NCBI GenBank assembly: GCA_947454525.1 | Contig: CANGJM010000006.1 | Span: 1 to 64,000, forward strand | Reading direction: 5' to 3' | Length of the DNA stretch: 64,000 nucleotides | From: Flavobacteriales bacterium | GTDB lineage: Bacteria; Bacteroidota; Bacteroidia; Flavobacteriales_D; Crocinitomicaceae | In this document: positions 1 to 64,000 of the stretch, in pieces | Layout of the letters: every line of letters starts with the position of its first letter | Numbering within the stretch: position 1 is the first letter of the stretch | Position numbers and translations under genes: made by a program | Notes under the pieces: model-generated | Database searches by the model: none | The model's input: only the letters and a program-made list of their open reading frames with translations | What the model was told of the DNA's origin: nothing

Positions 1-3000
1 CTGAATTCGTACAGTTGTTTGCTCCTACCGCAGTTACAGTGTATGTTGCAGAAGAACCTGGTACAAACGCTACGTTGTTCGATACGTTGTTGTTCCATGT
101 AATGAATCCATTACTTGTTGCTGACAATGTTACTGGAGAACCTGAACAAACTGAAACGTCTACACCCGCACTCACTGTAGGAATTGGCAATACAGTTACT
201 GTTGTAGACTGTGCTGCGTTACCACAAGCATTCGATGCTACATACGTGAAGTTTACTACAACAGGATCATTGGAAGAAGGAGAATACGTTACCGTTCCAT
301 TCGAAATATTCGGAGAAAGGGTTCCTGAACCATTTGTTGTCGTCCAATATCCACCCATACTGTTTGTTGCAGCAGCACTTAATGTAGCTGGTGCGTTCGC
401 ACAAACGATTTGGTTTCCTGACACGCTCACTGTCGGTCCAGTACCTACGTTCACTACAACTTGGTCTTGGTTTGTACATCCGTTAGCTCCTGTTCCAGTT
501 ACTGTATACGTTGTTGTTGCATTCGGGTAGAAAGGAATCCCTTGATTCACACCATTATTCCAAGAATAAGATGCAGCACCTGTTGCGCTTAACGTTGTAC
601 TTAATCCAGCACAAACAGAGATGTCGTTACCAGCATTTACTGTTGGCAAAGCCAATACGGTAACTACTACTTGATCTTGGTTTGTACATCCGTTAGCTCC
701 TGTTGCTGTTACTGTATACGTAGCCGTTGCATTCGGTGTAAACTGTGAGCCATTGATCACACTGTTGTTCCATTGGAATCCAGTTACCGCTGTTGGTGTA
801 TTCGCCGTTGTTTGAGCTGAAAGAATAACTGGAGTCGTCGCACAAACTGTTTGATCGATACCAGCATTCACGATTGGTTGAGGCAATACGCTCACGACAA
901 CTTGATCTTGGTTGTGACATCCGTGAATATCCACACCATCTACTGTATAAGTAGCTGTTGAAGATGGGAAGAATGGAGTCGCATTCGTTACGTTGTTTGT
1001 CCAAGTGTACGTTAATCCACCTGAACCAGAAAGAATCGATGGAGAAGCATTACAGATGGTTTGATCAACACCTGCGTTAATAGTAGGTAATGCCCAAACT
1101 GTCAATTGAACTTGATCTTGGTTTGTACATCCTACACCATTGATTACTCCTACTGTATACGTATAAACTCCTGGTGTCGTTGGTGTCACCACCAAAGATG
1201 GATTCACTACTGGTGCAGAAATACCGCTTCCAGGATAAGCTGCGGCAGTCCAAGTAAATGGAGCCAAACCAGTTGCTGGTAAGCTTGCTGTTTGACCAAT
1301 ACAAATTTGTTGATCAACACCTGCATTTGCTGGTGGAACCGGTGAGAACACTACTTGTAGCGTATCGTTGTTCGCACATGAATTGGCATCCACACCTGTT
1401 ACAATAAATGTAGCTGTTTGCGTAACCGTATATGGTTGCGCATTGATTGCACCATTATTCCAAGTATACGTACCTCCCACACCTGCACCTGTTCCGGATG
1501 GCGTAAAGACTTGCGAACCACTATTCGTACAAATAAGGACATCGTTACCCGCATTCACGAGAGGAAGCGGATTAACCACTAAGGTTGCTGTTCCAGAAGC
1601 TGAACACCCTTGTGCACTTGTTGCAACTACGTTATAGGTAGTTGTAGCAACGGCGTTACTTACGATAACCGAAGCACCTAAAGTATTGTTCAAATTCGTA
1701 TTTGGAGTCCACGTATATGTTAATGGATCAACACCACCAGTAATGGTAATGATATAATCTTCTGTTTCACCGAAAGTAACATTCGTACATGGACCGATAT
1801 TTGTTGCAGATGGATTGGCGTTGTATGCACATCTTACGCGCATTCTTGTCGTTCCATTGGTTGCGCTTAAAGGAATGAAAATAGATCCCGTATAGGTTGC
1901 TGGATTTGTTCCTGCAAGTCCACTAAGTACCAATTCACTCGCTTCAAATGTTCCGTTTTTATTGAAGTCAATCCATACTGCCGCTCCTTCAATGTCTCCT
2001 CCTGTTGATACAGAAAGTGGAAGGGTTGATCCTGCCGCAATGGTTGGGTTAAACGTAGGGAATAAGGTGAATCCACCTGTAGTTCCTCCGTCACACAATG
2101 TTGAGTTATTGATTGCTCCAAAAGTTACATTCGTAATGATGTCTGGGAACGTACATGAAGTTACTGGTTGACAATACGTTCCTGGTGCTGCAGTTGCCAA
2201 TGCGGTTAACGTTGCATTTTGATTAAAACAAATTGCCGCCGGACTCGCTATTGCACTATTCATCGTAACCGAAGAAGCCAGATTTATGACAGCGGTTGTC
2301 GAAGATGAACAACCATTTCCATCTGTTCCTGTTACTGTATACGTTGTTGTTGCCGTCGGACTCGCATCAACACTTGAACCGGTAGTCGCAGTTAATCCTG
2401 CGGCTGGTGACCAAGCATATGAAGTTGAGTTTCCTGATGCTGTCATCGTAACCGCTGTTCCACCTGGTTGACAGAAAGGAGCAGAGGCAGGAGTCACACT
2501 AATTGTTGGTAAAGCATTGTTCACCACAGTTGCAGCACTTGAATAAGATGGTGTCCCATTACACGCAATCATGCGTAAACGATACGTTCCCGTTGCATTC
2601 ATTAATGTATTGTACGTTGTAGCCGTTGCTCCAACGATGTCAGTATAGGTAACACCGCCATCTAGTGACACTTGCCATTGTAAAGATAATCCATTTAAGG
2701 AACCTGTGTAGTCTGTCGCTAAGGAGAAGTTACTTCCATTACAAACTCCTGGAGGCGCAATTGTATTCACTCCAACTGGAGCAACATTACTAAAGATGAC
2801 CATTTGTACGTTGGCAGAACCAGCCGCATTCGTACATCCAGTTGTTTGATTTGTATACGATATATTATAGGTTGTTGTCTCTAATGGAGAAACCGCTTGT
2901 GAGAAGATGTTTGTTCCAGTAGCCGTTGTAGTAGTACCTAACGTGTTTGTCGCCGTCCAAACAGTGGAGTAATTGGATGGAGGAACAAAGCGCCATGCTT

Positions 3001-6000
3001 CGGGCGTAGTTACTCCCCAAGGAGTTGCAACACCTGTCACTTGATCCTGTGTTGGTCTACCTGGAGCAACAGCACCAATTGTTTTTGTGACATCTTGTAA
3101 ACCAACAACGTTAGCGAAGGTGTTTTGATTGTTATTTAAAATGTGTACCTCAACTGTTCCAATTGTTTCGAACAATCGAGCATAGGCACTAAAAGTTGGA
3201 TTAGCTGCTCCACAACAACGATTCACATCTTGGTATAGGATGTTGAATACACGGTTTGGCGCGAAACCACTTGTCCAATAAATCAGGTCACTTGTTGCAG
3301 AACCATTTGTTCCACTTCCAAAATACTGATCACCTGCCATCAGTGAAATCACATTTCCAGGATTCGCTGGATTCGGGAAATACTGATATGCTCCAGATAC
3401 AGGTCCACCATTAAAAGCAAACTGACCTAATTGTCCTGCGGCAGTACCATATCCTGGTACAGCCCCAAACATCAATAGTCCATTTGTACCGGCTGCTAAT
3501 GAAGTAAAGTTCGTTCCAAAGAAATTGAAGGTAAATCCGATTGGAATATTTCCCCAACCACCATCATCTAAGCTTCCTCCTGATAAAGGAACGGTAGGAA
3601 CACCATTGCTGCAAATGATTGTTGCATTCGCAGGAACAGTATAAGGAAAATAAGGAATAGAGCTTACAGCAAAGTTACTCGAGCTCAATCCTGAATTAAT
3701 CGTCGCTGAAGTTCCTGGACAAACACCAGAAGCAGAAGTTGTCACAGTTGCCGTTGGCAATGGATAAACTCCAACTGAAAAAGCATTTGTTGCGATACAT
3801 CCATTTAAGGTACTAGTCATGTAAATTTCAGAAGTTTCAGATAAAGTAGCGGTAACCGTTGGGCCAACATTTATTGGAATTAATGCGGTCGCAGTATTGG
3901 TTGTCCATGTATAGGTAATATTCGGATCAACAGGGGAAACACTTAAGGTAGTATTTCCACCCGTACCACAAAAACTTGTGACAGATGACGAAGCCGTAAT
4001 CGGTATGGTATTCACTGTGACAGCTGTTCGAGCTCCTTCACATGATCCGTTGCTTTCTCCAACATAATATGTTGTATTGGAACAAGCTGGCGGTGTAATG
4101 AACGATGCACCTGTTGATAGCGGTGTGCCACCATTTGGAAACAAATACCAATTGTATGTACCTGCTGTACTCGAAGACGCCGTAAATGTAGCGGTAGACC
4201 CGAAAGAAACGGTAGCAGTTGCCGGTGTTGCAGTTGGTGCAGACGGCGAAGGACTCACTGAAATCGTTTGAGTTCCGGCATATGTTGTACCATTTTTCAC
4301 AATGGAAATTACCCCTGTTGTACCAGGTCCAGCATATCCATCAATCTGAGTAGAAGAAACCACAGTAAAAGAGGAAACGGGTGTTCCTCCAATATTTACT
4401 GCAGAAACTCCTAATAAATTCGTTCCGGTAATCGTAAAACTACCTGAACTTGCACAAACGATTAAAGGTGCAACACTCGTAATTGTTGGTGCTAATCCAG
4501 CCCAAGCATAAAATACATCACCTGTTAATGCAATTGGTCCAGGAGCAACAGTTGCACTAGCCAATAAGCCAGTCGCTGCTAGATTTCCTCCTGCCCCAAT
4601 AGCTGGACTCTTTATATTCCATTGTCCGGCCAAAGTTGTTCCTTCTGCCACAAAAGTCTGATCTTGTGTAGAAGTTAAGTTGTCCAGTGAATTATATCGC
4701 AGTGTAACCGTTGGATTTAATCCTGAAATTCCAATTGGATTCAAGGTAGATTGCGTTTGAACTCTGAACGCACGATTTCCTACAGCGGCTGCAGTACCAC
4801 CTTGCGTGGTATTGGTAGGAGCAGCTGTTTCTCTCACCGTCATTCTGGTGATATCAGAACCTCCAGTAATTGCTGTTCCCGCACCTGTAAAACAAGAGAA
4901 TGTTCCGCTGAATGGGAAATTATACGTACTTCCGGTTGTTCCTCCACCTCGTCCATAAACGGTCATTGCACCATTTTTCAGGTAGGTGTTCGTTGCTCCG
5001 AACGTACTCAAGGCACCAGCATACGCTTGCCATGTACAAATTAAGTTATTGCCTCCTAAATCCAGGACATTTCCAGGTACATTTCCACTTGCCGTTAGTA
5101 CAAATGGTGTTGTCCCGAAGGATGTAAGATTCGAAGTTAAGTTTAATCCATTTCCATTTCCTGCAAGTTGTAATTGCACCAATTTACGGTTCGTTGGAAT
5201 AGATGCATCATCAGCATTCGCAACGGCAGCAGTTGCTGGAGCAAAATAATTTAAGACAAGTAAGTACAATCCTGAGCGCGCAGAAAGTCCTGTTGCAACA
5301 GTTGTAAACGTTCCACCAGCTGCGGAACCTGAAGTTGTTCCAACCCCTACCGTAGGAGCAGCAACATAACCAAACCCACTATTCGTAACGGAAAAACTTA
5401 ATAATTGTCTGTTAGCGCCAATATTTGCCGTGGCTGTTGGCCAACATCCCGCTGGGAAGGCAATTGTTGCGTTTCCTCCAGAAAGGGAAAGTGTTGGCGG
5501 AATAGAATATAGTGATGTGTTCGCATTCAAATAAACAGATACTACTTTTCCTTGATTCACTGTAACCGTAAAGTTGGCCGTTGTTAATGCGGTGCCAGAG
5601 ACCAATGTTCCTCCAGTAACCACCACCGTTGGTGCGGCCGTATAACCAGAACCAACATTTGTAACAAGGTTTAACGCCGTTGGACCCGTAAACCCAACTA
5701 ATGGTGCAACGATATAGTTGAATCCACCATTCGTTGCAAAGACAGAACTTACTCCAGCAGAAGCTTGAGGGTCTGAACTTAGCAATCCTGCACCAGAGTC
5801 ACTGTTAATATTCAATCCTCCTGTTATCGTAGCGATACCAGATTTTTGAGTAGCACTATTAGCTCCTCCGTTTGAAACATATAAAATGACAGGTACTGCC
5901 GCTGCGCCTGCGCCCATTCCGCCGACACCATTACTAAAAGTAAGGCCAGGTGCCGTTGAACTGTTGTAACCAGTTCCATTATTCGTGATGGAAAGACTAC

Positions 6001-7681
6001 GAACCGTTTGCGTTGCCGCATCATAATTCACAGCAACTTTCGCTGCCACTCCTAAATAAAGGAAATTTCCTACAACACCTGATGTATGCGTCGGCATCAC
6101 CGTTTGAGCGGTTGAAGTTAAGGCTTGGTATAAATATGGCCCATAGAAATACGGTGTCGCAGTACTTAATACTTGATTGTATGGTAAGTTTGTTCCAATT
6201 GTTCCCAATGTTCCAATCCAAATTAAAGACGGTCCACTCGTTGTAAATTCAACAGCAGCGGTTGAAGTTGGTGGAGTCGCATTAAACGTACCGTTCGCCG
6301 TACACAAGTAAACATTAATTCCATTAAAATACCTTGTGCCAATTGTTGCGGCTAAACCATTTGAATAAGGAGTCACAGCACTACCAAAAACAACAGGGGC
6401 AACATTATAGTTCGCTCCCATGTTAGTCATGTGTACACTTTCCACTCTCGTATTTATTGGTAATCCGTGGATTAACGCCGTATTATCAATTTTTAACTTT
6501 CCATTAGTGTTTAAAGAACCAGCCGTATGAACAAAACTATAAGTAGTCAATGGTTGTGTTGTTGTAATCGCATTCGCTCCAATATTTGTAAAAACTAATC
6601 CACGAATAATCCCTCTCGTACCATCTCCTTCAAAAGTTCCGGATCCACCTAAAATTGATCCTGCTCCATTGAAGGTTATGGAAGAACCTGTTGTTGTTCC
6701 AATAGCGAAGTTTGCATATCCATTGTTGATGAAATTTCCACCAAGTGTAGTAGGAGTTCCAGTTGACCCACCCACTGCTGAAGTATACGCCAAATATTTT
6801 CCTCCAGAGTTAATTGTTATGTTTCCACCAATAGTGACAGGGAATGAGGTTGCTCCCCATTGTAAAGTTCCACTTACGGTTAACTCAGCATATGCTACCG
6901 CTTGATCGATTGTCACCACAGACCCTGCAGGGATATTAATCAAGTTTCCAGATACAGGAACTACTCCTCCAACCCAAGTTGCAGGTGAAGACCATTGTCC
7001 ACCAATTGCTGACGCAGTAAAAGTAGCAGGAACAGCAGAAGTTAAACTTACGTTGTCAATTGCTACTGCTGGCGATGTTCCAAAAGAAGCATCATTTTGC
7101 CACGTAAAAATTAAACGGAAAGTGGTTCCTGCAAAAGAAGAAGGGACGGTAACCGAGGCATTTGTATATGTTGCCTGGGCAGCGTTTGCTTGGGTATATA
7201 ATAAGGTTGCTCCCGGATAGGCGCTTACGTTAGATGCGGGATAACCAGAAAAAGGATTTGTTGTTACTGGTGCGGCATAGATTAACAATCTATCCCATCC
7301 AGACTCACCGCTACCTTTCCATTGGAAATTAAGTGAGATAACACTTTCATTTGCCGGAACAGTTACGTCGCGGTAAAAATGAGTAGTCGAAACAGTTGTA
7401 GGCGAATAAGCCCACGTTGTTCCACTTGTGTTTGAAATGTATGCGGCATTTGTTCCTGCAAATGCGCCGGGCACATTTCCAACATACCAATTATTATTAG
7501 CTGAATTTGCATCATTCACCACAGTCCAACCATTTGATAAAAATGACGGCCCATTATCGAATCCACCATCACCTGTAGGATTGATGATGGTCGTTTGTGA
7601 GAAAATGCTATTCGATACAAATAACGAGAGAGCGAAAATTCCAAGACGGAGTACTCCCTTTAAAGTTGTAACAATTTTCAT
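1..7681 (-). CDS. Giant secreted adhesin-like multidomain protein (C-terminus beyond window)
   Basis: One reading frame stays open from ATG at 7681 to base 1 (2,560 codons), so the C-terminus lies outside the window. The N-terminus is a signal peptide (KGVLRLGIFALSLFVSNSIFS, cleaved near residue 27). It is followed by a choice-of-anchor/cleaved-adhesin-like domain (about 7030-7600), Ser/Thr/Gly/Asn-rich beta-solenoid-like sequence, an IPT/TIG domain (about 4265-4490), a lectin/nidogen-like stretch (about 3120-3560) and a GEVED domain (about 1740-2165, ending GETEDYIITI). From about 1620 to the edge there are tandem Ig/PKD-like modules carrying GANGCTNQDQVVV. Giant proteins of this type in Bacteroidota are usually exported by T9SS and anchored at the surface for adhesion or gliding. 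The sorting domain that would prove T9SS export is not in view. Frame continuity was checked at several places along the gene. Confidence 0.88.
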   Translation of the reverse strand, partial: MKIVTTLKGVLRLGIFALSLFVSNSIFSQTTIINPTGDGGFDNGPSFLSNGWTVVNDANSANNNWYVGNVPGAFAGTNAAYISNTSGTTWAYSPTTVSTTHFYRDVTVPANESVISLNFQWKGSGESGWDRLLIYAAPVTTNPFSGYPASNVSAYPGATLLYTQANAAQATYTNASVTVPSSFAGTTFRLIFTWQNDASFGTSPAVAIDNVSLTSAVPATFTASAIGGQWSSPATWVGGVVPVSGNLINIPAGSVVTIDQAVAYAELTVSGTLQWGATSFPVTIGGNITINSGGKYLAYTSAVGGSTGTPTTLGGNFINNGYANFAIGTTTGSSITFNGAGSILGGSGTFEGDGTRGIIRGLVFTNIGANAITTTQPLTTYSFVHTAGSLNTNGKLKIDNTALIHGLPINTRVESVHMTNMGANYNVAPVVFGSAVTPYSNGLAATIGTRYFNGINVYLCTANGTFNATPPTSTAAVEFTTSGPSLIWIGTLGTIGTNLPYNQVLSTATPYFYGPYLYQALTSTAQTVMPTHTSGVVGNFLYLGVAAKVAVNYDAATQTVRSLSITNNGTGYNSSTAPGLTFSNGVGGMGAGAAAVPVILYVSNGGANSATQKSGIATITGGLNINSDSGAGLLSSDPQASAGVSSVFATNGGFNYIVAPLVGFTGPTALNLVTNVGSGYTAAPTVVVTGGTLVSGTALTTANFTVTVNQGKVVSVYLNANTSLYSIPPTLSLSGGNATIAFPAGCWPTATANIGANRQLLSFSVTNSGFGYVAAPTVGVGTTSGSAAGGTFTTVATGLSARSGLYLLVLNYFAPATAAVANADDASIPTNRKLVQLQLAGNGNGLNLTSNLTSFGTTPFVLTASGNVPGNVLDLGGNNLICTWQAYAGALSTFGATNTYLKNGAMTVYGRGGGTTGSTYNFPFSGTFSCFTGAGTAITGGSDITRMTVRETAAPTNTTQGGTAAAVGNRAFRVQTQSTLNPIGISGLNPTVTLRYNSLDNLTSTQDQTFVAEGTTLAGQWNIKSPAIGAGGNLAATGLLASATVAPGPIALTGDVFYAWAGLAPTITSVAPLIVCASSGSFTITGTNLLGVSAVNIGGTPVSSFTVVSSTQIDGYAGPGTTGVISIVKNGTTYAGTQTISVSPSPSAPTATPATATVSFGSTATFTASSSTAGTYNWYLFPNGGTPLSTGASFITPPACSNTTYYVGESNGSCEGARTAVTVNTIPITASSSVTSFCGTGGNTTLSVSPVDPNITYTWTTNTATALIPINVGPTVTATLSETSEIYMTSTLNGCIATNAFSVGVYPLPTATVTTSASGVCPGTSATINSGLSSSNFAVSSIPYFPYTVPANATIICSNGVPTVPLSGGSLDDGGWGNIPIGFTFNFFGTNFTSLAAGTNGLLMFGAVPGYGTAAGQLGQFAFNGGPVSGAYQYFPNPANPGNVISLMAGDQYFGSGTNGSATSDLIYWTSGFAPNRVFNILYQDVNRCCGAANPTFSAYARLFETIGTVEVHILNNNQNTFANVVGLQDVTKTIGAVAPGRPTQDQVTGVATPWGVTTPEAWRFVPPSNYSTVWTATNTLGTTTTATGTNIFSQAVSPLETTTYNISYTNQTTGCTNAAGSANVQMVIFSNVAPVGVNTIAPPGVCNGSNFSLATDYTGSLNGLSLQWQVSLDGGVTYTDIVGATATTYNTLMNATGTYRLRMIACNGTPSYSSAATVVNNALPTISVTPASAPFCQPGGTAVTMTASGNSTSYAWSPAAGLTATTGSSVDASPTATTTYTVTGTDGNGCSSSTTAVINLASSVTMNSAIASPAAICFNQNATLTALATAAPGTYCQPVTSCTFPDIITNVTFGAINNSTLCDGGTTGGFTLFPTFNPTIAAGSTLPLSVSTGGDIEGAAVWIDFNKNGTFEASELVLSGLAGTNPATYTGSIFIPLSATNGTTRMRVRCAYNANPSATNIGPCTNVTFGETEDYIITITGGVDPLTYTWTPNTNLNNTLGASVIVSNAVATTTYNVVATSAQGCSASGTATLVVNPLPLVNAGNDVLICTNSGSQVFTPSGTGAGVGGTYTWNNGAINAQPYTVTQTATFIVTGVDANSCANNDTLQVVFSPVPPANAGVDQQICIGQTASLPATGLAPFTWTAAAYPGSGISAPVVNPSLVVTPTTPGVYTYTVGVINGVGCTNQDQVQLTVWALPTINAGVDQTICNASPSILSGSGGLTYTWTNNVTNATPFFPSSTATYTVDGVDIHGCHNQDQVVVSVLPQPIVNAGIDQTVCATTPVILSAQTTANTPTAVTGFQWNNSVINGSQFTPNATATYTVTATGANGCTNQDQVVVTVLALPTVNAGNDISVCAGLSTTLSATGAASYSWNNGVNQGIPFYPNATTTYTVTGTGANGCTNQDQVVVNVGTGPTVSVSGNQIVCANAPATLSAAATNSMGGYWTTTNGSGTLSPNISNGTVTYSPSSNDPVVVNFTYVASNACGNAAQSTTVTVLPIPTVSAGVDVSVCSGSPVTLSATSNGFITWNNNVSNNVAFVPGSSATYTVTAVGANNCTNS

Positions 7682-7701
7682 AGTAGTAAGGTTTTAGGTA
7701 T

Positions 7702-7731
7702 CAAATGTATAGCAAAAAGTTTAAAAAACAA
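7702..7731 (-). promoter_or_regulatory. Bacteroidota sigma-70 type promoter of the giant adhesin gene
   Basis: On the minus strand TTG (7731-7729) is followed by 19 bases and then TACATTTG (7709-7702), a full match to the TTG-N19-23-TAnnTTTG promoter of this phylum. The -7 element ends 20 bases before the ATG at 7681. Confidence 0.7.
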
Positions 7732-7782
7732 AAAACAAAAATTCTGATCTTTTTTTCGCCTAAAAAAAATAAAAACAAAGCG

Positions 7783-7790
7783 TACCTTTG
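7783..7790 (+). promoter_or_regulatory. -7 promoter element (TACCTTTG) of the SDR gene
   Basis: TACCTTTG matches TAnnTTTG exactly and ends 24 bases before the ATG at 7815. A possible TTG start at 7788 lies inside this element, which argues that translation starts at 7815. No TTG is seen at -33 spacing. Confidence 0.55.
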
Positions 7791-7814
7791 CTGATAATTA
7801 AACGATTAGGAAAG

Positions 7815-8594
7815 ATGGATAAAAATCGAACGGCATTGGTTTGTGGAAGCACACAAGGGATAGGTTTTGCGGTGGCAAATCAACTAGCAAAAAATGGATA
7901 TAATTTAATTTTAATGGCTCGTAATGAGGAGAAGTTAACTTCTGCATTAGCGCGTTTGGATAATAGCCTTGGTCAAGAACACCAATACCTTGTTGCCGAC
8001 TTTTCGAAACCAACTGAATTAAAATCGGTCATCGATGCGTTTATTCAAAAAGGGAATCGCGTACATGTGCTGGTAAACAACACAGGCGGACCCAAAGGTG
8101 GATTAATCAAGGATGCCGCTCCGGAAGAATTCATTAATACGTTTAATCAACACCTTATTTGCAATCATATTTTGATGCAAGCAGTGAATCCAGGAATGAT
8201 TGCGGATGGATTTGGACGCATCATCAACATTATCTCGACATCGGTTAAACAGCCCTTGCCGAATTTAGGCGTTTCTAACACCATTCGTGGCGCTGTTGCC
8301 AATTGGAGTAAAACACTTGCGGGTGAACTAGGTCAATACGGAATCACCGTGAACAACGTGCTTCCCGGAGCAACGAATACTTCACGTCTCGCTGAAATTG
8401 CGGGTGTTAAATCAGAAAAAACGGGTCAAACGGTTGCCGATATATTTGAAGAAATGGGCGGTGAAACACCCATGAATCGCATCGCTGAACCAGAGGAAGT
8501 TGCAGCAGCAGTCTGCTTTTTAGCGTCCCCAGAAGCTTCGTACATCAATGGAATCAACTTACCTGTTGATGGCGGTCGAACAAAATGTCTATAA
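7815..8594 (+). CDS. SDR-family oxidoreductase with atypical active site
   Basis: A 259-residue classical-length short-chain dehydrogenase/reductase. The Rossmann nucleotide-binding motif is G11-S-T-Q-G15-I-G17 and the NNAG-like motif is NNTGG near residues 88-92. The C-terminal pattern PVDGG is usual for FabG-like SDRs. The Ser-Tyr-Lys catalytic set is altered: S141 is present, but the positions of Tyr and Lys (S + 13 and + 17) are S154 and R158 in GVSNTIRGA. This 'LSNxxR' pattern marks a divergent SDR subgroup whose chemistry is unclear, so no substrate is assigned. The ATG at 7815 is preferred to an upstream TTG that falls within the promoter element. The gene stands alone, divergent from the giant adhesin. 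Confidence 0.85.
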   Translation: MDKNRTALVCGSTQGIGFAVANQLAKNGYNLILMARNEEKLTSALARLDNSLGQEHQYLVADFSKPTELKSVIDAFIQKGNRVHVLVNNTGGPKGGLIKDAAPEEFINTFNQHLICNHILMQAVNPGMIADGFGRIINIISTSVKQPLPNLGVSNTIRGAVANWSKTLAGELGQYGITVNNVLPGATNTSRLAEIAGVKSEKTGQTVADIFEEMGGETPMNRIAEPEEVAAAVCFLASPEASYINGINLPVDGGRTKCL

Positions 8595-8644
8595 GCTGTT
8601 TTCAGCAGAAAATTTACGCTCTATTTATTGAAAGAATAACCGGT

Positions 8645-8965
8645 TTATTTTGACGCAACCCGATTGGCGATGTACGAACGATACGCCATTAAGGATGGAA
8701 ATCCGATTAATAAACAAGCGGCAAGAAAATAACCTTTGGATACGAGGTGAAATCCTTGGATGTCTTTGAGGTCTTCTGGGTTTATTCCAACTCCAATAAA
8801 ATAGGACAAGCTCAGCTTGATAGGTAAGGCAATTTCTTCCCCGCCCTGCTTCACGATGATTTCTCCATCAAAAATACTGATGTTGAAGAAGAATAATGGA
8901 ACCGCGAAAAGCACAAATGTCAATGCGAATACGGCGAGTGGATTTTTAAAAAGATTTTTTATCAT
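8645..8965 (-). CDS. Small two-helix membrane protein, function unknown
   Basis: A 106-residue protein with two hydrophobic segments: residues about 10-30 (LAVFALTFVLFAVPLFFFNI) and about 78-95 (GYFLAACLLIGFPSLMAY). They flank a roughly 45-residue soluble loop containing GGEEIALPIKLSLSYFIGVG. I do not recognise a named family. The gene is convergent with the SDR gene and divergent from the glycosyltransferase gene. A TAnnTTTG element sits four bases before its ATG. Confidence 0.7.
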   Translation of the reverse strand: MIKNLFKNPLAVFALTFVLFAVPLFFFNISIFDGEIIVKQGGEEIALPIKLSLSYFIGVGINPEDLKDIQGFHLVSKGYFLAACLLIGFPSLMAYRSYIANRVASK

Positions 8966-8969
8966 CGGA

Positions 8970-8977
8970 CAAAATTA
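8970..8977 (-). promoter_or_regulatory. -7 element (TAATTTTG) four bases before ATG
   Basis: Minus-strand TAATTTTG is followed by TCCG and then ATG at 8965. With the start point expected a few bases after the element, the mRNA would begin at or next to the start codon. No TTG is found at the expected upstream spacing. Confidence 0.5.
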
Positions 8978-9012
8978 ATCGTTTTATCTATATTCGTCCA
9001 CGAAATTACGTT

Positions 9013-10122
9013 TTGACAAAAAAATTACACCTTGCTTATTTATGCACTTCCCGTGGTTGGGGTGGACTTGAGATGAATCATCTTCGAAATGCCCTTTGGA
9101 TGCAAGCGAGAGGACACGAGATTACCCTCGTTTGTACAAAAAACTCTCCTCTTGAAGCAGCAGCATTGGACGCACAACTCTCTGTCAATAGTTTTCGAAA
9201 ACCGGCTCGACATTATGCGTTTTTAAGTGCCTTGATGATATTACTGAGTCTTAAAAAACGAGGTGTGACAGCATTAATGATTCGCAATACGTCTGACATC
9301 AGCCTAGGTGCGAGCATCGCTTTTTTATCGTTTAAACGGATAAACGTCCATTTTTTTATGGAGCTGATGTTCCAAGAACAAAAACAACAGCTCTACCGTA
9401 GCATCCGTTACTCCTTTTTGAGTTCTTGGATCTGTTCACTCGAATATATGAAGAAAAAGGTACTTTCTTCGACGCATATTCAACCAAACAAGGTATGTGT
9501 TATTCCATCTGCACTGGACTTCAGTCAAATTTCCCCTTTTCGTAAAAGTGAAGCGCGTCAGCAACTGAAACTTCCCGGTGACAAAGTACTTTTCGGAATG
9601 ATTGGGAGGATTGACCGGAAAAAACGCATTGAATTGGCCATTTTAGCCCTTCATCAACTCCAAAATTCTGACTATCAATTACTCATTGTAGGCGAAGAGA
9701 CACCTGATTCGCCAGATTCCTATTTGGCGGAACTTCAAAAACTTATCCAGGAAAAAGAATTGGAGCATCAAGTCCGTTTTTGTGGTTTCCAACAGGAAAC
9801 TGGTCCATTTTACCGTGCCATCGATGCGTTGATTATGGCATCCGATTTTGAAACATTCGGAATGAGCACGATTGAAGCACTTGCCCACAAAACGCCCGTC
9901 ATTGCGACAAATTCAGGTGGGTCCAAAGAACTATTGAATCAATTTCCTTTTGGGTTTTTAGTTGAACCGGGGGATGCTTCCTCCTTTGCCAAGGCGATGG
10001 AAAAAATTGCTGAACGTATTCCTGAAGACCTTGATTTCAAGACCTTTCAAACCTATTTTGACCATCAACGGATTTGCGAAAACATCGAATCTCGCATACT
10101 AAGTTGCGAAAGCGTGCGTTAA
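9013..10122 (+). CDS. GT4-family glycosyltransferase
   Basis: A 369-residue GT-B fold glycosyltransferase (glycosyl transferases group 1). The N-terminal domain has the acceptor-side signature RGWGGLEMNHL (about 14-24). The C-terminal domain has IGRIDRKKRIELAI (about 199) and the E-x7-E nucleotide-sugar motif in FETFGMSTIEALAHKTPVIA. It probably adds a sugar to a lipid-linked or surface glycan, and the flippase at 12.5 kb fits that. The start is a TTG at 9013. No ATG occurs before the conserved GGLEM region and no other usable start lies upstream, so the non-ATG start is likely but unproven. Confidence 0.85.
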   Translation: MTKKLHLAYLCTSRGWGGLEMNHLRNALWMQARGHEITLVCTKNSPLEAAALDAQLSVNSFRKPARHYAFLSALMILLSLKKRGVTALMIRNTSDISLGASIAFLSFKRINVHFFMELMFQEQKQQLYRSIRYSFLSSWICSLEYMKKKVLSSTHIQPNKVCVIPSALDFSQISPFRKSEARQQLKLPGDKVLFGMIGRIDRKKRIELAILALHQLQNSDYQLLIVGEETPDSPDSYLAELQKLIQEKELEHQVRFCGFQQETGPFYRAIDALIMASDFETFGMSTIEALAHKTPVIATNSGGSKELLNQFPFGFLVEPGDASSFAKAMEKIAERIPEDLDFKTFQTYFDHQRICENIESRILSCESVR

Positions 10123-10152
10123 ACAAACGAAATCTCCTTAAATTCGTCTCCA

Positions 10153-11667
10153 ATGGACCTATATTCTGCCAAACAACGCTGGAAAGTTGTACTGATTTTC
10201 GTTTCGCTCCTCATTATAGGAGCTTCTTTGTTTGTGTCTAATCAAATGATTCAAAAAATCGCTGAACGCGAGCGTTCCAAAGCGAAAGAATGGGCCGGTG
10301 CACTCAAAAAGAAAGTCGAATTGGTGGAACTCAACGCGCGTATTTTTAAATCCTTGCGGGAAAGAGAGCGCGAAAAAATTGAATTGGTCGTTGAAGCACA
10401 AAAAACGTTGTTGAATCCATCTGATTTATCACTTAACCAAGATTTAGCTTTTACTTTAAACATTATTGAGTCCAATAAGGACATTCCTGTCATCCTCCTA
10501 AACGATGACGGAACACTCGCTCAATTCAGAAACTTAGACACTTTATTTAACGCAGAAAATAGTGAAGTTGAAATCCTAGCTCTTGCCAAAAAATGGAAGC
10601 GAGAAGGCCATGAGTTTAAAATAAATGTCTTTGGCGACATGCATATGTCCTTTTTATATGGTGAATCGCGCGCCTATCTCAACCTTCAAAAACAAAGTGA
10701 TTCCTTAATTACTTCCTTTAATCAAGATTTGGGGAATCAATCCAACTTGATTCCTGTATTATTCTACGATGTCAAGGAGCAAAAGGTGATTTCGAGTAAT
10801 TTATCGAAAAAGGAATTAAATCCAGTCCATCTTGCCAAAACGATTGCTAATCTCAAAGCTCAAAACGAACCGATTCGAATCAATTTCGGTGAAGGGGAAA
10901 AAGTTCTCTATTTCAGTGATAGTCCTGAAGTCAAGCAACTCATTTGGCTACCATATATCCAGTTTGGTGTAGTTGGATTAATCGTCATTATCGGTTACTT
11001 GTTGTTTTCTACCTATCGTAAAGCCGAACAGAATCAAGTTTGGGCTGGACTCGCGAAAGAAACTGCACACCAACTCGGCACTCCCCTATCCTCATTAATG
11101 GCTTGGGTAAGTTACCTAGAAAATGAAGATGTGGATCCAATGGTGCCAAGGGAAATGCAAAAAGACTTGCAGCGTTTAGAAAAAATCACCGACCGTTTTT
11201 CAAAAATAGGATCTGGAGCGAAATTGGTGGAAGAAGATTTTGTCTTTACGATTGAAAACAACCTAAACTACTTAAAAGCAAGGCTTTCCGATAAAATTGA
11301 CATCGAATTCACGGTAGAAGGACAGCGTCCAATGATTGTTCTGCACAACCGATCTTTAATGGAATGGGTGGTCGAAAACATTTGTAAAAATGCCGTTGAT
11401 GCCATGGGAGGCGTTGGTAAATTAACGGTTCAAATCAAAGAAGTGGCAGAATGGGTGCATGTGGACATCACTGATACTGGAAAAGGTCTGACTCCGAAAC
11501 AAATCAAATCCATTTTTCAGCCCGGATATTCCACTAAAAAACGTGGATGGGGACTTGGGCTCACCTTAGTGAAACGCATTGTCGAAGAATACCACAAAGG
11601 ACGTGTGTTTGTCGTTGCATCGGAACTAGAGAAAGGTACAACTTTTAGAATCAGCATTCCGCACTAG
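10153..11667 (+). CDS. Membrane sensor histidine kinase (orphan)
   Basis: A 504-residue two-component sensor kinase. There is an N-terminal membrane helix (about 10-30), a roughly 240-residue sensory region likely in the periplasm, a second helix near 272-292, and a HisKA-like H-box KETAHQLGTPL with the phosphorylatable H306. The HATPase domain has an N-box NICKNAVDAM, G1 DTGKG, F-box FQPGYSTK and G2 GWGLGL. No response regulator gene is adjacent, so its partner must lie elsewhere. The TAAATTCG at 10139-10146, six bases before the ATG, is a near match to the -7 element. Confidence 0.9.
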   Translation: MDLYSAKQRWKVVLIFVSLLIIGASLFVSNQMIQKIAERERSKAKEWAGALKKKVELVELNARIFKSLREREREKIELVVEAQKTLLNPSDLSLNQDLAFTLNIIESNKDIPVILLNDDGTLAQFRNLDTLFNAENSEVEILALAKKWKREGHEFKINVFGDMHMSFLYGESRAYLNLQKQSDSLITSFNQDLGNQSNLIPVLFYDVKEQKVISSNLSKKELNPVHLAKTIANLKAQNEPIRINFGEGEKVLYFSDSPEVKQLIWLPYIQFGVVGLIVIIGYLLFSTYRKAEQNQVWAGLAKETAHQLGTPLSSLMAWVSYLENEDVDPMVPREMQKDLQRLEKITDRFSKIGSGAKLVEEDFVFTIENNLNYLKARLSDKIDIEFTVEGQRPMIVLHNRSLMEWVVENICKNAVDAMGGVGKLTVQIKEVAEWVHVDITDTGKGLTPKQIKSIFQPGYSTKKRGWGLGLTLVKRIVEEYHKGRVFVVASELEKGTTFRISIPH

Positions 11668-11713
11668 AAACCGAACGAAATTTTCTCGCTATTTTAGCAA
11701 ACAAATTCAATTT

Positions 11714-12490
11714 ATGTATCAACTTATCCTTGCCGAAGTAAAAAACCACATTGGTTACATCACGATTAATCGTCCAAATCAGTTAAACGCTCTGAACAAA
11801 GACACCATTGCTGAATTGCATACTGCCTTAGATTCTTTTAATCAAGATGCATCTGTCGGAGCAATCATTTTAACAGGCTCAGGTGAAAAGGCATTCGTAG
11901 CAGGAGCTGACATCAAAGAATTCGCTGATTTTACCATTTCACAAGGAGGAGAATTGGCGGTTACTGGTCAAACAACGTTATTTGATTTCATTGAAAACCT
12001 AAGCACACCTGTCATCGCTGCGGTGAACGGTTTTGCACTTGGTGGTGGACTCGAACTAGCAATGGCAGCGCATATCCGTGTAGCATCAAGCAACGCACGT
12101 TTGGGCTTACCGGAAGTTTCTTTGGGTGTCATTCCAGGATATGGCGGAACACAAAGACTTCCGCAGTTAATTGGAAAAGGAAAGGCCAATGAAATCATTT
12201 TCACAGCCGGAATGTTGAAAGCGGACGAAGCATTGCAATGGGGCTTGGTTAATCACGTGGTTGAACTAGCAGAATTAATGAACAAATGTGAGGAAATCGC
12301 GCAAAAGATACTAGCAAATTCTCCGATGGCCATAGCTGCGGCAATTCGATCGGTAAATGCTGGATTCCAGGATGGTGTAAACGGATACGAAACAGAAATT
12401 GAGTCCTTTGCACAGTGTTTCGGCACGAAGGAATTCGTGGAAGGAACAACTGCATTTTTAGAAAAACGCAAAGCGAATTTCAGAGGATAA
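11714..12490 (+). CDS. Enoyl-CoA hydratase/isomerase (crotonase) family protein
   Basis: A 258-residue crotonase. The oxyanion-hole motifs are GEKAFVAGADIKEF (about 56-69) and FALGGGLELAMA (about 104-115). The catalytic-region sequence LPEVSLGVIPGYGGTQRLPQLIG places glutamates at the positions used by enoyl-CoA hydratases (2-enoyl-CoA plus water to 3-hydroxyacyl-CoA). It most resembles short-chain enoyl-CoA hydratases of beta-oxidation or butanoate metabolism. The exact substrate cannot be read from sequence. The next gene starts at the base after its stop codon, so the two are probably cotranscribed although functionally unlike. Confidence 0.9.
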   Translation: MYQLILAEVKNHIGYITINRPNQLNALNKDTIAELHTALDSFNQDASVGAIILTGSGEKAFVAGADIKEFADFTISQGGELAVTGQTTLFDFIENLSTPVIAAVNGFALGGGLELAMAAHIRVASSNARLGLPEVSLGVIPGYGGTQRLPQLIGKGKANEIIFTAGMLKADEALQWGLVNHVVELAELMNKCEEIAQKILANSPMAIAAAIRSVNAGFQDGVNGYETEIESFAQCFGTKEFVEGTTAFLEKRKANFRG

Positions 12491-13954
12491 ATGAGCAATC
12501 CCATTCGTAAATTAATTAGTCAAACCGCTGTCTATGGACTTTCTTCCATTGTCGGACGTTTGCTGAACTATTTACTGGTTCCTTTATATACGAGTGTTTT
12601 TACTGATCCCGCTCATTACGGGGTTGTCTCCGAATTATACGCTTGGGTTGCCTTTCTGATTGTCATTCTTACTTTTGGAATGGAAACAGCCTTTTTTCGC
12701 TTTATTCAAACCAGTGAAAACAAGCAACAGACTTTTTTAAATTCACTAGCAACCGTCTTGGGACTCAATGTCTTCTTTTTTGCCATTTTACTGTTCTTCA
12801 ACAATGACATTGCATCGTTCATGCTCTACGAGGGGCATAACGAATACATTATTTTACTCGGGATTATTGTCTGCATCGATGCGATTTCCGCCATTCCGTT
12901 AGCAAAACTAAGAGTAGAAGAGAAATCCATGCGCTTTGTCAGTATTCAGATTACTTCCATCATCGTGAACGTTGGATTGAACCTATTCCTCATGCTCTAT
13001 CTTTTCGATCCAGAGCGACCAGAAGAAGGGGTCCTTTTTATTCTCCTTGCCAATCTATGTGCATCACTTGTTAAGCCGCTGATGTTGTATGATTCGTTCA
13101 ATTTATCGGGATTAAAAATCAACTGGACCGAAATCAAGCTGATGTTGATTTATTCCTTTCCGCTTGTTATCGGTAGTTTTGCTGGAATCATCAATGAGAC
13201 CATTGACCGAATTCTTCTCAAACAAATCATTTATAATCCTGCAGATATCAGTACCTTACACACCGCTGAAGCAGAGGTAGGGATCTACAGCGCCTGTTAC
13301 AAATTGGCCATGTTGGTGACGATTTTACTGCAAGCCTATCGCTATGCAGCAGAGCCCTTCTTTTTCAATCAAATGAAGAACGAAGACCGCAATGTGATTT
13401 ACGTGAAGGTCATGAATCTCTTCGTCGCGACGGTTTGTCTTGTGTTTTTGTTTGTTAGCCTGAACATTGACTTATTTAAGCACTTCATTCAAAACAAAAG
13501 CTATTGGGCCGGATTACCGGTTGTTCCTATTTTACTTTTGGCAAATGTCTTTCTTGGAATATACTACAATCAAAGTATCTGGTACAAGTTGAGTGGCAAA
13601 ACCCAATATGGTGCCTATATTGCCATCATTGGTGCTTCCTTAACGATTGGAATCAACATTATTTTCATTCCCAAATACGGATACATGGCGAGTGCTTGGG
13701 CGACGTTCATAGTTTACGCGGTTCAGATGTTTATTTCCTATTTTCTCGGACAAAAACACTACCCTATTCCATACAATCTCAAGAAATTCTTCTTGTATTT
13801 AGGATTAGCACTCGTTATTTACTCCATCGGTTCTCGCATTCACTTCGAGCGTTATTTTGCTCAGTTCATCCTTCAAAATGCCTTGTTACTGGGATACGTT
13901 CTCTTTGTTTTTAAAATGGAACGACATTCCTTTTCGAACAAGCTTCGGATGTAA
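12491..13954 (+). CDS. Oligosaccharide flippase / polysaccharide export membrane protein (MOP superfamily)
   Basis: A 487-residue polytopic membrane protein with about 12-14 hydrophobic segments along its length. The N-terminus KLISQTAVYGLSSIVGRLLNYLLVPLYT is typical of Wzx/lipopolysaccharide flippases of the MOP (MATE/MVF) superfamily. These move undecaprenyl-linked oligosaccharides, or related lipid-linked glycans, across the inner membrane. It directly abuts the crotonase gene, and a GT4 gene lies 2.4 kb upstream. The substrate is unknown. Confidence 0.88.
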   Translation: MSNPIRKLISQTAVYGLSSIVGRLLNYLLVPLYTSVFTDPAHYGVVSELYAWVAFLIVILTFGMETAFFRFIQTSENKQQTFLNSLATVLGLNVFFFAILLFFNNDIASFMLYEGHNEYIILLGIIVCIDAISAIPLAKLRVEEKSMRFVSIQITSIIVNVGLNLFLMLYLFDPERPEEGVLFILLANLCASLVKPLMLYDSFNLSGLKINWTEIKLMLIYSFPLVIGSFAGIINETIDRILLKQIIYNPADISTLHTAEAEVGIYSACYKLAMLVTILLQAYRYAAEPFFFNQMKNEDRNVIYVKVMNLFVATVCLVFLFVSLNIDLFKHFIQNKSYWAGLPVVPILLLANVFLGIYYNQSIWYKLSGKTQYGAYIAIIGASLTIGINIIFIPKYGYMASAWATFIVYAVQMFISYFLGQKHYPIPYNLKKFFLYLGLALVIYSIGSRIHFERYFAQFILQNALLLGYVLFVFKMERHSFSNKLRM

Positions 13955-13968
13955 TCTTAGAGGACTTA

Positions 13969-13989
13969 AAACTTTTTATTCGAAAGTTT
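13969..13989 (+). repeat. Inverted repeat before dxs
   Basis: AAACTTT (13969-13975) and AAAGTTT (13983-13989) form a perfect 7-bp inverted repeat with a 7-base spacer. It overlaps the TTG of the dxs promoter. It could be a regulator site or a weak hairpin after the flippase gene. No T-run follows. Confidence 0.4.
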
Positions 13990-14020
13990 GTTCTATAATC
14001 ACCGAATCAGCTTAAATTTG
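13988..14020 (+). promoter_or_regulatory. dxs promoter, -7 element four bases before ATG
   Basis: TTG (13988-13990), 22 bases, then TAAATTTG (14013-14020), followed by TTAA and ATG at 14025. This is a good match to the Bacteroidota promoter, and its position predicts a leaderless or nearly leaderless dxs mRNA. Confidence 0.65.
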
Positions 14021-14024
14021 TTAA

Positions 14025-15983
14025 ATGGCATCACATTCTTACAAGGCAGGTCCATTTTTGGAGCAAATTATCACTCCAAATGACTTGCGTGAAAAATTCA
14101 CGGAAGAACAACTTCCACAAGTCGCTGACGAATTACGTCAGTACATCGTTGATGTCATCTCTGAAATCGGAAATAGTCATTTCGGAGCAAGTTTAGGTGT
14201 CGTTGAACTTTCAGTAGCGCTTCATTACGTTTTTAATACTCCTGATGATCAGTTAGTTTGGGATGTTGGACACCAAGCGTACGGACACAAAATCCTTACG
14301 GGAAGACGCGAGCAATTTCACACAAACCGATTAAAAGGAGGAATTTCTGGTTTTCCAAAAAGATCAGAAAGCGAATACGATACGTTTGGAGTTGGACATT
14401 CATCCACCTCTATTTCTGCTGCATTAGGAATGGCCGTAGCAAGCCGTTACAAAGGCGAGACACAACGTCAACATGTAGCGGTAATTGGTGATGGCGCCAT
14501 GACAGCTGGATTGGCATTCGAAGGAATGAACCACGCTGGATTCGAAAAAGACGCAAATTTATTGGTTGTCCTAAACGACAACTGTATGTCCATCGACCCA
14601 AATGTCGGTGCACTGAAAGAATATTTAACGGACATCACAACTTCCCACACCTACAATAAAGTTAAAGAAGAAGTTTGGAAATTATTGGGGAAAATCTCCA
14701 AGTTCGGTCCTGACGCTCAAACCATTGCTTCAAAAGTTTCACATGCATTGAAAGGAACATTATTGAATCAAAGTAACCTCTTCGAATCCTTAAACTTCAG
14801 GTATTTTGGTCCTGTTGACGGACACGACGTAGTTGGATTGGCGAAAGTAATGGCTGACCTAAAAGACATCCCTGGTCCGAAAATCTTACATTGCATAACG
14901 CGTAAAGGTGCGGGATACAAGTTTTCTGAAGAAGGTAACCCAACAAAATGGCACGCTCCAGGTGTATTCAACAAAGAGACAGGCGAAATTGTCAAAATTA
15001 TCCCGAAATCCCCTCAACCACCTAAATACCAAGACGTTTTTGGACACACAATCGTCGAGTTAGCGGAGAAAAATGATAAAATCATGGGCGTTACTCCTGC
15101 GATGCCTTCCGGAAGTTCATTAAATATCATGATGTCAGCTATGCCTGAGCGTAGTTTTGACGTAGGTATTGCCGAGCAACACGCTGTAACTTTTAGTGCA
15201 GGATTGGCTACGCAAGGATTGGTTCCATTTTGTAACATCTATTCATCGTTTATGCAACGCGCATTCGACCAAGTATTGCACGATGTCGCTTTGCAAAACT
15301 TAAACGTGGTGTTTTGTTTAGATCGTGGTGGACTCGTTGGTGCAGATGGTGCAACACACCATGGAGCTTACGATTTAGCGTACATGCGTTGCATTCCAAA
15401 CATGGTCGTTTCAGCACCGATGAACGAAGAAGAGTTGCGTAATTTAATGTATACTGCACAATTAAAAGATCAAGGTCCATTCTCTATTCGCTATCCACGT
15501 GGAAATGGTGTGATGACGGATTGGAAAACACCGTTGAAAGAAATTCGCATCGGTGAAGGAAGAAAAGTAAGCATCGGTGACGATGTGGCTATTTTAACCA
15601 TCGGACATCCAGGGAATTTCGCACAAGAAGCCATCCAAGAATTAAAAGAAAGCGGTATTTCTGTTGCACATTATGACATGCGTTTTGTCAAGCCAATTGA
15701 TGAAGTGATGTTACACGAGGTTTTCTCGAAGTTTAAACACGTTATTACCATCGAAGATGGATGTTTAATGGGTGGATTCGGGTCAGCTGTCATCGAGTTT
15801 ATGGTGGACCAAAAATACCAAGCAGAAGTAGTTCGACTTGGAATTCCAGATGAATACGTACACCATGGAACACAAGAAGAATTATGGTCTGATTGTGGTT
15901 TTGATGCTCCTGCGATTGTCAAAGCAGTGAAAACTTTGACGAAATTCCAAGACAAATCTTCTTCGAATCAAAAAGTGAGTTAA
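14025..15983 (+). CDS. dxs: 1-deoxy-D-xylulose-5-phosphate synthase
   Basis: A 652-residue transketolase-like enzyme that condenses pyruvate and glyceraldehyde 3-phosphate to DXP, the first step of the MEP isoprenoid pathway. The ThDP-binding motif runs from G155-D-G157 to N184-D-N186. VWDVGHQAYGHK, FPKRSESEYD and the C-terminal half with the catalytic glutamate in GIAEQHAVTFSAGLA are all present, and the length is normal. Its product feeds undecaprenyl-diphosphate synthesis (uppS is at 49 kb in this window) and quinones. It has its own promoter and a hairpin at its stop codon, so it is probably monocistronic. Confidence 0.97.
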   Translation: MASHSYKAGPFLEQIITPNDLREKFTEEQLPQVADELRQYIVDVISEIGNSHFGASLGVVELSVALHYVFNTPDDQLVWDVGHQAYGHKILTGRREQFHTNRLKGGISGFPKRSESEYDTFGVGHSSTSISAALGMAVASRYKGETQRQHVAVIGDGAMTAGLAFEGMNHAGFEKDANLLVVLNDNCMSIDPNVGALKEYLTDITTSHTYNKVKEEVWKLLGKISKFGPDAQTIASKVSHALKGTLLNQSNLFESLNFRYFGPVDGHDVVGLAKVMADLKDIPGPKILHCITRKGAGYKFSEEGNPTKWHAPGVFNKETGEIVKIIPKSPQPPKYQDVFGHTIVELAEKNDKIMGVTPAMPSGSSLNIMMSAMPERSFDVGIAEQHAVTFSAGLATQGLVPFCNIYSSFMQRAFDQVLHDVALQNLNVVFCLDRGGLVGADGATHHGAYDLAYMRCIPNMVVSAPMNEEELRNLMYTAQLKDQGPFSIRYPRGNGVMTDWKTPLKEIRIGEGRKVSIGDDVAILTIGHPGNFAQEAIQELKESGISVAHYDMRFVKPIDEVMLHEVFSKFKHVITIEDGCLMGGFGSAVIEFMVDQKYQAEVVRLGIPDEYVHHGTQEELWSDCGFDAPAIVKAVKTLTKFQDKSSSNQKVS

Positions 15984-15992
15984 TTCACTTTT
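15971..15992 (+). terminator. Hairpin at the dxs stop codon
   Basis: AAAAGTGA (15971-15978) pairs perfectly with TCACTTTT (15985-15992) around a 6-base loop that contains the TAA stop. The T-rich right arm acts as a short tail, so this is a plausible but weak terminator. Confidence 0.5.
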
Positions 15993-16074
15993 CAAGACCT
16001 ATTCCGTTCTTTTTTCGCATTTAATTTATATTTTCGTTCGAAAATTTTTGGAAAAACTCAGTCTGTTTTTCTAA

Positions 16075-16095
16075 TTATTGTAATTTGGACAATAA
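16075..16095 (+). promoter_or_regulatory. Perfect palindromic operator before the sugar MFS gene
   Basis: TTATTGT (16075-16081), 7 bases, ACAATAA (16089-16095): all seven pairs of the arms are complementary. The same arms recur near the regulator and susC. The spacer contains TAATTTG, resembling a -7 element, so a bound repressor would cover the promoter. The GTG start lies 15 bases downstream. Confidence 0.7.
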
Positions 16096-16110
16096 TTTAA
16101 ACCTTCATTT

Positions 16111-17535
16111 GTGAAAAAAACGAACTTTAGTGCCTTTGGTACACTCATCACTATTTTCTTTTTCTGGGGATTTGTTGCAGCGAGTAACGACATATTAATT
16201 CCTGTTTTCAAAAAAGCCTTAAACCTGACTCAATTTGAATCACAATTGATTTCATTTGCGTTTTATGTCGCGTATACCGTAGGATCTATCCTCTATTTTG
16301 CTATTTCAGCACTATTGAAAAAAGACATCTTGAATAAAATCGGATACAGAAACGGACTTGCACTAGGACTCATCATTTCAGCCGTTGGAACTTTGTTATT
16401 TATTCCGGCTTCGAATAACGCCTCATTTATCATGTTGATTTCTGGATTATTCATAGTTGGCCTTGGTTTTGCCTTACAGCAAATTGCTGCCAATCCACTT
16501 GCCATCCAAATGGGAGATCCAGCTAAAGGAAACATTCGTTTGAGCATGGCTGGTGGAATTAACAACGTTGGAACAACCATCGGACCAGTGATCGTTTCCT
16601 TCGCCATTTTCGGAGGGGTTTCTTCAGGAGAATCAACGCTGAATTTAACGGCAGTACAAACTCCATACATCTGCTTGGGAATCGCGTTTGTTGTGGCGGC
16701 ATTGTTCTTTAAATTTTCTTCCGTTCCAGATCGCATCGAAGGTTCATCTTCAGAAGGAGCCGGAAAAATCATGGAAACACTTCGTCATCCACAGGTACTA
16801 TTAGGAATGCTTGCCATCTTTCTTTATGTAGGAGTAGAGGTAGCTACCGTGAGTAATTTACCTGAATTCATGAAACAAAAACTTGGAACAGCCGAAGGTG
16901 CAGTGGCTCCTTTTGTTTCCTTGTATTGGGCAAGTTTAATGATTGGTCGTTGGACTTCCGCTGCAGGAGTTTTTGATTTAAGTAAATCCATGAAAACCGT
17001 GTTAGGCATTGTCCTTCCATTTGTTGCATTTGGAATATTCGCTGGAGCAAACATCATCGGTGGAAACAACATCAATGAATTGTATCCTTATTTAGGAATT
17101 GTTGTCCTTTTAATCGTTGCTGATTATTTAAGTGCAGGAAATCCAGTAAAACAAATTATGATTTACTCTAGTTTAGGCGCTATCGCACTAGCAATCGGAA
17201 TATTTAGCTCCGGAATGATCAGTGTTTTTGCGTTTATTTCCGTTGGGATATTTTGTAGCACCTTGTGGCCATGTATCTTTACCTTATCCATTGCAGGAAT
17301 GGGTGAAAATACCAACACGGCATCCAGTCTACTTATTATGATGATCATGGGAGGTGGATTCATTTCTGTTCTTCAAGGTGCATTAGCCGACGACAACGTA
17401 CTAGGAATTCAACAGTCTTACTGGCTGGGTGTTGTTTGCTTTGCTTACCTTGTATTCTTTGCTTGGACTGTCAGTAAAATACTTCAAAGAAGAGGCGTTG
17501 ATATTTTCTCCACAGAAAAAGTTTCTGGACATTAA
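16111..17535 (+). CDS. Sugar MFS transporter (FucP/GluP-like)
   Basis: A 474-residue major-facilitator permease with about 12 membrane helices. The first, FGTLITIFFFWGFVAASNDILIPVFK, has the N-terminal signature of fucose/glucose-galactose proton symporters. GLGFALQQIAANPLAIQMG and NNVGTTIGPV are further family hallmarks. It probably takes up the monosaccharide (glucose is the likely one) released by the GH16/GH3 enzymes downstream. The start is GTG at 16111. It precedes the regulator gene by only 17 bases and has its own copy of the operator, so transporter and regulator are likely cotranscribed under autoregulation. Confidence 0.88.
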   Translation: MKKTNFSAFGTLITIFFFWGFVAASNDILIPVFKKALNLTQFESQLISFAFYVAYTVGSILYFAISALLKKDILNKIGYRNGLALGLIISAVGTLLFIPASNNASFIMLISGLFIVGLGFALQQIAANPLAIQMGDPAKGNIRLSMAGGINNVGTTIGPVIVSFAIFGGVSSGESTLNLTAVQTPYICLGIAFVVAALFFKFSSVPDRIEGSSSEGAGKIMETLRHPQVLLGMLAIFLYVGVEVATVSNLPEFMKQKLGTAEGAVAPFVSLYWASLMIGRWTSAAGVFDLSKSMKTVLGIVLPFVAFGIFAGANIIGGNNINELYPYLGIVVLLIVADYLSAGNPVKQIMIYSSLGAIALAIGIFSSGMISVFAFISVGIFCSTLWPCIFTLSIAGMGENTNTASSLLIMMIMGGGFISVLQGALADDNVLGIQQSYWLGVVCFAYLVFFAWTVSKILQRRGVDIFSTEKVSGH

Positions 17536-17552
17536 TTCCTGTCGTTTTGAGC

Positions 17553-18248
17553 ATGTACCGCATTGATTTTAATGATTTTTTCACCTCGGCATTTTCCGTG
17601 GATTGTATTCTTTTTGGGTATTCAGAAGGCGAGATAAAAGCCCTTTTGATCAAAAGAGCGATGCAGCCATTTGAGAATCTTTGGGCCATTCCTGGAGATT
17701 TGATTTATCCAGACGAGGATTTAGAACAAGCTGCAGAACGTGTTTTATTTGAGTTAACAGGACTCAATAACATCGCGATGCATCAGTCACAGACCTTTGG
17801 GAAACCCAATAGACACCCGCAGGGACGCGTAATCACCATCTCCTACTTTGCCTTATTGCGCATCGAGGATTTTGAAGTGAAAGCATCCTCTTGGGCTGGT
17901 GATGTGCAGTGGGTTTCATTGAAAAACATGCCGGATCTCGCATTCGACCACAACCACATCCTCTCGAGTACGTATGAAATGCTCAAATTGAAACTACAGA
18001 ATGAACCTATTTGTTTCGATTTACTTCCAGAACGATTTACGCTGAATGAATTTCAACAATTGTATGAATTTACCTTTGATCAAGCATTTGATAAAGCAAA
18101 CTTTCGGAAGAAAATAAAGAACATTCCCCTTATCGCCCACGACGAAAAACAACAAAATGTGAAACATCGTCCAGCAAAACTTTTCTCCTTTGATAAGTTG
18201 TCATACGCAGAAGGACTTGAACAAAATAGGTATACATTTAAAATGTAA
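17553..18248 (+). CDS. Nudix-fold transcriptional regulator (NrtR/AraR type)
   Basis: A 231-residue protein. Residues 1-140 form a Nudix domain with a degenerate Nudix box (G48 to L71): the stretch that should read RE-U-x-EE-x-GU is R63-V-L-F-E-L-T-G-L, so hydrolase activity is unlikely. Residues about 148-195 form the winged helix typical of NrtR regulators (LPERFTLNEFQQLYEFTF... NFRKKI). NrtR-family proteins bind a nucleotide or sugar metabolite in the Nudix pocket and release DNA. Bacteroides AraR is a sugar-catabolic member. Here the gene sits between a sugar MFS gene and susC, with palindromes on both sides. ATG at 17553 is chosen over a TTG two codons upstream. The effector is unknown; the target sites proposed here are inference. 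Confidence 0.88.
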   Translation: MYRIDFNDFFTSAFSVDCILFGYSEGEIKALLIKRAMQPFENLWAIPGDLIYPDEDLEQAAERVLFELTGLNNIAMHQSQTFGKPNRHPQGRVITISYFALLRIEDFEVKASSWAGDVQWVSLKNMPDLAFDHNHILSSTYEMLKLKLQNEPICFDLLPERFTLNEFQQLYEFTFDQAFDKANFRKKIKNIPLIAHDEKQQNVKHRPAKLFSFDKLSYAEGLEQNRYTFKM

Positions 18249-18265
18249 AAAATAAAATGAAATAC

Positions 18266-18286
18266 TTATTGTATAATGTACAATTA
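18266..18286 (+). promoter_or_regulatory. Operator copy directly after the regulator gene
   Basis: TTATTGT (18266-18272), 7 bases, ACAATTA (18280-18286): 13 of 14 positions match the palindrome seen before the MFS gene. The inner ATTGTA-N5-TACAAT is itself a perfect repeat. TATATTTAC follows at 18291-18299. Confidence 0.6.
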
Positions 18287-18346
18287 TTTATATATTTACC
18301 CTGTACTAGCGAACATTTTGCATAGTCAATGGTTAAATACTTAGTA

Positions 18347-18372
18347 AAAGAGGCTCCGGCCTCTTTTTTTTT
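18347..18372 (+). terminator. Rho-independent terminator between regulator and susC
   Basis: AAAGAGGC (18347-18354), loop TCCG, GCCTCTTT (18359-18366), then a run of T. It lies about 100 bases after the regulator stop and between two operator copies. It ends the MFS-regulator transcript and insulates susC. Confidence 0.85.
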
Positions 18373-18394
18373 GGAGGGAAGATTTGAAAAAAAG

Positions 18395-18415
18395 TTATTG
18401 TTCTTTTTACAATAA
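18395..18415 (+). promoter_or_regulatory. Perfect palindromic operator before susC
   Basis: TTATTGT (18395-18401), 7 bases, ACAATAA (18409-18415), with arms identical to those before the MFS gene. It ends 40 bases before the susC ATG and just upstream of TATATTTA (18429-18436), the best candidate -7 element. Confidence 0.7.
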
Positions 18416-18455
18416 TTGATAATCTTTTTATATTTACGCAACTAACTATGCTAAA

Positions 18456-21400
18456 ATGATAAAAAAACTATTCATTCAACTGCTATTTATTGGATTTAGT
18501 GGCTTCGCATTTTCTCAAGAAATGTCTGTCACTGGTTTCGTAAAAAGCGAACAAAACGTGGGATTACCATTTGTCAAGGTTCAAGTCAAAGGTGTTACAA
18601 CAGGTGTTACAACCGATGGAACTGGTTTTTATCGCTTAAAAGTGAGCGACGCAGCCAATTCAACACTATTGTTTACATTCACTGGCTATGAAAAACAAGA
18701 AGTTAAGCTAAACGGAAGAAGTACACTTGATATCGTTCTTATCGAACTTGTAAACAACCAAAAAGAGGTTGTTGTAGGATACGGAACGGCCAAAAGCAAA
18801 GAAGTAACAGGTGCAACTTCCAAAGTAGATGGTGAAAACATCGAAAAAATGAGCGTTGCCCGTGTCGATCAAGCCTTACAAGGACAAGTTGCTGGTGTGA
18901 ACATCGCGACGAACTCAGGTTCCCCGGGTGGATCCTCTAACATTCGCATTCGTGGACTATCTACATTTGGCGATAACGATCCATTAATCTTAGTTGATGG
19001 TGTAGTGTATGATTCCGAAGGATTGAATGCCCTGAATCCATCTGATATTAAGTCAATTAACGTTCTAAAGGACGCTACAGCAGGTATTTACGGTGTTCGT
19101 GCAGCAAATGGTGTCATCATCGTTGAAACGAAAAAAGGAAACATCAACAGCAAACCGCAAGTAGAATACAATGCCTATTGGGGTCAACAACAAACATCCA
19201 GAAAACTAGATTTGTTGACGGCACAAGAATATGCAGTTATTAAAAACGAAATGTTTGCCATGGGTGGACAAGACATGCCATTCAACAATACGAATTTAGG
19301 TGTTGGAACACCTTGGCAAGATTCTGTCTTCCAAACCGCTCCAATTCAGAGTCATAACTTAAGTATCAGTGGAGGAACATTGAACACGCGTTATTCCATC
19401 GCTCTTGGATACTTCAATCAAGATGGTATCGTTGGTGGACCTAAATCGAATTTCTCTCGTTACAATGCGCGTTTGAACTTCAGCACGGACATGTCCTCAA
19501 AACTGAAGTTAAACTCTGTATTACTTTACTCAAACGATGCGCGCAGTACATTACCTGAAAACGGCATCGGATCTGTGTTATACAATACGATTAATGCCTT
19601 CCCGAATGTTCCTATTCGCAAACCGAACGGACAGTTCTCCTACATGGAACAAGTGAGTGACATCATCAATCCAATTGCACAAATGCAGAACCAATACAAT
19701 TGGAACACCGCAAACAAAATTGTTGGAAAAGAGGAGTTTGTATATGAATTCAATGATCATTTATCCTTTACGAATCGCGTGAACTACAACGTTGCATTCG
19801 TTGATGGTAAAGTATTCTCTCCACTGGTATGGTACGGAGACGGAAAATATGCGAACACCGCTATCAACGACGCTCTTGAATCACCAACGGTAGAACTTGC
19901 TCCTGGCGTAGAAATCAACCGTGGAGCAGCAGTTTATGAAGAACGCTCAACATTCGTTGATTTAACCTATGAAAGCTTCTTAAACTACGAGAAAACCTTC
20001 GCTGAAAACCATAAAATCAAAGGAACAGCAGGAGTTTCTATCTTCCAAAGAAAAGGAAATTCATTAAACGGAACAGCATTCGGAATTCCAAACAACTCCG
20101 TTGAATACGCAGACATTTCTGCGAACACTGCTCAAGGTGGGTATTTAAACAATGTCGGATCATGGCAGTTTACTGAACGTCTCGTTTCTTCATTCTTACG
20201 CGCTGAATATAGCTTTAAAGAAAAATACATGTTCTCCGGAATCGTTAGACGTGACGGTTCAAGCAAGTTTGGAGCAAATAGTCGCTACGGTATCTTCCCA
20301 ACAGCCTCAGCAGGTTGGTTGATGTCCGAAGAATCTTTCTTCAAAGTGAAATTCATCGACTACGCGAAACTTCGCATTAGCTACGGTGTGTCTGGAAACG
20401 ACCAGATTCCTAACTTTGCTTACCGCGGATTATTAAACGGAGAAGGAGTATATGTATTCGACGATTTAATCACGCAAGGAGTAGCAATTGGACGTCCATC
20501 TAATCCAGATTTGAAATGGGAAACGACTCGTCAATTGAACATTGGTGCAGACTTCACATTCTGGAAAAAACTAGACTTTACGACCAATTATTTTATCAAA
20601 AATACCTTTGATTTACTTTTCCAACCAGACGTAACAGCAATCATTGGTTCATACGGTCCAGGCGGATATCCACCAGTAATCAATGCTGGAAATGTATCAA
20701 ACAAAGGTGTTGAACTAGAGTTCGCTTACCATTTACGCAAGAAAAAAGACTTCTCTACGGACTTGAATTTTAACGTGACAACGATTACTAATAAAGTAAC
20801 CAAAGTTCCAGACGGAGTAGATTACATTCCTGGCGCTGGATTTAGCGTTGGAGGAGATGTTGCTACACGTTTCCAACAAGGATACGAAATTGGGTACTTC
20901 TATGGATACCAAACTGCTGGTGTTTTCCAAAATCAAGCACAAATTGATGCTTCCCCTTTACAAGACGGAGCAAAACCAGGAGACTTGATTTTTGTTGACC
21001 AAAACGGTGATGGAAAAATTAGTTTTTCTGACGACAGTGACAAAACCTACCTAGGTTCGGCTATTCCCGACTTTACTTTTGGATTCTCTTTCAACGTTCG
21101 ATACAAAGCATTTGATCTTTCTGGGATGCTTTATTCAGCTATTGGACAAGAAATCATCCGTAACTACGAGCGTCAACAACCATACGCAAATCAATTAGGA
21201 TATATGGTTGACCGTTGGACAGGAGAAGGCTCAACAAACGTCAATCCACGTGTAACCACAGAAGCAACGCGAAATAATTTATTTTCTTCATACTATGTTG
21301 AAGATGGATCGTTTGCTCGTTTGAAAAATGTTCAACTTGGATATAGCTTCTCTGCTGCCAAATTAAAGAAAATCAAAGTTGATTCATTCAGAATCTATTT

Positions 21401-21545
21401 GTCTGCAAATAACTTGTTTACACTGACACGTTACCAAGGATTCGACCCAGATCTTGGTTCTTCAGGTGCGCTTTCTGCAGGAGTTGATTACGGATTCTAT
21501 CCGCAAGCGAAAACATTCATGGGTGGTGTTCAATTAAAATTCTAA
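18456..21545 (+). CDS. susC: SusC-family TonB-dependent outer-membrane glycan importer
   Basis: A 1,029-residue protein. Signal peptide (1-21, ending GFAFS), CarboxypepD-regulatory-like domain (about 24-100, VTGFVKSEQNVGLPFVKVQVKG), TonB plug (about 110-230) with the SusC signature GVRAANGVIIVETKKG, then a beta-barrel ending in aromatic-rich strands (FMGGVQLKF). With SusD it forms a lidded channel that imports oligosaccharides into the periplasm using TonB energy. It is three bases from susD, and the following genes encode a PKD lipoprotein, GH16 and GH3, suggesting beta-glucan fragments as substrate. Transcription probably starts between the palindrome at 18395-18415 and the ATG. Confidence 0.96.
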   Translation: MIKKLFIQLLFIGFSGFAFSQEMSVTGFVKSEQNVGLPFVKVQVKGVTTGVTTDGTGFYRLKVSDAANSTLLFTFTGYEKQEVKLNGRSTLDIVLIELVNNQKEVVVGYGTAKSKEVTGATSKVDGENIEKMSVARVDQALQGQVAGVNIATNSGSPGGSSNIRIRGLSTFGDNDPLILVDGVVYDSEGLNALNPSDIKSINVLKDATAGIYGVRAANGVIIVETKKGNINSKPQVEYNAYWGQQQTSRKLDLLTAQEYAVIKNEMFAMGGQDMPFNNTNLGVGTPWQDSVFQTAPIQSHNLSISGGTLNTRYSIALGYFNQDGIVGGPKSNFSRYNARLNFSTDMSSKLKLNSVLLYSNDARSTLPENGIGSVLYNTINAFPNVPIRKPNGQFSYMEQVSDIINPIAQMQNQYNWNTANKIVGKEEFVYEFNDHLSFTNRVNYNVAFVDGKVFSPLVWYGDGKYANTAINDALESPTVELAPGVEINRGAAVYEERSTFVDLTYESFLNYEKTFAENHKIKGTAGVSIFQRKGNSLNGTAFGIPNNSVEYADISANTAQGGYLNNVGSWQFTERLVSSFLRAEYSFKEKYMFSGIVRRDGSSKFGANSRYGIFPTASAGWLMSEESFFKVKFIDYAKLRISYGVSGNDQIPNFAYRGLLNGEGVYVFDDLITQGVAIGRPSNPDLKWETTRQLNIGADFTFWKKLDFTTNYFIKNTFDLLFQPDVTAIIGSYGPGGYPPVINAGNVSNKGVELEFAYHLRKKKDFSTDLNFNVTTITNKVTKVPDGVDYIPGAGFSVGGDVATRFQQGYEIGYFYGYQTAGVFQNQAQIDASPLQDGAKPGDLIFVDQNGDGKISFSDDSDKTYLGSAIPDFTFGFSFNVRYKAFDLSGMLYSAIGQEIIRNYERQQPYANQLGYMVDRWTGEGSTNVNPRVTTEATRNNLFSSYYVEDGSFARLKNVQLGYSFSAAKLKKIKVDSFRIYLSANNLFTLTRYQGFDPDLGSSGALSAGVDYGFYPQAKTFMGGVQLKF

Positions 21546-21548
21546 ACG

Positions 21549-23018
21549 ATGAGACTAATTCAAAAATCACTAATATTTACAGGACTTTTAATCCTGTCAC
21601 TGACACAAACAGCTTGTGACAAGTTCCTTTCTGTTGATCCTCCATACACGCAAGATGTGGAGAACTTCTTTCAAACACCGGAAGATTTTGACCGTGCTTT
21701 AACGGGTGCATATGACTTGTTGCAAGCATCCTTCTTAACCATGTGGATTGGGGAAATTGCTTCCGACAATGCCATCGCAGGTGGAGAAAGTGTGAACGAT
21801 TCACCGGGATTGCACCAAATCGATAACATGACTCATGGTGGTGTAAATGTGGAACTTAGAAACGTTTTTCGTTGGAATTACACAGGATTAACACGTGCAA
21901 ACTACATTCTAGAACACAAAGACAATATCGACTTCCCAGGTAAAGCACACATCATCGCAGAAGCGAAGTTCTTACGCGCTTACTACTACTTTGAGTTAGT
22001 GAAATACTTCGGAGATGTTCCATTGATCATCGACAAACGCATCGGTATTGAAGAAGCGCTTCAAATCCCTCGTTCACCGAAAACAGAAGTATATGCTCAA
22101 ATCGAAAAAGATTTGAAAGATGCTTCAGCTGTATTGAATCCTGTTGCTAGTCAAAAAGGAAGAGCAACAAAAGGTGCCGCCTTGTCGTTCCTTGGAAAAG
22201 TATACCTCTACCAAAATAAATTCACAGAAGCTGCAGCGACGTTTGACGAAGTTATTGCCTCTGGAAGTTACAGTTTAACTCCAAGTTATGTTGACTTATT
22301 TTCCGTTGCAAATGAAAACAATAGCGAAACAGTATTTGATGTACAATACACAGGTTTAGAAGGTGGAAGCTACGGATGTTTAATCTGTCTTGAAGGAAAT
22401 GCCGCTGTTGGATTCCAAGGAATTCGTCAGTACAATGGTCCAGTTTACGGAGATGGTAACAGCTACAACTTGCCAACGCAAGAATTGTACGATGCCTTTA
22501 GTTCCATCGATGGACGTCGTGCTGCCACTGTTTTAGATATCGATGCATTTATCGCGACACAACCAAATGCTGCTTCTATTACCTATGCAATTGGTGCTGG
22601 TGGACACACAGGATATTACAATAATAAATACATCAAACGCCAAGGTGAAATTGGACTTCCAGACAACGATTTAACAAGCCCAGTGAATTACCGTGTCATG
22701 CGCTACGCTGACGTGCTTTTAATGGCCGCTGAAGCACACTACCAACTTGGACACACATCTACTGCACAGCAGCTTGTTAACCAAGTGAGAGGACGTGCTG
22801 GTGTACCAGGAATTCCAGTTAATTCCATCGAAGTAATCTACAAAGAACGTCGCTTCGAATTATCCGGAGAAGGTTTACGTTTCTTCGACTTAGTTCGAAC
22901 AGGACAAGCGGCAACCTACATTGATGGGTTCGTTACAGGCAAACATGAATTATTCCCAATTCCGCAAGTTGAAATCGATTTAACAGGTGGTAATTGGTCA
23001 CAAAACCCAGGTTATTAA
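21549..23018 (+). CDS. susD: SusD/RagB-family glycan-binding lipoprotein
   Basis: A 489-residue outer-membrane lipoprotein with lipobox cysteine C23 (LTQTAC). The SusD-like N-terminal part includes FLSVDPPYTQDVENFFQTPEDFDRALTGAYD, and the helical TPR-like part includes FLRAYYYFELVKYFGDVPLI. The RagB C-terminal hallmark is near residues 425-460: IYKERRFELSGEGLRFFDLVRTG. It acts as the lid of the SusC channel and binds the glycan at the cell surface. The 3-bp spacing to susC implies coupled expression. Confidence 0.96.
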   Translation: MRLIQKSLIFTGLLILSLTQTACDKFLSVDPPYTQDVENFFQTPEDFDRALTGAYDLLQASFLTMWIGEIASDNAIAGGESVNDSPGLHQIDNMTHGGVNVELRNVFRWNYTGLTRANYILEHKDNIDFPGKAHIIAEAKFLRAYYYFELVKYFGDVPLIIDKRIGIEEALQIPRSPKTEVYAQIEKDLKDASAVLNPVASQKGRATKGAALSFLGKVYLYQNKFTEAAATFDEVIASGSYSLTPSYVDLFSVANENNSETVFDVQYTGLEGGSYGCLICLEGNAAVGFQGIRQYNGPVYGDGNSYNLPTQELYDAFSSIDGRRAATVLDIDAFIATQPNAASITYAIGAGGHTGYYNNKYIKRQGEIGLPDNDLTSPVNYRVMRYADVLLMAAEAHYQLGHTSTAQQLVNQVRGRAGVPGIPVNSIEVIYKERRFELSGEGLRFFDLVRTGQAATYIDGFVTGKHELFPIPQVEIDLTGGNWSQNPGY

Positions 23019-23029
23019 TATTTAGAATT

Positions 23030-23881
23030 ATGAAAATGAAACTACTATTTTCAGCAAGCATTTTAGCATTGCTTTTTGCTTGTAAAAAAGATAATCCGCA
23101 ATTAGGTCCTGCACCTACAGCTGCTGATGCCGCATTTACGTACAGCGCTTCTGCGAGTAATGCGAACATCATTGAGTTCACAGCGAATAATCCAGCGCTT
23201 CAATGTCTTTGGGACTTTGGGAATGGAACAAAAGCGAAAGGAGCATCCGTTAGTTCTCCGTATCCGTATGCTGGAACTTACACCGTTAAACTAACCGTAT
23301 TTTCATCAGGAGGAAGCAAAAGTTCCACTCAAGAAATTACCATTGCACAAGATAATCTTGGACTTTTGAATAATCCTATTTTCATCATGTTAACAGGCGG
23401 TATTAATGGACCAGGATATAAAACATGGGTTATTGATTCTACAGTTGATGGTCACATGGGCGTTGGTCCAGATCCAATTAGTCCGTTGGGAGATATTCCA
23501 GAATGGTGGTCGGCCGGTCCATTAGACAAATCTGGTGCAGGATTGTACGGAGATCAATACGTATTCCATTTAAACGGGTTCAAATTCGACATGATCAATC
23601 ATGGCGACGTGTATGTGCACAATTCTCTTTCTGCTAACTTCCCTGGGTCCTTTCAAAACCTTGGTGATTTTACCGCTCCATATGCTGACCAAATGAACGA
23701 GTCTTGGACCTTGCTAGAAAACGCAGATACAACGATCACGATTTCCAATAATGCCTTTATGGGATTCTATACGGGCGTTCATACATACAGAATATTGGAT
23801 ATCACTGACTCTACACTATCTTTACAATATAAACATCACGCTGGCGGTTTCAATTGGTATTTGCGCCTGAAAAGTGAATAA
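23030..23881 (+). CDS. PKD-domain surface lipoprotein, probable glycan-binding protein of the PUL
   Basis: A 283-residue lipoprotein (signal peptide with C18 in LLFAC). A PKD domain spans about 28-110, with the typical CLWDFGNGTKA and GTYTVKLTV strands. The roughly 170-residue C-terminal domain has aromatic-rich GYKTWVIDS, PEWWSAGP and GGFNWYLRLKSE. I do not recognise a catalytic motif. Its place straight after susD is where PULs encode a surface glycan-binding protein (SusE/F analogue), which is the proposed role. The start ATG at 23030 gives a clean signal peptide; a TTG 36 bases upstream would overlap susD and spoil it. Confidence 0.8.
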   Translation: MKMKLLFSASILALLFACKKDNPQLGPAPTAADAAFTYSASASNANIIEFTANNPALQCLWDFGNGTKAKGASVSSPYPYAGTYTVKLTVFSSGGSKSSTQEITIAQDNLGLLNNPIFIMLTGGINGPGYKTWVIDSTVDGHMGVGPDPISPLGDIPEWWSAGPLDKSGAGLYGDQYVFHLNGFKFDMINHGDVYVHNSLSANFPGSFQNLGDFTAPYADQMNESWTLLENADTTITISNNAFMGFYTGVHTYRILDITDSTLSLQYKHHAGGFNWYLRLKSE

Positions 23882-23885
23882 CATC

Positions 23886-24983
23886 ATGATTATGAGCATT
23901 CATCACCTTATTGTTTTCGTTTTTGCTGGACTCGCTGGATGCGATAAACATAAACCACCTGTTGTTACATTACCCACAAATTTAGTGACCACGGTAACAG
24001 CTAATGGTGGATTAGTTGATGTACAAGCAACAGCTGACAATGCAAATTTCTATACAGTTACCTTTTATCATAATAATGATTCTACGGTAGTGGAAACAAC
24101 AGATGGACACGCTGCTCATACCTATACTGCTAATGGGAATTACGTCATTAAAACGTGTGCACACACAACGTACACTGATTTTATTCAAAAGGTAGAAAAT
24201 GTATCTGTGAATATTTCAGGCGGAGGAACATCTGGTGCGCCGACAACAGGTTATAGTACGCCAAATTCATATGCTAACTATTCTTTAGTTTGGAGCGATG
24301 AATTTAATGGCACAAGTCTGTCAAGTGATTGGACCTTTGATATAGGTACCGGTAGTGGCGGATGGGGTAACAACGAGTTACAATACTATACCAACCAAAA
24401 TTACACGCTCAACGCAGGATATTTAGAAATCACTGCAAAGAACCAGCCATTTAATTCACAGTTGTATACCTCTACGCGAATGAAAACGCAAGGAATTAAA
24501 TCTTGGAAATATGGGCGCATTGATATTCGTGCTGCTATTCCTTATGGACAAGGAATCTGGCCTGCATTGTGGATGTTAGGAGACAATATTTCAACGGTTG
24601 GATGGCCATCATGTGGAGAAATCGACGTCATGGAATTAATTGGTGGCGCCGGTACTAACGATCGCACTGTCTATGGAACAGCACATTGGAGCGATAATGG
24701 CGCGCATGCTCAATATGGCAACAGCACGACCCTTCCTTCAGGAAAATTTGCGGATGAATTTCATGTTTTCTCCATCGTATGGAATCAAAACAGCATCACT
24801 TGGTTAAGAGATGACGTAGTGTATAATACGCTCGATATTACTCCTGCGAACCTAAGTGAATTCCAAGAAAAATTCTTCTTGATTTTCAATGTTGCCGTTG
24901 GTGGTAACTGGCCTGGAAATCCAGATGCTACGACTATTTTCCCACAGACTATGTATGTTGACTACGTTCGCGTTTTTCAATAA
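23886..24983 (+). CDS. GH16 endo-beta-1,3-glucanase (laminarinase-like) lipoprotein
   Basis: A 365-residue lipoprotein (C19 in AGLAGC). A PKD/Ig-like domain spans about 25-110. The GH16 catalytic domain begins at YSLVWSDEFNG, with GGWGNNELQYYT and GIWPALWMLG. The catalytic motif is E245-I-D247-V-M-E250, the beta-bulge form of laminarinases and lichenases. It probably cuts beta-1,3-glucans into oligosaccharides at the cell surface for SusCD. The ATG at 23886 is preferred to a GTG at 23874 that overlaps the previous stop codon. Specificity for laminarin over mixed-linkage glucan is inferred. Confidence 0.92.
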   Translation: MIMSIHHLIVFVFAGLAGCDKHKPPVVTLPTNLVTTVTANGGLVDVQATADNANFYTVTFYHNNDSTVVETTDGHAAHTYTANGNYVIKTCAHTTYTDFIQKVENVSVNISGGGTSGAPTTGYSTPNSYANYSLVWSDEFNGTSLSSDWTFDIGTGSGGWGNNELQYYTNQNYTLNAGYLEITAKNQPFNSQLYTSTRMKTQGIKSWKYGRIDIRAAIPYGQGIWPALWMLGDNISTVGWPSCGEIDVMELIGGAGTNDRTVYGTAHWSDNGAHAQYGNSTTLPSGKFADEFHVFSIVWNQNSITWLRDDVVYNTLDITPANLSEFQEKFFLIFNVAVGGNWPGNPDATTIFPQTMYVDYVRVFQ

Positions 24984-25007
24984 ACAATCCATAAACTAAA
25001 AACACCT

Positions 25008-27311
25008 ATGAAAAATTTACTTTACTACTTCGGTGGCATGCTTTTGCTATTGTTTTCATGTAAAAGCGCACAATCCATCACGACATCTAAAACTTCAACG
25101 GAAGATGCAACCTTAAACACACGCATTGCACAGATGTCCATTGAAGAAAAAGTGGGTCAAACATGTCAAATTACCTTGGACGTCATCTCGCAAACCGATG
25201 CGAAAGGGGTAACACGCATTCCTGCTACCATCGATACTGCGAAACTAAACGAAGCGATACTAAAGTACCACGTTGGATCTGTTTTAAATGTTGGTTGGCA
25301 CACACTCAGTTTAGAAGAATGGAAAGGAATCCTTCCAGCGATTCAAAATCCCTACAGCACTGGTAAAACACACGTGCCAATTATTTATGGAATTGACGCC
25401 ATTCATGGAGTTAATTATACCGTTGGAGCAACATTATTCCCTCAAGAAATCGGATTAGCTGCAACCTGGAATCCATCATTAGCGAAAACATTCGGTGAAA
25501 TTACCGCATACGAAACAAGAGCATCTGGAATTCCTTGGAATTTTTCTCCGGTACTGGATCTAGGAAGACAACCACTTTGGTCACGTACTTTCGAAACACT
25601 TGGCGAGGACCCCTACCTCATTTCACAAATGGGATCTGCCATTATTGATGGATATCAAGGCGGAACAACACCCGACGAATACCATGTAGCCGCATGTATG
25701 AAGCATTTTGTTGGTTACAGTGGCACCAACAGTGGTCGCGATAGAACTCCAGCATGGATACCCGAAAAATACATGAAAGAGCTTTATTTGCCTTCCTTTA
25801 AATCAGCCGTCGAACATGGCGCATTAACGGTCATGATCAATAGTGGCGCAGTAAACGGAATTCCCGGACACATCAACCATCACTTGATTACCGAAACACT
25901 AAAGGGTGAATGGGGATTTAAAGGATTTGCTGTTTCCGATTGGGAAGATTTTATCATGTTGCATACCGTACATTCAACTTCGCCTAGTCTAGCAGATGCG
26001 TATGTACAAGCATTTAATGCAGGTGTGGATATGAGCATGGTTCCATTAAGCCCGCAGTACCAAGAATACTGTAACATCATGGTGGATGCCGTGAAATCAG
26101 GTAAAATTTCCATGGAGCGATTGGACGACGCAGTTCGCAGAATTTTATACGTTAAATCAACATTGGGCTTGTTTGAAAGACCGGTGCCAACGTTTGAAAA
26201 CTATCCTAAATTTGGCTCTCCAGAATTTCAACAAACGTCCCTCAATTCAGCGCTAGAGTCCATTACACTGTTGAAAAACGAAAATGGAATTTTGCCATTG
26301 TCCAAAAATCAAAAAGTATTGATTGCTGGTCCAACTTCCAACAACCTCATTTACCTGAATGGTGCTTGGACTCATACTTGGCAAGGAGTCGATACAGCGT
26401 ATAATACAAGTGGTTGTTTAACCGTTCGTCAAGCTTTTGAGAAGAAATTAGGGAAAGAAAATTGTTTGTTTGCGCAAGGTGCAGAATTATATACCGAAAA
26501 TGCTTTTGAAAAAACACGCCTCGTGAACTTATCCGATTACCAAGAAAAATTGAAGCAAGCAGATGTGGTTGTATTATGTCTTGGTGAACTTCCGGCAACA
26601 GAAAAACCAGGCGACATCTTGTCTCTAAATCTTGATGCTGAGCAACGTGAACTAGCGAAATTAGCATACGAACAAAATAAAAAAGTTATCCTCATTCTTC
26701 TAGAAGGAAGACCACGTGTCCTTCACGACATCGTATCGGGAGCTTCAGGAATCATTCAAGCGTATTTGCCAGGAAATTATGGTGCTGAGGCATTGGTATC
26801 CTTAATGTATGGAGACAAAAACTTCAGCGGTAAACTTCCATACACCTACCCAAAATATGATGGAGTTATTGAATTTTACGACCATCCGAAAAGTGTTGAC
26901 CGATCTAAATCAGGTGATTTTAGTGCATATAATCCTGAATGGGACTTTGGTTTTGGTCTGAACTATTCGAGTTTTGAATACACTGCATTGACCTTAAATC
27001 AATCTGTTTTTTCCGATAATGACAGTGTCGCAGTGTCGGTTACACTAAAAAATAACAGCTCAATAGCTGGAAAAGAAGTCATTCAACTGTATGTGAGCGA
27101 TGATTATGCAAGTTTAATTCCAACCGGAAAATCATTGAAACGATTCCAAAAAATTGATGTACCTGCTCGTTCAGAAGTAAGTAAAACCTTCTATTTAGCC
27201 AAAAAAGATTTTCAATTTGTTGATGCAACTGGAGAATTTATCGTGGAAGAGGGAACGTTTACGATTCGGGTTGGTAATCTAACGAAAAAATTGAGCTACA
27301 AAAAGAAGTAA
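25008..27311 (+). CDS. GH3 beta-glucosidase lipoprotein
   Basis: A 767-residue, three-domain GH3 enzyme with a lipoprotein signal (C18 in LLFSC). The N-terminal (beta/alpha)8 domain has the KHFVGY motif and the nucleophile D311 in GFAVSDWEDF. The alpha/beta sandwich domain includes NSALESITLLKNENGILPL, and the C-terminal fibronectin-III-like domain is near 655-760 (GKEVIQLYVSD). It removes glucose from the ends of oligosaccharides produced by GH16. It is probably periplasmic or membrane-anchored. It lies 24 bases after the GH16 gene in the same operon. Confidence 0.94.
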   Translation: MKNLLYYFGGMLLLLFSCKSAQSITTSKTSTEDATLNTRIAQMSIEEKVGQTCQITLDVISQTDAKGVTRIPATIDTAKLNEAILKYHVGSVLNVGWHTLSLEEWKGILPAIQNPYSTGKTHVPIIYGIDAIHGVNYTVGATLFPQEIGLAATWNPSLAKTFGEITAYETRASGIPWNFSPVLDLGRQPLWSRTFETLGEDPYLISQMGSAIIDGYQGGTTPDEYHVAACMKHFVGYSGTNSGRDRTPAWIPEKYMKELYLPSFKSAVEHGALTVMINSGAVNGIPGHINHHLITETLKGEWGFKGFAVSDWEDFIMLHTVHSTSPSLADAYVQAFNAGVDMSMVPLSPQYQEYCNIMVDAVKSGKISMERLDDAVRRILYVKSTLGLFERPVPTFENYPKFGSPEFQQTSLNSALESITLLKNENGILPLSKNQKVLIAGPTSNNLIYLNGAWTHTWQGVDTAYNTSGCLTVRQAFEKKLGKENCLFAQGAELYTENAFEKTRLVNLSDYQEKLKQADVVVLCLGELPATEKPGDILSLNLDAEQRELAKLAYEQNKKVILILLEGRPRVLHDIVSGASGIIQAYLPGNYGAEALVSLMYGDKNFSGKLPYTYPKYDGVIEFYDHPKSVDRSKSGDFSAYNPEWDFGFGLNYSSFEYTALTLNQSVFSDNDSVAVSVTLKNNSSIAGKEVIQLYVSDDYASLIPTGKSLKRFQKIDVPARSEVSKTFYLAKKDFQFVDATGEFIVEEGTFTIRVGNLTKKLSYKKK

Positions 27312-27374
27312 AGTAGCTTGAACATTTTTCAGAACTACTTGTTTAAACACAAAAATATGTGCGGATTTTTATCC

Positions 27375-27395
27375 TTATTGTATTTTTTACTATAT
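27375..27395 (+). promoter_or_regulatory. Degenerate fourth operator copy
   Basis: TTATTGT (27375-27381), 7 bases, ACTATAT (27389-27395). The left arm is perfect, and the right arm matches 5 of 7 positions of ACAATAA. Its place before the T9SS glycan-binding gene fits the proposed regulon, but a chance match is possible in AT-rich DNA. Confidence 0.35.
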
Positions 27396-27423
27396 TAGTT
27401 TCGGTTTTCACATGAAAATCAAC

Positions 27424-27431
27424 TATTTTTG
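27424..27431 (+). promoter_or_regulatory. -7 promoter element (TATTTTTG)
   Basis: An exact TAnnTTTG match ending 28 bases before the ATG at 27460. It suggests a separate transcript for the last PUL gene. A second near match, TAGTTTCG, lies at 27396-27403. Confidence 0.5.
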
Positions 27432-27459
27432 AAGTATAAACCTTTTATTAATTAAAAAC

Positions 27460-28902
27460 ATGAAAAAACTTTACATTTTATTCCTTCTTCCTTTCTTTGG
27501 ATTGAATGCCCAAATTGAAGGTACATGGAAACTAGCACCACAAGCGGGAGCTTTGGCTGTTGGACCCGATTTAACAAACTTAACGTGGTGGTCGAACTCT
27601 GCAGGAGACGTTACTACAAGAGCTTGTTTATTTGATGATTCCATCAAATTTGCTCCAGGTGGAACAATGACACATTACATGGACAATAATACGTGGTTAG
27701 AAGGATGGCAAGGTGCTGCACCAGATGGTTGTGGTACTCCAGTAGCTCCACACGTAGGTGGACTAGCGGCATACAACTTTGATGCAGCAGCAGGAACATT
27801 GACTGTTAATGGTCTTGGGGCTCACCTTGGTTTGGCTAAAGTTACCAACACAGGAGAGTTAAGTAGTCCAGCGAACGCAGTTTCTGCGATTACGTACAAC
27901 GTTGTTTTCTCAAATGGAGGAAACACAATGACAGCTAGCATCAATTTTGGCCCTGGATTTTGGCAGTTTACTTACCAAAAAACACAAATTGTACAAGCGG
28001 CTACACCATTAATCACGTTCCAAGTAAACATGAATAACTACACTGGACCTGCATTTACAAACGTATATGTAAGTGGTACTTTCAACAACTGGAGTGGTAA
28101 TGCAAACCCAATGACAGATGCTAACTTAGATGGAATTTGGGAAGTAACTTTACCAATCAACCAAGGAGCTATTGAATACAAATTCTCTTTAGACAACTGG
28201 GCTAACTCTGAGCAATTTGCTGGTGGTGAAACATGTACAGTGACTAACGGTGGATTTACAAATCGTTCTTACACCGTAGTTGGTGATGCTAACTTAGGTG
28301 CTGTTTGTTACGAAAGTTGTTCAGTTTGTACAGCGAATGTTACCTTCAAAGTTGATATGAATAACTACACTGGAGCAGCGTTTACAGGAGTATTCATCAA
28401 CGGAACATTCAACGGATGGAACGGAACTTCTAATCCAATGTCTGATGCAAACTTAGATGGAGTTTGGGATGTTACTTTACCATTACCGAACGGAACAATC
28501 GAATACAAATTTACATTAGACGGATGGAACGCTTCTGAGCAATTTGCAGGTGGTGAGTCATGTACAATCACAACTGGTGGATTCACAAACCGTGTTTACA
28601 CAGTTGCTGGAGTTGCTGACTTAGGTATTGTATGTTACGAAAGTTGTGCTGCTTGTGTTGGTGGGTTAGATGAAAATGCTGCGGCAACATTCACATTAAT
28701 GCCGAATCCAGCTCAAACATCTTTCAACATCGTTTCTGCTGATGCAATCACAGAAATTGAATTGGTTGACTTAAGCGGAAAATCAGTTCGCAAAGTAGCT
28801 GGTACAACAAATGTAAATGTAGCTGACCTTGTTCAAGGAATGTACACAGTGATCGTTCGTTCTGAAAACGGAACTTCTACATCACGTGTGATCGTTGAAT
28901 AA
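27460..28902 (+). CDS. T9SS-secreted protein with two glycan-binding-like (AMPK-CBM-like) modules
   Basis: A 480-residue protein. Signal peptide (1-18, ending GLNA), N-terminal beta-rich domain (about 20-178, EGTWKLAPQAGALAVG), and two tandem E-set modules of about 100 residues each (about 187-286 and 296-395). Each module has the pattern F-x-V-x-M-N-N-Y-T-G, GTFNxW, NPMxDANLDGxW and EYKFxLDxW, resembling glycogen/starch-binding modules of the AMPK-CBM/CBM48 kind. The C-terminus (about 405-480) is a type A T9SS sorting domain (LMPNPAQTSFNI, ELVDLSGKSV, GMYTVIV, RVIVE). It is probably a released or surface-attached glycan binder. No catalytic residues are recognised. The two modules are very alike even at DNA level, implying recent duplication. 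Confidence 0.85.
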   Translation: MKKLYILFLLPFFGLNAQIEGTWKLAPQAGALAVGPDLTNLTWWSNSAGDVTTRACLFDDSIKFAPGGTMTHYMDNNTWLEGWQGAAPDGCGTPVAPHVGGLAAYNFDAAAGTLTVNGLGAHLGLAKVTNTGELSSPANAVSAITYNVVFSNGGNTMTASINFGPGFWQFTYQKTQIVQAATPLITFQVNMNNYTGPAFTNVYVSGTFNNWSGNANPMTDANLDGIWEVTLPINQGAIEYKFSLDNWANSEQFAGGETCTVTNGGFTNRSYTVVGDANLGAVCYESCSVCTANVTFKVDMNNYTGAAFTGVFINGTFNGWNGTSNPMSDANLDGVWDVTLPLPNGTIEYKFTLDGWNASEQFAGGESCTITTGGFTNRVYTVAGVADLGIVCYESCAACVGGLDENAAATFTLMPNPAQTSFNIVSADAITEIELVDLSGKSVRKVAGTTNVNVADLVQGMYTVIVRSENGTSTSRVIVE

Positions 28903-28927
28903 TCGACACACATAATTCAATAAAAGG

Positions 28928-28954
28928 AAGAGGGGCTTGTCCCCTCTTTTTTTT
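28928..28954 (+). terminator. Rho-independent terminator ending the PUL
   Basis: AAGAGGGG (28928-28935), loop CTTGT, CCCCTCTT (28941-28948), followed by a T-run. It lies 25 bases after the stop of the T9SS protein gene. Confidence 0.9.
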
Positions 28955-28998
28955 GCCCAAAAATTTCCATTCACGGTTTTATATGCTTGTTCTTTCCG

Positions 28999-29006
28999 TA
29001 CTTTTG
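28999..29006 (+). promoter_or_regulatory. -7 element (TACTTTTG) four bases before ATG
   Basis: An exact TAnnTTTG match followed by TTCT and ATG at 29011. It supports ATG 29011 as the start over a TTG at 28987, and predicts a leaderless transcript. Confidence 0.5.
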
Positions 29007-29010
29007 TTCT

Positions 29011-29370
29011 ATGGATCACGACATCGAATTGAAATTTCAAAAAGTTAAAAAAAGCCTAGAAAAAGACTTTGGGCCAGGATTAGATGTTCCATCTTTGTTA
29101 TTTCTGATTGGTGTAAATGAACTCGGAATTGGCTACAAAGATTTTAGCAAACAAGAGAAGACTGAATTAATGCACGTAGCCATTTGCACGCTACTTGAAC
29201 CATACGGTTATTACGAATTTGAAGGTAGAGATAAAGACCAATGGCCACATTTTAAGCTGAACCAATTGATTCCAGCGCTAGGACATCAAGAAGAACAGCA
29301 TTTGATGAAGGAGGCAATGATTGACTACTTCACTCAAAATGACTACTATACGCCTGATGAAACAGAATGA
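29011..29370 (+). CDS. Conserved-looking small acidic protein, function unknown
   Basis: A 119-residue soluble, acidic, helix-rich protein with no signal peptide or membrane segment. Visible features are DVPSLLFLIGVNELGIGYKDFSKQEK and DQWPHFKLNQLIPAL. It ends in an acidic tail. I do not recognise a family. It has its own promoter element and sits just before the cytochrome oxidase cluster, but nothing in the sequence ties it to that function. ATG 29011 was chosen because the upstream TTG (28987) would place promoter sequence inside the coding region. Confidence 0.7.
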   Translation: MDHDIELKFQKVKKSLEKDFGPGLDVPSLLFLIGVNELGIGYKDFSKQEKTELMHVAICTLLEPYGYYEFEGRDKDQWPHFKLNQLIPALGHQEEQHLMKEAMIDYFTQNDYYTPDETE

Positions 29371-29400
29371 TCTTCCCCAAGAAAAGACCTTGTAAAAATG

Positions 29401-29432
29401 TTGTAGAAGAACAAGCTTAATTCGTAATTTTG
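29401..29432 (+). promoter_or_regulatory. Promoter of the cytochrome oxidase assembly cluster, four bases before ATG
   Basis: TTG (29401-29403), 21 bases, TAATTTTG (29425-29432), then CACC and ATG at 29437. Both promoter elements match, and the position predicts a leaderless cyoE mRNA. Confidence 0.65.
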
Positions 29433-29436
29433 CACC

Positions 29437-30306
29437 ATGACTCAAGAGACTACTCAAGCTCCATCCACTTTTAAAACTTATTTGGTTTTCACCAAGTTTA
29501 GATTGTCTTTTTTGGTGATTTTATCTGCCCTTTCTGGGTATTTATTTGCAGGAGGAAAAGATGGTTTGGTGATTTTCTATTTAATGCTTGGCGGAACACT
29601 CGTAACCGCAGCCTCTAACGGCGCGAATCAAATCTGGGAACGCGATCTAGATAAATTCATGAACCGCACCAACCGTCGTCCCTTACCCACCGGACAAATG
29701 TCCCTACGTGAAGCCTACATCATTTGCACCTTTTCATTGATCACTGGAACGATTTTATTAGCACTAATCAATTGGAAAAGTGCCATTTTAGGTGTACTCG
29801 CCTTTATCAGCTACGTATTCATCTACACACCGCTTAAGCAAAAAACACCATGGGCAGTTTTTGTTGGTGCCTTTCCAGGTGCGATACCGCCACTATTAGG
29901 TGCAATTGCACATACAAACACATTTGGATTCGAGCCTGGAGTACTGTTTTTTGTACAATTCACCTGGCAATTCCCTCATTTTTGGGCAATTGCTTGGGTC
30001 CTTTACGACGACTATAAAAAAGCAGGGTTTTCTCTTTTGCCTTCAAGAACCGGGAGGTCGAAATACTCCGCTTTTCAAATCATGCTATACGCTTTGGCGC
30101 TGATTCCTTTTAGCTTGGTTCCATGGTTATTGGGCTGGACAGGAATCTATTCATTAATAATTGCCAGTGTATTGGGAATTGGCTTCTTTCTTTACGCCTA
30201 CAAACTTTATCATAGTTTAGAAGTTGTAGATGCGCGTAAACTTATGTTCGCCTCATTTGTTTATCTACCGATCATACAATTTGTTTACGTATTTGATCGC
30301 GCCTAA
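29437..30306 (+). CDS. cyoE: Protohaem IX farnesyltransferase (haem O synthase)
   Basis: A 289-residue integral membrane prenyltransferase of the UbiA superfamily with about nine helices. The first Asp-rich motif and its conserved neighbour read NQIWERDLDKFMNRTNRRPLPTG (about 66-88). The second conserved loop contains YDDYKKAGFSLLP near 190-203. It attaches a farnesyl group to haem B to give haem O, the precursor of haem A needed by the oxidase subunits encoded downstream. It heads the cluster, 33 bases before the first coxIII-like gene. Confidence 0.94.
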   Translation: MTQETTQAPSTFKTYLVFTKFRLSFLVILSALSGYLFAGGKDGLVIFYLMLGGTLVTAASNGANQIWERDLDKFMNRTNRRPLPTGQMSLREAYIICTFSLITGTILLALINWKSAILGVLAFISYVFIYTPLKQKTPWAVFVGAFPGAIPPLLGAIAHTNTFGFEPGVLFFVQFTWQFPHFWAIAWVLYDDYKKAGFSLLPSRTGRSKYSAFQIMLYALALIPFSLVPWLLGWTGIYSLIIASVLGIGFFLYAYKLYHSLEVVDARKLMFASFVYLPIIQFVYVFDRA

Positions 30307-30339
30307 AATCATACATTCATTCCTTAAATCGAACACGCC

Positions 30340-31425
30340 ATGAGCACCGAAAACGAAGAAAAAATGACTAAAAAAAGAGATTTCTCCAACGAAATTAGTC
30401 CGGAAGTGAAGGAGAAAATGAAGAAAAACCTTGTTTACGTAGGGATTTTCAGTGTGATTATGTTGTTTGCCGGATTCACTTCAGGATACTACGTATCCAT
30501 GGGAGATTCCTTCTGGTTAAAATACCCAATGCCTACATTCTTTTGGTTAAGTACAGCAAGTATTGCCTTGAGTAGTTTAGCATTTGTACTTGCTATTCAA
30601 AGCGCAAAGAAAAATCAACAAGGAAAAATCAAACTTTGGATGGCGGCAACGTTGATTTTTGGTGCTGGATTCATCTATTGTCAATTCAAAGGATACGGAG
30701 AATTGGTTCGAAATGGATTTCATGCTGTGAACAATTTAGTTGTTACTGACGGACGCTACGGTGATTATTTCGAAGTAAAATACAACGATAAATTCATCGA
30801 TGTAGATGGAAACAAATTTGTTTATGAAGGCAAAGAAATGAATGCAAACGATTTCAAAGCCTTTCAAAACTTCATGAACCAATTTATCACCGTGAAACAA
30901 AACGAAGCACTTCGTTTAACAAAAACGGATGGTCGTTTTGAATTGTACTTCAACCACCAACCATTGGTCATCAAAAAAGGACTTTTATATGCAAATGACT
31001 CCACGCAACTGCAATTCACCGATGAAATTCGCCTAAGTCAATTAGCCGTAAACATCAAAGATAACCGCGGTGATTTCTTTGCTAGAGGCGAGTACGGAAA
31101 AGACTTTACGATATTCTACAAAAAACAAAAACTAGATTACAAAGACAGAAAATTGTGGTATAAAGGCAAAACCATTAAACCACATTTACAAGTGAAGGCA
31201 ATGGAATCAGCGGATTCAGCTTCACAATATCTTTACCTAATTACCTTTGTTCACTTACTGCATGTTCTAGTTGCTTTAATCTATTTATTAAAGGTTTCAA
31301 CTGCTTCATTTAGAGGTAATTTCAATTCGGAGAACCATTTATCCTTACGATTAAGCGCATTATTCTGGCACTTTTTAGGTGTTTTATGGTTAGCTTTACT
31401 CTTGTTTTTCATATTTATTCACTAA
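30340..31425 (+). CDS. Cytochrome c oxidase subunit III-like protein with large insertion (paralogue A)
   Basis: A 361-residue membrane protein of the haem-copper oxidase subunit III family. There are helices at about 31-53, 65-87 and 97-120, then a roughly 160-residue soluble insertion (about 130-292), then helices at about 296-320 and 338-360. TFVHLLHVLVALIYL is the counterpart of the GxHGxHV helix, and FWHFLGVLWL of the last helix. The usual subunit III has only a short loop where the insertion is. The insert is rich in Tyr/Lys/Phe and beta-like repeats, and its function is unknown. It lies 20 bases before its paralogue. Subunits I and II are not in this window. Confidence 0.85.
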   Translation: MSTENEEKMTKKRDFSNEISPEVKEKMKKNLVYVGIFSVIMLFAGFTSGYYVSMGDSFWLKYPMPTFFWLSTASIALSSLAFVLAIQSAKKNQQGKIKLWMAATLIFGAGFIYCQFKGYGELVRNGFHAVNNLVVTDGRYGDYFEVKYNDKFIDVDGNKFVYEGKEMNANDFKAFQNFMNQFITVKQNEALRLTKTDGRFELYFNHQPLVIKKGLLYANDSTQLQFTDEIRLSQLAVNIKDNRGDFFARGEYGKDFTIFYKKQKLDYKDRKLWYKGKTIKPHLQVKAMESADSASQYLYLITFVHLLHVLVALIYLLKVSTASFRGNFNSENHLSLRLSALFWHFLGVLWLALLLFFIFIH

Positions 31426-31445
31426 ACTTGCAAAAAATTAGTTAA

Positions 31446-32471
31446 ATGGCTGGACATACAACACAACTAGATGCCAAGACCCTTTGGGGTGGAAAAGAAT
31501 CTCCTTTTCAAACAAGCTATGGTAAATTAATGATGTGGTTTTTCCTCGTGTCAGATGCACTGACATTTAGTGGATTGCTTATTGCTTATGGATTTACGCG
31601 TCACGATGCGCAAGATGCATGGCCAATTGGTGAAGAAACCTTTAATTCAATGCCTTTCTTAGGACACGGTTATCCCCTACTCTATGTGGCTTTGATGACG
31701 TTTATTCTAATCGTTTCTTCTGTTACGATGGTATTAGCTGTAGAAGCTGGACACCGTATGGACAGAAAAGGTGTAACAAACTGGATGATTGCTACCATTA
31801 TTGGTGGATTCTTCTTTGTTGGATCCCAAGCATGGGAATGGTCTCACTTTATTCACGGTTCTGAATTTGGAAAAATTGAGTTAGCTGATGGTTCACAAGC
31901 AATTGTAAAAGGTCATTTCGGAGAAATCAAAAACTTCACAGTCATTGAGGCTGGTAAACACCACAAGGTTGGCGAAGTCATGAAAGAAGACTTAATGCAT
32001 GAATTCCATCACGCAGCTGAAAAAGGACATCTTGAAGGTGGAAACATTCATTTCGCAGACGGAACAGTTGCTAAAATTAATAAAGCAAAAGATCATGAGA
32101 TGAAATTAATCATCAAAAAATCTGGTTCTAAACATGAAATTGGTTCAACACCAATTACAGGTGCTGCTGCTGAAAAAATGTACTATGAAGCGCTTTACAG
32201 TGGTGAAGCAAACCGTGTTGTTTACGGTGCAAACTTGAAACAAAACGAATACGGTCCACAACAATACGCTCAATTCTTCTTCTTTATTACTGGTTTCCAC
32301 GGATTCCACGTATTCTCTGGAGTAATGATCAACATCATCATTTTAATTGGAGTACTTGGTGGAACTTACCACAAACGTGGTCACTACGAAATGGTTGAAA
32401 AAACTGGACTTTACTGGCACTTTGTCGATTTAGTTTGGGTGTTTGTATTTACATTCTTCTACTTGATCTGA
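31446..32471 (+). CDS. Cytochrome c oxidase subunit III with insertion (paralogue B)
   Basis: A 341-residue subunit III of a haem-copper (caa3/aa3-like) oxidase. The family hallmarks are strong: WFFLVSDALTFSGLL (helix 1), GSQAWEWSHFI (helix 3), FITGFHGFHVFSGV (helix 4) and YWHFVDLVWVFVF (helix 5). Between helices 3 and 4, about 130 residues (140-268) are inserted, rich in His, Lys and Gly (KGHFGEIK, GKHHKVGE, HEFHHAAEKGH). This is the same site as in the preceding paralogue, though the inserted sequences differ. It is probably a structural subunit of the oxidase in the inner membrane, with the insert on one face. Confidence 0.92.
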   Translation: MAGHTTQLDAKTLWGGKESPFQTSYGKLMMWFFLVSDALTFSGLLIAYGFTRHDAQDAWPIGEETFNSMPFLGHGYPLLYVALMTFILIVSSVTMVLAVEAGHRMDRKGVTNWMIATIIGGFFFVGSQAWEWSHFIHGSEFGKIELADGSQAIVKGHFGEIKNFTVIEAGKHHKVGEVMKEDLMHEFHHAAEKGHLEGGNIHFADGTVAKINKAKDHEMKLIIKKSGSKHEIGSTPITGAAAEKMYYEALYSGEANRVVYGANLKQNEYGPQQYAQFFFFITGFHGFHVFSGVMINIIILIGVLGGTYHKRGHYEMVEKTGLYWHFVDLVWVFVFTFFYLI

Positions 32472-32496
32472 TTTAATCACACTAAAATATATTCTC

Positions 32497-32865
32497 ATGG
32501 AAAGAGATGATTTAATTGAATATTCATTGCACAACCACCACGACGAGGCTACAGGAAAGTCTATTCGTAAGAAAATCATTCAAGTAACTGTTTTATTAAC
32601 GATAATTACAACAGTTGAAGTATTCTTGGGTGCATTAATTAAACAAAGTAGTGATGCTTGGGCCTATGTAAAATGGTCATTTATCATCATGACACTTGTG
32701 AAAGCTGCATACATTGTGATGGTGTTTATGCACTTAGGTGACGAGAAAAAAGCTCTTAGAAACGTTATTTTGATTCCTTATGCAATCTTTATCGCTTACT
32801 TAATCTTTATTGGATTATGGGAGGCTACTGAAGTTGCTGCAGCTTGGAAATCTTTCGGATTCTAA
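32497..32865 (+). CDS. Cytochrome c oxidase subunit IV
   Basis: A 122-residue protein with three membrane helices (about 25-45, 56-79, 88-110). It has the pattern of prokaryotic subunit IV (CyoD/CtaF-like): TTVEVFLGALI, a central VKAAYIVMVFMHLGDEKK, and a final helix. It is a small accessory subunit of the haem-copper oxidase, placed after both subunit III genes and three bases before the first SCO gene, so it belongs to the same operon. Confidence 0.88.
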   Translation: MERDDLIEYSLHNHHDEATGKSIRKKIIQVTVLLTIITTVEVFLGALIKQSSDAWAYVKWSFIIMTLVKAAYIVMVFMHLGDEKKALRNVILIPYAIFIAYLIFIGLWEATEVAAAWKSFGF

Positions 32866-32868
32866 TAC

Positions 32869-33564
32869 ATGCCACAAACACAGCAACCAAGAAGTCGTGC
32901 TAAATCGATTCTAGCTTTGCTGTTGGTCTTTGGTCCAGCACTTTTCTTAATTCTTATTTCTACGCGTCGCTGTGAACACAAGTTCAAACAGTTAGATGAC
33001 TATGGATTGGTAAAATCACCTTCATTTGAAGTCTTTGAAAAAGGAATATACCAAACAAAGAAACTAAGCGATTACAAAGGAGATCTTGTCGTTATTTCTA
33101 CCATTCAGACTACTTGTCCAAAAGAATGCGGGATTTCTCTTTGGCACTTCAATCAAATCCTCTTTCAGCACATCCGTAAAAACAAACGCAAGAAGCTGAA
33201 ACAAGTGAGGCTCATTTCTTTTGCAACTGATGAATTTGGACGTCCGGCAAGCGACGAACAAATCCAAACCATTAGAGAAATGCTCGAAGACGATGTGGAG
33301 GACTACGATCCATCCCTTTGGATTATCGCGAAAGGCGACCCTGCGAAAGTTTATGACATCAAGCATAACAACCAACGCCTGTACAGAAAAGGGAAAGAAT
33401 ACTTTGGTGGTGTAAGTTATTCCTCACTTATGCTCCTACTCGATAAACAAAATCACCTCAGAATGGTTTTAAAAGGTGATGAAGAGGGAATGATTCGCCG
33501 AATGAAAGAACACCTTGCCCTGCTTCAAAAGCAATATGATAAAGAACGGGCAAAAAATGGCTAA
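32869..33564 (+). CDS. SCO1/SenC-like protein lacking the copper-ligand histidine
   Basis: A 231-residue thioredoxin-fold protein anchored by an N-terminal helix (about 13-31). The Cys pair C83-P-K-E-C87 matches the CxxxC of SCO copper chaperones for the CuA site. The conserved His that completes the copper site is missing: aligned on L-[VL]-D-K, the neighbour's H173 corresponds to Y184 in GGVSYSSLMLLLDK. It may therefore act as a thiol-disulfide oxidoreductase rather than a copper carrier. It overlaps the next SCO gene by 8 bases. Confidence 0.85.
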   Translation: MPQTQQPRSRAKSILALLLVFGPALFLILISTRRCEHKFKQLDDYGLVKSPSFEVFEKGIYQTKKLSDYKGDLVVISTIQTTCPKECGISLWHFNQILFQHIRKNKRKKLKQVRLISFATDEFGRPASDEQIQTIREMLEDDVEDYDPSLWIIAKGDPAKVYDIKHNNQRLYRKGKEYFGGVSYSSLMLLLDKQNHLRMVLKGDEEGMIRRMKEHLALLQKQYDKERAKNG

Positions 33565-34225
33565 ACTAACTTTTCTTTTTGGGCTTTTTGTGTTGCTCCA
33601 TTCTTGCAGCAACGAGACTCCGCCGAAACTTCCTATATTGGGTAACGCCGACATTCTCTACAAAACCGTAGATGGAAAAGAAATAACGGATACCATTTAT
33701 CCAACAATTCCCGCCTTCACTTTTTTAAATCAAGACAGTCTACTTGTTACCAATGAAAGCTACAAAAACCGAGTTTGGGTTGTGGAGTTCTTCTTTGCTA
33801 CGTGTCCGACCATTTGTCCGATTATGAATGTACAATTCAACAAACTAAATCAAGAAACGAAAAAGTATCAAAAACACATCCAATTTCTATCGTTTAGTAT
33901 CGATCCAACACATGACTTGCCTTTCGTTTTATCTAAATACAAACGAGACCACGGAATAACAGCAACTAACTGGGATTTCCTCACGGGAAATGAAGCAGAA
34001 ACACATCGATTAGGGATCGAAAACTTTTTAACCTTCGCAGGAAGAGACGACGAAGCCGAAGGTGGATACGCCCACTCTGGATCATTTACCCTTGTTGACA
34101 AAACAGGACATGTTCGCGGTGTTTATGCAGTGACCAACATGGACTTGAGCGTAAACCCGAAAGAATACAAACGACTTAAAACAGATTTAATTAACCTTTT
34201 GAACTATGAATACCATGTCAAATAA
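33557..34225 (+). CDS. SCO1/SenC copper chaperone lipoprotein
   Basis: A 222-residue lipoprotein (C17 in LLHSC) with a thioredoxin fold. It carries the full SCO copper set: C83-P-T-I-C87 and H173 in GGYAHSGSFTLVDK. It likely delivers copper to, or reduces cysteines of, the CuA centre in oxidase subunit II, on the periplasmic side. ATG 33557 is chosen because it gives a proper lipoprotein signal, and the overlap ATGGCTAA with the previous gene suggests translational coupling. An upstream in-frame start at 33515 would add 14 residues before the signal. Confidence 0.9.
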   Translation: MAKLTFLFGLFVLLHSCSNETPPKLPILGNADILYKTVDGKEITDTIYPTIPAFTFLNQDSLLVTNESYKNRVWVVEFFFATCPTICPIMNVQFNKLNQETKKYQKHIQFLSFSIDPTHDLPFVLSKYKRDHGITATNWDFLTGNEAETHRLGIENFLTFAGRDDEAEGGYAHSGSFTLVDKTGHVRGVYAVTNMDLSVNPKEYKRLKTDLINLLNYEYHVK

Positions 34226-34736
34226 CAACCTGCCCTCCTCTAAATACAGAAAACTTGTCGTTGCTGTGTCTATTATTATTCCAATTGCTGTTGCAGCATT
34301 ATTTGGAATTAAGGTTGAAGGTGTCGATTTATCGTGTTTGCCGCCGTTTTACGCCACTTTAAATGGTCTAACAGCTGTTTTATTAATCCTTGCGTTAGTA
34401 TTCATTAAACAAGGGAATATGAAGCTGCATCAACGCACTATCCAAGCGTGTTTAGCCATTAGCTTGCTATTCTTGCTGTGTTATGTTGCATATCACATGA
34501 CTTCGGATAGTACAGCGTACGAAGGATCATACAAGGCGATCTATTATTTCATACTAATTTCACACATCCTACTTAGCGTTGCTGTAATTCCAGTAGTACT
34601 ATTTACCTACTTATTCGCATTAGAAGGAAACTATGCGAAACACAAGAAATACACGCGATTTGCCTTTCCTATTTGGTTGTATGTTGCTGTAACAGGTGTA
34701 GTGGTTTATTGGATGATTTCTCCTTACTACGTGTAA
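34206..34736 (+). CDS. DUF420 (YozB/CtaM-like) oxidase assembly membrane protein
   Basis: A 176-residue protein with five membrane helices. The DUF420 pattern is visible: LPPFYATLNGLTAVLLILALVFIKQGNMKLHQRTIQACLA, then LCYVAYH and ISHILLSVAVIPVVLFTY. Conserved His residues lie in helices 3 and 4. DUF420 members (YozB/CtaM) are needed to assemble haem-copper oxidases, which fits the location behind two SCO genes. Start is ATG 34206 or ATG 34215. Both overlap the end of the SCO gene, so translation is likely coupled. Confidence 0.85.
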   Translation: MNTMSNNNLPSSKYRKLVVAVSIIIPIAVAALFGIKVEGVDLSCLPPFYATLNGLTAVLLILALVFIKQGNMKLHQRTIQACLAISLLFLLCYVAYHMTSDSTAYEGSYKAIYYFILISHILLSVAVIPVVLFTYLFALEGNYAKHKKYTRFAFPIWLYVAVTGVVVYWMISPYYV

Positions 34737-34789
34737 TAAAACTCCGTAAAAAAAGTGTAACTTTCAGTTCAAACTTTAACTTTTACAAA

Positions 34790-35227
34790 ATGGACCAAAC
34801 GCATTTACACCTCATCACCAATCATCTTGCCATCATTGGAACCTTATTCGCTGGAATAGTACTTCTCATCGGATTAATCTCAAACACTGTTCAAACGCGC
34901 ATCGCTGCGTTTATTTTAATGCTCATATCGAGTATCGGTGGATACATCACCTTCAAAACCGGACACGAAGCAGAGGAAACCGTTGAACACATCAAAGGAA
35001 TCAGTGAATACGTTATCGAACAGCACGAAGAATTCGCAGAAAAAGCGTTGTGGTTCATTATTCTACTATTCATCGCTTCTCTTGTTGGATTATACGCCGG
35101 AAAAAAGAACATTTCATCCGAGAAAAAAATCTCTTGGATTATCCTTCTCATTAGCTTTGTAAGCTTTGCTGTATTTGCATGGACCGGTTATTTAGGCGGA
35201 CAAATCATGCACGCCACTGAAATTTAA
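34790..35227 (+). CDS. Four-helix membrane protein at the end of the oxidase cluster, function unknown
   Basis: A 145-residue protein with four hydrophobic segments (about 10-30, 35-52, 84-103, 113-135). A hydrophilic, acidic His/Glu-rich loop lies between helices 2 and 3 (TGHEAEETVEHIKGISEYVIEQHEEFAEKAL). The name of the family is not clear to me. Being next to oxidase assembly genes it may concern respiration, but this is only context. A 53-base gap and a TAACTTTC element near 34758 allow a separate transcript. ATG 34790 is the first ATG compatible with a membrane-protein N-terminus. Confidence 0.7.
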   Translation: MDQTHLHLITNHLAIIGTLFAGIVLLIGLISNTVQTRIAAFILMLISSIGGYITFKTGHEAEETVEHIKGISEYVIEQHEEFAEKALWFIILLFIASLVGLYAGKKNISSEKKISWIILLISFVSFAVFAWTGYLGGQIMHATEI

Positions 35228-35239
35228 TTACCTTCATTC

Positions 35240-35677
35240 ATGATTTCTTCTGATAAACAAAACCGTTACGACAAAGCCTATCTGCGACTTGCCTTAAGTT
35301 GGGCACAGCTTTCTCATTGCAGTCGTAAAAAAGTGGGGGCCATCATTGTAAAAGATTCCATCATTATTTCTGATGGCTACAATGGAACACCCGCAGGTTT
35401 CGATAATTGTTGCGAAAATGAAGAAGGAAATACGCATTGGTACGTATTGCATGCAGAGGCAAATGCCATCCTGAAAGTTGCAAGATCCTCCAATAACTGC
35501 AAAGACGCTACGCTTTATTTAACACATTCACCCTGTAAAGACTGTAGCAAACTAGTCCTGCAATCTGGTATCACACGCCTTGTTTACCAAGAAGCGTACA
35601 AAGATACTTCAGGTATAGATTTTCTTAAAAACGCAGGCTTAGAAGTGGTACAATTAGAAAACTGTGACGATGTCTGA
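35240..35677 (+). CDS. Deoxycytidylate (dCMP) deaminase
   Basis: A 145-residue zinc deaminase of the ComEB/dCMP deaminase family. The zinc site is the HAEANAIL motif (about 71-78; His ligand and catalytic Glu) together with PCKDCSK (two Cys ligands, about 98-104). N-terminal RYDKAYLRLALSWAQLSHCSRKKVGAIIV is typical. It converts dCMP to dUMP for thymidylate synthesis. Its stop codon overlaps the start of the protease gene by 8 bases, suggesting coupled translation. Confidence 0.93.
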   Translation: MISSDKQNRYDKAYLRLALSWAQLSHCSRKKVGAIIVKDSIIISDGYNGTPAGFDNCCENEEGNTHWYVLHAEANAILKVARSSNNCKDATLYLTHSPCKDCSKLVLQSGITRLVYQEAYKDTSGIDFLKNAGLEVVQLENCDDV

Positions 35678-37241
35678 ACAAGCCAAAAGCAACTATATTC
35701 TTCCGATTATCTTGTCACTCGTACTTGCGAGTGGACTTCTAGGTGGGATTCTACTCAAAGATGTAGACAAAAAATCATCTAGAGACATCCAAAAATTGGA
35801 AGATGTTCTAAACTTACTCGATAAAAACTACGTCGATAAAGTGGACAAGGATGCCATATTCGAAGCAACGATATCCGACATGCTTCACAAACTTGATCCG
35901 CACAGCAATTACATTTCTGCCAAGGACATGAAGTCCGTGAACGAATCCATCGAAGGTAAATTCGGGGGCGTTGGAATCCGCTTTTTACTCTTGCGCGATA
36001 CGATTTGTGTGACCAACATTATCGATCAGTCTCCCTCACAACATGCTGGAATGAAAGCAGGAGATAAGATTGTCAGTGTTAATGGAAAGAAAATCTGTGG
36101 AAAAGGAATTACAAACGACAAAGTATTAGCTACACTAAAAGGACAAGCAGGAACAAGCCTAAGCGTAACTTTTGTTCGTGGTAAACGGAAAATAACTACG
36201 AACCTTGTACGTGGAATCATTCCCATTTCATCCATTCCCTGTGCATACATGCTCGATAAGCAAACTGGATATATCTTGATTAGTGAATTTTCACAAGTCA
36301 CTTCAGAAGAGTTTTACTTAGAAAGCTCGAAATTATTGCAGCAAGGAATGACAAAAATGGTCTTGGATTTACGTAACAATCCCGGTGGCGTGATGGCTTC
36401 AGCAATTGATATTGCCGATGCTTTCTTGGCTAAAAACAACATGATTCTAAAGTCAAAAGGGAAAAATGAAGGGGAACGCACGTATTATTCTACATCAGGC
36501 GGACACCTTGAAAAAACGAAAGTAGTGGTCCTAATCAATGCACATTCTGCTTCAGCAAGTGAAATCTTAGCTGGTGCTATTCAAGACAACGACAGAGGCA
36601 TTATTGTTGGAAGACGTTCTTATGGAAAAGGATTGATTCAGAAGGATGAAGTACTGAGAGATGGCAGTAACCTTCGTTTAACCATTGCGCGTTATTATAC
36701 GCCTTCGGGACGCTGCATTCAGCGCTCCTACAAAGGTGGCTACGATAATTACATGAGGGACGAAGAACGCATCACCCGAAACGAATACTTCAAGCCTGAT
36801 AGTTCCATCTTTGTCGATTCATTGAAATTCAAAACAAAACACGGGCGAACAGTCTATGGTGGCGGAGGAATTATGCCAGACGTTTTTGTACCAGGCGATA
36901 CTTCGGGAAGTTCATTTTACTTGACGGAACTGCAATGGAGTGGCGCAGCGAGAGCATTTGCCTTCGATTTTATGCAAACAAACCGAGGAAAATGGTCAAC
37001 AGCCAAAGACTTCGTTAAAGAGTTTGAAGTAAGTGAGGAATTATTGAAGCGCTTTGTTGCGTTTGCCCAAAAGGATTTTCACGTTCAAAAAGACCCACTT
37101 GGATTAGCGGTGAGCAAAGAATTGATTAAACACATGTTGAAAGCCGAAATCGCGAGTCAAAACTGGACAGAAGAAGGTTACTACAGAGTCCTGAATCCAT
37201 TTGATAAGGAACTCATGAAGGCAATCTCGTGTTTCCGTTAA
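35670..37241 (+). CDS. C-terminal processing protease (S41 family, CtpA-like)
   Basis: A 523-residue serine protease. N-terminal signal/anchor helix (about 8-30), a PDZ domain (about 95-175, VGIRFLLLRDTICVTNIIDQ and AGMKAGDKIVSVNG), then the S41 catalytic core with the nucleophile Ser in NAHSASASEILAGAIQ and the Lys in GRRSYGKGLIQ. The C-terminal extension of about 150 residues is normal for Bacteroidota members. It probably works in the periplasm on protein C-termini in envelope quality control. ATG 35670 is preferred to GTG 35664; both overlap the dCMP deaminase stop. Confidence 0.93.
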   Translation: MSEQAKSNYILPIILSLVLASGLLGGILLKDVDKKSSRDIQKLEDVLNLLDKNYVDKVDKDAIFEATISDMLHKLDPHSNYISAKDMKSVNESIEGKFGGVGIRFLLLRDTICVTNIIDQSPSQHAGMKAGDKIVSVNGKKICGKGITNDKVLATLKGQAGTSLSVTFVRGKRKITTNLVRGIIPISSIPCAYMLDKQTGYILISEFSQVTSEEFYLESSKLLQQGMTKMVLDLRNNPGGVMASAIDIADAFLAKNNMILKSKGKNEGERTYYSTSGGHLEKTKVVVLINAHSASASEILAGAIQDNDRGIIVGRRSYGKGLIQKDEVLRDGSNLRLTIARYYTPSGRCIQRSYKGGYDNYMRDEERITRNEYFKPDSSIFVDSLKFKTKHGRTVYGGGGIMPDVFVPGDTSGSSFYLTELQWSGAARAFAFDFMQTNRGKWSTAKDFVKEFEVSEELLKRFVAFAQKDFHVQKDPLGLAVSKELIKHMLKAEIASQNWTEEGYYRVLNPFDKELMKAISCFR

Positions 37242-37247
37242 GAATCG

Positions 37248-37361
37248 TTATTTTTTTCGCTCCGAAAGGAATAAAACGATAAAAATACCCACCATTCCTA
37301 ACACGGTAAAAACGGCAATCCAAAAAGTGCTTCCTATTGCTAAAGGTAAAAGTATACTCAT
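37248..37361 (-). CDS. 37-residue single-helix membrane peptide
   Basis: A short minus-strand frame from ATG at 37361 to TAA at 37250-37248. It encodes MSILLPLAIGSTFW, then a continuous hydrophobic helix of about 22 residues (IAVFTVLGMVGIFIVLFL), then the charged tail SERKK. Topology with a positively charged C-terminus is what real small membrane proteins show. TAATTTTC, one mismatch from TAnnTTTG, lies about 14 bases upstream. It sits alone, convergent with the protease gene. No family is recognised, and a chance open frame cannot be excluded. Confidence 0.5.
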   Translation of the reverse strand: MSILLPLAIGSTFWIAVFTVLGMVGIFIVLFLSERKK

Positions 37362-37380
37362 GGCATTTTTTATGAAAATT

Positions 37381-37401
37381 AGTCGTTAAACACATACGAC
37401 T
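37381..37401. repeat. Inverted repeat upstream of the 37-residue frame
   Basis: AGTCGT (37381-37386) and ACGACT (37396-37401) are perfect inverted arms with 9 bases between. The repeat could be an operator near the promoter of the small membrane protein. The rest of 37402-37517 shows no further signal I can name. Confidence 0.35.
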
Positions 37402-37517
37402 CCTTCGAAATGAACATTCACGCGAAGACAATTATCATAGAAGCCCTATCAATGATAATAACTTGATTTTTAGAATCATAAATTATTTTTGCCAAAAGGG
37501 AAAGTCGAAGAATGTAC

Positions 37518-38372
37518 TTAAAACAATTTTTCTTCCCAATTTGCTGCTTGATTTTCTGTTATCAAGCCTAATTCTACTAATTCAGTAACGACCTTGGAAA
37601 AATCTTGAGTATCCAATGTTTTTCCATAATTCCACTCCGTTTGGTCCAACCATTTCTGCACCTCTTCTTGAGGCAATGCATACCTCCAAGCAAATTGTTC
37701 GGTAGCATTTACTTCGTTTTTCAGACGATACGCTTCTTTTTGGACAATGGAAAGCATTTCGCGTAGCAGAACTTCATCCGAATGAACCAATTCACTTCTT
37801 ACTGCAACCACGAAACATGGCCATGGGGTTAGAACCTCATCCAGCAAACGACATTTACCTTGCTCTACAAAAGGAGAAGTGGTGAATTTTTCCCAAAGAA
37901 ATCCTTGAGCCTCACCATTGTTTAAAGCCCAAATTCCGCCGTAAACATCTCCCACAACATTAAACTTTAATTCATTTAAGTTCCATTTTTCCTGCTGTGC
38001 CTTTACAAAAGCCATGAGGTGGGACCCTGAACCTTCTCGCGATATGGCAAAGGTTTTACCGACTAAATCACGAACTACCTTGATGGATTGATCAACCGGA
38101 ACGTGTAGTCCCCAACATAATGGACTTGCGACATAAACGTTCAGTATTTTTGCATCGAGTCCTTGTAAAATTGCGCGCGTAATTCCTTCTGTCAAAAGAA
38201 CGGCAATATCTATGGATCCTGCTTGGAGTCCTTTAATCATTTGCCCTGTTCCACCCGTCATATCAGACCAATGCAATTCTAGACCTAAAGATTGAAACGC
38301 TCCATCCTCAATAGCATTTCGCCAAGGAAGATTAAAATGTTCAGGCACTCCTCCTATTTTAAATCGCTTCAT
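37518..38372 (-). CDS. Periplasmic-binding-protein-fold protein without signal peptide
   Basis: A 284-residue protein with the type II periplasmic binding fold of the ThiY/SsuA/TauA kind. KGLQAGSIDIAVLLTEG, GKTFAISREGSGSHLMAFVKAQ and GGIWALNNGEAQGFLWEKF are its ligand-cleft-like segments. There is no signal peptide or lipobox, so it should stay in the cytoplasm. No import permease or ATPase is adjacent. Instead its start overlaps the stop of an ABC exporter gene (TGATG), implying cotranslation. It may bind or transform a small metabolite, as Thi5-type and menaquinone-pathway relatives do, but no function is assigned. The ATG at 38372 is preferred to GTG 38375. Confidence 0.8.
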   Translation of the reverse strand: MKRFKIGGVPEHFNLPWRNAIEDGAFQSLGLELHWSDMTGGTGQMIKGLQAGSIDIAVLLTEGITRAILQGLDAKILNVYVASPLCWGLHVPVDQSIKVVRDLVGKTFAISREGSGSHLMAFVKAQQEKWNLNELKFNVVGDVYGGIWALNNGEAQGFLWEKFTTSPFVEQGKCRLLDEVLTPWPCFVVAVRSELVHSDEVLLREMLSIVQKEAYRLKNEVNATEQFAWRYALPQEEVQKWLDQTEWNYGKTLDTQDFSKVVTELVELGLITENQAANWEEKLF

Positions 38373-40144
38373 CACTCGTTTTGATTAAAAAATTGCCTGT
38401 CGTACAAGCGTTTATAATATCCGTTTTTCAGTTGTAGCAACTCCTGATGGTTTCCAATTTCAACTAGTTCACCTTTTTCCATCACCACTATTCGATCCGC
38501 TTTTTGAATCGTTGAAAGGCGGTGTGCAATGACGATCGATGTCCTTCCGGAGGTGATTTTCTCCGTTGCTCGTTGAATTAATTGTTCACTTTCACTATCC
38601 ACATTCGACGTTGCTTCATCCAAAATTAAAATTTGAGGAGCGTAAATGTATGCACGAATAAATGCGATTAACTGGCGTTGTCCAACAGACAGCATCCCTC
38701 CTCTTTCGCCTATTTCATGCTGATAATTGCCCGGTAATTTCATGATAAAATCATGCGCACCTACCGCTTTTGCCGCAGCTTCCACATCCGCTTGAGTAAA
38801 CTGTGTATCACCTAAAGTAATATTTGAAAAGATGGTTCCTGAAAAAAGGAAGACATCTTGCAATACAATCGCAATGTTTTTCCTCAACTCGGTCAATTTT
38901 ATCTCTTGTATGGGAACAGTTCCAATGCTGATGGTTCCAGAATCGTGTTCATAAAACCGACCGAGTAAATTTACAATGGAGGTTTTACCTGCGCCTGTTG
39001 CACCAACAAAAGCAACGGTTTCACCATGTTGAATCGTAAGATGCACATTTTTCAATACTGGACTTCCTTCCACGTATGAAAAACAGACGTTGTCAAAACA
39101 AACAGGCTGTGCAAAATCCACATTGGTTAAGGTCCCACTCTCTTGTAAATCCGCGTGTTCATCCAGCACATCAAATACCCTTTCTGCACGAACAGTTCCG
39201 CGCTGAAGGATGTTAAATTTATCCGCAAGCTGTCTAATTGGACGATATAGTTGATTAATCCACAATGTGAACGCAAAGACCTCTCCGTACATAGAACGAA
39301 TTTCATCAGATGTTTTTCCGGATACGTGAAGCGCTCCCCACACCAATAAAAAAGCAACAGACAACGAGCTCAGTATTTCAACAACCGGGAAAAAAATGGA
39401 GTTTGCCCATACTGCTTGAATGTGTGCTTGTTTATGGCCCTCATTAATCTTTTCAAAGCGCTTATATTCTTCCCTTTCTCTGTTGAACAATTGAACCACA
39501 CTCATGCCACTCAATCGTTCTTGTACAAAAGTGTTCAATTTGGTAACCGCGAGACGTTCTTTCTGAAAAGAGTCCTTCATGGACTTTGCGAAAATTCGTG
39601 TTGCCAACAATAAAAAAGGAATTGGAACGAGCGTCATCCATGCTAATTCCCAATTTTTCATGAACATGAGCACTAGAATAAAAATCAAGGAAAAGCAATC
39701 CGAAATAATTTCCATAATTCCAGAGGAGAAAACTTCTGTAATTGCCTCCATATCAGAAACAACACGTGTCACCATGGCACCAACTGGATTTTTATCAAAA
39801 TAAGACATGCGTAAACGGAGGAAATGCTCAATGATTTTCTTTCTCAAATCACGGATGACTGATTGGGCTAACAAGTTGGAGAAATAAGAAGAAATGAGTT
39901 GAAGAAATCCTTCTAACACCATGACACATAACAGGAGCAGCGACCACCATAGTAACATGGATGGATTCTGTGTTTGGACAATGTATTTATCCACCATTCG
40001 TCCGATTAACAAGGGTCTCAACGGACCCGGAATAGAAAGCAAAAGAACAGAAATCAACGCAAGCAATAAGTACTTGCGATATGGTTTCGCAAAAAACAAT
40101 AAGCGTTTAAATAGCTTTTTTTTCTGTGGCTGATTTGAATTCAT
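38372..40144 (-). CDS. ABC exporter (transmembrane plus ATPase fusion, MsbA/MDR-like)
   Basis: A 590-residue half-transporter. The six-helix type IV transmembrane domain spans about 15-315. The ATPase domain (about 345-580) has Walker A GATGAGKTSIVNLL, signature LSVGQRQL, Walker B ILILDEATSNVDSE and the H-loop IAHRLSTI. It would homodimerise and export lipids, drugs or peptides; the substrate cannot be inferred. The signature has V in place of the usual G (LSVGQ). The gene is divergent from prs and overlaps the next gene by one base. Confidence 0.93.
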   Translation of the reverse strand: MNSNQPQKKKLFKRLLFFAKPYRKYLLLALISVLLLSIPGPLRPLLIGRMVDKYIVQTQNPSMLLWWSLLLLCVMVLEGFLQLISSYFSNLLAQSVIRDLRKKIIEHFLRLRMSYFDKNPVGAMVTRVVSDMEAITEVFSSGIMEIISDCFSLIFILVLMFMKNWELAWMTLVPIPFLLLATRIFAKSMKDSFQKERLAVTKLNTFVQERLSGMSVVQLFNREREEYKRFEKINEGHKQAHIQAVWANSIFFPVVEILSSLSVAFLLVWGALHVSGKTSDEIRSMYGEVFAFTLWINQLYRPIRQLADKFNILQRGTVRAERVFDVLDEHADLQESGTLTNVDFAQPVCFDNVCFSYVEGSPVLKNVHLTIQHGETVAFVGATGAGKTSIVNLLGRFYEHDSGTISIGTVPIQEIKLTELRKNIAIVLQDVFLFSGTIFSNITLGDTQFTQADVEAAAKAVGAHDFIMKLPGNYQHEIGERGGMLSVGQRQLIAFIRAYIYAPQILILDEATSNVDSESEQLIQRATEKITSGRTSIVIAHRLSTIQKADRIVVMEKGELVEIGNHQELLQLKNGYYKRLYDRQFFNQNE

Positions 40145-40154
40145 ACTAGGTTCA

Positions 40155-40162
40155 CAAAATTA
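40155..40162 (-). promoter_or_regulatory. -7 element (TAATTTTG) of the ABC exporter gene
   Basis: An exact TAnnTTTG match on the minus strand, ending 10 bases before the ATG at 40144. A convincing -33 TTG at normal spacing is not seen. Confidence 0.45.
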
Positions 40163-40223
40163 ACGCAATTCACCAATAAATGCCTTGTATTTAGCCGTGC
40201 ATGTAACGGTTCAAGCCAGGATT

Positions 40224-40253
40224 TTGTAGAAACTTTTATTTTAGCTACCTTTG
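40224..40253 (+). promoter_or_regulatory. prs promoter
   Basis: TTG (40224-40226), exactly 19 bases, TACCTTTG (40246-40253). This is a consensus Bacteroidota promoter, 19 bases before the GTG start of prs. Confidence 0.75.
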
Positions 40254-40272
40254 CGTTCAATTTTCGAAAGAC

Positions 40273-41202
40273 GTGGGAGTAAAAATATTTGCCGGTAGAT
40301 CATCAGAAGCCCTTGCTGCTAAAGTAGCGGAAAGTTTTGGCGTTAAACTTGGGGACGTTAAAGTAAGTGTATTCAGTGATGGAGAATTTCAACCATCATT
40401 TGAAGAAACGGTACGTGGACAAGATGTTTTTATTATTCAGTCAACAATGCCACCGTCTGAAAATCTATTCGAATTACTCTTGTTGGTCGATGCTGCACGC
40501 CGTGCATCTGCTCGAAAAATCATCACAGTAATTCCTTATTTTGGATTTGCGCGTCAAGACAGAAAAGACAAACCTCGTGTGGCGATTGGAGCAAAACTAG
40601 TGGCTAACATGTTAATGGCTGCTGGCGTAGACCGTGTCATGACCATGGATTTACACGCTGATCAAATTCAAGGGTTTTTTGAAGTTCCCGTTGATCATTT
40701 GTATGCATCTACGTTGTTTTTAGAAGAAATCGAAAAACTTGACACTTCGAATTTAGTGGTTGCAGCACCAGATGCTGGTGGAGCAAAACGCGCCAATTCA
40801 TACGCAAAGAATTTAAATTGTGGTTTAGCATTGTGTCACAAGCACCGCAAAAAACCAAATGAAATTGCTGAAATGACTGTCATCGGAGACGTTGATGGAA
40901 AAGATGTAATTATCATTGATGACATGTGTGATACTGCAGGTACCTTAACAACTGCTGCAGACCTTTTAATTGAAAAAGGAGCAAAAAGTGTTCGCGCTTT
41001 CTGTACACACGCTGTTTTAAGTGGTCCTGCTTATGAACGCATCGAAAACTCTCGATTAACCGAACTAATTGTTACCGACACGATTCCAATGTCCAAAAAA
41101 AGCGACAAAATACGCGTGATCACGGTATCAGAATTGTTTGGAGACGTCATCAAACGTCTTGTAAACAACGAGTCAATTAGTTCTCATTTTGTAATCTCTT
41201 AA
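40273..41202 (+). CDS. prs: Ribose-phosphate pyrophosphokinase (PRPP synthase)
   Basis: A 309-residue enzyme that makes PRPP from ribose 5-phosphate and ATP for nucleotide, His and Trp synthesis. The class I features are present: SDGEFQPSFEETVRGQDVFIIQS, the flexible-loop region PYFGFARQDRKDKPR, DLHADQIQGFF, and the PRPP-binding loop VIIIDDMCDTAGTL. The start is GTG at 40273, which gives the conserved N-terminus VKIFAGRSSEALA. The rplY gene follows after 11 bases, an arrangement common in bacteria. Confidence 0.96.
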   Translation: MGVKIFAGRSSEALAAKVAESFGVKLGDVKVSVFSDGEFQPSFEETVRGQDVFIIQSTMPPSENLFELLLLVDAARRASARKIITVIPYFGFARQDRKDKPRVAIGAKLVANMLMAAGVDRVMTMDLHADQIQGFFEVPVDHLYASTLFLEEIEKLDTSNLVVAAPDAGGAKRANSYAKNLNCGLALCHKHRKKPNEIAEMTVIGDVDGKDVIIIDDMCDTAGTLTTAADLLIEKGAKSVRAFCTHAVLSGPAYERIENSRLTELIVTDTIPMSKKSDKIRVITVSELFGDVIKRLVNNESISSHFVIS

Positions 41203-41213
41203 TTAATATATAC

Positions 41214-41804
41214 ATGAAAACAGCACATTTGAGCGGTTCGCTTAGAACGAACGTAGGGAAAAAGGATGCTGCCAGCCTAAGAAATGCTGGTCTAGTTCCT
41301 TGTGTGCTTTACGGCCAAGGTGAGCAAACTCACTTCTCAGTAAAGCGAACTGAAATGGACAAAATTGTTTATTCTCCAGAAGTTTACCAAGTTGCCTTGG
41401 ATATCGACGGGAAAAAAGCAATGGGAATCATTCGTGAATTGCAACAACACCCTACAAAAGACACCATTCAACACGTTGACTTTTTGGAGTTAAGCGATAC
41501 CAAAGCGGTTCGTGTTAAACTTCCAGTAAGATTAACGGGTTCTTCTCGTGGTGTAATGGCCGGTGGTAAATTAATGACCGTATTCCGTACATTACAGTGT
41601 ATTGGATTAGCAAAAGACCTTCCAGATGCAATTACTTTGGATATTTCTAAATTGCGTATTGGTCAATCTATCCGTGTAAACAGCATTGAAATTCCAGGTG
41701 TTACTTTATTAGACCCTGCAAATGCAGTTGTTGTTTCCGTTAAAATGGCTCGTGGTGCTGTTAAAGGTGCTGATGCTGACGACGAGGAAGAAGAAGAAGC
41801 ATAA
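41214..41804 (+). CDS. rplY: 50S ribosomal protein L25 (CTC form)
   Basis: A 196-residue two-domain L25/CTC protein. The N-terminal 5S rRNA-binding domain (about 1-92) has LRTNVGKKDAASLRNAGLVPCVLYGQGE. The beta-rich TL5/CTC domain (about 98-180) includes VRVKLPVRLTGSSRGVMAGGKLM. It ends in an acidic tail (DADDEEEEEA) common in this phylum. It follows prs at 11 bases, and a strong terminator lies 37 bases after its stop, so prs-rplY is a two-gene operon. Confidence 0.95.
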   Translation: MKTAHLSGSLRTNVGKKDAASLRNAGLVPCVLYGQGEQTHFSVKRTEMDKIVYSPEVYQVALDIDGKKAMGIIRELQQHPTKDTIQHVDFLELSDTKAVRVKLPVRLTGSSRGVMAGGKLMTVFRTLQCIGLAKDLPDAITLDISKLRIGQSIRVNSIEIPGVTLLDPANAVVVSVKMARGAVKGADADDEEEEEA

Positions 41805-41840
41805 ATTCATTGGTGATGTTCATTCATCCCAAAACTTTCT

Positions 41841-41868
41841 AAACCGCCCTAGTGGCGGTTTTTTTTTG
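41841..41868 (+). terminator. Rho-independent terminator after prs-rplY
   Basis: AAACCGCC (41841-41848), loop CTAGT, GGCGGTTT (41854-41861), then a T-run. This is a strong GC-rich stem in AT-rich surroundings. Confidence 0.93.
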
Positions 41869-41938
41869 CCCATTTCACAAGATAATCTGTGACATCGTTT
41901 TCGAATTGATAATTGTTCCTTAATTTCGTTCCATCCAT

Positions 41939-42652
41939 ATGGCTACTAAATCAATTGTTATTATTCCTACCTACAACGAACTCGACAATGTCGGCCCGAT
42001 GGTTCGTGCAATAATGGCTCTTGAGAGAAGTTTTGAGATTCTATTCATTGATGATCAATCACCAGATGGGACAGCACAAAAAATTGAAGAATTACAATCC
42101 TCCTATCCTAATCGTATTCACTTAGAAAAACGAAGTGGCAAGCTTGGACTTGGCACAGCGTACATTCACGGATTCAAGTGGGCACTTAAACACAGCTACG
42201 ACTATGTTTTTGAGATGGACTGTGATTTTTCACACAATCCAACTGATTTAATTCGTCTATTAGAAAGTTGTGAATCAGGCGTTGATGTCTCCATTGGATC
42301 ACGTTATTGTCGAGGTGGACACGTGAAAAACTGGCCGATGAAACGCATTTTGATGAGTTATTTTGCCAGTGTGTATGTGCGCATCATTTTGTTCATCGGA
42401 ATAAAAGATACCACTGCTGGATTCAAATGCTACCGAGCTGAAGTACTGAAAACGATTAAATTGGACCATGTCACCTTTAAAGGATATGCGTTTCAAATTT
42501 GCATGAAATATGCCGCGTTGAAACACGGTTTTAAGGTAAAAGAAATCCCCATTACGTTCATTGATCGGATTGTGGGAGAATCAAAAATGTCCACTGGGAT
42601 ATTTAAAGAAGCATTCTTTGGGGTGTGGAAAATGCGAAAAATGGATTTATGA
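41939..42652 (+). CDS. Polyprenol monophosphomannose synthase (Dpm1-like GT2)
   Basis: A 237-residue GT2 enzyme. The N-terminal SIVIIPTYNELDNV, the DDQSPDGT motif, LGTAYIHGFKWAL and the catalytic-region DCDFSHNP are the classical signature of dolichol/polyprenol-phosphate mannose synthases, and IPITFIDRIVGESKMS is the conserved C-terminal part. There is no C-terminal membrane domain. It would transfer mannose from GDP-mannose to a polyprenyl phosphate on the inner leaflet. Its stop overlaps the dihydroorotase start (ATGA), so translation is coupled. Confidence 0.9.
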   Translation: MATKSIVIIPTYNELDNVGPMVRAIMALERSFEILFIDDQSPDGTAQKIEELQSSYPNRIHLEKRSGKLGLGTAYIHGFKWALKHSYDYVFEMDCDFSHNPTDLIRLLESCESGVDVSIGSRYCRGGHVKNWPMKRILMSYFASVYVRIILFIGIKDTTAGFKCYRAEVLKTIKLDHVTFKGYAFQICMKYAALKHGFKVKEIPITFIDRIVGESKMSTGIFKEAFFGVWKMRKMDL

Positions 42653-43989
42653 ATAATTACTTGATCAAAGCCGGTACTATTGTCAATGAAGGAAAAAAAT
42701 TCGTTGGTGATGTATTGATAGTAAACGGACGCATCGAAAAAATTGCCACAAGCATAGACTTGCCTAATGGTGTTACTGAAATCCATGCGGAAGGAAAATA
42801 CGTGCTGCCTGGATGCATCGATGACCAAGTTCATTTTAGAGAACCGGGACTTACACACAAAGGAACGATTTTCACGGAGTCCAGAGCTGCGGTTGCTGGA
42901 GGTATTACCTCCTTCATGGAAATGCCCAATACCGTTCCAAATGCTTTGACACAAGAATTACTTGAAGACAAATACCAAATTGCCGCGGAAACATCCTTGG
43001 CGAATTACTCCTTTTTCATGGGTGCTTCCAATGATAACCTAGAGGAAGTATTAAAAACAAACCACCAAAATATTTGCGGTATAAAGATCTTTATGGGTTC
43101 ATCAACGGGAAATATGTTGGTGGACAAAGAAGCGGTCTTAGAAAGCCTCTTTTCACGCGTTTCGATGCTTATTGCCACGCATTGCGAAGATGAATTAACT
43201 GTTAGAACCAACATGGCGCGTTTTAAAGAACAATATGGCGAAGACATTCCCATTGAGGCGCACCCATTGATTCGTAGTGAGGAAGCTTGTTTTCTTTCAT
43301 CGTCATTGGCGGTTTCTTTGGCAAAAAAATACCAATCAAGGTTACATATTTTACATATCTCCACGGAACGAGAAACGCATTTATTTGACAATTCGCTTCC
43401 TTTGGAGAAAAAGCACATTACTGCGGAAGCTTGTATTCACCACCTCTGGTTTTCAGATCAAGATTACGCGGAAAAAGGAAACTTTATCAAATGGAATCCT
43501 GCGGTGAAAACAGCAGCTGACCGAGAAGGTATCTGGAAAGCGGTACTAGACAATCACATTGACGTCATTGCGACAGATCATGCACCTCATACACTTGAAG
43601 AGAAATCGAATGCCTACATGGGCGCTCCATCCGGCGGACCACTTGTTCAACACGCTTTAATTGCGATGTTAGAAAAGGTTCAAGAAGGACGCATTAGCAT
43701 CGAACGTGTGGTGGAGAAAATGGCGCATGCACCTGCAACATTATTCAGAATACAAGAACGCGGTTACATCCGTGAAGGATACCATGCTGATATTGTGATT
43801 GTAGATCCAAATAGACAAACATCGGTTCACAAAGAAAATTGTCTGTCCAAATGTGCATGGTCGCCGTTCGAGGGACATACCTTTTCACATGCAATCGACA
43901 GCACGTTTATCAATGGACGACTAGCGTATTCAAAAGGAGAGATTTTTGAAGGAAAATCTGGCTCAAGGCTCTTATTTGCTGTTTCATGA
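42649..43989 (+). CDS. pyrC: Dihydroorotase (Bacteroidota type)
   Basis: A 446-residue amidohydrolase of pyrimidine synthesis that interconverts carbamoyl-aspartate and dihydroorotate. GCIDDQVHFREPGLTHKG, MEMPNTVP, the metal-ligand segments THCEDE and LHILHIST, and IATDHAPHT are present. The usual HxH metal pair reads Q-V-H here, so the first His is replaced by Gln. I believe this is common in flavobacterial members, which suggests lineage-specific metal coordination rather than inactivity. The start ATG 42649 overlaps the upstream stop by four bases; a GTG 24 bases upstream is less likely. Confidence 0.92.
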   Translation: MNNYLIKAGTIVNEGKKFVGDVLIVNGRIEKIATSIDLPNGVTEIHAEGKYVLPGCIDDQVHFREPGLTHKGTIFTESRAAVAGGITSFMEMPNTVPNALTQELLEDKYQIAAETSLANYSFFMGASNDNLEEVLKTNHQNICGIKIFMGSSTGNMLVDKEAVLESLFSRVSMLIATHCEDELTVRTNMARFKEQYGEDIPIEAHPLIRSEEACFLSSSLAVSLAKKYQSRLHILHISTERETHLFDNSLPLEKKHITAEACIHHLWFSDQDYAEKGNFIKWNPAVKTAADREGIWKAVLDNHIDVIATDHAPHTLEEKSNAYMGAPSGGPLVQHALIAMLEKVQEGRISIERVVEKMAHAPATLFRIQERGYIREGYHADIVIVDPNRQTSVHKENCLSKCAWSPFEGHTFSHAIDSTFINGRLAYSKGEIFEGKSGSRLLFAVS

Positions 43990-44318
43990 CAAAATTGTTA
44001 GCTGTATTAGTGTTGTTTGGTTTCGTTGTTGCCTGTCAAGAAACGAGCACAAAAAAACCCATACAACTGATTGATGAGGAAAAGATGAGTCTTGTTTTAG
44101 AGGAAGTCTTACTCATGGAAAGTCATTACCAAAGTAAAAATGGTGTGCCAGGCATTTACAAAGATGCGTTGGACAAATCATTGAGTGTGGTCTTTAAAAA
44201 ACACCATGTGACAAAGAAGCAATTCAAAGATAGTTATGTGTATTATGCGAGTCAGCCTGAAAAGTTCAAAGCGCTCAACACAGCTATCATGGATAGGTTA
44301 AGCCGTCAAATACCTTAA
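43986..44318 (+). CDS. DUF4296 lipoprotein
   Basis: A 110-residue lipoprotein (C17 in FVVAC) with a helical domain. LIDEEKMSLVLEEVLLMES, YKDALDKSLSVVFKKHHVTKKQFKDSYVYYASQPEKF is the pattern of DUF4296, a Bacteroidota family that resembles small helical export or peptide-binding proteins. The function is unknown. It starts within the dihydroorotase stop (ATGA) and ends with a four-base convergent overlap with murI. Confidence 0.82.
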   Translation: MTKLLAVLVLFGFVVACQETSTKKPIQLIDEEKMSLVLEEVLLMESHYQSKNGVPGIYKDALDKSLSVVFKKHHVTKKQFKDSYVYYASQPEKFKALNTAIMDRLSRQIP

Positions 44319-45139
44319 AAACTGTGGTGCTCTGCACGAACAGGATAGCCTAGAAAACGCTCCGCTTTCTCATTAAACACAGCGGCAGATTCAGAAGTAA
44401 AAAATTCTCGTTGACCACTTTTTGACAGTTTTTGATCCATTACCGGATGAGCAAGCAGGTATTCTGTTAATTTCCCTGCAACAATTGGACCCTGGGACAC
44501 CACTCGAATGTGTTTTCCTGCGATTTGCTGAATTTTCTCTTCAATTACCGGGTAATGTGTGCACGCGAGAACAATCGTGTCTATGAGGGGGTCATTTTTT
44601 AATAACTCCTGAACATCCTCTTCAATGAAATGAATTCCGGCTGGATGTTGGTGTTTTTCATTTTCAATCAAAGGCACCCACATCGGACAAGCATGTTGCG
44701 AAACCAAAATGTCTGGTGCAAATTTTTTCAATTCGATTAAATAAGATTCACTTTGAACAGTACCCGTTGTGCCAAGTATTCCGACGTGACGCGTTTTACT
44801 GAGGGAGCCGATCTCCTCCGTACTTGGACGAATGACACCTAGCACGCGGTTATCTGGCGCTATTTTGGGTAAATCTTGTTGTTGAATGGTTCGAAGCGCT
44901 TTGGCAGAAGCGGTATTGCATGCGAGAACCACTAACGGACAGCCTTTATCAAATAAAAACTGAACAGCTTCGAGTGTGTATTCATACACAACGTCAAAGG
45001 ATCGATTTCCGTAAGGAGCTCGTGCATTATCGCCAAAATAGACATAATCATAATCCGGCAATGCTTTTTGCACTTCTTCGAAAACCGTTAATCCACCGTA
45101 ACCAGAGTCAAAAATACCAATGGGCGCTCTTTTGTTCAT
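44315..45139 (-). CDS. murI: Glutamate racemase
   Basis: A 274-residue racemase that makes D-glutamate for peptidoglycan. It has GIFDSGYGGLTV (about 8-19) and YFGDNARAPYG. The two catalytic cysteines are in LACNTASA and LACTHYP. The length is normal. It is convergent with the DUF4296 gene and directly upstream of no other minus-strand gene except the ompH operon, whose terminator separates them. Confidence 0.95.
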   Translation of the reverse strand: MNKRAPIGIFDSGYGGLTVFEEVQKALPDYDYVYFGDNARAPYGNRSFDVVYEYTLEAVQFLFDKGCPLVVLACNTASAKALRTIQQQDLPKIAPDNRVLGVIRPSTEEIGSLSKTRHVGILGTTGTVQSESYLIELKKFAPDILVSQHACPMWVPLIENEKHQHPAGIHFIEEDVQELLKNDPLIDTIVLACTHYPVIEEKIQQIAGKHIRVVSQGPIVAGKLTEYLLAHPVMDQKLSKSGQREFFTSESAAVFNEKAERFLGYPVRAEHHSF

Positions 45140-45157
45140 GATTCAAAACTAAACAAA

Positions 45158-45182
45158 AAAGGCAATCACATGGATTGCCTTT
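45158..45182 (-). terminator. Terminator of the uppS-bamA-ompH operon
   Basis: The stem AAAGGCAATC (45158-45167) pairs with GATTGCCTTT (45173-45182) around a 5-base loop. Read on the minus strand it ends in a T-run just after the last ompH stop. The poly-A on the plus strand gives little tail in the other direction. Confidence 0.88.
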
Positions 45183-45187
45183 TCTTA

Positions 45188-45721
45188 TTAATCGTTGCCT
45201 TTTACTGGAATTTTAGTGGCGACTGCATCTAAAATCAACAACTCCGTAATTACTTCGTTTGTAATGTCCATTCCACCTTTGTAATACATCGTCATGGAAG
45301 ATTGATCTAACACGTAATTCAATTTTTTGCGTTCTGAAACAATTTCAATGGCTTTTTGAACACGCTCTAAAATGGGTTGATTTAATTGTTCGCTGTACAT
45401 TTTTAATTCCTGCTCCAATTCCGCTTGACGTGTTTCCAAATTTTGTTGTTGGCGCATCAATTTGTTTTGCTCATTTTCTTTAATCATTGGAGGCATATTA
45501 TCTCCTTCTGCTATAAAAATTTTATACGCTGCTTCAAATGCTTTTTGCATTTCTTCTAATTCCGCCACTCCTGATTTTTGAATCTGGTCCAATTGAGAAA
45601 TTGCCGCTTTGCGAGAAGGCATCGTGTCCAATAATTTTTGTGAATCAACGTGTGCTACTTTCGATTGAGCTGCTGCTCCAAATCCAATAAATAAAACCAA
45701 TCCTAATAATAAATTTTTCAT
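45188..45721 (-). CDS. OmpH/Skp-family periplasmic chaperone (second copy)
   Basis: A 177-residue protein. Signal peptide (1-18, GFGAAAQS), VAHVDSQKLLDTMPSRKAAISQLDQIQ, then a long charged coiled-coil (about 45-125) and the C-terminal YVLDQSSMTMYYKGGMDIT. Skp-type chaperones form trimers that hold unfolded outer-membrane proteins on their way to BamA, and the bamA gene is upstream in the same operon. It lies 12 bases after the first ompH gene and before the terminator. The lineage usually has two tandem copies, as here. Confidence 0.92.
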   Translation of the reverse strand: MKNLLLGLVLFIGFGAAAQSKVAHVDSQKLLDTMPSRKAAISQLDQIQKSGVAELEEMQKAFEAAYKIFIAEGDNMPPMIKENEQNKLMRQQQNLETRQAELEQELKMYSEQLNQPILERVQKAIEIVSERKKLNYVLDQSSMTMYYKGGMDITNEVITELLILDAVATKIPVKGND

Positions 45722-45733
45722 TCTTTATGTGTG

Positions 45734-46246
45734 TTACTTTGTTATACCCATTTCTTCAAGAACAGAATCGCTCATGTCGAATTCCTTCTCTGCATAAACC
45801 AAATTGCTTTGATTTGCTTTATCAAAAACGAAGGAGTACCCTTCTCTCTTTGCTACTTTTTTCATTGCTGTAAAGACTCTATCTTGAATTGGCTTTACTA
45901 ATTCTTGGCGTTTTTGGAAGTAATCTCCTTCAGAACCAAAATGCTGTGTTTGCAAATCAATGACGTCTTTTTCCAATTTTTCAATCTCAGCTTTGCGTTT
46001 TTCCTTTTCCTCTTTTGGAAGAAGTACTTCTTCACGGTCAAAACTTGACTTTTTCGTTTTAATGACCTCGTAACGTTCTTCAATTTCTTTGGTCCAACGT
46101 TCAGCCATTTTATCGAGACGCTCTTTCGCCTCTACGTATTCCGGTACATTTTTCAAGATGTAATCCGAATCAATAAACGCATACGATTGTGCATTGGCAA
46201 ATCGCATGCCAAAAAACAAGATGAAAAGAAAACAATACTTTGACAT
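45734..46246 (-). CDS. OmpH/Skp-family periplasmic chaperone (first copy)
   Basis: A 170-residue protein with a signal peptide (1-19, RFANAQ). YAFIDSDYILKNVPEYVEAKERLDK is the OmpH N-terminal strand and helix, followed by a Lys/Glu-rich coiled coil (about 55-115) and YSFVFDKANQSNLVYAEKEFDMSD. It partners BamA in outer-membrane protein delivery. It lies 51 bases after bamA. TAACTTCG (46272-46279 on the minus strand) may give extra transcription of the two ompH genes. Confidence 0.92.
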   Translation of the reverse strand: MSKYCFLFILFFGMRFANAQSYAFIDSDYILKNVPEYVEAKERLDKMAERWTKEIEERYEVIKTKKSSFDREEVLLPKEEKEKRKAEIEKLEKDVIDLQTQHFGSEGDYFQKRQELVKPIQDRVFTAMKKVAKREGYSFVFDKANQSNLVYAEKEFDMSDSVLEEMGITK

Positions 46247-46297
46247 ATAAAAAATTGTTTCTAAAGAACGACGAAGTTAAACATTTATTGTAATATT

Positions 46298-48853
46298 CTA
46301 TAATTCCCCAAGGTTCATTCCGATCGTGAAGCTCAATTTGGGGTAAAATCCTTTACTCATGATAGAAGCATCAGAACCAGATGTAGAACCGGCTCCCGTT
46401 GCCCAACTATCCAATTTATCGAAACCAAATCCGTAATCTAAGCCCAACATTCCGAACATTGGCAAGAATACACGGATACCAACTCCAGCAGCACGTTTCA
46501 CATTAAACGGATTGAATTTATCAAATGTTGGATACGTGTTTCCAGCCTCTAAGAAGGTAAGCGCATAAAACGTTGCCTGCGGATTTAATGAAATTGGATA
46601 ACGTAACTCCAAGGTATATTTCGCAATGATTGGATCTCCACCATTTGCGGAAATACTTTGGTCATCATACCCTCTAAGTGCAATGATTTCGCGTCCACCC
46701 AATTGATTCACTCCGGACAAACCACTTCCTCCCATCGAATAGCGATCGAATGGCGTTAAACCTTTTGACTTGTTGTACATCCCGATGTAACCGAAGCCAA
46801 AGCGCGGCATCAAGATAAGTTTTTTATCGGCTGTTAATGGTAAGAACCATTCTCCGGTAAATTTGAAACGGTAGTACTCCAAGAGTAAGTAACGCTCGCG
46901 ATCCGTCATGGATGTATAATCCACATCATCCCTGAAATAAGAATACGGAAGTGTTGCTTTCGCCGTCAAGGTGAAATTAGATCCACTTTGCGGATAAATC
47001 GGAGCACTTACTGAACTACGTTGTAGCACATATTTCAGTGCAATGTCGTTTGCGTATCCTTCATTAAAGAGTGGAAAACGTGTATCTTTCATGACATCAT
47101 AATACTGATAACTCAATTCGTAGTACGCAGTAAAATAATCATCTGGCCATCTTTTTCGTCGACCTAGACCAACACCTGTTCCTGTAATGGAAAGTCCCGT
47201 GTAATTCGGATCTGATCTTAAGAAACCTGTGGTAGATAACGCTGTTCTATTTACCCAAAAAGACAAGGAATTTGGTTTCTTTCCTCCTAACCATGGCTCG
47301 GTAAATGAAAAGTTATATCCTTGGTAATAGCGTCCATTTGATTGAGCTCGAATCGACAATCGTTGACCGTCGCCACCTGGAAGAGGAGACCACGCTTCTT
47401 TTTTGAAGAAATTTTTCGTGGAAAAATTATTAAATGATAATCCAACCGTTCCGATAATTCGTCCTGGAGTAGAAGGGCCTGCCCCGCCGTATCCACCTGA
47501 CAACTCAATTTGATCGCTCGACTTTTCCTCCACAACGTATTCAATGTCCACCGTTCCTTTCGCTGGATTCGGCATTGGATTCACTTGAAAACCTTGATCG
47601 TTAAAAAATCCTAATTGAGACAATTCACGTTGTGTTCTCATGATGTCTTCTTTATTGAACACATCACCAGGTTTCGTTCTTACCTCTCGCAAGATCACGT
47701 GGTCATTTGTCTTGGTATTTCCAATTACGGTAACCGTACCATTTATGGCAATTTTTCCTTCGATAATGCGTATTTGGTGATTGATGTGGTTGTTCGTCAC
47801 ATTGGTTTCAACCGGAATTACTTGGAAGAATAAATATCCTTTATTCATATAAAGTCCGGTAATATCTCTGCCATCTGGGCCGCCAAACAAGCGTTGTGTG
47901 AAAAGGTCTTTGTTATATAAATCCCCCTTTTTGATTCCCAAGACTGTATCCAAGAAACTAGAGCGATACTTCGTGTTTCCAATCCATTCAACATCTCCAA
48001 AGTAATACTTTTCACCCTCGCTAATTTGAATCTGAATTTTTAAATTCTTTTCATCCAAAAGATAAACGGTATCGTGAATGATCTGTGCATCGCGTAATCC
48101 AACCTTGTTGAACTTCGCCATTAAGGCTGTTTTATCGGTTTGATAACTAGATTCTGTAAACTTGGAGCGTTTGAACACGCGCAGAACACCTTTTTGTTTG
48201 GTGTCCTTCATTGCCATTTTTAACTTCCATAACGGAACCTCCGTACTTCCAATAATCTCAATTTCCTTGATCCCGATTTTAGGTCCTTTGTCAATGGTGA
48301 TTGCAAAAATTTCCGAATCATTGATGAGGGTGTCCTTCGTACGAGTGATGTTTACATTCGCATGATAAAATCCTTTTTCACGGAAATAACCTCTGATTTT
48401 ACTTTTGGTTTGAAAGATCAAATTCTCTGTGATGGTTTTACCTGCATAAAGGGAAATTTCCTCGCGTACTTTATCCGCTTCTCTTTTAGTGATTCCGTCA
48501 AACTTAAATTTAGAAAGCTTTGGTCTTGGAACAAGCTCTATAACTAGGTAAATAACTCCAGCAACTTCTTTTTCTGCATAAATGGAAATGTTAGAAAAAA
48601 GTCCTTCACTCCATAAATTTTGAATGGCTTTATTGATCTGTTGACTCGGCAGCGTAATCAACTGTCCTTGTCTCAACCCAGCAATCATTTTAATTCCTTG
48701 GTGATCGTAATTATCTGCACCGACAACACGAACAGGTCCAATTTCATATTCCTTTGGTGAAGCGTAATCAAAATCCAAACCACCTAGTGTTGTTGGTCCA
48801 GTTTGACTATACGTCACAAAAGAAAAGAATATAAAAATAACTAAGTATCTCAT
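46298..48853 (-). CDS. bamA: BamA, outer-membrane protein assembly factor
   Basis: An 851-residue Omp85-family protein. Signal peptide (1-16), several POTRA domains in the N-terminal half (KMIAGLRQGQLI, AGVIYLVIELVPRPKLSKFKFDG, ISEGEKYYFGDVEWIGNTKY, TVIGNTKTNDHVILREVRTKPGD), then a C-terminal 16-strand beta-barrel whose lid-loop motif appears in GGSGLSGVNQLGGREIIALRGYDD. It inserts beta-barrel proteins, which here include SusC, into the outer membrane. Start overlaps the uppS stop by four bases (ATGA). The gene order uppS-bamA-ompH-ompH is classic for this phylum. Confidence 0.96.
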   Translation of the reverse strand: MRYLVIFIFFSFVTYSQTGPTTLGGLDFDYASPKEYEIGPVRVVGADNYDHQGIKMIAGLRQGQLITLPSQQINKAIQNLWSEGLFSNISIYAEKEVAGVIYLVIELVPRPKLSKFKFDGITKREADKVREEISLYAGKTITENLIFQTKSKIRGYFREKGFYHANVNITRTKDTLINDSEIFAITIDKGPKIGIKEIEIIGSTEVPLWKLKMAMKDTKQKGVLRVFKRSKFTESSYQTDKTALMAKFNKVGLRDAQIIHDTVYLLDEKNLKIQIQISEGEKYYFGDVEWIGNTKYRSSFLDTVLGIKKGDLYNKDLFTQRLFGGPDGRDITGLYMNKGYLFFQVIPVETNVTNNHINHQIRIIEGKIAINGTVTVIGNTKTNDHVILREVRTKPGDVFNKEDIMRTQRELSQLGFFNDQGFQVNPMPNPAKGTVDIEYVVEEKSSDQIELSGGYGGAGPSTPGRIIGTVGLSFNNFSTKNFFKKEAWSPLPGGDGQRLSIRAQSNGRYYQGYNFSFTEPWLGGKKPNSLSFWVNRTALSTTGFLRSDPNYTGLSITGTGVGLGRRKRWPDDYFTAYYELSYQYYDVMKDTRFPLFNEGYANDIALKYVLQRSSVSAPIYPQSGSNFTLTAKATLPYSYFRDDVDYTSMTDRERYLLLEYYRFKFTGEWFLPLTADKKLILMPRFGFGYIGMYNKSKGLTPFDRYSMGGSGLSGVNQLGGREIIALRGYDDQSISANGGDPIIAKYTLELRYPISLNPQATFYALTFLEAGNTYPTFDKFNPFNVKRAAGVGIRVFLPMFGMLGLDYGFGFDKLDSWATGAGSTSGSDASIMSKGFYPKLSFTIGMNLGEL

Positions 48854-49608
48854 TTAGTATCGTTTAATTGCTCGGAAGTCTTTCCAAATCTTCGTTCTCT
48901 TTGTTGATAAGCAATAATTGCCTTTAAAAATTCTTCTTTTCGAAAATCCGGCCAATGCACGGGAGTAAAGTACAACTCTGTATAAGACAATTGCCAAAGC
49001 AAAAAGTTACTAATTCGGCATTCTCCACTTGTTCGAATCAATAGTTCTGGGTCAGGAATTCCAGATGTATTCAATTTTTCACTTATCGAATCTTCTGTAA
49101 TTTGGTCGACAGAAATCGCGCCGTTATGAACTTCCTCTGCTAATTTTCGGCAAGCGCTTGTAATTTCCGACCGAGCACTGTAATTCAATGCTAAAACCAA
49201 GGTTAGATTCGTGTTCTCGCGCGTTTTGTGCGTTGCTTCGTTCAAAGACTCCACACAAGACTCTGGAAGCGCTGTAATATCACCAATGGTCATCAAACGA
49301 ACGCCGTTTTCATGCATTTCATCCGTCTCATTCGTAATTGCTTGTACAAGTAAATCCATTAGTCCGGCTACTTCTTCAGCTGGACGGTTCCAGTTTTCTG
49401 TGGAAAAAGCATACATCGTTAAATAATGAACGCCTATTTCTCTTGCTGTTTTAATGATTTCTTTCACGGACAAGACACCTTCTGCGTGTCCAAACAAACG
49501 ATGTTGTCCTTGACTTTTAGCCCATCGACCATTACCATCCATAATAAAAGCAACGTGCTTTGGGATGTTTGTTTGTTCTAACTGGGTCAATAAATTCGTC
49601 ATTTCCAT
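48850..49608 (-). CDS. uppS: Isoprenyl transferase (undecaprenyl diphosphate synthase)
   Basis: A 252-residue cis-prenyltransferase. HVAFIMDGNGRWAKSQG carries the catalytic Asp (D24) with its P-loop-like surroundings. YAFSTENWNRP, LALNYSARSEI and RTSGECRISNFLLWQLSYTELYF are diagnostic. It extends farnesyl diphosphate with IPP to undecaprenyl diphosphate, the lipid carrier for peptidoglycan and glycans. ATG at 49608 gives the normal N-terminus; a longer frame to 49674 adds 22 unlikely residues and runs over the promoter-like TACCTTCG eight bases upstream. Confidence 0.95.
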   Translation of the reverse strand: MEMTNLLTQLEQTNIPKHVAFIMDGNGRWAKSQGQHRLFGHAEGVLSVKEIIKTAREIGVHYLTMYAFSTENWNRPAEEVAGLMDLLVQAITNETDEMHENGVRLMTIGDITALPESCVESLNEATHKTRENTNLTLVLALNYSARSEITSACRKLAEEVHNGAISVDQITEDSISEKLNTSGIPDPELLIRTSGECRISNFLLWQLSYTELYFTPVHWPDFRKEEFLKAIIAYQQRERRFGKTSEQLNDTK

Positions 49609-49672
49609 GTTCTTAACGAAGGTAATCAAAGAATCTTGTGTTCTGTATGCAAAAACGCATAAACTATTTCTC

Positions 49673-49708
49673 AAAAAAAAAGGGACTGGTTAACCAAATC
49701 CCTTTTTT
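49673..49708 (-). terminator. Terminator of atpD-atpC
   Basis: On the minus strand AAAAAAGGGA and TCCCTTTTTTTTT flank a loop that holds the small palindrome GGTTAACC. The T-run lies 18-50 bases after the atpC stop, so it ends this operon before uppS. Confidence 0.85.
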
Positions 49709-49725
49709 AATCAGATTAACGCCTA

Positions 49726-50004
49726 TTATTCAGCTAAAATAACGAGGCGATTATTATTTAATTCTGCTACTCCACCTTTAATTGAAGCGTGAACTTTCGA
49801 TCCAGAACGAACCAATAAGTTGCTCATTTCCGCATCTGCTTCGTTCCCACTTAATTCAAAAATCACTTCTCCACTTTTCAATGATGAGATGATTGGTGCG
49901 TGGTTGTTCAACACTTGAAACACGCCGTCTAAACCTGGAAGGGTAACACTTGTTGCCTCTCCTTTAAAAAGACTTGCTTCTGGAGTGATAATTTCTAATT
50001 TCAT
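49726..50004 (-). CDS. atpC: F1F0 ATP synthase epsilon subunit (short form)
   Basis: A 92-residue protein: the N-terminal beta-sandwich domain of the epsilon subunit, with LEIITPEASLFKGEATSVTLPGLDGVFQVLNNHAPIISSL. The C-terminal helical hairpin of the inhibitory domain is absent, which is the usual short form in this phylum. It connects the gamma subunit to the c-ring in the central stalk. It follows atpD by 12 bases, and no other ATP synthase subunit genes are nearby. Confidence 0.94.
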   Translation of the reverse strand: MKLEIITPEASLFKGEATSVTLPGLDGVFQVLNNHAPIISSLKSGEVIFELSGNEADAEMSNLLVRSGSKVHASIKGGVAELNNNRLVILAE

Positions 50005-50016
50005 GTCTAAAAGATA

Positions 50017-51558
<1,542 letters not shown>

Positions 51559-51594
51559 TTATTTGAATTTACTAGAATAAAAACGAAGATTGTT

Positions 51595-52800
51595 TTATGC
51601 GCTTTTTACAATTAATCGTACCGGGAAGTAAGAAAAGACAAAACTAAGGATGGAAACTGAGCTTAAGATTAAGCCGAAATCGGCTAAGGTGAACACGATT
51701 GGAAACGGAATATTTGCTCCTGGTATGATCAAAAATTCGCTCGTCAACTGAAGAATGCAAACGGCATAACCCAAAATTAAACCAAGAAAAATGCCCCAGC
51801 CGGAAATCAATAATCCCTCGTAAAAAAACACCTTAAACACATCATTTTTACTCATTCCAATGGCGCTTAACAACTGCACACTTTCTTTTTTCTCCACATA
51901 AAGCATTGTTAAAGAAGCAATGAGGTTAAATGCTGCCAGCACAAAAACGAACAAAAGGATGATAAAGACAACCAATCGTTCTGATTTACTCGTTCGAAAA
52001 ATCAATTCATTTTTCTCTAAATTCGTTCGAACTTGGAAGGAAGTGTTTTGAATGGTGTTTTGAATTTGCTCCTTTGCCTCTTGCGCGTCGTAACCTGGCT
52101 CTAATGAAATGTATAGTTTGCTGATTTCCTGGTCGTAACCTAGTAATTCTGAAGCAGATTGAAAGTCCCACATGAGCGCACTTGCGTTCACTTCCTGGTT
52201 GAAATTAACAGCGCCGTTCACCGACAAACGCGCCGAGTGAAAAGGCGCTTTTCCAAGACGAATTTTTACGTTTCGTTTTGGAGCGTATATTAGTATTTCA
52301 TCGGAATGATCAGGGCCAATACTGACCTTTAAATTTTGCATTAACTCTGCTCCAACAAAAGCGAATCGTCCATCAGAATAGGCATGTTGTCCGATTCCAC
52401 CTAATAAATGCTTTTGAATATGGCAATCCGAAAGAAAGGATTCCTCTACTCCGTATAGTTTTGCATTGATCCACTTTTGCTCATTTCTAAGCACGATGAT
52501 TTCCTCAATTTGTCTAGAGACACTTTTGATTCCGGGTATAGAATTGATTTTACGAAAGTCTATTTCGTTTTCGAAAAACGTTTTTCGTTGCGTGTGTTGA
52601 ATGGTAATTGGCGGATCGAACTCACTGTACAGTTGTTCGATCATTTTCTCGATTCCATTAAATGCGGAGAGTAAAACGACTAGCGCCGCTGTGATGATCA
52701 TTACACCAAAAAGAGAAATCCGACTGATGAGTGTGACGATGTTTCGTTTTCCTCTCGACCACAAATACCTTTTTGCTATGTATAATGGAGTGTTTATCAC
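51595..52800 (-). CDS. LolC/LolE-family ABC transporter permease
   Basis: A 401-residue membrane protein of the FtsX/MacB-like permease superfamily. There is one helix near 29-50 (SLFGVMIITAALVVLLSAFNG), a large periplasmic domain (about 55-270), and three C-terminal helices (about 275-297, 320-345, 368-390) with the FtsX pattern ESVQLLSAIGMSKNDVFKVFFYEGLLI. Lol permeases release lipoproteins from the inner membrane. Its ATPase partner is not in the window. The start overlaps the rbfA stop by four bases, so it is cotranscribed with rbfA, a pairing that recurs in flavobacterial genomes. Confidence 0.88.
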   Translation of the reverse strand: MINTPLYIAKRYLWSRGKRNIVTLISRISLFGVMIITAALVVLLSAFNGIEKMIEQLYSEFDPPITIQHTQRKTFFENEIDFRKINSIPGIKSVSRQIEEIIVLRNEQKWINAKLYGVEESFLSDCHIQKHLLGGIGQHAYSDGRFAFVGAELMQNLKVSIGPDHSDEILIYAPKRNVKIRLGKAPFHSARLSVNGAVNFNQEVNASALMWDFQSASELLGYDQEISKLYISLEPGYDAQEAKEQIQNTIQNTSFQVRTNLEKNELIFRTSKSERLVVFIILLFVFVLAAFNLIASLTMLYVEKKESVQLLSAIGMSKNDVFKVFFYEGLLISGWGIFLGLILGYAVCILQLTSEFLIIPGANIPFPIVFTLADFGLILSSVSILSFVFSYFPVRLIVKSA

Positions 52801-53135
52801 TTCTTTTTCAGTAACTCATCAATTTTCATGGCATAATCCAACGAATCATCAATGTGAAAAACCAAATCTGGAATTTTGCGAAGGTTTTTCAAGCGATTTC
52901 CTACTTCACGTCTAATTTTTCCTTGATTAGCGCGAATGTTTTCCAACACCTCGTTTTTATCTGGACCAGCAAAAACACTAAGGAAACAACGAGCTAAAGA
53001 TAAGTCTGATGTGACCCTTACCACGGTAACAGTCACCATTGAACCCAAACAGATTTCACCTGCATTGCGTTGAAAAAAAGTAGATAATTCAGCTTGTATA
53101 ACAGCTTCGATTTTATTTTGTCGTATTGAACTCAT
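52797..53135 (-). CDS. rbfA: Ribosome-binding factor A
   Basis: A 112-residue KH-like fold protein. The family pattern RQNKIEAVIQAELSTFFQRNA... VTVTVVRVTSDLSLARCFLSVF... IRREVGNRLKNLRKIPDLVFHIDDSLDYAMKIDELL is complete. It helps mature the 5' end of 16S rRNA in 30S assembly. A TAnnTTTG element lies four bases before the ATG. The permease gene starts inside its stop codon. Confidence 0.94.
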   Translation of the reverse strand: MSSIRQNKIEAVIQAELSTFFQRNAGEICLGSMVTVTVVRVTSDLSLARCFLSVFAGPDKNEVLENIRANQGKIRREVGNRLKNLRKIPDLVFHIDDSLDYAMKIDELLKKK

Positions 53136-53139
53136 GCGT

Positions 53140-53147
53140 CAAAGTTA
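53140..53147 (-). promoter_or_regulatory. -7 element (TAACTTTG) four bases before rbfA ATG
   Basis: An exact TAnnTTTG match on the minus strand followed by ACGC and ATG at 53135. The spacing is identical to the dxs, cyoE and other cases in this window. Confidence 0.55.
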
Positions 53148-53170
53148 TAAAATTAAGAAGGATTTGCATC

Positions 53171-54130
53171 CTATGATTTAATTTGAGTCATGTCCAAGAT
53201 CACTTGTTTCACTTGAAAAATGCTCAACATCGTTCTTCCGTTTGCTTTTTTGCGTCTCTGTTTTCGCTCCTTTTGTAGCTTTTTTACGTTTTTAAAAACA
53301 GCGATAACAGCGTTGACGTGAAGCGTGTTTCCAATAAGTAGTTGTCCAAGAGAATTGAAAAGGACGCTGATTAAATACATCCAATTTAATACCGGAGGAA
53401 GGTGTAAGAAATGCAAAAAGTGTTTGTTTCGTTTGGCAATCATTCTCACCCGTTGACTAGGTAGTTTTTTTATGGTAGAGGATTGAGCGTGGTGACAAAT
53501 CGCCAAAGGTTGAAAATAAAGTTTCCATCCGCGTCGCCAAGCTTGGAGTCCTAAATCGACATCTTCTGAATAATATGGATTGTACAATTCGCAAAACCCA
53601 CCTAATTGAAGTAGGTATGCTCTGCGAACTAAGGCATTGGCCCCGGATAAAAACATCGTCGGCAAACGTTCCGTGCTTGAAAAAGTGTTTTTGTTGCTTT
53701 CAATCCGTAAGAACCGAATAGTTGGATTTTTTGCGCCGTCTTGCGCTTCGTTTGTTTCTTGATCAAAAATGGCACCCATAACACCAAAAGTCTCCTTGTT
53801 TTCAAACATTGACAATTGGGAGGCGAAATAGCCGCTTGTTAAATGCACATCGGAATTTAAAAAACAAACCAAATCCTTGCTTGCCTGTTTAATTCCTCTA
53901 TTCATGTTTCCGGCAAATCCAGTGTTTACATCGCTCTTAACAAGCATGACATCAGGAAAATCACGTGTAATAACATTCACAGAATCGTCTGTCGATGCAT
54001 CATCTGAAACGATGATTTCAAAATCACTTATACCACTTGATACCAGCGCCGCATGTGCAGACTGAATAGTGTCCACCAAAAGCTGCTGGCCATTGTAATT
54101 TGGAATAACAATCGAAACACTGAATTTCAT
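53171..54130 (-). CDS. GT2 glycosyltransferase (rhamnosyltransferase-like)
   Basis: A 319-residue GT-A enzyme: SVSIVIPNYNGQQLLVDTI, VSDDASTDDSV, the DxD-like region CFLNSDVHLTSGY and YNPYYSEDVDLGLQAWRRGWKLYF with the ED acid/base motif, then a C-terminal membrane-associated helix (about 262-285). It probably adds a sugar to a surface glycan. ATG 54130 is chosen; the longer frame to 54169 would include the promoter element at 54157-54164. It is divergent from the ABC exporter gene. Confidence 0.88.
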   Translation of the reverse strand: MKFSVSIVIPNYNGQQLLVDTIQSAHAALVSSGISDFEIIVSDDASTDDSVNVITRDFPDVMLVKSDVNTGFAGNMNRGIKQASKDLVCFLNSDVHLTSGYFASQLSMFENKETFGVMGAIFDQETNEAQDGAKNPTIRFLRIESNKNTFSSTERLPTMFLSGANALVRRAYLLQLGGFCELYNPYYSEDVDLGLQAWRRGWKLYFQPLAICHHAQSSTIKKLPSQRVRMIAKRNKHFLHFLHLPPVLNWMYLISVLFNSLGQLLIGNTLHVNAVIAVFKNVKKLQKERKQRRKKANGRTMLSIFQVKQVILDMTQIKS

Positions 54131-54156
54131 GAACGGTCTAAATAAAACAGGATAAG

Positions 54157-54164
54157 CAAAAGTA
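54157..54164 (-). promoter_or_regulatory. -7 element (TACTTTTG) of the GT2 gene
   Basis: An exact TAnnTTTG match on the minus strand, 26 bases before the ATG at 54130. The presumed start point lies between them. Confidence 0.45.
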
Positions 54165-54216
54165 CACAAATAATCACGGTGGATTATTGTGGTATGTGTG
54201 GAGAAAAAGGATTGCG

Positions 54217-54224
54217 TATCTTTG
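54217..54224 (+). promoter_or_regulatory. -7 element (TATCTTTG) four bases before ATG
   Basis: An exact TAnnTTTG match followed by CTCC and ATG at 54229. It decides the start of the ABC exporter gene: a frame from 54187 would have this element within it. Confidence 0.55.
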
Positions 54225-54228
54225 CTCC

Positions 54229-56073
54229 ATGAGAACCTTTTGGGAAATTTTTCATTTTGCCTTTAAATACCGCTTGCTCGCTTTATTGACGATCATTGGA
54301 AATTTATTGTTTACCCTTTTTAACCTTCTTTCACTCGTTTTATTTATTCCGTTTCTACAGCTTATTTTTAGCTCGAAGGAATTAAAAACGACCGTTGTTG
54401 CCCCGCATTATTCAGGGGATATCGGAAAACTTCCGTCCTATTGGGTTGATCTATATAACTACGAAATGCACCATATGGTCGTTTCGGATCCAAAACGTGC
54501 TTTGATTACCGTTTGCTTGATGGTTTTTGGTGCTTTTTTCTTTAAAAACCTGTCCCGTTACTTTGCCGTTTGGTTTCAATCGGAATTACGCGCAAGGGTT
54601 GTTAGGGATATTCGAAACCTTATGTACGAAAAGGCCATTCGACTTCCTCTTGGTTTTCATGCAAATGAACGAAAAGGAGACTTGTTAACCAGAATGGGGC
54701 ACGATGTTGGTGAAGTAGAAAACGCGGTTGTTTGTACGTTGGAGCTCGTTTTTAGAGATCCAATTTCCATTTTGATCCATGTTGGAACCTTGCTGTTCAT
54801 CAGTGCTGAATTGACCGTGGTTTCATTTTTCTTGTTGCCTATTTCTGCTTTTGTGATTTCTACTGTCGGGAAAAGTTTAAAGCGTACAGCAAAGCAAGGA
54901 CAGGAACAACTTGGATTGTTAACTTCTTCTTTTGATGAGAGTTTGAGCGGTGTTCGCATTATTAAATCTTTTAACGCCCTGAATTTTATGTCGGGAGTTT
55001 TCCAAGCATTGAATCTACGTCACCAAAAATTAACCACAAAAACCATTAGAAAAAAAGACGTTTCCTCCCTCTTAAACGAAACAATTGGAGCAGGTGTCAT
55101 GATGTGTTTGGTTTGGTTTGGTGGAAAACAAATCCTCGAAGGAAACCAAGATGGACACGCATTAACAGGAGAACTATTCATTACATTTATCGTTGTGTTT
55201 TCACAATTATTGCGACCAATTCAAGCCGTTTCTAGTGGAATTGCGGTCATCAACAAAGGAAAGGTATCCCTGGACCGAATCAACGAAATTTTACATAGCG
55301 ACGAAAAAATCATCGAGAAGGAAAACGCTCAAGGCCTTCAAGAATTTAATACATCGATTATTTTTAATCAAGTTGGATTCAAATACCAACAGGATCCGGT
55401 TCTAAAGAATGTAAACTGGGAAGTTAAAAAAGGATCTGCTGTAGCGATCGTTGGAGAATCTGGAAGTGGAAAGTCAACACTCATGGACTTATTATCTCGT
55501 TTTTACGATGTCACTGAAGGAAGCATTCTGATTGACGGACACGATATTCGGGACCTCAAAATTCATGATTTAAGAGACCTTACTGGAATTGTTTCACAGG
55601 AGTCAATTTTGTTTAATGTCAGTGTTAGAGAGAACATTGCCTTTGGTGATGAACATCCTAACATGGAAAAAGTCTTGCATGCTGCTAAAGTTGCAAACGC
55701 TCACTCGTTTATTTCAGAATTAGAAAATGGTTATGAAACGGTCATTGGTGAGCGAGGAAACAAACTTTCTGGTGGACAAAAACAACGATTAAATATTGCA
55801 CGAGCGGTTTACAAAGATCCCGCAATCCTTATTTTAGACGAAGCCACATCGGCGCTTGACACAGAGTCTGAAAAACTCGTTCAGGATGCTTTGGAAACAT
55901 TGATGCAGGGCAGAACTTCGTTTGTGATCGCGCATCGCTTGAGTACGATAAAAAACGCGGATGAAATCGTTGTCTTATCGAAAGGTGAAATCGTTGAAAA
56001 AGGTAGCCATGAAGAGTTGCTTGCAGCTAAATCTCACTACTATAAATTCTGTTCACTTCAGGGTTTAATTTAA
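54229..56073 (+). CDS. ABC exporter (transmembrane plus ATPase fusion, MsbA-like)
   Basis: A 614-residue half-transporter. The transmembrane domain (about 1-330) contains an N-terminal pair of helices with an extended periplasmic loop (about 50-95) and RLPLGFHANERKGDLLTRMGHDVGEVE. The ATPase domain (about 370-610) has Walker A GESGSGKSTLMDLLSRF, signature LSGGQKQRLNIARA, Walker B ILILDEATSALD and the H-loop IAHRLSTIK. It is likely a lipid flippase; whether it is the essential MsbA is not certain. The start is moved to ATG 54229 because TATCTTTG lies just upstream. Confidence 0.93.
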   Translation: MRTFWEIFHFAFKYRLLALLTIIGNLLFTLFNLLSLVLFIPFLQLIFSSKELKTTVVAPHYSGDIGKLPSYWVDLYNYEMHHMVVSDPKRALITVCLMVFGAFFFKNLSRYFAVWFQSELRARVVRDIRNLMYEKAIRLPLGFHANERKGDLLTRMGHDVGEVENAVVCTLELVFRDPISILIHVGTLLFISAELTVVSFFLLPISAFVISTVGKSLKRTAKQGQEQLGLLTSSFDESLSGVRIIKSFNALNFMSGVFQALNLRHQKLTTKTIRKKDVSSLLNETIGAGVMMCLVWFGGKQILEGNQDGHALTGELFITFIVVFSQLLRPIQAVSSGIAVINKGKVSLDRINEILHSDEKIIEKENAQGLQEFNTSIIFNQVGFKYQQDPVLKNVNWEVKKGSAVAIVGESGSGKSTLMDLLSRFYDVTEGSILIDGHDIRDLKIHDLRDLTGIVSQESILFNVSVRENIAFGDEHPNMEKVLHAAKVANAHSFISELENGYETVIGERGNKLSGGQKQRLNIARAVYKDPAILILDEATSALDTESEKLVQDALETLMQGRTSFVIAHRLSTIKNADEIVVLSKGEIVEKGSHEELLAAKSHYYKFCSLQGLI

Positions 56074-56148
56074 ACGCTTTGTTCGTAGGTTGTATAATAA
56101 ACACTTTGCCACTAAATGTGTTATAGAGTAAAGTAAAAACTTTATCAC

Positions 56149-56156
56149 TAAATTTG
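56149..56156 (+). promoter_or_regulatory. -7 element (TAAATTTG) of the desaturase gene
   Basis: An exact TAnnTTTG match, 17 bases before the ATG at 56174. The upstream 75 bases contain the similar repeats CACTAAATGTG and CACTAAATTTG. Confidence 0.5.
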
Positions 56157-56173
56157 TACCCTAAACTATTCGT

Positions 56174-57283
56174 ATGAATCACCAAACCGTGTCTTTTTCG
56201 AAAGAAACAAACGTAGAATTCTACAAAACACTGAGATCTAGAGTAAACAATTACTTTAAAGAAAATAATATTTCTCGTCACGCAAACGCAACAATGGTGA
56301 TTAAAACAATTGCGATGTTGGCGATTTACCTCGTTCCATTCGGGTTTTTATTTGTGGCTGGATTGAGTTCTTGGGTTTATTTCCTTTGTTGGATTGGAAT
56401 GGGTGTTGGAATGGCAGGATGTGGTCTTTCCATCATGCACGATGCAAATCATGGTGCTTACTCTCGAAATGAAACAATTAACAAAGCCATAGGAAACGTA
56501 TTAATTTTACTTGGAGGAAGCGCAGTAAATTGGAAAATTCAGCACAACGTTCTACACCACACGTATACAAACGTTACACACTTGGATGAAGATATTGATC
56601 CACCTGCAAAACTTCTACGATTTACACCACACAAAAAGCGTTACGCTCAACACAAATTTCAACACTTGTATGCTTGGTTCTTTTACGGAATGATGACGAT
56701 GATGTGGTTCTCAACAAAGGACTTCAAACAAGCGAAACGTTACAAAGACAAGGACTTAATAAAAACACAAGGTACAACCTATGCACGTCACATGTCGTTT
56801 ATTATTTTATTCAAAATAATTTACGTTGGCTTGTTTATCGTTTGTCCTTTTGTGTTTAGTCCAGCGTCTTGGTCACTTACTTTGATTGGATTTATTGTGA
56901 TGCATTTCATCGCTGGATTCATTCTTTCCATCATCTTTCAACCGGCACACGTTGTTCCATCATCGAACTATCCAATGCCAGATGAATCCGGAAATATTGA
57001 AGCAGACTGGGCAGTAAATCAATTGTACAACACCGCAGATTTTGCGCCTAAAGCAAAACTTTTCTCTTGGTATGTTGGCGGATTAAATTTCCAAGTTGAA
57101 CACCATTTATTCCCAAATATCTGTCACGTTCACTATAGTAAATTAGCTGATATTGTAAAGTCTACGGCAGAGGAATTTAACCTTCCTTACCACTCTTACA
57201 AAACGTTTTACGGCGCATTAGCTGATCACACGAAGATGTTGTATAATCTAGGACATTACGATCACGCTCCTGCTATTCACTAA
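56174..57283 (+). CDS. Membrane fatty acid desaturase (acyl-CoA/acyl-lipid, delta-6-like family)
   Basis: A 369-residue diiron desaturase with about four helices. The three His boxes are complete: H89-D-A-N-H93, H124-N-V-L-H-H129, and Q-V-E-H-H in FQVEHHLFPNICHVHY near residue 320. The QxxHH form of the third box belongs to the front-end/linoleoyl-CoA-type group. No cytochrome b5 domain is fused, so electrons come from a separate carrier. It probably adjusts membrane fluidity. The next gene follows within four bases. Confidence 0.92.
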   Translation: MNHQTVSFSKETNVEFYKTLRSRVNNYFKENNISRHANATMVIKTIAMLAIYLVPFGFLFVAGLSSWVYFLCWIGMGVGMAGCGLSIMHDANHGAYSRNETINKAIGNVLILLGGSAVNWKIQHNVLHHTYTNVTHLDEDIDPPAKLLRFTPHKKRYAQHKFQHLYAWFFYGMMTMMWFSTKDFKQAKRYKDKDLIKTQGTTYARHMSFIILFKIIYVGLFIVCPFVFSPASWSLTLIGFIVMHFIAGFILSIIFQPAHVVPSSNYPMPDESGNIEADWAVNQLYNTADFAPKAKLFSWYVGGLNFQVEHHLFPNICHVHYSKLADIVKSTAEEFNLPYHSYKTFYGALADHTKMLYNLGHYDHAPAIH

Positions 57284-57286
57284 GAC

Positions 57287-57637
57287 ATGTTTCTGGATGA
57301 TTTAAGAAATCATTGCATTGAGAAACCTGGTGTCACAGAAGGCTTCCCTTTTGATAAAAGTACATTAGTATTTAAAGTCTTTGGTAAAATGTTTGCCTTA
57401 GTTGATGTTGATGTATTTGAGGCAATTAACCTTAAATGTGATCCTGAAAAAGCGGTTGAATTACGTGAATCTTATCAAGGAATACAACCAGGCTATCACA
57501 TGAATAAAACGCACTGGAACTCTGTGTATTTGAATGAAGATGTTTCGGATCAGTTATTAGTAGAATTAATTGACCATTCCTATGAACTTGTTTATGCCAG
57601 TTTACCCAAAAAAGTAAGGAATGAAAATCCGATTTGA
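57287..57637 (+). CDS. MmcQ/YjbR-family protein
   Basis: A 116-residue protein of the MmcQ/YjbR (CyaY-like fold) family: LRNHCIEKPGVTEGFPFDKSTLVFKVFGKMFALVDVD, LKCDPEKAVELRESYQGIQPGYHMNKTHWNSVYL and LIDHSYELVYASLPKK. Members are thought to bind DNA, but no defined role is known. It lies four bases after the desaturase gene and overlaps the S4 gene by 17 bases, so the three genes form a tight operon. Confidence 0.9.
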   Translation: MFLDDLRNHCIEKPGVTEGFPFDKSTLVFKVFGKMFALVDVDVFEAINLKCDPEKAVELRESYQGIQPGYHMNKTHWNSVYLNEDVSDQLLVELIDHSYELVYASLPKKVRNENPI

Positions 57638-58004
57638 CAAATACGTATGGTGTGTTCGTCTCGCAAAAACACGCTCCCAAGCCAGTGAACTCATTTCTAA
57701 AGGAAAAATTAGGCTAAACGGTCAAGATGTTAAGCCGTCCAAAGAAATAAAAGTAAACGACGTGATCGGCGTGCAAAAACACAGTGCAACCTTCAACTAC
57801 AAAGTGCTTGTTTTACTTGATAAAAGGCTTGGCGCAGCACTCATCTCAACCTATATTGAAGACCAAACCACAGAAGAAGAAATCCTCAAGTTTAAACAAT
57901 ACCAGTTGGCACAAAAAGCATACCGTGAGACAGACGGAAAACCAACTAAAAAGGACCGTCGAGAACTGGATAAATTCATGGATGATTGGGATGAAGAAAG
58001 TTAA
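57621..58004 (+). CDS. S4-domain RNA-binding protein (Hsp15-like)
   Basis: A 127-residue protein with an N-terminal S4 domain (about 1-60): RFDKYVWCVRLAKTRSQASELISKGKIRLNGQDVKPSKEI. The C-terminal tail is Lys/Arg-rich (about 80-127, ending KDRRELDKFMDDWDEES). The form is like Hsp15, which binds stalled 50S-nascent chain complexes after heat shock. It begins inside the previous gene by 17 bases and ends with a four-base convergent overlap with the dehydrogenase gene. Confidence 0.9.
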   Translation: MKIRFDKYVWCVRLAKTRSQASELISKGKIRLNGQDVKPSKEIKVNDVIGVQKHSATFNYKVLVLLDKRLGAALISTYIEDQTTEEEILKFKQYQLAQKAYRETDGKPTKKDRRELDKFMDDWDEES

Positions 58005-58948
58005 GAAGAGAATTGGGCAATAATTTTATCTGCCAATACATTACTCAACTTAAAATAACTTTCATTGGTCCAACCGGCAATATGTGGACTTAATAACACC
58101 TTGTCTGATTCAAGTAAATACCGAAAGTCATCCGAATGTTCTTGATCGAAAAAAGACTCAAAACTCGACTTCTCGTACTCTAACACATCCAAGCAAGCAC
58201 CTTTTATTTTATTCGATTTTAATCCTTTTACGAGTGCTCTTGTATCCACTATTTTTCCCCTCGATACATTTAAAAGGAAAAGACTTTTGTGGCAATTGAG
58301 GAGAAATTCGTCGTTAAAAAAATGGACGGTTTCCTTGTTTTGAGGAATGTGAAAACTTATTACATCCGCTTGTTCTTGTATTGCTTGTAAGGTACATTCT
58401 TGAACAAAGTGATCACCAAAGCCAGTTTTATATTTGTCGTAAGCCATGACTTTGACATCAAAACCACGAAGTTTTTTAGCAAAGGCTGCGCCATTATTGC
58501 CATAACCAATTATACCTACCGTTTTACCATCTAACTCTTCTCCTCTGTTTCCTTCACGGTCCCAAATACCCAATCGAATTTCTTGGTTAGACTTCACAAT
58601 GTTGTTAAACAAGGAGAGTAACATTCCCAAAGCATGCTCAGCTACGGCATTTCTATTTCCCTCTGGAGAATTAAAACATTGAATGTTTTTTTCCTTACAG
58701 AAGGAAGTATCAATGTTTTCTAACCCAGACCCAGACCTCGCAATAAACTGTAAATCAGGTGTTTGACTCAATATTTCACTCGAAAGTGTTATTCTGGATC
58801 GAATCACCAAACCCCTTGCATCTAAAATATTTGAAACTAAATCCTTGGTAGGAGTTTTTGTTAAATCAATACAATCATATCCAAACAAGGTTAATCGTTC
58901 CTCTAAAATAGGATGGACCGAATCGATAAAATAAACTTTGCCCTTCAT
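58001..58948 (-). CDS. D-2-hydroxyacid dehydrogenase (phosphoglycerate dehydrogenase-like)
   Basis: A 315-residue NAD-dependent enzyme of the SerA family: Rossmann motif VGIIGYGNNGAAFAKKLRG, substrate/catalytic Arg in LNVSRGKIVD, and the catalytic His in LLSPHIAGWT. It lacks the ACT domain of full phosphoglycerate dehydrogenases, so its substrate is uncertain. ATG 58948 is chosen. A longer frame to 58969 begins inside the TACATTTG promoter element, so it is unlikely. Confidence 0.9.
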   Translation of the reverse strand: MKGKVYFIDSVHPILEERLTLFGYDCIDLTKTPTKDLVSNILDARGLVIRSRITLSSEILSQTPDLQFIARSGSGLENIDTSFCKEKNIQCFNSPEGNRNAVAEHALGMLLSLFNNIVKSNQEIRLGIWDREGNRGEELDGKTVGIIGYGNNGAAFAKKLRGFDVKVMAYDKYKTGFGDHFVQECTLQAIQEQADVISFHIPQNKETVHFFNDEFLLNCHKSLFLLNVSRGKIVDTRALVKGLKSNKIKGACLDVLEYEKSSFESFFDQEHSDDFRYLLESDKVLLSPHIAGWTNESYFKLSNVLADKIIAQFSS

Positions 58949-58966
58949 GTTGACTAGGTGTTTTTT

Positions 58967-58974
58967 CAAATGTA
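58967..58974 (-). promoter_or_regulatory. -7 element (TACATTTG) of the dehydrogenase gene
   Basis: An exact TAnnTTTG match on the minus strand, 18 bases before the ATG at 58948. No -33 TTG at normal spacing. Confidence 0.45.
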
Positions 58975-59091
58975 AACATTATTGTCATGTTAGTACCACT
59001 TGAGAAAACTATAAATAGTATGTAGTTTGATAAAAAAGGATTCTTTTTTTGAAAAACACCAAAAAAACGACCCTCATAATTAAACCCTAAC

Positions 59092-59112
59092 AACACTTTC
59101 CTGTTAAGTGTT
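59092..59112. repeat. Inverted repeat between mnmG and the dehydrogenase gene
   Basis: AACACTT (59092-59098) and AAGTGTT (59106-59112) are perfect arms with 7 bases between. It may form a weak hairpin after mnmG. The rest of this 218-base gap is AT-rich with no other clear signal. Confidence 0.4.
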
Positions 59113-59166
59113 ATAGATTCGAGGTGAACACGTGAAAAAAACCCTTAAAACTGCTTAAAATCAATT

Positions 59167-61038
59167 TTAACGCCCTAAATAGATCAATAACACAGAAATA
59201 TCACTCGGGGAAACACCTGAAACACGTGAAGCTTGTCCAATTGTTCTTGGCTTTATCTTTTTCAACTTTTCTTTCGCTTCTATTGAAACACTTTTCATTT
59301 CGTCGTAATTCACCGAATCTGGAATAACCAAGTCTTCCAAACGAGCTAATTTATTCGCTTGTTCTTTTTCTCTTTCGATGTATCCTTCGTACTTCAATTG
59401 TATCTCTGTTTGAACCAACACATCTGCATCATTTTCACTAGCCTTTACAGCGGCATCATTTGCTTCTGGACAAACATTCAACAAGTCAGATAAACTAATA
59501 TGTGGTCGTGTCAACACACTGGTTATTTTCATTTGCTGAGTTATGGGCGCTGAATCTTTTTCAATTAACAAAGGATTTACTTGTTCAGGAGTAATTCCAA
59601 TTCTTCTCAATTCTTTTTTGAGCCAATTGGTTTGTTGAATTTTATGATGAACTTTTTCTAAACGCTCATCATCCGCAAGACCTAGTGTGTGTCCCAAAGA
59701 TGTTAGTCGTTCATCTGCATTATCCTGGCGTAAAAGAATTCGAAATTCTGCACGGCTTGTAAACATACGATAAGGCTCGTCCGTTCCTTTGGTAATTAAA
59801 TCATCAATTAAAACTCCGATATAAGCGTCACTTCGGGAAAGGATAAAAGGATCTTTTCCGTGTAATTTCAAATGCGCATTAATTCCAGCCATTAATCCCT
59901 GGCAAGCCGCTTCTTCATATCCTGTAGTACCGTTTATTTGTCCAGCAAAATATAATCCTTCAATTAGCTTTGTTTCGAGGGTGTGTTTAAGCTGAGTAGG
60001 GGGGAAGTAATCGTATTCAATAGCATAACCGGGACGAAACATTTTTACGTTTTCAAATCCAGGGATTGTTTTCAAGGCGGCCAATTGAACGTCCTCTGGT
60101 AGGGAGGTACTAAATCCATTCACGTAAATTTCCACCGTATCCCAACCTTCCGGTTCCACAAATATTTGGTGGCGATCTCGATCAGCAAAACGATTGATTT
60201 TATCTTCAATACTCGGACAATAGCGTGGGCCTGTGCTTTTAATTGCTCCATTAAACATTGGGGACCGATCAAAGCCGGTTTTCAACATCTCATGCGTTTC
60301 CGTATTTGTATACGTTATGTAACAAGGAATCTGCTTTGTTAAAGCACTATTATTGGAATAACTAAATTTTGAGGGGTTTTGATCTCCTTCCTGAATTTCC
60401 ATTTTGGAGTAATCCAGAGACCTACCATCAACTCTCGGTGGAGTTCCTGTCTTCATTCGTCCGGCCTCGAAACCTAACTGAAGCAAGTTTTCTGTTATTC
60501 CTGTTGAGGCTTTTTCCGCGGCTCTTCCTCCTCCAAATTGTTTTTCTCCTAGGTGGATGAGTCCATTTAAAAAAGTACCATTTGTTAACACAACGGCATC
60601 AGCAAAAATATCCATTCCAAGTGATGTTTTCACACCGATAATTTTACCCTCCTCCACAATCACACCGGTACACATGTCCTGCCAAAAGTCCACATTTGGA
60701 TTCTGTTCAAGCAACATTCTCCATTCCCAAGAAAACATCATTCGGTCATTTTGAGTGCGGGGAGACCACATTGCTGGACCTTTAGAAATATTCAGCATAC
60801 GAAATTGTATAGCGCTTTTATCACTAACAATACCAGATCCTCCGCCTAATGCATCTATTTCTCGAACGATTTGTCCTTTAGCCACACCGCCCATAGCTGG
60901 ATTGCAGCTCATTTGAGCAATAGTATTCATGTTCATGGTAAGTAAAAGAACCTTACTACCCATTTTTGCCGCAGCGTTTGCTGCTTCACAGCCAGCGTGA
61001 CCCGCACCAACAACTATAACATCGTATTTATCTAACAT
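59167..61038 (-). CDS. mnmG: tRNA uridine-5-carboxymethylaminomethyl(34) synthesis enzyme MnmG
   Basis: A 623-residue FAD enzyme: dinucleotide motif [16 protein letters not shown] (about 10-25), [58 protein letters not shown], and the C-terminal helical domain ending in [23 protein letters not shown]. With MnmE it modifies the wobble uridine of several tRNAs. gidA/mnmG is often near the replication origin. A parS site lies six bases before its ATG, in place of a leader. Confidence 0.97.
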
Positions 61039-61044
61039 GTCGAT

Positions 61045-61060
61045 TGTTTCACGTGGAACA
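61045..61060 (-). other. parS: parS site 1 (ParB-binding), between ybeY and mnmG
   Basis: On the minus strand the sequence is TGTTCCACGTGAAACA, identical to the classical B. subtilis-type parS. It begins directly after the ybeY stop codon and ends six bases before the mnmG ATG. A second identical copy lies 37 bp away. Confidence 0.88.
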
Positions 61061-61507
61061 TTATTTTTTTAAATCACCCAATGTTTCACGTGGAACATAT
61101 AGGTTTAAATAATAAGATTCTTTAAATCTCATTACTTCTATATCTTTCTTTGATTTATCCTTAAAACCACAGAGGTGTAGTATTCCGTGAAAAATTACAC
61201 GGTGCAACTCCTCCTGAAAAGATGTGCTTTCTTTGGAGCAATTATCTAATACTCTATCCAAAGAAATTAAGAGATCACCATTAATAATTCCATTTTCACA
61301 ATAATCAAACGTTATAATATCCGTGTAATAATCATGATTTAAAAAATCCTGGTTGACTTTAAGAAGGTATTCATCGGAACAAAACACAATCGCAATATCA
61401 CCTGAAACAAATCCTTCAGACAACACCAATGTTTTAATAAACGGTTTTAATTGGCGTGACTTTATAAACTTTGGTTTAACAACATCAACGCTATTTAAAG
61501 ATATCAT
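61061..61507 (-). CDS. ybeY: Endoribonuclease YbeY (16S rRNA maturation)
   Basis: A 148-residue metalloprotein of the UPF0054 family: [44 protein letters not shown] and [23 protein letters not shown]. The usual metal motif H-x3-H-x5-H is incomplete: the first two His are present, while the third position is Asp (FKDK). It acts in 16S rRNA 3'-end maturation and ribosome quality control. Codons 138-142 (VPRET) are written by a perfect parS site. It overlaps the upstream HATPase gene by four bases. Confidence 0.92.
61082..61097 (-). other. parS: parS site 2, inside the ybeY coding sequence
   Basis: The same 16-bp TGTTCCACGTGAAACA on the minus strand. It spans the last base of codon 137 and codons 138-142 of ybeY (VPRET). 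Same orientation as site 1, centres 37 bp apart. Confidence 0.88.
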
Positions 61508-61917
61508 TTACTGAAATAAATTATTACCTCATTTCCTACCTCGTTGAAAGAAACCTCATCAGACAAATTTTTCATTAAGAAAATTCCTCTTCCGTTTTCT
61601 TTTAATATATTCTCTGGAGCGGTGGGATCTGGAAGATTATTATAATCGAAACCTTTTCCTTGATCTTTAATTTTAAAACAGAAAGAGTCAGAAGAATCAC
61701 CTACAGCAACATCAATAGATAAGGTACGGTCTTGGTCATTTCCATGACTAATAGCATTATTTACTGCTTCAGTTACCGCAATCAAGACATTTCCAAACGC
61801 ATCTTCCTGAACACCAACAGTTTGGCACACTTTATCAACTAAATTCTCAACATCCACCAACGACTGATAGTCCGCTGGTAAGGTTATTTCCTCAATTATA
61901 TTAAATCCTTCTTTCAT
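61504..61917 (-). CDS. RsbW-like ATP-binding protein (anti-sigma/HATPase family)
   Basis: A 137-residue GHKL-fold ATPase domain alone, with no receiver or dimerisation domain: N-box AVTEAVNNAISHGN, G1-like KDQGKGFDYNNLPDP and G2-like ENGRGIFLMKNLSDEV. This is the pattern of RsbW/SpoIIAB serine kinases and anti-sigma factors. No antagonist (STAS) gene is adjacent. It sits between DUF4175 and ybeY, an order I associate with flavobacterial genomes, and overlaps ybeY by four bases. Confidence 0.88.
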   Translation of the reverse strand: MKEGFNIIEEITLPADYQSLVDVENLVDKVCQTVGVQEDAFGNVLIAVTEAVNNAISHGNDQDRTLSIDVAVGDSSDSFCFKIKDQGKGFDYNNLPDPTAPENILKENGRGIFLMKNLSDEVSFNEVGNEVIIYFSK

Positions 61918-61941
61918 ATCAAGTATTACAGGAAAAAGTCA

Positions 61942-64000
61942 TTAGTTTAAGTTGAAATATTGATTTGCTCTTTCCTTGTAATACAATCTAAGGGACGGAT
62001 CAGCGCTCTTCAATAATTCTATTTCCTTTAATTTGGTTTTGTTATACTCATCAAATCGGATTTTGTTACTTGAATCTACATCTTTTCCTGATTTAGATTC
62101 TCTTTTCTCTTCATAACCTCTTTCCATCATGGCTTTTTCACTTTCCAACAACCTTGTTAGAATTTCTTTTTGACGGTTAATTAGGTCTTTATTGATATTA
62201 CGGTTAATAATACTTTTCTCTTGTTCTTCTAGTTCTTTTATTAGGGGATTTAATTGATTACCCAATCCTTTACCATCTTTATTCATTTCATTTCTTAGCT
62301 GCTCTAAGCGTTGACGAATGGCTGTTTGTTCGGCTGCCATTTTTGCCATTTCTTTATTTCCTAATCCAAGCATGTTTTGACCTGAATTACCCGGACTCGA
62401 TCCTGGCTGACTACCTGGCTTATTTCCAGGTTTGTCTCCCGGCTTATCACCACCTGGATTCGGACCTTTTTGCATCTGCTCTAACTGCTTTTTAAGCATT
62501 TCTTTCATATCACCCGTCGACATTGATTGTCCTGGTTTAGGACGTCCTTTTCCAGGATTATTACAACTTCCTGATCCTGACATTTCAGACTGCATTTGAC
62601 TCTGCATGCTTTGTAATGCTTCATTTAATAACAAAGCTAAATTGTTATAAGAAGTCATTACCAACTGCTGGTGTTTATTTAAATCCTTTTTACGGTGATC
62701 ATCAATATCTTCGACCGAAAGACGTTGATTAGATTCAATTGCATTTAATTCTTTATCGATGAAAGAAGCTATTTTTGGTTGACGTTTCGCTAAAGCTAAT
62801 AAACTGTCCTTTACAATTTTTGTTTCGTCAATAATACGCTGTTGACGTCTACCTAACTTACGGTATAGAGGATCCAACGTTGTTACTTTAGAGAATTTAT
62901 TCATTAAAGCCTCTTGATCGAAACTTAACGTCATTAAACTTTCTAATATGTTACGAAGAGATTTCATGTCCTCTTCTTGTTCCTTTTTATTCGCTTGCTG
63001 TTGTTTGGCGTTTAATTGATTTGCCATCGAATTCATTCCTTCCGAAGCAGACTTTTGTTTTTCTCCAGCCTTTTTATCTTTCCCCTGTTCTAAAGATTCC
63101 TTTGCATCGTTTAGATCTTCACTTACTTGTTCTTCTAACTGATCTAGATCTCCCAAATCCATCGGTTTATCTAATTCCTTGTTTAATTCATCTAATTTTT
63201 GAAGGTCTTTTTTCAGTTCATCAAACTTCTTATTTAACTCCTCCTGCTTTTTAGCTAATTCCTCTTTGCTTAATTCTTCCTTATTTTGATCACGAAGTTC
63301 ATCTTGTTCTTTAGCTAAATCCTTTAATTCTTTCTCTACATCATCAATACGCTCGTTTAGCTGCATTTTCTTTAACATCTCAAGGCTTCTATCCAATTGC
63401 TTTTTCATATCCTCGCTGGATTGATTAAGCTCTTCCATTTTTTCCTTTACCTGTTCTTTATCGTTTTGTTGAAGTAGTTTTTCGAGATCCTCTAATAATT
63501 TCTTTAGTTCATCATCCATCAGTTCATCCAAGAGTTTTTCAATCATCTCCTGTTTCTCCATTAATTCTTTATCCATTGGAGAGAGTTGATTCTTCTCTTC
63601 CAAACTTTTATCCATTTCATTTTGGATTTTCTCTAATGATTCTAGTAGAGTGGATTGTTCTTCTTTTAGTTGCTGAACTTTATTCAATTTATTCCAATCA
63701 GAAGACTTGGAATTCATCGTCTCTTTTTTTAATTGAGTGATGTTTTTCTGAAACTCTTGCGTCTTTTTTAATAATTGATCTAAATCTTCCTTTGTTTTAT
63801 TTTGATCTTCTTGTCTGGAATCATTCAACTCTTCTAGCGTAGGAAGTTCATATGTAAACAATTGACTTTTAGCAGCTTTACTACCATTTACACCATCGTT
63901 ATCGTATACAACAAAATAATATTCAATTTTATCGTTCAATTGAACATCCTCTCTTTTAAAATCAACAGCAAACGTAAAATTCATTTGTGATCCAGCTACC
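61942..64000 (-). CDS. DUF4175-like coiled-coil membrane-associated protein (N-terminus beyond window)
   Basis: The frame is open to base 64000, giving 685 codons without the N-terminus. An Ig-like beta domain is at the visible start (NDKIEYYFVVYDNDGVNGSKAAKSQLFTYE). A very long Glu/Lys/Gln/Leu coiled coil follows (about residues 60-350 of the visible part), then a Gly/Pro/Asn-rich linker (PGKGRPKPGQS ... GGDKPGDKPGNKPGSQ) and a second helical part with KSIINRNINKDLINRQKEIL. This matches the C-terminal part of DUF4175 proteins as I remember them, which have N-terminal membrane helices. It precedes the RsbW-like gene by 24 bases. Function unknown. Confidence 0.8.
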   Translation of the reverse strand, partial: VAGSQMNFTFAVDFKREDVQLNDKIEYYFVVYDNDGVNGSKAAKSQLFTYELPTLEELNDSRQEDQNKTKEDLDQLLKKTQEFQKNITQLKKETMNSKSSDWNKLNKVQQLKEEQSTLLESLEKIQNEMDKSLEEKNQLSPMDKELMEKQEMIEKLLDELMDDELKKLLEDLEKLLQQNDKEQVKEKMEELNQSSEDMKKQLDRSLEMLKKMQLNERIDDVEKELKDLAKEQDELRDQNKEELSKEELAKKQEELNKKFDELKKDLQKLDELNKELDKPMDLGDLDQLEEQVSEDLNDAKESLEQGKDKKAGEKQKSASEGMNSMANQLNAKQQQANKKEQEEDMKSLRNILESLMTLSFDQEALMNKFSKVTTLDPLYRKLGRRQQRIIDETKIVKDSLLALAKRQPKIASFIDKELNAIESNQRLSVEDIDDHRKKDLNKHQQLVMTSYNNLALLLNEALQSMQSQMQSEMSGSGSCNNPGKGRPKPGQSMSTGDMKEMLKKQLEQMQKGPNPGGDKPGDKPGNKPGSQPGSSPGNSGQNMLGLGNKEMAKMAAEQTAIRQRLEQLRNEMNKDGKGLGNQLNPLIKELEEQEKSIINRNINKDLINRQKEILTRLLESEKAMMERGYEEKRESKSGKDVDSSNKIRFDEYNKTKLKEIELLKSADPSLRLYYKERANQYFNLN

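Follow-up and report, generated by a model that had tools for sequence, protein, structure and literature searches.

Why should two identical copies of a 16-bp near-palindrome lie at the junction of ybeY and mnmG, with one of them inside the ybeY reading frame? The window analysed here, a stretch of 64,000 nucleotides from the draft genome of a Flavobacteriales bacterium of the Crocinitomicaceae, contains both copies (Table 1). As judged from sequence comparisons, it is very probable that they constitute a chromosomal centromere (parS) that is kept beside mnmG, and that selection acting on the DNA sets the C-terminal tail of YbeY. An earlier note on this DNA had described two identical copies in the same orientation, 37 bp apart, and exact matching reproduced this arrangement (37 bp from start to start). 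The positions given there for the copy that forms codons of ybeY and for the copy located six bases from the mnmG start were also correct. The latter copy was further said to fill the 22-base gap between the two genes; it does lie in the gap, and it covers most of it (16 of the 22 bases) rather than all. This copy abuts the ybeY stop codon and spans positions -22 to -7 relative to the mnmG ATG, leaving 6 nt ahead of that codon.

Table 1 Features at the ybeY-mnmG junction of the window.
Feature	Position	Strand	Remarks
Putative parS site 1 (ybeY-mnmG gap)	61045..61060	(-)	Exact TGTTCCACGTGAAACA match
Putative parS site 2 (within ybeY)	61082..61097	(-)	Exact TGTTCCACGTGAAACA match; ybeY codons 138-142, V P R E T
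ybeY, rRNA maturation RNase, 148 aa	61061..61507	(-)	TIGR00043, 83.8 bits (cut-off 45), residues 16-135
mnmG (gidA), tRNA uridine modification enzyme, 623 aa	59167..61038	(-)	TIGR00136, 856.6 bits

The names of both genes were confirmed by NCBIfam. As judged by YbeY, two Crocinitomicaceae bins are the nearest named relatives, with identities of 84 and 83%. The start of ybeY is overlapped by four bases of an ORF for an RsbW-like anti-sigma ATPase (61504-61917, minus strand), whose score is below the NCBIfam cut-off (57.7 versus 145 bits).

Both copies match the 16-bp consensus TGTTYCACGTGRAACA of chromosomal parS exactly. The form TGTTTCACGTGAAACA is presumably identical to that of B. subtilis parS. 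It is also the form in which the parS consensus is given in passages of a study of gut species (PMC10197239). In the draft genome (2.83 Mb, 34 contigs) there is no match with zero or one mismatch besides the two copies. With up to three mismatches allowed, the window contains eight matches (palindromes being scored on both strands), compared with a mean of 1.11 and a maximum of 4 in shuffled sequences. Matches with two or three mismatches are numerous in the draft genome, and the reversed-pattern control is rich in them as well (36 forward and 51 reverse versus 14 and 23).

The genome encodes a parA-parB pair, on a different contig (C4) from that of the sites (C6, the contig of the window), and DnaA is encoded on C21. 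The ParB (299 aa) and a ParA-like ATPase are specified by overlapping ORFs, the latter lying upstream. ParB scores 187.5 bits against TIGR00180 (cut-off 58.45) and aligns with solved ParB/Spo0J chains (6sdk, E 1.3e-51); the NCBIfam Noc model gives 232.5, which is under its cut-off of 315. The NCBIfam matches of the ParA-like protein are to ParA/RepA/MinD-type models, none of which reaches its cut-off. Passages of PMC7383237 describe R173 and G201 as absolutely conserved in ParB orthologs and replaced by Q and R in Noc. By ungapped counting, the helix-turn-helix of the present ParB has R and G at the equivalents of these two positions and is thus of the parS type rather than the Noc type, and the same residues occur in the ParB of six relatives. 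The same ungapped counting places A at the 170-equivalent, H at 179 and K at 184. G170 is a listed contact residue (passages of PMC7383237), and the 184-equivalent K and 170-equivalent A make the match to the Caulobacter contacts incomplete. Each of 36 genomes tested has a ParB above the cut-off, among them all 12 genomes discussed below in which a site beside mnmG is missing.

Conservation was examined in 61 genomes of the genus, drawn from a larger group, in which a YbeY search located ybeY in 56. The other five (G108, G130, G136, G146 and G147) yielded no MnmG match either, so these assemblies seem to lack the ybeY-mnmG locus; G108, being without both genes, was rejected as a case of site loss. 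One of the five assemblies is rated 99% complete, and the parS locus seems to have been lost from some assemblies. Every one of the 56 ybeY-bearing genomes has a site with at most one mismatch to TGTTYCACGTGRAACA at the ybeY 3' end or just past it. Two sites are present in 41 of these loci, and a single site with at most one mismatch was found in the stretch scanned in the remaining 15. The mnmG start was found downstream on the stretch read in 54 loci. In 44 of them the site nearest to it begins between -21 and -27, and in the other ten at -32 or -45/-46. The distance between paired sites ranges from 24 to 50 bp in the 41 two-site loci. On the strength of this range, helical phasing of the pair was rejected, and the spacing of about 3.5 helical turns given in the earlier note is not supported.

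The frame in which ybeY reads through the site differs among these loci. Frame 2 is used in 40 of the 56, giving V[SP]RET in 36, VSRGT in one and VSCET in three. Frame 1 occurs in nine loci, where the YbeY tail reads LFHVKH or LFHVKQ, and frame 0 in two, where the stop codon of ybeY comes from the parS-like site itself (GFT-stop); in five loci the site lies just outside ybeY. Stop-supplying sites are found in the genus (L163 and L184) as well as in a set of named YbeY loci (L116 and L120), the ending being GFT-stop or SFT-stop and the mismatch falling at the first base only. A quick tree was built from YbeY without its tail together with the MnmG N-terminus, with frames 2, 1 and 0 and the outside location as states; 14 of its 53 inner branches were drawn open and 15 rows were less than half filled. 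At least six changes among the four states are needed on this tree, compared with a mean of 15.1 after shuffling, and the well-supported (starred) branches alone force three changes, scored as frame 2 versus the rest.

The codons within the site are frozen. Across the 40 frame-2 loci no synonymous change was detected in the motif codons: V is encoded by GTT and T by ACA in all 40, S by TCA in all 37 loci that have it (P, encoded by CCA, replaces it in three), R by CGT in all 37 that have it (three have C) and E by GAA in all 39 that have it (one has G). The amino acid changes either coincide with degenerate bases of parS (base 5 for S/P, base 12 for E/G) or yield the one-mismatch VSCET. As a control within the same gene, the other YbeY columns conserved in 36 loci or more were compared, leaving M and W aside; all 40 use at least two codons, with the commonest codon accounting for 32-97%, and the 97% column is a tyrosine a few residues ahead of the site. 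Going by how often these loci use each codon, the VSRET set would be expected at 0.4% and the VPRET set at 0.9%. Because the genomes are akin to one another, weight is placed on the in-gene control and on the differing frames rather than on multiplied probabilities. A relative that kept VPRET by other codons was looked for, and none was found among the 56 loci. The proposal that the YbeY C-terminus is constrained at the DNA level is borne out by the frozen motif codons and by a frame that differs while the site stays, and it is the DNA sequence, not the protein, that appears to dictate the tail.

An AlphaFold2 model of YbeY, computed with 37 aligned sequences (one from the window and 36 taken from the 55 remaining loci of the genus; mean pLDDT 91.9), places the last helix at residues 120-137 and assigns a pLDDT below 50 to residues 142-148. 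The TIGR00043 match stops at residue 135, and the site begins where the predicted fold ends (residue 137), so that the residues after 137 are specified by the site together with its flanking bases. YbeY may be able to accept a tail dictated by the site because, in this model, the folded domain stops just before it.

The association extends beyond the genus and belongs to mnmG rather than to ybeY alone. The sequence TGTTNCACGTGNAACA was found in 105 of 120 sampled genomes of the family, with no match for the reversed control, and 28 of 30 loci fetched around such sites, among the matches listed, sit at ybeY-mnmG. The follow-up of the 15 genomes devoid of TGTTNCACGTGNAACA covered the six rated 99% complete (G004, G012, G038, G082, G092 and G108), the nine less complete ones being left out; one-mismatch sites were found beside mnmG or ybeY in all of the six except G108, though the reversed control gives matches of this kind too (numbers below). 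A phylum sample of 99 genomes (loci L291-L389) was assembled by MnmG from 29 families, with uneven representation (21 genomes from f15). Flanks of approximately 0.9-1.5 kb were read, less at contig ends, so that sites farther away were not counted, and mnmG starts were estimated from alignments. A site with at most one mismatch lies beside mnmG in 87 of the 99 genomes, the reversed consensus giving no matches. Upstream sites are present in 58 genomes, downstream sites in 62 and both in 34; in one genome the site lies only inside the estimated mnmG span. At least one genome with such a site was found in 26 of the 29 families, the exceptions being f7 (0 of 2), f9 (0 of 1) and f16 (0 of 2). In the two-sided genomes of f15, one site typically begins about 18 bases ahead of the estimated start codon and the other 3-12 bases past the stop. 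Frame-1 tails are seen again in family f6 (for instance MFHVKH and LFHVEQ), and f4 has FVPREI. The named set comprises 80 YbeY loci, and in approximately 64 of them a site falls within the interval from 150 bases ahead of the ybeY stop to 2.4 kb beyond it; the count is approximate, as the stops of L068 and L075 are those of mnmG. At least one record of this set is shared with the genome samples. Across the phylum sample, mnmG is the gene to which parS is attached.

Twelve of the 99 genomes have no site beside mnmG, though all of them encode ParB. The genomes of f16 carry exact pairs on other contigs, G233 has an exact site on another contig, G241 has one about 25 kb away and G171 has a one-mismatch site 1.6 kb away. 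In G257 and G205, rated 100 and 99% complete and containing ParB, no site with at most one mismatch was found genome-wide, and the ParB target may have changed in these two. Genome-wide one-mismatch matches as such are near the chance level, with 31 forward matches and 13 for the reversed control in 18 genomes. The identification of the 16-mers as parS, made in the earlier note, gains from the presence of parA-parB, the parS-type residues of ParB and the conservation in genus and phylum.

The note had also placed the window near the replication origin, a probable location in view of the GC skew of the relatives G059 and G070 and, less closely, G134; the window's own contig shows a weak skew minimum near 70 kb, about 9 kb from the sites. 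In the single-contig genome G059, in which the stretch 1.54-1.96 Mb was fully read, the cumulative GC-skew minimum (1,757,843) and parS (1,745,808) are 12 kb apart; dnaA (base 64) and parB (4.08 Mb) are elsewhere. The skew of G070 was sampled at 20 places and flips its sign after 4.47 Mb and before the record start. At this coarse sampling parS, located at 4.347 Mb in a record of 4.551 Mb, is approximately 0.1-0.2 Mb from the switch, and dnaA and parB are at 2.465 and 1.922 Mb. G134, a 2.21-Mb draft contig from the same genus as the window, has a flat skew minimum at about 0.95-1.03 Mb. Its lowest point, 0.979 Mb, is 139 kb from ybeY (1.118 Mb); dnaA is found at 0.548 Mb, and parB is on a different contig. 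Two gaps of 10 kb each (990-1000 and 1240-1250 kb) were treated as contiguous, and the minimum precedes the first of them. In all 12 single-contig genomes in which both genes were placed, parB is approximately 0.30 Mb or more from mnmG. A search for DnaA-box clusters near the G059 skew minimum and on the window's own contig gave nothing convincing. A study of 12 gut species, of which two belong to the Bacteroidetes, reported that the origin is not always at dnaA; parS clusters and skew were used to place it, and read coverage agreed (passages of PMC10197239).

Three other explanations of the 16-mers were weighed. The two near-palindromic copies might pair in the ybeY-mnmG mRNA, and the resulting hairpin might govern the translation of mnmG or the stability of the message. 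Together they do fold to a hairpin of -16.4 kcal/mol (z -2.36), equalled by 2 of 200 shuffles, and the narrow placement of the nearest site ahead of mnmG would be consistent with such a role, though two near-palindromic copies are always able to pair and a hairpin is expected anyway. The single-site loci of the genus, however, have no stem between copies, a C/A combination disrupts the hairpin of the single site in 14 of the 86 exact sites of the genus (predicted energy 0), and 28 of the 99 phylum genomes have sites after mnmG and none before it in the stretch read. As pairing is not preserved across relatives, an RNA hairpin was rejected as the main cause, and we regard the RNA explanation as very improbable. 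An intrinsic terminator was rejected as well, since the second copy has no U-tract after it. The 16-mers might instead be the sites of another palindrome-binding regulator of the ybeY-mnmG operon, and a position just ahead of mnmG would indeed suit a repressor. Against this, the sequence fits the parS consensus, a ParB with parS-type residues is present, and the sites in relatives are also found after mnmG, inside ybeY and near the skew switch, which makes this explanation slightly less probable still.

The remaining alternative, that VPRET or VSRET is a functional peptide tail of YbeY and its resemblance to parS incidental, draws on the prevalence of V[SP]RET in the genus. It is contradicted by the different tails that the same 16-mer gives in the other frames and by the five loci in which it lies outside the gene, by motif codons free of synonymous change in a peptide that no locus recodes, and by the location of the tail after the last helix in the low-confidence end of the model. 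We consider it extremely improbable.

In the favoured explanation, that of a centromere kept beside mnmG, the parA-linked ParB encoded elsewhere in the genome would, by homology, bind the 16-mers as a dimer, load there as a CTP-gated clamp and then slide onto flanking DNA, and ParA would move the origin region to the daughter halves. ParB occupancy, spreading and a segregation role at these sites are thus predictions from homologous systems. In most of the sampled Bacteroidota the site would have stayed by mnmG, near the origin where the skew is readable, with parAB and dnaA elsewhere. Tight gene spacing beside mnmG would cause the site to overlap the ybeY 3' end in many lineages, and with purifying selection acting on the DNA and not on the peptide, the YbeY tail would be whatever the site spells in the local frame, which is VPRET here. 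The preferred distance of the nearest site from the mnmG start makes a putative effect of ParB on mnmG, raised in the earlier note, a reasonable idea. A bolder proposal, which we judge unlikely, is that mnmG is the ancestral Bacteroidota centromere address, held by selection while parAB and dnaA are elsewhere, that parS hugs both ends of mnmG, immediately ahead of its start codon and immediately past its stop codon, because ParB bound there also sets mnmG expression, and that neighbouring gene ends, the YbeY tail among them, are rewritten in any frame so that the site is kept. If true, a tRNA wobble-modification enzyme would be tied to origin copy number and segregation state. It is now testable whether ParB at parS affects mnmG, and why the centromere is at mnmG with parAB and dnaA elsewhere.

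The arrangement resembles the Spo0J/parS system of Bacillus subtilis and the ParB/parS system of Caulobacter in the 16-bp consensus, in a ParB of the same family with the R173 and G201 equivalents, in the ParA-like ATPase encoded beside ParB and in the probably origin-proximal location in relatives. Unlike in those systems, parAB is away from parS (on another contig here, and with parB distant from mnmG in all 12 single-contig genomes), and in each of the three relatives studied dnaA is far from the point at which the skew switches. Because of this separation of dnaA from the skew switch, mnmG-linked parS may serve as a practical origin marker for Bacteroidota drafts. Neither a phylum-wide parS address at mnmG nor a frame-hopping ybeY overlap is described among the open-licence literature matches listed; the parS survey of Livny et al. 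2007, the likeliest to list Bacteroidetes parS positions, may mention some. In Bacteroides caecimuris, likewise a member of the Bacteroidetes, the parS cluster goes with the origin domain as seen by Hi-C; the passages of that article leave the genes flanking parS unnamed, and its main text does not contain the word mnmG (PMC10197239).

Location of parS inside genes is already known: according to passages of the respective articles, nine of ten predicted parS sites of P. aeruginosa are inside coding sequences (PMC4368675), and parS-359 of B. subtilis lies in parB (PMC4442127). As in those cases, a putative centromere site doubles here as coding sequence. The present locus differs from them in keeping one address, at which the end of the overlapped gene is read in any of three frames, one with a stop codon supplied by parS. 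It would provide a clear natural case of selection on DNA dictating a protein sequence, in which a single 16-bp site is read in three frames, one of them giving a stop.
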